Virus record (IMG/VR): IMGVR_UViG_3300032271_000279
Location: 1-23,061 of that record
Strand: one strand, 5' to 3'
Length of the DNA stretch: 23,061 bases
Origin: a virus
The notes under the pieces are model-generated. The model saw nothing but the letters and a program-made list of their open reading frames with translations. It was not told the origin of the DNA and did no database searches. Position 1 is the first letter of the stretch; every line of letters starts with the position of its first letter. This document shows positions 1 through 23,061 of this stretch, piece after piece. Made by a program: the position numbers and the translations under genes.

Positions 1-1
1 A

Positions 2-577
2 AATATGTTAATAGGTTTAATGGGTCCATCCGTAGGTTTAATGGTTAGTGCTACCGACGCTATGAAGCAAATGCGTGAAGGGCATCTTGAGCGTGCAATG
101 GAAACAATGTCTCCTGCTATATTAAAAGATATTCTTAAGGCAGGTAGGTTTTCAGAAACTTTTGGTGACGGTAAAGCAACTACATTAAAAGGCGATGTGC
201 TTATTGACGATTTTGGTGTAGGTGAAGTTGCTGCCCAAGCGCTTGGTTTTTCATCCGAACGATTAGCGCAAAGACAAAAAGCCAACATTGAAATGAAAAC
301 TGCGGAACAAGAAATTTTAACAAAACGTCAAGCACTCTTAAACGCATTCTTTATGAGCATAGATAATAGTGATGATGACTTAAGAGAAAGAACAATAGAA
401 AAAATTATTAAGTTCAATACCTCAAATCCGGGAGCAAGCATAACGGGAAGTAACTTATCTCGTTCTGTTCTTAACCGATACAGACAACGATCACTTGCAC
501 AGATTACTGGCGGCATGAACATTCAAAAGAAACTGATTGGTGAACTTGGCGGTATGTCAGCTTACGGCAACGAATAA
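2..577 (+). CDS. C-terminal part of a large phage virion-associated (polyvalent-type) protein, partial
   Basis: The reading frame is open to the left window edge, so this is the last ~191 residues of a longer protein; the ATG at 5 is probably internal. The fragment is mostly alpha-helical and charged and ends in a segment containing SRSVLNRYRQRSLAQITGG, followed by a short Gly-rich tail. This kind of C-terminus (small-residue-rich hydrophobic start, helical middle, Arg/Gln-rich end) resembles the end of the very large internal virion or polyvalent proteins of podovirus-like phages. That is a family impression, not a domain match. It is the only substantial plus-strand gene at the left end and converges on the leftward replication genes. 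It probably closes a rightward structural operon outside the window. An alternative is the end of a tail or ejection protein. Confidence 0.6.
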   Translation, partial: NMLIGLMGPSVGLMVSATDAMKQMREGHLERAMETMSPAILKDILKAGRFSETFGDGKATTLKGDVLIDDFGVGEVAAQALGFSSERLAQRQKANIEMKTAEQEILTKRQALLNAFFMSIDNSDDDLRERTIEKIIKFNTSNPGASITGSNLSRSVLNRYRQRSLAQITGGMNIQKKLIGELGGMSAYGNE

Positions 578-599
578 AAAAACCCCACCGTAGTGGGGT
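574..599 (-). terminator. Rho-independent terminator closing the leftward replication unit
   Basis: On the minus strand a 7-bp GC-rich stem, ACCCCAC/GTGGGGT with a TACG loop, is followed by a seven-base T run (A run at 576-582 on plus) and then ATT. It lies between the converging ends of the plus-strand virion gene and the minus-strand 65-aa gene. On the plus strand the hairpin has no T tract after it, so it should work mainly leftward. Confidence 0.85.
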
Positions 600-628
600 A
601 TAAAGTTCTCACGAAAGGAAAAGTAACC

Positions 629-658
629 ATGAAGTTACACCTACATGATACTACTTAA
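629..658 (+). pseudogene. 9-codon plus-strand ORF with ribosome binding site; possible gene remnant
   Basis: A good ribosome-binding sequence, GAAAGGAAAAG, is followed 5 bases later by ATG and the nine codons M-K-L-H-L-H-D-T-T, then TAA. The stop overlaps the 3' end of the leftward 65-aa gene. The SD and spacing look like a genuine phage start, but the reading frame ends at once. The likeliest reading is the stump of a former downstream gene of the rightward structural operon, cut off where the leftward module was joined. It could also be a real micro-ORF or chance. No function is assigned. Confidence 0.35.
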
Positions 659-848
659 TCCTCCAAACACGCAAGCCTTGAATACCTTTTTCTACCACAA
701 CTTGCGTTTTTATTTGAAATTTAAGGCGTTTTGTTGCTCTTTTGATTTCTTTAATGGGCATTTCGGAGTCTAGGCACGGTATAAAGAACGAAGCCCCGAC
801 AACAAACTTACTCCAATTAATATTAAAATCAATCCCGTATATCAGCAT
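651..848 (-). CDS. Small basic phage protein of unknown function, 65 aa
   Basis: The start overlaps the last 20 bases of the primase-helicase gene, as expected for translational coupling; the SD is weak (GCGGA). The protein has an N-terminal segment with SFFIPCLDSEM, then a basic helix (KEIKRATKRLKFQIKT) and a C-terminal segment with QGLRVWRI. The layout 'aromatic/PCL, basic helix, G-RVWR' resembles a class of roughly 60-residue phage proteins encoded in replication regions, whose function is not known to me. The basic helix would suit nucleic-acid binding, but this is inference. It is the last gene of unit A before the terminator. Confidence 0.65.
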   Translation of the reverse strand: MLIYGIDFNINWSKFVVGASFFIPCLDSEMPIKEIKRATKRLKFQIKTQVVVEKGIQGLRVWRIK

Positions 849-3648
849 TTGTATCCGCTTTAGCCGCTTCTATATAAGTTTCTGCATCAATAAAATTAGG
901 TGCATCCAATACAAATACATGCACGTCTACTGGAGGCGATACAATCTTTGTACCCTTTGTAATACGCTTTTTAACATTACCCAAGTACACTTCTTCTAAA
1001 GCTAACTTCTTTAACGTCTCTTTTAAAGTTATCTGTTGCTTAGTACAGTATGCCCTAAGTTGTTTTGCGTTTATAAACAATCGTTTTGTATCAGGTTCAA
1101 TCCGAATATACAAGTCATTAAATTTAGGTTCTACTATTGGCAGTTGTTCCATACCTGATCTAGAATCCGCCGTACCATTAATAACTAACGTAGCCGCACG
1201 ATGTTCGTTCATAAACTCACCAATAACACTAGCTTGTGATTGTGCTGGTGCTTTAACTTCGGTTCGCATAACTTTAAGCTCAGCTAAAATCCAATCATAT
1301 ACTCGCTTAATATTAAAATCAATAATGCCTAAATCTTTAGCAATTAATGCACCTGCTATATTACAAGCAACTACACCTGACCAAAATCTTTCACGGCTAG
1401 TAAAGCCGACGTCGGCGTCAATTCGTTGTTGAATCTGTTTAACTAAATCTACCGCTGATTCTAAATCGGATACTAAATACTTAGCATAAGTTTCCCCAGC
1501 ATGACCGTAGTTACTATATAACTTATCAAATATTTCGTCGGCTTCTTGTTTGTTTAGGTTGTCGGTCCTGTCAATACGATACTCAATTAACCGCATAAAC
1601 TCACCATCGGGTGTAGATTTAAGGCTAGATAACTTATCGTAGAATGATGCGTTAGAACTACATAAAGCTATAAGTGCCCATTTGGTAAAGTTAACCCGCT
1701 CGGCATTTTCATGTTGCTTCATTCGGTTTTTACCACGACCCTGCGATATGCTATAGACAAGGTCTGAAAAGTCTTCGGGTGTAAGTTTGGTAACCTCATC
1801 AATAGTTGCAGGTAGATTGTTTAGTATGCCAAGCCTATGTATGATGGTGTTCTGCGTATCTTTCCACTGCATCATTATTTCTTCGGGGTGACCCCATACG
1901 CTATTACACATCTTTAATATTGTTGATTTACCCGTGCCTGATTCGTTGTTAATCAAATTTATAATTGCTCCTTTTAAGTTAAGGTGTTTGATTAGCGGTG
2001 CGCCGAATGCAGTAAAAAACCCAAATGCGTGTGGCTCAAATCCCGGTCTATCGTAGGTCTTTGCTGTTTTCTTCCACACTTCAAAGTCACCAGTAGGTTT
2101 TAACCATTCCGCTAAACTACCTGTTGATGTTGATGGGGGGCTATAGCCTGTACCTGTAGCAGAAATTTCCTGCTCACCCAAAATAAATTTATCGTTTTCT
2201 TCTGTCCAACCAAATTGTGTTCTCATAATTTCTACCTTATCTCTATGTTGACTCTCTTTAATAAACGTAATAACGTACTGCATAATGTTTGCCATTTGAT
2301 TTTTAGGTGCAGCTACACCATACCAAGCTAATTTGTCTCGTAACTTTTCATACGTTAATGCATCGGTTTGTGGCATAGCAAATTCACGCATACCATCTCT
2401 AGGTAGATGCAATCTTATCCATACCGTATCACCTTTTACAGGGTCGTATAATCTTTTAACTATATACAAGTCATGCTCATAAATATTTTCTGCATCTTGG
2501 TTACCATCTTCATCTTCAGTTCTTATATAGACGCCCCCATTCTTTCCCCTGAAATACGGAAATGGATACGGTGGAACTTCGAATGTTTCCGTCCCAATAT
2601 CCTCCGTCGTAACAACGAGTTGATTTTCTTCCGCACTAGCAATCTCAGAACCAAGTTGTATGGGGGATGTAATCTTATTTTTGTTGGGACACTCCGCACA
2701 TTCTTTTGGGTTAAGCTTTTCAAATGTCTGACAGGTGTACGGTCCCTTCGTTGCATTTGCTTTCTTTTCTGTTTCGTAGGGACTGTATTGCGGATGATTT
2801 GATGATATTTTATGTATAGCTTCATCTGCGTCTACGCAATGTGCGGCAATTGATAATCCTGCTCTCCATAACGGCTCCTCTAGTTCTTCTTGGTTAAGTA
2901 CAATATTTTCTAACTGTTTGCATCCATTACCGTTCATGGTCTTAAGCATTATAGTTTTGAACCTACTTTGCCTATTCCCTAGTAATGCACGGGTAACTTC
3001 ATTTAGTTGCCTTGGTATGTAGTCAGGTGCAATTAATATACCTAGAATTTGTTTTAAATCTTCGTAATCTAATTCGTTACTTAGCGCCAATAACTCTACA
3101 GGTAGCGGTGGTTCTTCCTTGTGATTAAACGTCTCAGGCACTCTTAAGATAGAAGCGCTATCCGCAGTCCTTGATGGGTCTGCTTGAAACTCATGCTCTA
3201 CACATAAGCTTTTAATGCGCTCGGCTACGGGCTTCCATTCAGCACGTGTAATTGTGCTAGATAACCGCCAATAAGCATGTATACCACGACCGCTGTTAAC
3301 AACGGTAGGTAAAGGAAGATGTACGCTTTCACAAAATGTTTTTAGCGCAGTCAATCCATCAGCTTGTGTAACGTATGGTTTTCCTAATCCGCAATCAATG
3401 TCAATCCAAAAAGACCTAAAAAAATTGCTATTCTTTTGAGTTCGTCCATCTGTATTATTTATGTATTTGGCGCAACCAAAATAGACGTTCCTTGAATCAG
3501 TTAACAGATCATTTATAAGCCCCTCAACTTCTGCCAATGTATCAACAAAAAATTGTTTAGGGTAACTTTCATCTTTTAAACCGATTATGCAGTAGACACC
3601 TTCCCCTTCAGGAGGCAATACTGCCTTGAGTAAGTCTGTCGTTGCCAT
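829..3648 (-). CDS. Primase-helicase (AEP-type primase plus DUF927-like ATPase), 939 aa
   Basis: Predicted replicative primase and helicase in one chain. The N-terminal half has archaeo-eukaryotic-type primase features: WIDIDCG (81-87, catalytic acidic pair), SGRGIHAYW (119-127, with the expected His) and DPSRTADSASILRVPETFNH (157-176). A Cys cluster follows (C306, C317, C320), a probable zinc-binding region. The C-terminal half is a DUF927-like ATPase with Walker A NESGTGKST (568-576), Walker B LPATIDEV (612-619) and a sensor-like ALCSSNASF. The start is set by AAGGAAAT just before the ATG. It is the core gene of unit A, 12 bases after the HTH gene. With the family-A polymerase and the SNF2 helicase it would make up the phage replisome. 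Function is confident at the family level; the helicase activity itself is inferred. Confidence 0.88.
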   Translation of the reverse strand: MATTDLLKAVLPPEGEGVYCIIGLKDESYPKQFFVDTLAEVEGLINDLLTDSRNVYFGCAKYINNTDGRTQKNSNFFRSFWIDIDCGLGKPYVTQADGLTALKTFCESVHLPLPTVVNSGRGIHAYWRLSSTITRAEWKPVAERIKSLCVEHEFQADPSRTADSASILRVPETFNHKEEPPLPVELLALSNELDYEDLKQILGILIAPDYIPRQLNEVTRALLGNRQSRFKTIMLKTMNGNGCKQLENIVLNQEELEEPLWRAGLSIAAHCVDADEAIHKISSNHPQYSPYETEKKANATKGPYTCQTFEKLNPKECAECPNKNKITSPIQLGSEIASAEENQLVVTTEDIGTETFEVPPYPFPYFRGKNGGVYIRTEDEDGNQDAENIYEHDLYIVKRLYDPVKGDTVWIRLHLPRDGMREFAMPQTDALTYEKLRDKLAWYGVAAPKNQMANIMQYVITFIKESQHRDKVEIMRTQFGWTEENDKFILGEQEISATGTGYSPPSTSTGSLAEWLKPTGDFEVWKKTAKTYDRPGFEPHAFGFFTAFGAPLIKHLNLKGAIINLINNESGTGKSTILKMCNSVWGHPEEIMMQWKDTQNTIIHRLGILNNLPATIDEVTKLTPEDFSDLVYSISQGRGKNRMKQHENAERVNFTKWALIALCSSNASFYDKLSSLKSTPDGEFMRLIEYRIDRTDNLNKQEADEIFDKLYSNYGHAGETYAKYLVSDLESAVDLVKQIQQRIDADVGFTSRERFWSGVVACNIAGALIAKDLGIIDFNIKRVYDWILAELKVMRTEVKAPAQSQASVIGEFMNEHRAATLVINGTADSRSGMEQLPIVEPKFNDLYIRIEPDTKRLFINAKQLRAYCTKQQITLKETLKKLALEEVYLGNVKKRITKGTKIVSPPVDVHVFVLDAPNFIDAETYIEAAKADTNADIRD

Positions 3649-3660
3649 ATTTCCTTTACG

Positions 3661-3912
3661 TTATGCTTCCGCATTTGGTAGGAGTTTGTCCAGTAGTTTT
3701 TTAATTTTTTCTGCTTTATTCTTGTGCGGTATTGAAGCTCCAGTAAACCACGAATATATAGTCATGCGAGATACATTAAAGTATTTTGCGACTTTAGCCA
3801 CGGGCACATCGTTGTCAATACAGACCCTCCCAAGAAGGACACCAATATTTTTCTTGGTATCTGCTTCTTGGTTAGCCTTAACAAGATGAAAGCTATAACC
3901 TCTCAGGCTCAT
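3661..3912 (-). CDS. Small helix-turn-helix DNA-binding protein, 83 aa
   Basis: The start at 3912 is chosen because this ATG lies one base after the stop of the upstream gene; the longer reading from 3930 would overlap that gene for no gain. Residues 41-58 (VAKYFNVSRMTIYSWFTG) form a clear helix-turn-helix recognition unit, preceded by a helical N-terminus and followed by a Lys-rich helix (KNKAEKIKKLLDKLL). The size and fold fit an XRE-like single-domain regulator. Its position between the putative ssDNA-binding gene and the primase-helicase suggests either autoregulation of unit A (note the inverted repeat at 5196-5213) or a replication-initiation role. Neither is shown by the sequence. Confidence 0.75.
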   Translation of the reverse strand: MSLRGYSFHLVKANQEADTKKNIGVLLGRVCIDNDVPVAKVAKYFNVSRMTIYSWFTGASIPHKNKAEKIKKLLDKLLPNAEA

Positions 3913-3913
3913 C

Positions 3914-4774
3914 TTAATTCGCCCAATCACCTAAAGCTGCTTTTAAGTCACGTTTAGGAGTAGGCTCAGTGGCTTTCTTATCTTCACGTTTCTTTGGTTC
4001 AACTATAACTTCAGCTTTTACTACAGCTGGTGTAGTTACACCAATAGCTTTCTTAGCTACACCATCGGTTTGAGCAACAGTTGTAATAATTGCATTTTTT
4101 GCCGCAGGGGTATCGCCTTGACGCTTAGCTATTTCCCATTCTTCTTTGCTTAAGAACTTAACGGGGCGGAAATATACTTTAGCAACATCACTGTTGTCGT
4201 CAAAACGTACTTCAGTTACTAGCGTATTAAGGTTGTATCCTTGTGAGCCAACATACTTAGCAAACTGCTCAAACGGCATAGTATTTAATTCGCCTTTACC
4301 AAAAATAGATTTAGATGCTAACTCTAACTGATACACATCCCCACCAACATCATCAGCTAATACAACTGCTAATTTACGACGATGACGACAAGCACGGCTA
4401 TCGCCTTGACCAGACCCTTTTATATTCTGAGGGCAGTCGGTACAGTTATGGTGCTGAGGTTCTTTAATAGAAGCATCAGGAGATACGCTATCATTAGACC
4501 AGCAATCAGGTGCTGTAGCTTCTTCATTTGGGTTGTATGATTTAGCATAGAATTGACGTGAGATATTCTTAGCCGCATTAACAATAACAACATTCATTGC
4601 TTCGTTTTTGCTTGTAATAATTTCTTCGCCGTTAACTACCATACGGAACTTACTGCCACGTAAAGAAATACGCTTGCTTCCACCATTACCCGTTAGGGCT
4701 CTAGTTACATCATCAAGTTTTACATCTTTTAAATACTCAGGCAGGTTTTGGTTAAACAAAGTTATATTGCTCAT
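3914..4774 (-). CDS. Cys-rich conserved phage protein, putative ssDNA-binding/replication accessory, 286 aa
   Basis: The order of features fits a metal-stabilised nucleic-acid-binding protein: residues 35-50 (RISLRGSKFRMVVNGE) look like a beta-strand core, then a Cys set C91, C111, C114 and C129 within ~40 residues (C-x19-C-x2-C-x14-C) suggests a zinc site, then mixed alpha/beta to about 215. A low-complexity Ala/Lys/Pro/Glu tail ends in LGDWAN. A folded core plus flexible tail with a terminal aromatic resembles phage SSBs, and the gene sits between the Gp157-like gene and the primase-helicase. I recognise the protein type as a common neighbour of phage primase genes but know no proven function; ssDNA binding is inference. 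The ATG overlaps the upstream TGA (ATGA) and is preceded by AAGGAG. Confidence 0.65.
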   Translation of the reverse strand: MSNITLFNQNLPEYLKDVKLDDVTRALTGNGGSKRISLRGSKFRMVVNGEEIITSKNEAMNVVIVNAAKNISRQFYAKSYNPNEEATAPDCWSNDSVSPDASIKEPQHHNCTDCPQNIKGSGQGDSRACRHRRKLAVVLADDVGGDVYQLELASKSIFGKGELNTMPFEQFAKYVGSQGYNLNTLVTEVRFDDNSDVAKVYFRPVKFLSKEEWEIAKRQGDTPAAKNAIITTVAQTDGVAKKAIGVTTPAVVKAEVIVEPKKREDKKATEPTPKRDLKAALGDWAN

Positions 4775-5175
4775 TTACTTCTCCTTACGGTTATGTTGTA
4801 TGCGTTGTCCACGTTTAATCCGGGGGGCAACAAGTCCGGGTTTTCTTCTAGAAATTGTTTCATGTTTGTTTGGTGAATACGTTTTTCCAAAACTTCAGGT
4901 ATCCCGTTATCCATCATCCAAGCATAAAATTTTTCCCAATCGTTAGTCCAATACTTGGATTTGATTGTACGAATAGCAGTACCGAACTTAGTCTTAATGC
5001 TGTCGGCTCCTGTATCTTTACATATGTCTAAAAGCTCTTGGTTAATAAGGTCTAGCTTAGTAACAAACTCGCTATCAACCTCTTCCCATTTACGTTTAGC
5101 TTCTTCTCGTGCATCCCTAATCTTAATATAAACGGAGACGAGTTTCTCGACGTTAATGCCGTCATTTGGTTCCAT
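4771..5175 (-). CDS. Gp157-like phage protein, 134 aa
   Basis: The N-terminal ~55 residues are a charged coiled-coil (VYIKIRDAREEAKRKWEEVD onward). The C-terminal part has the pattern 'D-S-I-K-T-K-F-G-T-A' then aromatic residues (SKYWTNDWEKFYAWM), a T-N-M-K turn and P-P-G-L. This order (coiled-coil, K-T-x-F/G strand, W/F helix, L-P-P-G) is typical of the Siphovirus Gp157 family (Pfam PF05565), linked historically to phage resistance in Streptococcus thermophilus phages and usually found next to phage SSB or recombination genes. The molecular role is unknown. It is the first gene of unit A, with a strong SD (AAAGGAAAAG), ~40 bases downstream of the predicted start site. Confidence 0.7.
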   Translation of the reverse strand: MEPNDGINVEKLVSVYIKIRDAREEAKRKWEEVDSEFVTKLDLINQELLDICKDTGADSIKTKFGTAIRTIKSKYWTNDWEKFYAWMMDNGIPEVLEKRIHQTNMKQFLEENPDLLPPGLNVDNAYNITVRRSK

Positions 5176-5195
5176 ACTTTTCCTTTCAAATAAAA

Positions 5196-5213
5196 AACGA
5201 ATCTTTGTTCGTT
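5196..5213 (-). promoter_or_regulatory. Inverted repeat at the predicted start site of unit A (operator or attenuator)
   Basis: AACGAA-N6-TTCGTT, followed on the minus strand by a T-rich run (TTTTTTATTT). It lies at about +1 to +18 of the transcript predicted from the promoter at 5221-5248. The position fits an operator. The T run also makes it look like a weak attenuator, but a six-pair AT-rich stem is feeble for termination. Confidence 0.4.
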
Positions 5214-5220
5214 AATAACT

Positions 5221-5248
5221 ACTTTACCACAACTATTTACACTGTCAA
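5221..5248 (-). promoter_or_regulatory. Sigma70-type promoter for unit A
   Basis: On the minus strand TTGACA (5248-5243) is separated by 16 bases from TAAAGT (5226-5221). The -35 box is a perfect consensus and overlaps the stop codon of the upstream helicase gene. The predicted start is near 5214, giving a leader of about 40 bases to the Gp157-like gene. Confidence 0.6.
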
Positions 5249-6831
5249 GTGTTTTCTTCAACTTCTTTTTTATATAAATCAATTATTTTTGTATGCACGT
5301 CTAATTTATTTTGCAACATGCCATACATTCTTGCCTCTACGGGGCTACCTTTGATATGCACAACAGTCATTTTATTTTTTTGACCCTGTCTATCAATACG
5401 TGCGTTAGCTTGTAAATAAGTTTCTATAGAGGTAACTGGTGCGTACCATATGATTGTATCTGCGGCGGTTAAGGTAACACCATGTGAAGCGGCTTGGGGT
5501 TGTATGATAAGCACTTTAATATCATCTGCTTCTTGAAATTTTTTAAATATATCAGTGCGGTTGTTAACTGTAACGCTACCATTGATAACCTCGCAGGTAA
5601 TACGTGCCCCTCTCAGATGCGATCTGAGCAACTCTATTGTATGCGTAAACGGTACAAACACAAGGACTTTATTGCTTGACTCATTAATTACTTCTTCGAT
5701 AACTTTTAAACGATTAGATACATCAAACTCCACTACGCTACCATTGTCGCTATAAACTGCGCCACCACTGATTTGCAAAAGTTTATTGAGGTTAACCGCC
5801 GCATTGACTGCGCTAATTTCTTCACCACCAGCAACCATAAGCATTTCTTTCTTTAGAAGCTTGTAGTATTTTTCTTGCTGTGCAGTAAGTGGGGCATCAC
5901 GGAATACGTGTGTAACCTCTGGTAAATCTAAACAATCTTTTTTAATATATCGTATAGCTGGTTGTAATGCATCAAACACAACTTCATTTGCATTTGGTTT
6001 AGGTATCCATCTAAATTGACTTAGATTAGTCATCGTCTTATCCCTAAATGCACCAAAGAATCTAGGCACTCTATCAGGTACACATAGTTTGGCTAAGCCG
6101 TAAGCATCGGTAGGAGATTGAGCTGCAGGTGTTCCTGTCATAAGCCACAACCCTGTAGTCGGAGTAACTAACTTATTCATAATCTTCCAGCGATTAGTGG
6201 TCACTGTTTTATATGCGTTAGCCTCATCAATAATTATTAACCCGAAGTTACCTTTAGCTATATCATCTGCAACAATCTCAACACCATCATAATTAATAAT
6301 AACAAATTCGGCGTCGCTGTTAATAACTGCTTTGCGTTTATGTCTATCACCATAAGCTACACCAACTTTGCGATGTACCGCAAACTTAAATAAATCGGCT
6401 TGCCACGCTGACTGCATGATAGATAAAGGGCACACAATTAACACACGCTTAATTGCTTTATTCTCTAGTAAGTAATCTGCCGCCCATATAGCTGACGCAG
6501 TTTTACCTGTACCTTGCTCATTAAAACAAAATGAACGTTTGTTGCGAACTAAAAAATCTGCCGTATCTTTCTGGTGTACCATAGGAGGGTAAACACCAGG
6601 CCATGAGTAATCATCTAGCATTCTTTGGCTTGTTCTTTTTGACTGTGTGGTCTGAGTTTCGGGAAAAGGAACGATTTGCGCTGGGGGATTTAAGCTTAAG
6701 ATTTGACTTAGCGTTAGTTCCACCTTTACTAAGGGGGATGGTGTGGTCAATGTCTTTGCCTGTTCTATCGACTCCTTTGGCGTCCATTTCGTATCTTGCT
6801 CGGGCACGGGCATTTCTTGAAGGTTGCTCAT
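5245..6831 (-). CDS. SNF2-type DEAD/H-like ATPase (helicase/translocase), 528 aa
   Basis: Superfamily 2 motor with its motifs in order: motif I NEQGTGKT (104-111), a NYDG segment near 180-183, motif II as DEAN (202-205), TGTP motif III (232-235), a C-terminal RecA-like half with VLVFVPFTHT, and motif VI QANARIDRQGQ (474-484). R-x-x-R-x-G-Q is the SNF2 arginine-finger signature. It probably remodels or translocates along dsDNA in replication or recombination; such phage genes often travel with VRR-NUC and family-A polymerase genes, as here. The ATG at 6831 has a good SD (AGAAGGAACGAA). The first ~70 residues lack SF2 motifs and are encoded over the HNH gene in another frame. A second ATG at 6621 (residue 71) overlaps the HNH stop and would make a 458-aa form. 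Confidence 0.88.
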   Translation of the reverse strand: MSNLQEMPVPEQDTKWTPKESIEQAKTLTTPSPLVKVELTLSQILSLNPPAQIVPFPETQTTQSKRTSQRMLDDYSWPGVYPPMVHQKDTADFLVRNKRSFCFNEQGTGKTASAIWAADYLLENKAIKRVLIVCPLSIMQSAWQADLFKFAVHRKVGVAYGDRHKRKAVINSDAEFVIINYDGVEIVADDIAKGNFGLIIIDEANAYKTVTTNRWKIMNKLVTPTTGLWLMTGTPAAQSPTDAYGLAKLCVPDRVPRFFGAFRDKTMTNLSQFRWIPKPNANEVVFDALQPAIRYIKKDCLDLPEVTHVFRDAPLTAQQEKYYKLLKKEMLMVAGGEEISAVNAAVNLNKLLQISGGAVYSDNGSVVEFDVSNRLKVIEEVINESSNKVLVFVPFTHTIELLRSHLRGARITCEVINGSVTVNNRTDIFKKFQEADDIKVLIIQPQAASHGVTLTAADTIIWYAPVTSIETYLQANARIDRQGQKNKMTVVHIKGSPVEARMYGMLQNKLDVHTKIIDLYKKEVEENT

Positions 6832-6892
6832 TTCGTTCCTTCTGTTGCTGGTATTCCTTCTTGTAAGGACGTGGTTTCGTTACATAGGGCAT
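6611..6892 (-). CDS. Small HNH endonuclease overlapping two neighbouring genes, 93 aa
   Basis: ATG at 6892 is chosen for the SD GAGGATAAAG; the upstream ATG at 6931 has none. A basic N-terminus (KPRPYKKEY, RNARARARYEM) precedes the HNH core: DIDH (47-50, catalytic His), GGTN, N64-L and S-A-N73-R-S. These are the conserved positions of short HNH nucleases common in phages, where they nick DNA in packaging or homing. It overlaps the preceding 61-aa gene by 65 bases and the helicase gene by 221 bases, so most of the nuclease core shares DNA with the helicase N-terminus. Since HNH residues cannot arise by chance in a shadow frame, I regard it as real. Confidence 0.75.
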   Translation of the reverse strand: MPYVTKPRPYKKEYQQQKERNEQPSRNARARARYEMDAKGVDRTGKDIDHTIPLSKGGTNAKSNLKLKSPSANRSFSRNSDHTVKKNKPKNAR

Positions 6893-7013
6893 CTTTATCC
6901 TCGGCTTTCTTATATAAATAGGCTGCACCATCAGGCAATTCCAACCATTTTACCTCTAAAGTAACTAATATTCTACCCAGCAATGCGATAACTTTGTCTT
7001 CAAATTCGGTCAT
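6828..7013 (-). CDS. Small phage protein of unknown function, 61 aa
   Basis: ATG at 7013 is chosen for the SD GAGGAACATAAAG, giving a 14-base overlap with the upstream gene. The stop overlaps the helicase ATG (ATGA). The protein has an N-terminal amphipathic helix (EFEDKVIALLGRILVTLEVK) and the short segment ELPDGAAY, which echoes ELPDGSAL in the preceding gene; the rest is polar. The last ~20 codons overlap the HNH gene. Function unknown. Confidence 0.55.
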   Translation of the reverse strand: MTEFEDKVIALLGRILVTLEVKWLELPDGAAYLYKKAEDKDALCNETTSLQEGIPATEGTK

Positions 7014-7191
7014 CTTTATGTTCCTCCAGCAATTCAGGTTTAACATAGGATTCGGATGAGTCTAGCGCTCGTCTCATTATGGTAAGAAACCCTTCACCAA
7101 TTAAAAACTGTACGGCTTCTTTATCTAAGTCTAAGGTACAAAGGGCAGAGCCATCAGGTAATTCTTTAAGCATTTCTACGGTAACATTCAT
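7000..7191 (-). CDS. LPDGSA-type small phage protein, 63 aa
   Basis: The protein carries KELPDGSALCTLDLDKEAVQ near the N-terminus, then a helix with FLIGEGFLTIMRRAL. This 'LPDGSA, acidic turn, helix, GF-x-x-I-x-x-A' plan occurs in many short phage proteins of unknown role. The start overlaps the stop of the upstream 56-aa gene (ATGAATG region), suggesting coupled translation, and the next gene starts inside its 3' end. Confidence 0.65.
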   Translation of the reverse strand: MNVTVEMLKELPDGSALCTLDLDKEAVQFLIGEGFLTIMRRALDSSESYVKPELLEEHKDDRI

Positions 7192-7358
7192 TTTGGTTCC
7201 TCGTGTTTTTGAGTTAATTGATACTTTAAGTCTTGGTTTGCTAAACGTAAATCCATAATCTGTTCTTCTTGTTGCCTAATAATAGTCGCTAGTTTATGGT
7301 TCTGTGCTTCAAGAAAAGTGCGTTCAGCCATCAGGGTTTTAATTACGTTTTCAGTCAT
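7188..7358 (-). CDS. Coiled-coil micro-protein, 56 aa
   Basis: Read directly from the minus strand: ATG at 7358, TGA at 7188-7190. The sequence is almost entirely one predicted coiled-coil rich in Glu, Gln, Lys and Leu (for example IIRQQEEQIMDLRLANQDLK). A good SD, AAGGAAAGAA, precedes it; the ATG overlaps the upstream TGA (ATGA) and its own stop overlaps the next ATG. The tight overlaps on both sides and the SD support it despite its length. Function unknown; probably an oligomeric accessory protein. Confidence 0.65.
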   Translation of the reverse strand: MTENVIKTLMAERTFLEAQNHKLATIIRQQEEQIMDLRLANQDLKYQLTQKHEEPK

Positions 7359-7618
7359 TTCTTTCCTTTCGTTGCTTTAATGGCTACGGGTGTTGCTTTC
7401 TTGGCAACGATTTTTGATTCTTTATGTAACTCCATTGCATCTACGGATAAGTCTTCCAGCTTTTGAATGTATACGTCAAGCATTTCGGCACAACCCCATA
7501 ACGGACTGCTATGAGAATTATCCTGAACATTCTCAGCTACTAACTCGATGATTGCTTTAATTGAATCCAACCGAAAACTAACTGACTCAATCTTATTTGC
7601 TAAATCCCAATAACTCAT
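7355..7618 (-). CDS. Small phage protein of unknown function, 87 aa
   Basis: The start at 7618 (or 7621, one codon more) follows a GGGGGG ribosome-binding run and overlaps the stop of a 24-aa membrane micro-ORF (TGATG). The protein has two helices, SYWDLANKIESVSFRLDSIK and a second near EMLDVYIQKLEDLSVDAMEL, and a Lys/Ala-rich basic tail (KKATPVAIKATKGKK). It resembles short phage proteins with a helical pair and basic tail, but I cannot name a family. The stop overlaps the following ATG. Confidence 0.6.
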   Translation of the reverse strand: MSYWDLANKIESVSFRLDSIKAIIELVAENVQDNSHSSPLWGCAEMLDVYIQKLEDLSVDAMELHKESKIVAKKATPVAIKATKGKK

Positions 7619-7692
7619 CATTCCCCCCTGTAGATAAATAAAATTAAAAAACACACAACTAATATAGAACCGATAACATATTCTTCCACCAT
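7618..7692 (-). CDS. Single-span membrane micro-protein, 24 aa
   Basis: ATG at 7692 has a near-perfect SD (AAGGAGGAAGT). The 24 codons encode an acidic N-terminus (MVEEY), a continuous hydrophobic stretch at residues 6-21 and a short RGE tail, then TGA overlapping the next ATG. The strong SD and overlap make a real gene likely. It would span the inner membrane once. Function unknown; such peptides can modulate host membrane enzymes or lysis. It is the first gene after the 442-bp gap, so it probably opens a new transcript. Confidence 0.6.
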   Translation of the reverse strand: MVEEYVIGSILVVCFLILFIYRGE

Positions 7693-7707
7693 ACTTCCTC
7701 CTTAAAT

Positions 7708-7752
7708 TGATACCTATAAGTTAAAAAATAAACTACAAAATGATACCTATAA
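7708..7752. repeat. 12-bp direct repeat at 33-bp spacing
   Basis: TGATACCTATAA occurs at 7708-7719 and 7741-7752 (TTATAGGTATCA on the minus strand). The two copies are exactly 33 bp apart, about three helical turns, so they would face the same side of the DNA. They lie just upstream of the strong SD of the 24-aa gene, fitting activator or repressor sites, or tandem -10-like elements. Confidence 0.6.
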
Positions 7753-7873
7753 TGCACAAAACCTTTAACGGATGTACAAAATGTGTAACAAACTACACAT
7801 TTATTCAAAATTCATGAATACCGAATGACTCATAAATTAATCCTTAACCCACTTAATGCTTAACTTATAAATC

Positions 7874-7938
7874 ATTACCGCTCGGTAATTAAACCCATTC
7901 TTACACCCAATTACACCTGATTTATTACCTATCGGTAA
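7874..7938. repeat. Two related inverted repeats, ATTACC...GGTAA
   Basis: ATTACCG-CT-CGGTAAT at 7874-7889 is a perfect 16-bp palindrome. A second, weaker copy, TTACC-TATC-GGTAA, lies at 7925-7938. The centres are 50 bp apart. The pair resembles two operators for one dimeric regulator. Confidence 0.55.
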
Positions 7939-8100
7939 ATTTCCACATAACACACAAAAACGTACAATTACTTGGAAACTCAAACTTTTTCTTACACTTA
8001 CACACTTTTTCGTACAAATCTACACAAACCCTAACTTTTTGTATGGTTTGTGTACAGGTTATGCCTTGTTAAATTCAAATACAGGCTTTGGCTTGTACAC

Positions 8101-8142
8101 TTTTATGCACCTAATATTTATAAAAAATACATTTTTATGCAC
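8101..8142. repeat. 10-bp direct repeat at 32-bp spacing
   Basis: TTTTATGCAC occurs at 8101-8110 and 8133-8142. The second copy overlaps the 3' end of the gene to the right. The spacing (32 bp) almost matches that of the repeat pair at the other end of the same gap. Confidence 0.5.
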
Positions 8143-8359
8143 GTTCACTCGCTTTCTTTAGTATTGCCCGTGCGAAATCTATTTGGTAGTGATGCCAATT
8201 CTTATAGTCTTTAAACACTTCATCTGCTACCTTCCTTATTTTTTCATCTGTTAGTTCACGCATTGGATGGGTGTAAAGAGGAATGTTGTATTCCAATGAC
8301 CTATGTTTTGATATTGGATAATCATGATTTTTGTGCATCCACGCTACAGGCTCACTCAT
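8135..8359 (-). CDS. EPVAW/IPLYTHP-type phage protein, short paralogue, 74 aa
   Basis: Begins SEPVAWMHKNHD, then IPLYTHPMRELTDEKIRKVA and ends DFARAILKKASERA. The modules EPVAW, IPLYTHP, RELTDE-x-I and F-A-x-x-I-L-K-K-A-S-E recur in the same order in the preceding 208-aa protein, so the two are paralogues. These modules are frequent in small proteins of Gram-negative phages, where they are shuffled into many contexts; no biochemical role is known to me. The ATG overlaps the upstream stop (ATGA). It is the last gene before the 442-bp gap. Confidence 0.7.
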   Translation of the reverse strand: MSEPVAWMHKNHDYPISKHRSLEYNIPLYTHPMRELTDEKIRKVADEVFKDYKNWHHYQIDFARAILKKASERA

Positions 8360-8982
8360 TTCTCACTCGCTTTCTTTAGTATTAAATGTGCAAAATAATG
8401 TTGTTGGGTAGTAAATCCTTTTTGCATAGCAATACCATCTTCATGCGATTCTGCCCACAGTTTGTTTATTTCTTCATCAGTTAGTTCACGCATTTTTTTA
8501 TATTCAATGCCTTTCCAGTAACCTGTTGCGTATATAGCAGAGTCTCGGTCTTCGTTAGGATGGGTGTAAAGAGGAATAGGAAAAAATTTATGAGTACAAG
8601 ATTCAGGGTGGTCTATATGTGCTTGCCTTATTTTAAGTGTCATAATTTCTTCAAAATCTTCTGTTGCCCACGCTACTGGCTCATTAGTCTTTTCCATATT
8701 TTCTTTCAACAAACTAATCTCTTCTCGCAATACACCAATCATATGCCCTGCTTCGTTCAATTCAGCCTCAAGCCTTATAACTTCCTTACGCTCAGAAAAC
8801 AAATCATCAATCAGATTTACGTTATGGTCTAGCAAATCTTCAATCTTTTTGGCTTGTTGACGTAGCATGGTGGCGGCTTGTTCCTTAAAATACTTATCGT
8901 TGTCGTGTTGTTCATGGGTGCAACTTCCCCAAGACACAGAATTGCTCTCCATTAATTTATCTGCCAGTTCATTTGCAGTCAT
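8356..8982 (-). CDS. EPVAW/IPLYTHP-type phage protein with N-terminal coiled coil, 208 aa
   Basis: ATG at 8982 is chosen for the SD GGAGG six bases upstream, inside the 3' end of the preceding gene; the open frame from 9069 lacks support. Residues 1-40 contain ANELADKLMESNSVSW. Residues ~45-105 are a coiled-coil (KKIEDLLDHNVNLIDDLFSE onward). The C-terminal part has EPVAWATEDF, IPLYTHP, MRELTDEEINKLW and HFAHLILKKASEK-like modules shared with the 74-aa protein that follows. The coiled coil suggests oligomerisation. It looks like a fusion of a coiled-coil domain to the duplicated EPVAW module. Function unknown. Confidence 0.7.
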   Translation of the reverse strand: MTANELADKLMESNSVSWGSCTHEQHDNDKYFKEQAATMLRQQAKKIEDLLDHNVNLIDDLFSERKEVIRLEAELNEAGHMIGVLREEISLLKENMEKTNEPVAWATEDFEEIMTLKIRQAHIDHPESCTHKFFPIPLYTHPNEDRDSAIYATGYWKGIEYKKMRELTDEEINKLWAESHEDGIAMQKGFTTQQHYFAHLILKKASEK

Positions 8983-9160
8983 CTTCATCCTCCACAACAA
9001 AGTCCAAGTGTCCTTTAAACACAAACCCACAGCCACGCAAGAAGTCTTCAAAGTGGCATACAACGTCACCTAATTCAGCAGTCTCAAACTCCATGCCAAA
9101 GTTAGCATGATGTTCTTCATATACTGTGTTGTTACGTTCTTTTGCAAATGTAAATATCAT
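8969..9160 (-). CDS. Small acidic phage protein of unknown function, 63 aa
   Basis: Starts MIFTFAKERNNTVYEEHHAN and continues with an acidic helix, the segment HFEDFLRGCGFVF and an Asp/Glu-rich end (VVEDEDDCK). Short proteins with the end 'F-x-x-F-L-R-G-C-G' are widespread in phages and occasional plasmids; the role is unknown. The ATG overlaps the upstream stop (ATGA), and its 3' end carries the SD and start of the next gene, so the three genes are translationally linked. Confidence 0.65.
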   Translation of the reverse strand: MIFTFAKERNNTVYEEHHANFGMEFETAELGDVVCHFEDFLRGCGFVFKGHLDFVVEDEDDCK

Positions 9161-9444
9161 GACAACCTCAGCACACGTTTTAACTCGCCTGTTTCACCAC
9201 AAACCGTAATTAATAAATCACCTCTTTGCCCTACATAACATTCTGTAAACGTGCGATGGTCTTGGTTATATCTGTAATGGATATGTGTATCAGGCTTTGG
9301 TTCAGGCTTAATGCGATATTGAAGTCTTGAGTCCCAAATTGGATAAGGTTTAGGCTCAATCCATTGGTCTAAATTTATTCTATATTCTTCAATAATCGCA
9401 CCGTCAGCCCATGCTTTAATTAATTCTGCGTGTTTATGTTTCAT
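9157..9444 (-). CDS. KHAELIKAWADGA-type phage protein, 95 aa
   Basis: The N-terminus KHAELIKAWADGAIIEEYR and middle YRIKPEPKPDTHIHYRY are hallmarks of a common short phage protein (AELIKAWADG, then W-x-x-x-x-x-YRIKPEP). The C-terminal half is beta-rich and ends ELKRVLRLS. The function of the family is not known to me; it is an accessory early protein in many phages. The ATG is preceded by AAAGA only, and the stop of a 34-aa ORF lies just upstream. Confidence 0.7.
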   Translation of the reverse strand: MKHKHAELIKAWADGAIIEEYRINLDQWIEPKPYPIWDSRLQYRIKPEPKPDTHIHYRYNQDHRTFTECYVGQRGDLLITVCGETGELKRVLRLS

Positions 9445-9447
9445 TCT

Positions 9448-9552
9448 TTATCCCCTACCCACAAAATAACCCAACGTATAAAAAATAACCGCAACTACCA
9501 ATGGGTGTTTTAAAAAACGACCCGTAAAGTACCAATCAAAAAATTTTTTCAT
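9448..9552 (-). CDS. Small membrane protein, 34 aa
   Basis: ATG at 9552 with SD GAGGAAGAA; TAA at 9448-9450. A basic, aromatic N-terminus (KKFFDWYFTGRFLKHP) precedes a hydrophobic segment at residues 17-32 and ends VGRG. The ATG overlaps the stop of the upstream membrane protein (ATGA), and the next gene begins 3 bases after its stop. The SD and packing support expression. Topology is one membrane span; function unknown. Confidence 0.55.
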   Translation of the reverse strand: MKKFFDWYFTGRFLKHPLVVAVIFYTLGYFVGRG

Positions 9553-9734
9553 TTCTTCCTCGCTATTCTGCAATCTTGTTTTTCTTTTGGTGTGAAGTCA
9601 GGGGAAATCTCCGACAGTTCACAGTTCTTTGTATCCCAATGCGTTTGCTTGTCAGGGGTAAGTAGCATACCAAATACACAAAATATGCAAATCGTACCCA
9701 TCAGCAATGTCCAAATAATTACAACATCTTTCAT
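9549..9734 (-). CDS. Small N-terminally anchored membrane protein, 61 aa
   Basis: ATG at 9734 is chosen because GGAGGGGGAT precedes it; the ATG at 9746 lies on the SD itself. Residues 4-25 (VVIIWTLLMGTICIFCVFGM region) form a transmembrane helix, followed by a polar domain with two Cys (NCELSE and DCRIARKK), which could form a disulphide if periplasmic. It is one of four consecutive tiny, mostly membrane-type genes. Function unknown; an Rz1/spanin-like role is possible but no lipobox is visible. Confidence 0.6.
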   Translation of the reverse strand: MKDVVIIWTLLMGTICIFCVFGMLLTPDKQTHWDTKNCELSEISPDFTPKEKQDCRIARKK

Positions 9735-9898
9735 ATCCCCCTCCATCCTAAAATAAATACAGTTCTAACCCACATACCAAAGTTATTTTTAAACCGATGG
9801 TCGTGGCACAAAATTGCGTATTCAAATGGAAACCATAACACCCATAGAGGTCTTCTTAGCAAATCGTTTTTGATGTGCATAATTTTTCGTGCAATCAT
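9731..9898 (-). CDS. Small hydrophobic/basic protein, 55 aa
   Basis: Read from the sequence: ATG at 9898 with SD GGAGGATGCG, TGA at 9731-9733. A basic N-terminus (IARKIMHIKNDLLRRP) leads into an aromatic hydrophobic stretch (LWVLWFPFEYAIL, 18-30), a polar HDHRFKNN turn and a second hydrophobic stretch to the end. This suggests a membrane-associated protein. Its start overlaps the upstream stop (ATGA) and its stop overlaps the next ATG. Function unknown. Confidence 0.55.
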   Translation of the reverse strand: MIARKIMHIKNDLLRRPLWVLWFPFEYAILCHDHRFKNNFGMWVRTVFILGWRGI

Positions 9899-10062
9899 AG
9901 CATCGCATCCTCCATGTTCTTTAGTACTTCCTTTTCCTTTTTCTTTTTTGGTGGTCTAAAAAACTTCATTGTCCAACCATAAAACTTAACAAAATGTTCC
10001 GCTTCCTCTTTGCGATTAACTACACGCATAAAGTCGCCATCTTCATCATATAATCTGTACAC
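9895..10062 (-). CDS. Small phage protein with GTG start, 55 aa
   Basis: A GTG start at 10062 is preferred: GAGGAG lies seven bases upstream, whereas the TTG at 10077 sits on the SD itself. The sequence (YRLYDEDGDFMRVVNRKEEA, then a GWTMKF aromatic segment and a Lys-rich PPKKKKEKE linker) matches a common short phage protein: Y-R-L-x-D-x-D-G-x-F-M-R, R-K-x-E-A, G-W-x-x-K. Function unknown. Confidence 0.65.
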   Translation of the reverse strand: MYRLYDEDGDFMRVVNRKEEAEHFVKFYGWTMKFFRPPKKKKEKEVLKNMEDAML

Positions 10063-10081
10063 ATTAATTCTCCTCAATTAA

Positions 10082-10273
10082 TCAAATTAAATCTTCCTTT
10101 TTATACAAACGGTTTAACTTATTCTTTACTTTACGCAATGCTATCTTCTCAATGTTGTTTACTGTCTGTCTCTTCATACCCAATGCATCCGCAACTTCTT
10201 GTTGAGTCATACCATCATTAGTCCATCTTTCTTGGGCGTCTTTTTTTAATTGCGGTAATTCCTTTTTCGGCAT
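10082..10273 (-). CDS. Sigma-region-4-like helix-turn-helix protein, 63 aa
   Basis: Residues 22-52 hold a clear HTH: MTQQEVADALGMKRQTVNNI followed by EKIALRKVKNKL. The ending 'E-x-x-A-L-x-K-x-K' is that of sigma-factor region 4 or a related regulator. The N-terminus is charged. A strong SD (AGAGGAAAG) supports this ATG, which lies inside the 3' end of the upstream gene (56-base overlap). It may regulate the small-gene run or recruit polymerase; both are inference. Confidence 0.7.
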   Translation of the reverse strand: MPKKELPQLKKDAQERWTNDGMTQQEVADALGMKRQTVNNIEKIALRKVKNKLNRLYKKEDLI

Positions 10274-10433
10274 AACTTTCCTCTTTAATTCTTGCTTCCA
10301 TCATTGCATCTGCTAGATAATACGCAAACTCTGCTAAATCTTTATTATGTTTTGCGCCACCACCGTTTTCAGATAGCATTCCACATAAAGCAAACATAGC
10401 AAACAAATCCCGTAAATCATCATCACCTATCAT
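10218..10433 (-). CDS. LRD-FA...AYYLADAM-EAR phage protein, 71 aa
   Basis: ATG at 10433 overlaps the stop of the nuclease gene (ATGA) and has AAAGGA at a proper distance; the ATG at 10439 is too close to the SD. It contains LRDLFAMFALCGMLSENG and FAYYLADAMMEAR, the pattern of short phage proteins with 'LRDYFA...AL-G...AY-x-ADAM-x-AR', whose role is unknown. The C-terminal basic tail (KKRRPRKMD) overlaps the next gene. Confidence 0.65.
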   Translation of the reverse strand: MIGDDDLRDLFAMFALCGMLSENGGGAKHNKDLAEFAYYLADAMMEARIKEESYAEKGITAIKKRRPRKMD

Positions 10434-11095
10434 CGCCATTGTCCTTTTCCATTATGTTCACATGTTTTTACTGCACAAAATTTCTTACAAGTAAAGTTAG
10501 GTTTAGCATTCCATACGTCGTTATCATGTGATGCTTGTAGTCTATCCGTTTCTTGTACCCATTTAAGCCATGTCTGTGCTTCAGATTCTTTTATATAAGA
10601 GGCTGTCACGAGGTCGTTGGCAACCAAAAAGGCAAGCCCAGCTTTGACTTTTGTTATGTTAGGGAAGTGTTTAAATACGGCAAGTGCCATTAACTCAAGT
10701 TGTTTAACGTCGGCGTACTGCGAACTCTTACCTGTTTTGTAGTCAACAATATGTGCAATATCATCTTGAACAACAAGCAAATCGGCTACGCCCCTGAACC
10801 AAACGTCATTACCGAAGAAATCGCATGGCTTTAAATCTTTCGTCAAACCCATCTTGTATTCGCATAGCTTTTCACCAGGAATCTTCTTTAACATATCCAA
10901 TGCTGGCGTAATGTATGCGAACTTCTCAGGGATCTGGATGTCGCTATTAATATAATCTTCCGCCGCCTTATGCACGAGTGTGCCGTATAACATAGCTTCT
11001 GACTCAGGCTCAACAATATCTTTAACAACACGCAGATGATAATACTTGCGTGGACACTGTTGGAACAAACTAATTGAGGAATATGACCATTTCAT
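10430..11095 (-). CDS. Cas4/RecB-like PD-(D/E)XK nuclease with Fe-S Cys set, 221 aa
   Basis: ATG at 11095 overlaps the polymerase stop (TGATG). The protein has the PD-(D/E)XK order of RecB/Cas4 exonucleases: YGTLVHKAAEDYI (His42), RGVADLLV (Asp105), IVDYKTGK (Asp118-x-Lys120) and QLELMALAV (Gln132, motif with Tyr replaced by Leu/Met). Cysteines at 14, 203, 207 and 212 match the one-plus-three layout that holds a 4Fe-4S cluster in Cas4 and AddB. It probably degrades or trims DNA 5' or 3' ends during phage recombination or replication. No Cas1 or CRISPR array is nearby, so an adaptation role is not supported. It follows the polymerase directly. Confidence 0.82.
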   Translation of the reverse strand: MKWSYSSISLFQQCPRKYYHLRVVKDIVEPESEAMLYGTLVHKAAEDYINSDIQIPEKFAYITPALDMLKKIPGEKLCEYKMGLTKDLKPCDFFGNDVWFRGVADLLVVQDDIAHIVDYKTGKSSQYADVKQLELMALAVFKHFPNITKVKAGLAFLVANDLVTASYIKESEAQTWLKWVQETDRLQASHDNDVWNAKPNFTCKKFCAVKTCEHNGKGQWR

Positions 11096-12924
11096 CACAA
11101 CCCCCACTTTTCTATTGGCATTTTTTTACTACAGTCGGAATAGTTTTTACCTACACCTATTTCACAAGCAAGGGGTAATGTTAATGCCCAGCTCGGTCTC
11201 CAACTCATACAGTCATGTATATAGCGTATTGCTTCATCTCGTTCTTCTTCGGGTACAACTGCCATGACCGCATCGTGAACCGTGAGTGCTACTTTATAAC
11301 GCTTGGCTATACGCAACATCTGCTCACCTATAATGCAACGTGCTACAGCCTGACATAAGTTTTCCACTACCTTCCCGCCGTAAATCTTCACACGACCTCG
11401 TCTACTTCCATAACTATATGCGTCATCGTCTCGTCTAAGGTCTGTGTAATTGAGATAGAGTCCACTTGGGAGTAAAAAACCTGATGCCGTAAGGCTAAGT
11501 GCTTCGGGTTGACACCCAACTTGACAAGTTTTCTTTTGTGCCATAGCGTCAAGGGAACGATTTGCTTCCTTCCACAATTCGGGAATTTTAGGGTAGGTTG
11601 AACGGTACACGTCGATGATTCTCTTCGCTTCCTGCTCCTCGATTTCCACGCCAAAAGTTTTGAGTTGTATAGCAAACTTTGTTGCACCCATACCATAGCC
11701 TGCGCCGAGGATTGTCGTCTTACCCACGAACCTTTCCGAGTCCGTGATGTCTTCGACCGCTTTGTTGTAAATACTGCTCGCCATAATCTTATAGACATCT
11801 TCTTTCCTTTCAAAGGCTACTACGAGGTCGTTCTGACCAGCAAGCCAAGCAACTGTTCTAGCTTCGATTTGTGAGGAGTCGGCGTCGATAAGGATGCTTC
11901 CACGAGGTGCGCATATGCTTGACTTAAGGAGAGATTTTCTCGGTAGGTTTTGGAGATTGAGTTTATCATCTCCACCCCATCGTCCTGTGTGTGCGGCGTA
12001 ATATCGCAAGGGGACGGGCATCTTACCTCGAAGTGAGATATCAATGAATCGTTGAGTTCTTGTTTCTTCAAGAGTACTCTTTGTTCCAAGTCTTGCTGAT
12101 ACAAGTGCTTGAACCCGCTCGTCGGGATATTCAAGGAGGGCTTTGAATCCTTCATCAGATTTAGCAAATGCATAAGTTTGTTTTCCATTAGCAGGGCTTT
12201 CTTTCATCGGCGGTTCAACACCAAGACTAATTAATAATTCGGCAAACTTGGGGTTGGACATCAATGTGTCTTTGTCTGATATACAAGCATCAAGTAATTG
12301 CTCTTTACGTTCTTTAACTTGAATAAGATGTTGTTGAAGCAAAAGGCTATCAAGGTGTAGAACTGGCTCGGAATACATCTTGATGGTTAAACTGATTAAT
12401 TGCAATTCAGATTTACTAAAACGGTCAACAAGAATGTCAAAAAGTTTATAAGTCATTTCAACATCATTTTTACAATACTCGCCATACTGTTTTAATTCCG
12501 TTTCGGTAAAATCAGCAATTCGTTTACCTTTGGCATCTATTACTTCAGAACCTTTTACGCCTAGGCCATAGCGTTCAGCCAACTTAGCCAAACTGTTACC
12601 TACTTCTAAACCATCAGTAGCCCTTGCCATAGACAATGTATCTAGCCATGCATATGGTTGTATACCACAGACCCAAGACAAAATAGCACTATCAAACATA
12701 GCATTGTGAGCAAGACAGAAACTATCACTCCAACTATACCTAGAAAGTTTATCAATAAGTTTTCCATCTTTGTTATCAATCCATAGGGCTTCACCGTTGT
12801 TCTCCTTAATAGATACACCAATAACTTGAAAATCGTCGCTACGCACATACTCTTCAGTAGGCATCTTACTTAAACTAAAGTCTTGTGAGTAATACGTTTC
12901 AAAATCTAATGTGATTATGTTCAT
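11095..12924 (-). CDS. Family-A DNA polymerase with 3'-5' exonuclease, 609 aa
   Basis: ATG at 12924 overlaps the upstream TGA (ATGA); the frame continues to 12954 but without a better start. Exonuclease motifs: DFETYY (Asp7, Glu9), HNAMFD (73-78) and NDVEMTY (153-159). Polymerase motifs: TGRW near 313, motif A DADSSQIEAR (347-356, catalytic Asp349), motif B R-x3-K-x-x-x-L-G-A-G-Y-G (Lys402, Tyr410) and motif C HDAV (550-553, Asp551). There is no 5' nuclease domain, and the length fits compact phage PolA-type replicases. It should copy the phage genome together with the primase-helicase. Confidence 0.93.
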   Translation of the reverse strand: MNIITLDFETYYSQDFSLSKMPTEEYVRSDDFQVIGVSIKENNGEALWIDNKDGKLIDKLSRYSWSDSFCLAHNAMFDSAILSWVCGIQPYAWLDTLSMARATDGLEVGNSLAKLAERYGLGVKGSEVIDAKGKRIADFTETELKQYGEYCKNDVEMTYKLFDILVDRFSKSELQLISLTIKMYSEPVLHLDSLLLQQHLIQVKERKEQLLDACISDKDTLMSNPKFAELLISLGVEPPMKESPANGKQTYAFAKSDEGFKALLEYPDERVQALVSARLGTKSTLEETRTQRFIDISLRGKMPVPLRYYAAHTGRWGGDDKLNLQNLPRKSLLKSSICAPRGSILIDADSSQIEARTVAWLAGQNDLVVAFERKEDVYKIMASSIYNKAVEDITDSERFVGKTTILGAGYGMGATKFAIQLKTFGVEIEEQEAKRIIDVYRSTYPKIPELWKEANRSLDAMAQKKTCQVGCQPEALSLTASGFLLPSGLYLNYTDLRRDDDAYSYGSRRGRVKIYGGKVVENLCQAVARCIIGEQMLRIAKRYKVALTVHDAVMAVVPEEERDEAIRYIHDCMSWRPSWALTLPLACEIGVGKNYSDCSKKMPIEKWGL

Positions 12925-13217
12925 TTGTAAGTTACGCCTGTGCCTTGTCCCCAAAGTGGTGACTGACCAAAACCTTCTAATCGAACTTCGTCATCCTTAG
13001 TCATAGTAAACATAACTTTTGTAGTGAATTCGGATTTGCGAATCTCTTTAATCTTGTCGTATATCATGCCCTTTTCCGTTTCGCTCATTGCATCTTTAAA
13101 GTAGTCGCTGTAAATAAACTTCCACTTGTCCGTTGCAGTTGTGTAAAACTCTTCAGGATGTGTTTCCATCCGTGCTAATACTATTGCTACTCCATCATTA
13201 ATTTTTGGGGCATTCAT
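12921..13217 (-). CDS. Unknown small replication-cassette protein, 98 aa
   Basis: Good SD (AAAGGAAACT) before the ATG; one base separates it from the upstream VRR-NUC gene, and its stop overlaps the polymerase ATG. It has a helical N-terminus (VAIVLARMETHPEEFY), the aromatic segment KWKFIYSDYFKDAM, a charged helix and a C-terminus with VRLEGFGQSPLWGQGTG. I do not recognise the family. Coupling to the polymerase suggests an accessory role, by context only. Confidence 0.6.
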   Translation of the reverse strand: MNAPKINDGVAIVLARMETHPEEFYTTATDKWKFIYSDYFKDAMSETEKGMIYDKIKEIRKSEFTTKVMFTMTKDDEVRLEGFGQSPLWGQGTGVTYK

Positions 13218-13218
13218 T

Positions 13219-13530
13219 TTAGTTTCCTTTCAAAGAACTGGTGCTAAGCCGAGCGATTAGTTTGACTAGGTCGCTAGTGTTGTCAGCATTGATGACAAAC
13301 GCAATGCCCCCTGCCGCTTTTATACGGGCTATCTCTCGCTCTTGTAATTTAGTTGGTTTGTTTGACCCTGCTTTACATTCGATGGCAATGAACACACCGT
13401 TGTAGCACGCAACTACATCAGGGACTCCTGACCTACCATAGCCATGCGTTGCAGGTTTAAAATAATATACATCATGCTCGTCAAGTATATCTGTGACAAT
13501 AGCCTTGACCTTATATTCAGGTGTGGACAT
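13219..13530 (-). CDS. VRR-NUC domain nuclease, 103 aa
   Basis: A stand-alone VRR-NUC protein: SGVPDVVACYNG (Asp38), IAIECKAG (Glu51-x-Lys53) and LQEREIARI (Gln63) are the active-site positions of this PD-(D/E)XK branch, preceded by the typical basic/aromatic Y-F-K-P-A-T-H-G-Y-G-R loop. Stand-alone phage VRR-NUC enzymes can resolve Holliday junctions and are commonly encoded near SNF2-type helicases, as here. It is the first gene of unit B, with SD AGGAAAAG. Confidence 0.88.
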   Translation of the reverse strand: MSTPEYKVKAIVTDILDEHDVYYFKPATHGYGRSGVPDVVACYNGVFIAIECKAGSNKPTKLQEREIARIKAAGGIAFVINADNTSDLVKLIARLSTSSLKGN

Positions 13531-13568
13531 CGTTTACTTTTCCTATTTATTTTTTAATCTATTGACAC

Positions 13569-13598
13569 AGTATAGTCTTAAACAAAACAATAAAGCAA
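13569..13598 (-). promoter_or_regulatory. Candidate sigma70-type promoter for unit B
   Basis: On the minus strand TTGCTT (13598-13593), an 18-base spacer, then TATACT (13574-13569). The -10 is one base off consensus and the -35 moderate. It sits ~40 bases upstream of the VRR-NUC start and downstream of the unit C terminator, where a promoter is needed. Confidence 0.5.
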
Positions 13599-13649
13599 TA
13601 GGTTTTTAAAATATTTTTTAATTATTTTTATAGGTGCAAACAACAGGAA

Positions 13650-13672
13650 CTTAGCGACATGATGTCGCCAAG
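13650..13672 (-). repeat. GCGACA-N3-TGTCGC hairpin, copy 1
   Basis: Inner arms 13654-13659 and 13663-13668 with TGA between (plus strand), extended by CTTA/CAAG (three pairs and one G-U as minus-strand RNA). It lies just past the unit C terminator and ~50 bases upstream of the unit B promoter. It is the only copy not between a stop codon and an adjacent SD. Confidence 0.8.
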
Positions 13673-13675
13673 TAG

Positions 13676-13704
13676 CCAATAAAAAAGCCCTCCGAAGAGG
13701 GCTT
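13676..13704 (-). terminator. Rho-independent terminator of unit C (UUCG tetraloop)
   Basis: Minus strand: AAGCCCTC-TTCG-GAGGGCTT followed by TTTTATT. An 8-bp stem with the extra-stable UUCG loop and a T tract is a textbook intrinsic terminator. It ends the transcript that runs through the MoxR/VWA/DUF3150 genes. Confidence 0.93.
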
Positions 13705-13834
13705 AGTGTGTAGGGTTAAGCAGATTCACATCCTACTTGTGTTATCGGAGATGCTCGGTTTCCCGACGCTATATGTCCACATCATGCTAGATAGGTATAC
13801 GGCATTACATTTGTATGTAACCAAGAAGGGTTAC
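13681..13834 (-). ncRNA. Structured 3' UTR, candidate anti-SD small RNA
   Basis: About 150 bases from the stop codon of the 322-aa gene to the terminator, with no ORF. As minus-strand RNA it starts with the perfect hairpin GUAACC-CUUCUU-GGUUAC (13834-13817), then has UCGG-GAAA-CCGA (GNRA loop), a GUAGG/CCUAC pairing and the UUCG terminator. The first hairpin contains CCUUCUUGGUUA, the exact complement of UAACCAAGAAGG in the leaders of the genes starting at 15714, 17540 and 18698, and 11 nt of that at 20359. The sequence GGUUACAU can also pair with AUGUAA-UG-CC just downstream, freeing the CU-rich strand. A regulatory RNA role is inference. No tRNA-like fold was found. Confidence 0.45.
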
Positions 13835-14799
13835 TCAAATATTATATCACCCGAAACTAAATAATAGTATTCGAGGTTACTGCCATTTTCACTATAAGAA
13901 TCAGGGTGTACCTTAACTCCAATATGTCCGACAGGCTCATCAATACTTAATAACTTAAGAGCAGATATTTTATCGGCTAGATGTTTGGGCATATCATCCA
14001 GTGATTTATATTTGTACAAAGTATTAGGGTCGCTCTTGTCGTAGTTGCATACAACAAAACTTTTATCTTGCTTAGCCTGTACTGCATAACCTATATTACC
14101 GTTACCACCAATATTGTTATAGTGGTCAGTAAGTTTCTTGGACTCATCATACCTTTCCATATACTTGTCGAAGTCCATATCATTGCGTCTACTGTTTGCA
14201 GTTGACAACACAGTCGGCAGTGTTACGGTAGTCTCACCACGTAGCCTTGCCTTGTATGCTAGATACGCATAGTTCATTGCCTCGGCATCAGAATCCATAC
14301 ACCACTTTGCTTGATTGTAATTATTGGATACAATATGACCGAGTCTAAAACTAACATGCTGACTAATCTGCGTTATCAGTTCTTGATTCGCTCTAGGTAT
14401 AAATGCTTTATTGGCTTCACGCAATGCTACCTTTAAGTGTTTACTAAACGTCCTGTTGTGCTGACCCCTTTCCTTAGAGATACGAAATGAATCTACAAAA
14501 TAAACAGGGATGTTTCCACCCTCGCTTCTACGGTATATATTTGCTATACCTATATTACCTAAGTGTTCACCGTTCTCATACACTTGGACAGAGGATAAAA
14601 ACTCAAATGTCTTTCTATCTTTCTTACCCTCCTCGTTTATGTAATCCCTCCACTCTTTTGATACGTTATCATCCTCTGCAACAAAATTGCACAAGGGCTT
14701 AAGCATTGCAACTGCATCAATGTAATCGCCTAGTTTAGGTTCAAGTTCTACAGACTTGTTAGCATTAGACATACCTATCTTATTAATTTGTGTCAACAT
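13831..14799 (-). CDS. Unknown phage protein in the MoxR/VWA operon, 322 aa
   Basis: Strong SD (AGGAGGTATAT) before the ATG. The sequence is mixed alpha/beta, with a beta-rich segment (SVQVYENGEHLGNIGIANIY), a helical and basic middle (HLKVALREANKAFIP, ISQHVSFRLGHIV), a polar Asn/Gly-rich part and a C-terminal segment with VGHIGVKVHPDSY. No membrane helix, signal peptide or recognisable catalytic motif is visible. It is the last gene of unit C and follows the DUF3150-like gene by 12 bases, so it probably belongs to the MoxR/VWA module. I do not recognise the family. Confidence 0.7.
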   Translation of the reverse strand: MLTQINKIGMSNANKSVELEPKLGDYIDAVAMLKPLCNFVAEDDNVSKEWRDYINEEGKKDRKTFEFLSSVQVYENGEHLGNIGIANIYRRSEGGNIPVYFVDSFRISKERGQHNRTFSKHLKVALREANKAFIPRANQELITQISQHVSFRLGHIVSNNYNQAKWCMDSDAEAMNYAYLAYKARLRGETTVTLPTVLSTANSRRNDMDFDKYMERYDESKKLTDHYNNIGGNGNIGYAVQAKQDKSFVVCNYDKSDPNTLYKYKSLDDMPKHLADKISALKLLSIDEPVGHIGVKVHPDSYSENGSNLEYYYLVSGDIIFE

Positions 14800-14811
14800 A
14801 TATACCTCCTA

Positions 14812-15714
14812 TCAAAAGTTAAATTTATTTAAAATACTATCTACCCTACGCTTTACTTCCTCACGAGCGAATACGTTATCTCTTAGTGAGTCGGCATCCT
14901 GATGCATGATTGCATTATGCAAATCAAGTCGTGCTTGCTCAAGCGTTGTGTCATTAGTAAGGTTAAAATGTTTCAGCATATCTACTAACTCTACAGCGTT
15001 CTCTACTAAGGTGTCTCTGAATACACGGGGTTTAAACTTCTTACCCGTACTCCCATCATCTTCTTCGCTATCAACTAAATCAACTTGTAGCCTATCGCTC
15101 ATACGCAGAAGGCACTCGTGCAATCTATTCCATGCATGACGCATTGCTAAGTTAAGACGTTCGTCGTAAGCGTTGTTGCACGACTGCATGATTTCATTCT
15201 TGGCTTCTTCACCTATGTCTATACGGAAGTCACCACTAGTAGGCACAGGCATAAAGTTTACGTTGAACTTGAACCTAGTCGCTATCTTATCTGCATCAGG
15301 GTACTCGTCACGATTAAACAAATCACCTAACTGAAAAGCCGCCGCACTCACTAGGTTAGGATATGCTATGAGGAACTTACCTACTAAAGCCATGTAGTTT
15401 TCTTCAAGCACAGTGAGTTGCTTCTTGTAGTTGACGAAGTTAGATACTGGAAGTAAGCGTAACCCATTATCAGACCACGGTAAAGTCTGAGAGATGTGCC
15501 AAGCCCTAGCGTTAGCCGCATACTTTATTATCGTATCAAGAAAGCCTGTACCCGCAAGTAAGTTTTTGTTGTAGTTACCTGCGTTGGTCTTAGTCCCTTT
15601 CGATACATCGACCTCGGCTGATACCTTCTTATCTAACTTGCGTGCAGTCCATGTGCTGATAGACATCTCGACTAACATCGCTGATGATGCAATACTGATA
15701 TTATTTTCTGACAT
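14812..15714 (-). CDS. DUF3150-like phage protein, 300 aa
   Basis: The N-terminus (SSAMLVEMSISTWTARKLDK) with the following Asn-rich NYNKNLLAG, then ARAWHISQTLPWSDNGLRLL and a GDFRIDI segment are the plan I associate with DUF3150 phage proteins: 'S-x-x-x-W-x-x-R-K-x-D', 'W-H-x-x-T-L-P-W-x-D-x-G-x-R-L-L-P', 'P-x-x-x-x-F-R'. The rest is helical. DUF3150 genes are often beside MoxR AAA+ and VWA genes in phages, as here, suggesting a substrate or adaptor of that chaperone-like pair; the function is unproven. Its leader carries hairpin copy 2 and the AACCAAGAAGGAG box. Confidence 0.65.
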   Translation of the reverse strand: MSENNISIASSAMLVEMSISTWTARKLDKKVSAEVDVSKGTKTNAGNYNKNLLAGTGFLDTIIKYAANARAWHISQTLPWSDNGLRLLPVSNFVNYKKQLTVLEENYMALVGKFLIAYPNLVSAAAFQLGDLFNRDEYPDADKIATRFKFNVNFMPVPTSGDFRIDIGEEAKNEIMQSCNNAYDERLNLAMRHAWNRLHECLLRMSDRLQVDLVDSEEDDGSTGKKFKPRVFRDTLVENAVELVDMLKHFNLTNDTTLEQARLDLHNAIMHQDADSLRDNVFAREEVKRRVDSILNKFNF

Positions 15715-15741
15715 ACATTACTCCTTCTTGGTTATGTTGGT

Positions 15742-15774
15742 GGATACTTGGCGACACGATGTCGCCAAGTATCC
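15742..15774 (-). repeat. GCGACA-N3-TGTCGC hairpin, copy 2 (15-bp perfect stem)
   Basis: The longest copy: 15-base arms GGATACTTGGCGACA (15742-15756) and TGTCGCCAAGTATCC (15760-15774) around CGA. It starts at the last base of the stop codon of the 80-aa gene and lies 27 bases upstream of the DUF3150-like leader start. Here the pair next to the core is G-C, where other copies have G-U or A-U. Confidence 0.88.
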
Positions 15775-16016
15775 TATTCTGCAAAATTTAAAAACTTTTC
15801 CATAGCCATTGCTTCGTCTTTGGTTAAGTCATTTCGTAATACTTCGACATTAATATGCTTTGGTAAGTTAAGTACTGGGCATGCTGAATACACAACATGC
15901 TCAACGACATCAAAACTATTATGAGAGTAGTAGTGTTTATGCAACTTTATAACCCCCCACTTACCACCCTCAACGGCACGTTTGTCGAACCACTTCTTAT
16001 ACTTACTACTCAACAT
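15774..16016 (-). CDS. Unknown small protein, 80 aa
   Basis: ATG at 16016, overlapping the 3' end of the VWA gene by 11 bases; the TTG at 16022 is less likely. Basic N-terminus (LSSKYKKWFDKRAVEGGKWG), a His-rich middle (LHKHYYSHNSFDVVEHVVY) and an acidic helical end (RNDLTKDEAMAMEKFLNFAE). The His cluster could bind metal, but no known motif is evident. It is coupled to the VWA gene, suggesting a partner of the MoxR/VWA module. Function unknown. Confidence 0.6.
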   Translation of the reverse strand: MLSSKYKKWFDKRAVEGGKWGVIKLHKHYYSHNSFDVVEHVVYSACPVLNLPKHINVEVLRNDLTKDEAMAMEKFLNFAE

Positions 16017-17268
16017 ATACAACTTTGCCCACTACATCTAAATCAAAATTTGAATTACCTTTGATGCACCATAGCACAGGAGTAGGTGATATTAAATCCC
16101 AGTGCTTAGGGTTCTGCTGACCTATATATCCGTCGGTGAATACTACTAAGCACTCAGGAGATATAGATTCTTTGTTCAAGTATCTAGGCACACACTCAGG
16201 GTTAGTACCACCACCACCTACTGCTTGAGTATGATTGATTGCATCTGCTACTTCGTTGCCTACATATACCTCATGCTTCTCTACTGATGAATCCCAATAC
16301 AATAGATGCACACACTCAGGACTAACTTCATCACAGATAGATTTAAACTCTGATAAGAAGTTAGGTAAGTCGTGATAGCATGACCCTGATACGTCAACAC
16401 CGACAGCAATAGAACCAATCTTCTCAGAGTATGACGACGGCATTATAATATCCATACCGATGTAACGCTTATGCAATCGCTTCCATGTTGTTTGGTCTTT
16501 GCCTTGAGTAGATGTCTTGATAAACTCACGCAACGCTTCCTTCCAATCAATCTTAGGTGTGAGCAATTCGTCTATCTCTCTGGATACATTGCCGTTCATC
16601 TTACCTGCTAACATAGAACCTTGACGCAATGCATCTTCGATTTCCTTGGCATTAGCCTGCACCTCTTTCTCTGACATAGCATCAGCACCTTCCCAGTCAT
16701 GCTCATCTAAAGACTGGAATTCACCATCACCGTCGGCTTCGCCTTGACCATCGTCATCACCTTCGCCCTTACCTCTACCTTTACCACCTCTGCCTTTGCC
16801 ATAGTCTTCGCCTAACTTCTTCTCTAGTATCAGGAAGACTTGGTGTGCATCCATACCACGATAGGCTTCATCGAGGCAACCCATAGGTTCACCGTTCTCA
16901 TCAAGAGGAAACTCTATAACCTTTCCTTCAGGGTCGTAGTCATGCAACTGTATATTAATAACAAAGTCACATGCCATGTTAGCGAGTGTTGGGTTCTTTT
17001 TGTACAAAGATTTCCATACAATCATATGACGATAAGCCTTGTGCATATTCTCATGTAAGACAAGAAAGCCTAGAGCCTTGTCGCTAAGTTTATCCACGAA
17101 CTCACGCCCATAGATAACGTCTAAGCCGTTGGTTTTAGCAGTCGGCACATCATCTTGCACGCTTACCCCACCAATCATAAATAACCCTGAGAACAAACAG
17201 AAGTTCGGATGTTTCATTAGTTGTACGTGGCATCTCTCGATGCGTTGTTCGGCAGTTAGTTTAGCCAT
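16006..17268 (-). CDS. HExxH metallopeptidase-like plus VWA protein (DUF2201-like), 420 aa
   Basis: N-terminal metallopeptidase-like domain with LVLHENMHKAYRH (HENMH, residues 72-76, an HExxH zinc motif) followed by NMACDFVINIQL (~97-108), where such families have N-x-A-x-D-x-x-I-N. A flexible linker rich in Gly, Lys and Asp spans ~155-185. The C-terminal VWA domain has the MIDAS set: DVSGS (292-296), GGGGT (351-355) and FTDGY (Asp379). This domain order is that of DUF2201-type proteins, partners of MoxR ATPases: the AAA+ ring is thought to remodel targets presented by the VWA protein. An intact HExxH suggests proteolysis, but family members are not all shown to be active. Confidence 0.82.
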   Translation of the reverse strand: MAKLTAEQRIERCHVQLMKHPNFCLFSGLFMIGGVSVQDDVPTAKTNGLDVIYGREFVDKLSDKALGFLVLHENMHKAYRHMIVWKSLYKKNPTLANMACDFVINIQLHDYDPEGKVIEFPLDENGEPMGCLDEAYRGMDAHQVFLILEKKLGEDYGKGRGGKGRGKGEGDDDGQGEADGDGEFQSLDEHDWEGADAMSEKEVQANAKEIEDALRQGSMLAGKMNGNVSREIDELLTPKIDWKEALREFIKTSTQGKDQTTWKRLHKRYIGMDIIMPSSYSEKIGSIAVGVDVSGSCYHDLPNFLSEFKSICDEVSPECVHLLYWDSSVEKHEVYVGNEVADAINHTQAVGGGGTNPECVPRYLNKESISPECLVVFTDGYIGQQNPKHWDLISPTPVLWCIKGNSNFDLDVVGKVVYVE

Positions 17269-17540
17269 TGTGTTACTCCTTTCTCGTTAAATGCTTCTTC
17301 AATTTCTTTAGTGTCGTCGGCTTCGGTTTTTAACTTTTCTGCATAAGCCAAAGTCATAGCCGAAAACTTACCAATCAATTCAAAAGGGTCCATCTCTGCT
17401 TGGTCTAACGCAGTATCTATTAGCAGAGCAGTAAGTGCAGTCATAACTACACCTAAACTATAATCACCCTCACCACATACTTCACCGATACTATCTCGCA
17501 ACGCTTCGGTATCGCCAATCATTTTTTCTTTATCTAACAT
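17256..17540 (-). CDS. Small acidic helical protein between MoxR and VWA genes, 94 aa
   Basis: Good SD and the shared AACCAAGAAGGAG leader. An acidic first third (KEKMIGDTEALRDSIGEVCG), then a helical hydrophobic segment (LGVVMTALTALLIDTALDQ), and an acidic/polar C-terminus. No clear membrane span: the hydrophobic stretch is amphipathic and Asp-interrupted. The last 13 bases overlap the VWA start. Position between MoxR and VWA genes suggests an adaptor for that pair. I do not recognise a family. Confidence 0.65.
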   Translation of the reverse strand: MLDKEKMIGDTEALRDSIGEVCGEGDYSLGVVMTALTALLIDTALDQAEMDPFELIGKFSAMTLAYAEKLKTEADDTKEIEEAFNEKGVTQWLN

Positions 17541-17563
17541 AGTTACTCCTTCTTGGTTAAGTT

Positions 17564-17588
17564 ACTTAGCGACATCGTGTCGCCAAGT
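17564..17588 (-). repeat. GCGACA-N3-TGTCGC hairpin, copy 3
   Basis: ACTTAGCGACA-TCG-TGTCGCCAAGT; one G-U pair next to the core when read as minus-strand RNA, otherwise fully paired. It lies 15 bases after the MoxR stop and is followed by AACCAAGAAGGAG and the ATG of the 94-aa gene. Confidence 0.85.
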
Positions 17589-17603
17589 TCTACTGCTTTA
17601 CTA

Positions 17604-18698
17604 CTAAAATAAGTATTGGTTCTCACGCATCCAATCCACGAACGGTTGGCTTGTAAGAAACAACTTCTTCTTATCATCGCTCTTCATACCTGTGAGGCAG
17701 AACACAGACTGCAACTCCTTCGGTGTTCTCTTGAGGTATGTGAAAAACTTACCGATGGTATCTCGCTCGACTCTTTGTACTGCACTAAAAGCAAGCATAC
17801 ATAACGCAACGGGTGAGTCAGGTACTTGTGCAACTTGTGGATTCTTAATGATGTCCTCCCAACTTGGAAGCGAGTCGGCTACGGATACAAAGGTCATTAA
17901 GTCACGAGCTGCTGCTGCCCCAATCGTACCTTCTAACGCACAAACGATTACGTTCTCCGTTACCCTATCTCGTCTGCTAATAATGTTTGATGCTCTAGCA
18001 AGAGAACGTGGTGAAACAAAAGACTTCTGTGCTTCTTTAGGGTTGAAGATATACTTGTTCTGCTCTTGCGATGCGTCAAGATATGATGCCAACAACTCAG
18101 GATGTTGCTTAACCCATGCTAATATCTCAGGTGCAATATCATTAGCGATAGCCCACGCACCCCATGAATTACTATCAATAGAGCCGTCAACATTAAACCC
18201 AGCGTGTGGTTTCTTAATATTGATTATGCTTATACGGTTTCTGGAGTGAGCCATCATCGTATCGCCTACACCGTCGCCCGTATAATTACCTGCAGTTATG
18301 ACTATGTCGTTGGGGTGTAGTGGCATACCCATAATCATGCGTGGGTCGTTAAGCATTGGGTGCATCATGTTCTTAACTGCTTGGTGAGCCTTAGTAAACT
18401 CGTCAATAAAGATTACCTTTGGTTGATTAATATGAAAGCCCCATTGCTCGTTAGGATAGATGCGAGTAGTTTTAGTTTCATGGTCAGGAATTGGAATACC
18501 TAACTCACCTAACTCTACGTTTGGTGCGTCAATGTAAATGCCCTTATAGCCAGTTCTTGTAACTAAATTCTTGAACATAGATGTTTTACCGACCCCCGGT
18601 TCACCCATTAAATGAAACGTGGTATCAGAGCCTACTGCGAGGATTAAGTCTTCTGCTTCTTTGAGAGTTGCAGTTTTGTTTAGGAATACATTTGCCAT
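17604..18698 (-). CDS. MoxR-family AAA+ ATPase, 364 aa
   Basis: Walker A GEPGVGKTS (32-40), Walker B VIFIDEFTKA (Asp99, Glu100), sensor 1 IVITAGN (132-138) and HSRNR (151-155, arginine finger region) give a complete AAA+ core. The D-A-P-N-V-E-L-G-E-L-G insertion after Walker A and the GDGVGD loop are MoxR-like. MoxR ATPases act as hexameric chaperones that insert cofactors or remodel proteins with VWA partners, and the VWA/HExxH gene lies two genes downstream. CobS-like cobaltochelatase ATPases are relatives, but the partner here is DUF2201-like rather than CobT-like. Its leader carries hairpin copy 4 and AACCAAGAAGGAG. Confidence 0.88.
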   Translation of the reverse strand: MANVFLNKTATLKEAEDLILAVGSDTTFHLMGEPGVGKTSMFKNLVTRTGYKGIYIDAPNVELGELGIPIPDHETKTTRIYPNEQWGFHINQPKVIFIDEFTKAHQAVKNMMHPMLNDPRMIMGMPLHPNDIVITAGNYTGDGVGDTMMAHSRNRISIINIKKPHAGFNVDGSIDSNSWGAWAIANDIAPEILAWVKQHPELLASYLDASQEQNKYIFNPKEAQKSFVSPRSLARASNIISRRDRVTENVIVCALEGTIGAAAARDLMTFVSVADSLPSWEDIIKNPQVAQVPDSPVALCMLAFSAVQRVERDTIGKFFTYLKRTPKELQSVFCLTGMKSDDKKKLFLTSQPFVDWMRENQYLF

Positions 18699-18724
18699 AT
18701 TTAATTCTCCTTCTTGGTTAAGTT

Positions 18725-18749
18725 ACTTTGCGACATGATGTCGCCAAGT
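18725..18749 (-). repeat. GCGACA-N3-TGTCGC hairpin, copy 4
   Basis: Core 18730-18735 and 18739-18744 with TGA between; the next pair is a mismatch (T/C on plus, G/A on RNA), then ACTT/AAGT pair. It sits 6 bases after the stop of the 327-aa gene and upstream of the MoxR leader box. Confidence 0.8.
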
Positions 18750-18755
18750 AGATGG

Positions 18756-19739
18756 TTATACAACATTAAAATACTTCTTGTTCTTGTCGTTAAAGATAGA
18801 GCCGACAGGTTGCTCAGTTTGTACATATAGACTATCGCTGTACTCATACTTCAATACTTCTTCGAATGTCCCTACAAAATCTTCAGGGTGACAATTTACC
18901 TCGTTTTGATTAGACCAAATCCATCTACCTGAATATATAGCAACATACATCATCAGTTCATATAGAAGTTCTAGGTCTTGATGCTTCTCATAGTATGCTA
19001 AGCCACCAAGTAATCCCAACCTACCTAGTTTGGTTCCATCATTATCACGATGCGAATATTTATACGGCAATAACTTAGGGTATTCAAAGTTAAGACCTTT
19101 CTTCACGAATGCATCAGGCACATTCTTAATTGCAACAGGTTCTTTAATCCTTTGTATTATAGGATTCATAGACAAGCAAGTCTTACCGTAGTCAATAAAG
19201 AACGAATACCTTTTGCGTAATGCGTTCATCATCTTACGGTTTAGTGAATACTTCTTCTCAGGCTTAATATCTTTAGGTATGAAAGCATCACCATCTTTAG
19301 TCAGCCTCATGCTACCAACAAAGGGATAGCCCTCGCCCCTACTGTTAATAAAATACCACTTACCTTTACAAGATTCTATTCTGCCTATGTCGTTTGCTAG
19401 AGTATAGGTTACGAATCCGAACAGCGTCGGCCCCTTCCAAAAGTTAAAGTACAAACCAACGTCACCATTATTAAAGAACTCTATAATCTTAGCCTCGTTG
19501 ATGTTGCATGAATACGTATACTCGTACCTACCCAATGGCTCATCGGGATGTTCCACAGATATGAGGTTCTTCTTTATCCTGTACCAAGAATAACTACGCT
19601 TCTCACCAATAGGTCTAACGTCTTCTAACCTACCACGAATAGGCACGACATTATCAAACCTTTTCTTCGCATCTTCGTAATTAGCAATCGGCTTTATCCT
19701 TGCCGAGTTGTATGCATTTGTACCGTATGTGGTTGCCAT
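18756..19739 (-). CDS. Unknown phage protein with PIRGRLEDVRPIG motif, 327 aa
   Basis: The ATG overlaps the upstream TAA (TAATG) and follows GGGAGGAAG. The N-terminal region contains VVPIRGRLEDVRPIGEKRSY and then SWYRI, a pattern I have seen in phage proteins of unknown function (R-G-R-x-x-D-V-R-P-L/I-G-x-R). The middle is beta-rich with many aromatic residues (NNGDVGLYFNFWKGPTLF), and the C-terminal third is helical. No catalytic motif is recognised. It is encoded just before MoxR and may be its substrate or regulator; this is context only. Confidence 0.65.
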   Translation of the reverse strand: MATTYGTNAYNSARIKPIANYEDAKKRFDNVVPIRGRLEDVRPIGEKRSYSWYRIKKNLISVEHPDEPLGRYEYTYSCNINEAKIIEFFNNGDVGLYFNFWKGPTLFGFVTYTLANDIGRIESCKGKWYFINSRGEGYPFVGSMRLTKDGDAFIPKDIKPEKKYSLNRKMMNALRKRYSFFIDYGKTCLSMNPIIQRIKEPVAIKNVPDAFVKKGLNFEYPKLLPYKYSHRDNDGTKLGRLGLLGGLAYYEKHQDLELLYELMMYVAIYSGRWIWSNQNEVNCHPEDFVGTFEEVLKYEYSDSLYVQTEQPVGSIFNDKNKKYFNVV

Positions 19740-20359
19740 TACTTCCTCCCTTCTAAATAAGATATGATTACTTGCAAGCGAGCAATCTCACGCTTGAGTT
19801 CTGAGTTGTTGTCAACGACGTTGTCGTAATCGAATTGCAATGCTTTGTGTGCGTCGTCTAACTTGACGTACTCCTCGACTATTCTGTCGTCGTCGTTGAT
19901 GCGTTGCTTTGGTGCGTCGTCGTATGTTCGGTCTGCATAAACACGCTTGCGTATTTCAACAACACCACTCATGTCATGCTTTCGCATAGCGTCGGCTAAA
20001 TCGTGCGTTCCGTAAGCAGGGTTTTTAACTTCTGACTTGCCCTCGCCTGTATACTTCTTCTGACCGATAAGCCCTGCATTGTTGAGCAGTTTTTGTAAGT
20101 TGCTTGTTGATACTTGCGATGGTTGTACTGTTGGCTTCTTAACGCTAGGCTTTTTCTTACTCTTGCCAAACCGTTTATCACGTTTAGTTTCCATGCCATA
20201 CTTCTCACGCAATGCTTTAGTAAGCCCAACTATGTAGGCTCTGCGATTGTCATCGGTGTTCAGATGTGCGAGTTTAGTTAGCATTGCATCAGGGTGATGC
20301 GTGCCGTTGATGAACTCTTCTTTAACTGCTTTGGAAATACCTTTATTAATAACTGCCAT
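19739..20359 (-). CDS. Unknown basic protein with C-terminal coiled coil, 206 aa
   Basis: Shared leader box before the ATG. A helical N-terminus (residues 1-55), then a Lys-rich linker (KRDKRFGKSKKKPSVKKP, ~59-76), a Ser/Gln/Asn segment, a basic and acidic middle and a C-terminal coiled-coil (~165-206, DDAHKALQFDYDN then NSELKREIARLQVII). The arrangement suits a DNA- or RNA-binding, oligomeric protein; that is inference. No family recognised. Confidence 0.65.
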   Translation of the reverse strand: MAVINKGISKAVKEEFINGTHHPDAMLTKLAHLNTDDNRRAYIVGLTKALREKYGMETKRDKRFGKSKKKPSVKKPTVQPSQVSTSNLQKLLNNAGLIGQKKYTGEGKSEVKNPAYGTHDLADAMRKHDMSGVVEIRKRVYADRTYDDAPKQRINDDDRIVEEYVKLDDAHKALQFDYDNVVDNNSELKREIARLQVIISYLEGRK

Positions 20360-20382
20360 TTTGATTCTCCTTCTTGGTTGAT

Positions 20383-20407
20383 ACTTAGCGACACTATGTC
20401 GCCAAGT
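20383..20407 (-). repeat. GCGACA-N3-TGTCGC hairpin, copy 5
   Basis: ACTTAGCGACA-CTA-TGTCGCCAAGT, one G-U pair beside the core. It lies 6 bases after the stop of the 77-aa membrane protein gene and upstream of the leader box of the 206-aa gene. Confidence 0.85.
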
Positions 20408-20413
20408 GGTTGG

Positions 20414-20647
20414 TTAAGATAATGCAACTGCTTTGAAAACAAAAAACACTACAAGACACACCGTTATGATTAACGGAACTGCAAAACACAAAAGTTCTGT
20501 GAAGAACACTCTCATGTCCGACATCTCAGGGTCGGATTCAAACCATGACGCATACTTCGCATCTTTGAACGCATCATGTGATGACCTGTGCGTTTTGTTG
20601 TTATGCACAAAATCACCTATGCTTTTACTATCGTTGTCTTGACTCAT
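20414..20647 (-). CDS. Tail-anchored small membrane protein, 77 aa
   Basis: A polar N-terminal half (SQDNDSKSIGDFVHNNKTHR onward) and a C-terminal hydrophobic helix at about residues 53-75 (LLCFAVPLIITVCLVVFFVF), ending ALS. The soluble part should face the cytoplasm with the helix in the inner membrane. The SD is GGGGGTTTG and the gene follows the excisionase-like gene by one base. Unknown function; superinfection exclusion is a possible role for such proteins, without direct support. Confidence 0.65.
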   Translation of the reverse strand: MSQDNDSKSIGDFVHNNKTHRSSHDAFKDAKYASWFESDPEMSDMRVFFTELLCFAVPLIITVCLVVFFVFKAVALS

Positions 20648-20648
20648 A

Positions 20649-20879
20649 TCAAACCCCCATCTCTTTCTTGCGTTTAATTAAATATGCTTTAACACTACTT
20701 GCTAAGATGCGACGATGCCCACCACCTGTACGCCATGACGTAAACACGCCATCGTCAACCATCTTTTGTATCGTACCAAGTGATAGCAGGGTAATTTCTG
20801 CAACTTGATTCGTAGTTAAATACTTCTCAATGTAAGCGTGGTCTATCACTTCCCACTCCTCCCAATATTTATTAGTCAT
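20649..20879 (-). CDS. Excisionase/MerR-like helix-turn-helix protein, 76 aa
   Basis: The sequence LTTNQVAEITLLSLGTIQKM followed by VDDGVFTSWRTGGGHRRIL is the classic HTH_17 layout: recognition helix, D-x-G-x-x-x-x-W-R-T-x-G-G-H-R-R wing, then a helix with SSVKAYL. These are DNA-binding domains of excisionases and small phage regulators. No integrase is visible here, so a transcription regulator is as likely as an excisionase. It is the best local candidate to bind one of the palindromes in unit C. The ATG overlaps the upstream stop (ATGA). Confidence 0.8.
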   Translation of the reverse strand: MTNKYWEEWEVIDHAYIEKYLTTNQVAEITLLSLGTIQKMVDDGVFTSWRTGGGHRRILASSVKAYLIKRKKEMGV

Positions 20880-21145
20880 TTTGCTATCTCCCCTGTTTTG
20901 TCAAAGTGTTTCCATGCATGACAAGCAATACAACCCCCATCATAGTGGTCGCAACGTTCACCCCAATACTCAAGCATTTCTTCTTCTGCATCGGTAGATT
21001 CAGTCTCATGGGTAACAATCCACATACCAATTCCACCCCTATCATCTTGGATAGTAATCGTTGTTGTAACCACTGTTGTATCAGTAAGTAGTTCAATAAC
21101 TCTTTTTTGTATATCTTCATCATGCACATATTCTCTTTTCTTCAT
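20876..21145 (-). CDS. Small acidic Cys/His-containing protein, 89 aa
   Basis: Strong SD (AAGGAGGTTGAT) before the ATG. The middle is Thr-rich (ELLTDTTVVTTTITIQDD). The C-terminus has C-x7-C-x2-C with flanking His residues (ERCDHYDGGCIACHAWKHF), a plausible metal site. No family recognised. It is encoded just before the excisionase-like gene, with overlapping stop and start. Confidence 0.6.
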   Translation of the reverse strand: MKKREYVHDEDIQKRVIELLTDTTVVTTTITIQDDRGGIGMWIVTHETESTDAEEEMLEYWGERCDHYDGGCIACHAWKHFDKTGEIAK

Positions 21146-21146
21146 A

Positions 21147-21518
21147 TCAACCTCCTTGTTTAACGGTTCTGTCTAACCACGTATACTTCTTGTATCTAGG
21201 GAAAGGCCCGAAATCAGTCTCTTCAAATTCGAAGTCGGCCTCGTCTACTTCTATTACAGGTGGGTAATCAAAAGCATTTCTTATACGCTGTGCTTCTTCT
21301 TTACTCATAGCAGTTGCCACGCTGAATGAAAAACTAGCGTATTCTTCGTCACCAATAATAAATTCGTGAGCAGTTTCATACGGCTCTTCATCAGGAAAGC
21401 GTGAGTCAATATGACGTATAATTCTGTAGTGCCACGAAAAACTACACTCAGCATTATCATCTTCTACTTCTTCAACAGGTCTTGAACCTGCGTATCCATC
21501 TTCGCATATCTGCATCAT
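21147..21518 (-). CDS. Acidic protein of unknown function, 123 aa
   Basis: SD GGAGG five bases before the ATG. Rich in Asp, Glu and aromatic residues (RPVEEVEDDNAECSFSWHYR; DEADFEFEETDFGPFPRYKK). Such strongly acidic small phage proteins are sometimes DNA mimics, but the pattern is not specific. The start is immediately after the stop of the upstream gene, and the stop is one base before the next ATG. Confidence 0.6.
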   Translation of the reverse strand: MMQICEDGYAGSRPVEEVEDDNAECSFSWHYRIIRHIDSRFPDEEPYETAHEFIIGDEEYASFSFSVATAMSKEEAQRIRNAFDYPPVIEVDEADFEFEETDFGPFPRYKKYTWLDRTVKQGG

Positions 21519-21866
21519 TTAATCCTCCAATCTATCGCATTGTTTAATTGCATCGGCTAAGTTACTAGCAACATCTAGTAATACAAAGTTCTTTTGGTCT
21601 AGACGCACACCGTTCTTCGTTGCTTCGTTAAGTTGGCGAACTGCTAAACTCACATGGTTCTTGAGTACGGTATAAGGATTAGAGTTCGACGGACTAACTG
21701 CTGAACTACCACCTACACCCAAGTAGTCTTCCTCGTTGGGTGCAAGTAGCATCTCCATCTCTTCTTGGTAGCGTAGATTCCAATTACTACGGAACTCACG
21801 CAGTTGTTTATTACTCTTGCGTTTCTCAATGTTCTCAGCAACATGGGCTTTTATTTCAATTCTCAT
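21519..21866 (-). CDS. Helical protein of unknown function, 115 aa
   Basis: Basic N-terminal helix (ENIEKRKSNKQLREFRSNWN) followed by EEMEMLLAPNEEDYLG, a Gly/Ser/Asn-rich linker and a C-terminal pair of helices (VLKNHVSLAVRQLNEATKNG, NLADAIKQCDRLED). Its leader holds hairpin copy 6 and a shortened version of the shared box (AACCAAAGGAG). Not recognised. Confidence 0.6.
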   Translation of the reverse strand: MRIEIKAHVAENIEKRKSNKQLREFRSNWNLRYQEEMEMLLAPNEEDYLGVGGSSAVSPSNSNPYTVLKNHVSLAVRQLNEATKNGVRLDQKNFVLLDVASNLADAIKQCDRLED

Positions 21867-21884
21867 TTACATCTCCTTTGGTTA

Positions 21885-21908
21885 TTTAGCGACATCATGT
21901 CGCTAAGT
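21885..21908 (-). repeat. GCGACA-N3-TGTCGC hairpin, copy 6 (covarying pair)
   Basis: TTAGCGACA-TCA-TGTCGCTAA at 21886-21906. The pair next to the core is A-U here, G-C in copy 2 and G-U in copies 1, 3 and 5: a compensated position. It lies 6 bases after the stop of the 62-aa gene. Confidence 0.85.
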
Positions 21909-21914
21909 GGTTGG

Positions 21915-22103
21915 TTAATCATCAATACTTTCTTGCAACGGATTAGTTGGGTCATACGGCAGGGACTCTTTCGTATACTGCAATACACTAAAGTTACCCA
22001 TAAACTGCTGACGTTGATGCAGGTTCGCAGTTGCGTATAAGGTTTGGAACTCATACATTTTCTTTTCCCACTCGGCTTGTGGGATTGTCTGTGGGACTGC
22101 CAT
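21915..22103 (-). CDS. Unknown small protein, 62 aa
   Basis: SD GGAGGTGTAAT before the ATG, one base after the upstream stop. Helical, with AEWEKKMYEFQTLYATANLH then QFMGNFSVLQYTKE and a Pro-containing acidic tail. No motif recognised. Encoded second in unit C. Confidence 0.6.
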   Translation of the reverse strand: MAVPQTIPQAEWEKKMYEFQTLYATANLHQRQQFMGNFSVLQYTKESLPYDPTNPLQESIDD

Positions 22104-22104
22104 A

Positions 22105-22329
22105 TTACACCTCCGTTCTTTTTGGGTTTAACTGCTTGAGCAATTCAGGGTCGCTGATGTAAGTCGGAGTAGACTTGTTGCTTGGTATAACCATGCTCTC
22201 TTTCCACTTGGACTCGATTCGTGCGATTTTGTCGCCACAGGCCATGCAAGCACGAAAGCCTAATGCGTTGCGAGCAGGGTCTACTTCCCCCTCGCACTCT
22301 TGGGTAATAACTGCATAACATAGATACAT
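22105..22329 (-). CDS. Small Cys-rich (zinc-finger-like) phage protein, 74 aa
   Basis: ATG at 22329 is chosen because AGGAGG lies at ideal distance; the GTG at 22335 is too close. Cysteines at 4, 12, 28 and 31 (QECEGEVDPARNALGFRACM, then ACGDKIARIESK) suggest a zinc finger. The end (VIPSNKSTPTYISDPELLKQ) fits a class of short phage proteins with 'L-G-x-R-x-C-x-x-C-G-x-x-x-A-R' followed by 'P-x-x-K-S-x-x-x-x-I'. First gene of unit C, about 110 bases downstream of the predicted start site. Role unknown; possibly DNA or RNA binding. Confidence 0.65.
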   Translation of the reverse strand: MYLCYAVITQECEGEVDPARNALGFRACMACGDKIARIESKWKESMVIPSNKSTPTYISDPELLKQLNPKRTEV

Positions 22330-22347
22330 ATACACCTCCTATAAAGA

Positions 22348-22371
22348 TTTAGCGACATGATGTCGCAAAGT
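22348..22371 (-). repeat. GCGACA-N3-TGTCGC hairpin, copy 7
   Basis: Core 22352-22357 and 22361-22366 around TGA; the next pair is A/A, then TT/AA. It lies in the 5' UTR of unit C, about 20 bases upstream of the first start codon and with no gene directly upstream, unlike copies 2-6. Confidence 0.8.
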
Positions 22372-22434
22372 GGTTGGACTACAAACAAAAATACGTGATA
22401 CGAGCAAAGCAAAAACGCTGGGTAATTTTTATTT

Positions 22435-22451
22435 CTACAACATAGTTGTAG
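22435..22451 (-). promoter_or_regulatory. Palindromic operator at the unit C start site
   Basis: CTACAAC-ATA-GTTGTAG, a 17-bp perfect inverted repeat overlapping the edge of the -10 box and the predicted +1. A dimeric repressor bound here would block polymerase. The candidates in the window are the HTH proteins at 20649-20879, 10082-10273 and 3661-3912. Confidence 0.6.
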
Positions 22452-22478
22452 TATAACACATAAACTGTACAATGTCAA
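22450..22478 (-). promoter_or_regulatory. Strong sigma70-type promoter for unit C
   Basis: Minus strand: TTGACA (22478-22473), 17 bases, TATACT (22455-22450). The -35 is perfect, the -10 five of six, the spacing optimal. It drives leftward transcription through the small genes and the MoxR/VWA/DUF3150 module to the terminator at 13676. Confidence 0.85.
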
Positions 22479-22499
22479 GTCCAAGTAGCAAGCGATTAT

Positions 22500-22850
22500 T
22501 GAGCAATATCAATGACTTACGAGTAGTGTTCGGAATGTTCTGCAATGTTCGGAAATGGAAATGAAAAAGGTACAAAAGAAATTCAATGAAATCAATAAGT
22601 TAAGTGGTAATGTTCTAATGTTCTTAATGTTCTTAAAAATTACTTTACTAGGAACGAAGATAAAAAAGGGAAAATTGAATTGATGTGCAAGATAATTCAT
22701 GCTGTGAAGAGGGGCTTTAGAGATGCGAAATTATATTTTTCTAGCCAAGTAAAATCCTCGAACATTAGGAACATTAGAACATTGCTTTAAAATCAATGAC
22801 TTGCTAGGAACATTACAGGAACATTAGGGGCTATTTTCGGAACAAATGGG
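22500..22850. repeat. Opposed arrays of AATGTTC/GAACATT heptamers, origin- or centromere-like
   Basis: Five AATGTTC copies on the left (22534, 22544, 22609, 22617, 22626) and five GAACATT on the right (22760, 22769, 22777, 22808, 22819), with no copy in the opposite sense on either side. The triplets 22609-22632 and 22760-22783 form a 24-bp inverted repeat (23 of 24 identical) around 127 bp of AT-rich DNA. ATCAATGACTT also recurs directly at 22508 and 22792. The region has no credible ORF and separates leftward from rightward genes. It may be an initiator-protein iteron origin, a partition site or a bidirectional regulatory region. Confidence 0.65.
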
Positions 22851-22903
22851 GGCCAATCACGTGGTGCTAAAGATTTTGTGTGATTAAAAAGATTTGCAGG
22901 CCG

Positions 22904-23061
22904 ATGAAAAGTGTGATACACTACGTGTATCACATCAAAACAGGCTATTGCGTTGCGTCAAGCGATGGCGTTGCCGTTGGCTTAAGCGTTGACTACTACG
23001 TTGCTATGGGGAAGAACTGGTTTTATAGAACTGGTTGGAACTGGTTCGAAAAACCCGACAG
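22904..23061 (+). CDS. Start of a rightward ORF, partial, at least 52 aa
   Basis: ATG at 22904 opens a frame with no stop to the window edge. The codons read KSVIHYVYHIKTGYCVASSD then an aromatic segment with KNWFYRTGWNWFEKPD. The SD is weak (CAGG). A 23-bp palindrome sits within the first codons and GAACTGGTT repeats near the end, so the DNA could be regulatory rather than coding. If real, this is the first gene of the rightward side of the genome. Function unknown. Confidence 0.4.
   Translation, partial: MKSVIHYVYHIKTGYCVASSDGVAVGLSVDYYVAMGKNWFYRTGWNWFEKPD
22912..22934. repeat. Perfect 10-bp inverted repeat with 3-bp spacer
   Basis: TGTGATACAC-TAC-GTGTATCACA. It lies just inside the predicted rightward ORF, typical of an operator overlapping an early start, or of a translational hairpin. 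The sequence differs from both the GCGACA family and the CTACAAC operator. Confidence 0.7.
23014..23046. repeat. Three direct repeats of GAACTGGTT
   Basis: Copies at 23014-23022, 23028-23036 and 23038-23046. The spacings (14 and 10 bp) are not multiples of three, so the repeat is not a protein-level repeat. It may be an iteron or binding-site cluster continuing past the window edge. Confidence 0.5.

Follow-up and report, generated by a model that had tools for sequence, protein, structure and literature searches.

A palindrome repeated along a phage early operon changes its core together with the first gene of the operon

The 23,061-nt window, the whole stretch of viral DNA analysed here, contains seven exact copies of the palindrome GCGACA-N3-TGTCGC, all of which are intergenic (Table 1). 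In relatives, palindromes are kept at the corresponding gaps, and their core letters change as a set together with the first gene of the early operon. Judged from sequence comparison, each palindrome is therefore most likely a place where the first-gene protein docks, and not simply an RNA hairpin. It is probable that they constitute a DNA operator array along the early operon, read by a phage-encoded, sequence-specific autoregulator, most likely the first-gene product.

The initial annotation had listed seven copies, and these were confirmed as exact, with the same 3-base spacers and without any other copy in the window; no eighth copy appeared even at two mismatches. The coordinates given there are the left ends of longer arms and differ from the core starts in Table 1. 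Shuffled sequences contained 0.47 copies on average, and none of 100 shuffles reached seven. The early operon has five gaps longer than 40 bp, and each of them includes one copy, as had been claimed, with the remaining gaps at most 12 bp long. Such a packed operon leaves a non-coding element of 25-30 bp nowhere else, and thus the location of copies between a stop codon and an SD is no evidence for a role in translation. Copy 7 lies in the leader, behind the promoter, and copy 1 is indeed preceded by the terminator, as previously noted. The products of the operon include a 76-aa Cys protein, an HTH_17 protein, a hypervariable protein (18756), an AAA ATPase, a DUF2201/VWA protein, a DUF3150-like protein, and another hypervariable protein (13831). 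A literature search on the motif returned nothing relevant.

Table 1. Palindrome copies and transcription features of the early operon in the window
Feature	Position	Strand	Core start	Description
Copy 7	22347..22371	-	22352	ACTTTGCGACA-TCA-TGTCGCTAAAT; early-operon leader, upstream of SD of gene 22105-22329
Copy 6	21884..21908	-	21889	ACTTAGCGACA-TGA-TGTCGCTAAAT; 48-bp gap upstream of gene 21519-21866
Copy 5	20383..20407	-	20388	ACTTGGCGACA-TAG-TGTCGCTAAGT; 54-bp gap upstream of gene 19739-20359
Copy 4	18725..18749	-	18730	ACTTGGCGACA-TCA-TGTCGCAAAGT; 57-bp gap upstream of AAA ATPase gene 17604-18698
Copy 3	17564..17588	-	17569	ACTTGGCGACA-CGA-TGTCGCTAAGT; 63-bp gap upstream of gene 17256-17540
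Copy 2	15746..15770	-	15751	ACTTGGCGACA-TCG-TGTCGCCAAGT; 59-bp gap upstream of DUF3150-like gene 14812-15714
Copy 1	13649..13673	-	13654	ACTTGGCGACA-TCA-TGTCGCTAAGT; just past operon terminator, ~100 bp upstream of putative promoter of next unit
Early operon with copies 2-7	13831..22329	-		Genes on minus strand
Sigma70-like promoter	22450..22478	-		TTGACA-17-TATACT; 11/12 consensus bases, consensus match only; upstream of copy 7
Intrinsic terminator	13685..13704	-		AAGCCCTCTTCGGAGGGCTTTTTTA; ends early operon
Putative -10 of next unit	13569..13574	-		TATACT, predicted from sequence; unit of Hjc-like nuclease and DNA polymerase

The initial annotation had made conservation of the palindrome at syntenic gaps a test of its reading. 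The palindrome is kept at the syntenic gaps of relatives, and because of this conservation it is considered functional. Close relatives show the identical core in the same gaps as the window. In other lineages, 3-10 copies of a lineage-specific palindrome are found at corresponding gaps, with wholly different cores (GTGTCA, CTTAG, GTTAC, CAGACA, GTGGTC, and others) and only one core per genome. Syntenic counterparts of copy 7 were observed in five contigs (G001, G007, G008, G009, and G010), the gap of copy 2 contains an inverted repeat in nearly every relative, and the post-terminator copy is kept in most lineages. In the rest of the 60-kb near-complete contig G001, there are no sites outside the operon and its borders. 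Cultured phages related through the portal or DUF927 (Pelagibacter phages HTVC023P and HTVC027P, Roseobacter phages CRP-901/902, Caulobacter phage RW, DSL-LC04, and others) lack a multi-copy GCGACA array.

All these palindromes share one layout, a 5-bp inner box, a 3-bp bridge and a 5-bp outer box, and their overall length is fixed at ~29-31 bp. The change of core can be seen in place. At one gap, L175 has gaatGTGGTC-AATT-GACCACaatgccgcc and L190 has gaatGTGGAG-AATT-CTCCACaatgccgcc; the substitutions are symmetric and the surroundings are unchanged. The spacer length differs by 1 bp inside some genomes (3 and 4 in L155, 4 and 5 in L143). Such variation is more readily accommodated by a hairpin loop than by a rigid dimer and counts against the operator reading.

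The core is tightly associated with the first gene. In lineage I (17 loci), the comparison of core with first-gene protein gave an AUC of 0.978 and a residual of 0.367, and in lineage II (27 loci) an AUC of 0.954 and a residual of 0.261, both with a permutation p of 0.0002, a value that is optimistic as the loci share ancestry. In all, 428 relatives exist. Among the interleaved backbone genes, excess co-segregation with the core is small or absent. Residuals of the lineage I controls (AAA, VWA, DUF3150, nuclease, polymerase, and two further operon genes) ranged from -0.006 to 0.031 (p > 0.1), and those of lineage II were -0.014 for AAA, -0.009 for VWA and 0.023 for DUF3150, the last tiny yet significant. 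Nearly identical AAA, VWA and DUF3150 proteins occur in phages that differ both in the first gene and in the core at all sites. For example, L214, L220 and L221 retain 0.98-0.99 (AAA) and 0.97-0.99 (VWA) of the self score, yet have three different cores; their first-gene similarity is 0.16, or 0.57 for the pair with the nearest cores. L155 has the GTGTCA core, but its first-gene protein shows a similarity of only 0.28-0.36 to the group with that core, and its ribbon-helix-helix (RHH) protein matches the group better, a case that counts against the first-gene reading.

In lineage I, which includes the window, the first gene belongs to one family (W) encoding proteins of 190-240 aa, while lineage II has a separate family of 120-140 aa; similarity between the two families is weak (hhalign probability 31%). 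The window stops short of its own W gene. The counterpart is found at 15925-16650(-) of G008, a contig 98% identical to the window over the largest aligned block, and in both G001 and G008 a palindrome lies immediately upstream of W. Neither W nor the lineage II protein had a convincing Pfam, PHROG or PDB-sequence match; this result and the weak similarity between the families count against the operator reading. One W member showed a marginal Pfam match to ParB (E 0.07). A coiled-coil-like tail is predicted for the first-gene protein. The putative binder is most likely the first-gene product, which belongs to no known family.

Other candidates were considered. The HTH_17 gene (20649-20879) has no tblastn match in G001, though the core there is identical. 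The RHH gene beside DUF3150 tracks the core where it is present (p = 0.0076), but it is missing from many palindrome lineages including that of the window. The hypervariable 13831 protein does not track the core and the 18756 protein does so weakly (residual 0.08, p = 0.0014); confident AlphaFold models of these two gave no PDB fold match. Since the RHH and 18756 proteins also track the core, a protein other than that of the first gene could be the binder in genomes that have them. A host factor is an unlikely binder, given that the core differs between near-identical phages.

An alternative, which we regard as unlikely, is that the copies are mRNA hairpins for a phage RNA-binding protein (N-boxB or translational operator) or for RNase III or another processing enzyme, setting translation, stability or antitermination. 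All intra-operon copies are transcribed, 3-35 nt upstream of an SD, their RNA folding energies are -8 to -17 kcal/mol, and the loop length varies by 1 within genomes. A phage protein could co-evolve with hairpins as well, and co-evolution alone cannot tell RNA from DNA. The pattern of pairing, however, argues against an RNA stem. Covariation of the pair flanking the core had been taken as support for a stem, but in 33 distinct copies from eight contigs (GT 14, AT 6, GC 5, TT 4, also GA, AA, AC, and TC), the counts match independent choice of the two bases. In a further set of 117 unique elements, G.U mismatches are as frequent as A.C mismatches (30 vs 31), indicating no wobble preference; in group A by itself, G.U-type pairs exceed A.C-type (19 vs 6), which counts against the operator reading. 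The 3-base bridge within the arms is mostly, and it appears actively, non-complementary, with position 7 paired in 30 of the 117 elements. Compensatory and wobble changes that would keep a sense-strand stem, as in a conserved RNA hairpin, were not found; Rfam gave no family match at the gathering score anywhere in the window.

The placement of copies is also difficult to reconcile with an RNA role. Within single genomes (L125, L133, and L138), the asymmetric element is found both ways round. Copies are located upstream of a -35 or an extended -10, and conserved copies are located past the terminator; at neither place is RNA expected. Among the options in the initial annotation, the DNA operator repeated along the unit is therefore favored over the RNA stem, and its suggestion that the invariant core has a specific binder is upheld.

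In the operator array, the first-gene protein would touch DNA at each dyad, probably as a dimer or a dimer of dimers. Binding to the promoter-proximal copy would dampen transcription initiation of the protein's own operon. On the intergenic copies and those past the terminator, the protein would stand in the way of the elongating host RNA polymerase, leading to graded shut-off of early genes. The putative binder would be a repressor, and its sites would act as roadblocks. As the recognition drifts, all the sites of a genome and the binder would change together.

It is rather improbable that the DNA sites have a non-transcription function, that is, assembly of a nucleoprotein complex in segregation, packaging or genome protection, similar to ParB/parS or KfrA. 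Such a complex would fit the many identical palindromes across ~10 kb, together with a first gene that is autoregulated and whose product has a predicted coiled-coil-like tail and, in one W member, the marginal ParB match. The sites are, however, limited to one operon and its borders in G001, several lineages have a site beside the operon promoter, and a ParA-type partner ATPase was not seen. Selfish palindromic repeats (REP/MITE-like, or spread by gene conversion), homogenised per genome without service to the phage, would also be the same within a genome, different between genomes, intergenic, and in both orientations. This is very improbable: orthologous gaps keep the palindrome despite large protein divergence, the core changes with its flanks unchanged, the tight link is to one gene 1-10 kb away and not to the genes between, and no transposase was recognised among the window proteins scanned. 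N4-type hairpin promoters for a virion RNA polymerase, suggested by the 3-nt loop with a 6-bp stem and by AAA gene relatives mostly from hosts typical of N4-like phages, can practically be dismissed, as the giant protein of near-complete G001 is DarB-like/LPD39 with no PDB match and no such polymerase was seen there, spacer length and core differ freely across lineages, and sigma70-like promoters are present.

With the operator array, an unexplained repeat becomes a testable regulator-operator pair in a widespread uncultivated phage clade without annotated regulation. Genomes that are nearly identical but have swapped specificities provide natural recombinants in which to study how network sites and binder change jointly, a question also posed by stoperator-type immunity. 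A broader proposal, which we put forward tentatively, is that this large clade of phages, which look obligately lytic, has a palindromic operator network in distributed form, read by first-gene autoregulators of a new family, and a wholesale, immunity-group-like specificity switch without lysogeny, selected by cross-regulation among co-infecting relatives and not by prophage immunity. If the phages are lytic, a switch of specificity in the absence of lysogeny would be a novelty. The ranking of genes by co-segregation with a repeat sequence is reusable for other orphan phage repeats.

Several known systems resemble the array in part. The boxB/N hairpins of lambdoid phages act at the RNA level, with one or two per operon. 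They share with the present palindromes a short hairpin whose sequence, like the protein that matches it, is phage-specific, but here there are 5-10 copies per operon, some outside the transcript, with no wobble signature. The RNase III sites of T7 early mRNA resemble the present dyads as hairpins with an internal loop that lie between early genes, shortly before the following start. Unlike the T7 sites, whose sequence is not lineage-specific and which have no co-evolving protein, the present dyads are shorter and occur also outside the transcript.

The SAS/ESAS elements (start-associated sequences) of Cluster K mycobacteriophages are imperfect inverted repeats directly upstream of the starts of many non-structural genes, kept per gene family and with a consensus that differs per subcluster, features seen here as well (PMC3203893). 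The ESAS has 17-bp arms with a 4-13 bp spacer and is tied to the 13-bp SD-containing SAS, and the cognate protein is not known (PMC3203893). In contrast, the SD is outside the element here, and a co-evolving gene is identified. The shared 13-bp SAS element GGGATAGGAGCCC is absent from the SDs of the window and the relatives examined.

The closest analogy is to the stoperators of Cluster A mycobacteriophages (L5, Bxb1, TipsytheTRex), which are 13-bp asymmetric sites that follow the direction of transcription, bind a monomer and are distributed genome-wide in temperate phages (PMC6550527, PMC9283540). Their immunity repressor has two domains and halts elongation when bound at the site, its gene has its own site, and the phages carry an integrase or parABS (PMC6550527, PMC9283540). 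In both systems, a single short site recurs many times in promoter and short intergenic positions; each genome has one motif, which varies in step with a phage-encoded repressor (putative here), and the (putative) regulator gene has a site of its own. In contrast to Cluster A, the present sites are 25-30 bp dyads in either orientation within one early operon, and the putative binder has no sequence kinship to known families and no Pfam or PHROG repressor match. A search of 16 contigs, which may be incomplete, gave no tyrosine integrase (PF00589). In these phages without a detected tyrosine integrase, the best reading by analogy is that the palindromes may work like mycobacteriophage stoperators, but in a palindromic form.

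The palindrome GCGACANNNTGTCGC occurs seven times in the 23,061-base window, always as an exact match, and no eighth copy is present there even at up to two mismatches. Shuffled windows contained 0.47 copies on average, and none of 100 shuffles reached seven. On the minus (coding) strand of the unit, the early operon, the element reads ACTTnGCGACA-N3-TGTCGCnAAnT and is often directly followed by AACCAAGAAGGAG. Five gaps in the unit exceed 40 bp and hold one copy apiece, and the remaining gaps are at most 12 bp; exact matching and gap measurement thus bear out the initial annotation on the seven copies and on their placement, one per gap over 40 bp. A TTGACA-17-TATACT promoter lies upstream of copy 7, and a terminator lies ahead of copy 1. 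An extra site upstream of the operon promoter, the single-copy perfect palindrome TGTGATACAC-GTA-GTGTATCACA, is possibly another operator.

A pattern scan of viral contigs returned 14 stretches, several with 3-5 copies. Close relatives have copies in the same gaps as the window, including the post-terminator one. A broader scan (core, SD and ATG) returned 85 stretches, and the reversed pattern 12, all single. In the related 60 kb contig G001, every copy is inside 43.4-53.2 kb. Judged by portal and terminase sequences, three further same-core groups (G004/G005, G006 and G014) are distant members of the window's phage lineage; replication proteins also place G005 there. Portal protein comparison puts the lineage near Pelagibacter HTVC023P, Roseobacter CRP-901 and Caulobacter RW, all of which lack the GCGACA array. 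Five other viral contigs (L027, L062, L078, L085 and L086) contain several TGCGACA-N3-TGTCGCA palindromes alongside lone TGTCGC half sites and stretches rich in CAAGC, with some elements immediately upstream of TTGAC; they may represent another array of the same kind.

Among metagenomic contigs, the source of all sequences compared, the DUF3150-like protein as bait recovered 80 loci. Many have no GCGACA but instead 3-10 copies of a different palindrome in the corresponding gaps, and in almost all close relatives an inverted repeat of variable sequence stands 5' of the DUF3150 gene. A second bait recovered many loci of lineage II; each has roughly five copies, with cores such as GTGGTC, GTGGAG, GCGGACA, GCAGACA, ACAGACA and AGTATCA. 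The layout is constant in 117 unique elements of about 29-31 bp: a 5-bp inner box, which is the lineage-specific part, a 3-bp AT-rich bridge and a 5-bp outer box, often GGACA.

On balance, these sequences suggest that the dyad acts as DNA. The initial annotation saw covariation in the pair flanking the core, in support of an RNA stem; in the window's group, the left and right bases combine freely, and the covariation disappears. RNA pairing should favor G.U, so the near-equal G.U-type (30) and A.C-type (31) mismatches in the 117 elements speak against it. At bridge position 7, 67 elements have A.A or T.T and only 30 a Watson-Crick pair. L125, L133 and L138 carry the element with AA/AA as well as TT/TT bridges, so that both orientations occur there. 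Post-terminator copies are found in most lineages, and copies lie upstream of a -35 (L134) or an extended -10 (L175, L190). Against the DNA reading, G.U-type pairs outnumber A.C-type in group A alone, and spacer length differs by one within some genomes. In lineage II, GTTTTTT and then a second GC-rich terminator-like hairpin come after the palindrome that follows the first gene, and this palindrome may double as a terminator.

If a phage-encoded protein reads the palindrome, the gene for that protein is expected to vary in step with the core, and the neighboring genes are not. Same-core and different-core pairs were compared (AUC), with residuals after regression on DUF3150 similarity in lineage I; core labels were given by hand from the repeats. 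Among loci related by shared ancestry, the first-gene product tracked the core both in lineage I (protein family W; 17 loci, AUC 0.978, residual 0.367, p = 0.0002) and in lineage II (27 loci, AUC 0.954, residual 0.261, p = 0.0002). In lineage I, residuals for the AAA, VWA, DUF3150, nuclease, DNA polymerase, 13831 and 22105 proteins were -0.006 to 0.031, none significant; the 18756 protein (residual 0.08, p = 0.0014) and a ribbon-helix-helix protein (nine loci, p = 0.0076) also tracked the core. Lineage II residuals were -0.014 for AAA, -0.009 for VWA and 0.023 for DUF3150 (p = 0.0004). The clearest cases are loci L214, L220 and L221, with three different cores: AAA and VWA similarities are 0.98-0.99 and 0.97-0.99 of self score, and first-gene similarity is 0.16 for two of the pairs and 0.57 for the third, whose cores are the nearest (GTGGTC, GTGGAG). 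In one of their gaps, the arms differ by symmetric substitutions, with spacer and flanks unchanged. Block transfer cannot explain the core switch, because the sites are interleaved with unchanging genes.

The first-gene proteins are thus the candidate readers of the palindrome. W combines a variable N-terminal part with a W-x-RF...G-x-KP motif and a tail that is helical and charged. In the lineage II protein, the N-terminal part is likewise variable and a D-x-V...L-(S/T)-x-x-E-(K/Q)-R-RF segment is conserved C-terminally; the two proteins are only weakly similar (hhalign 31%). Pfam and PHROG gave no convincing match for either, and neither was found by tblastn in cultured phage records. The window ends before the W gene; the W start of G001 and that of G008 each have a palindrome immediately 5' of them. 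About half of lineage I has the small ribbon-helix-helix gene just upstream of DUF3150, running into the palindrome. Two operon proteins, each of ~320 aa, have diverged much more quickly than the proteins next to them (44-48% vs. 78-84% in comparison with G001), and their confident AlphaFold models have no PDB fold match. The AAA ATPase, DUF2201/VWA and DUF3150-like genes form a conserved trio; many cultured phages have distant relatives of the AAA ATPase, but DUF3150 has three matches only among them.

Positions of features in the window and in related viral contigs
Feature	Sequence	Position	Strand
W gene	G008 (98% identical to window over largest aligned block)	15925-16650	minus
Ribbon-helix-helix gene	L136	9724-10002	plus
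Ribbon-helix-helix gene	L144	8710-8916	plus
Ribbon-helix-helix gene (others exist)	L155	9776-9961	plus
Fast-diverging 13831 protein	window	13831-14799	
Fast-diverging 18756 protein	window	18756-19739	
DUF3150-like	window	14812-15714	
AAA ATPase and DUF2201/VWA	window	16006-18698	
Extra palindrome	window	22912-22934	
Palindrome after first gene	L175	2452	
Palindrome after first gene	L190	1915	
Palindrome after first gene	L176	2871	

A search for a tyrosine integrase in 16 contigs (up to 68 kb) was negative, and thus a role in lysogeny is possible but not supported. The anatomy, with one site at the promoter, others through the operon and one bordering the next unit, fits an operator that is distributed and autoregulated. 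If stoperators (PMC6550527, PMC9283540) are taken as the analogy, the bound protein would lower initiation and hinder elongation.
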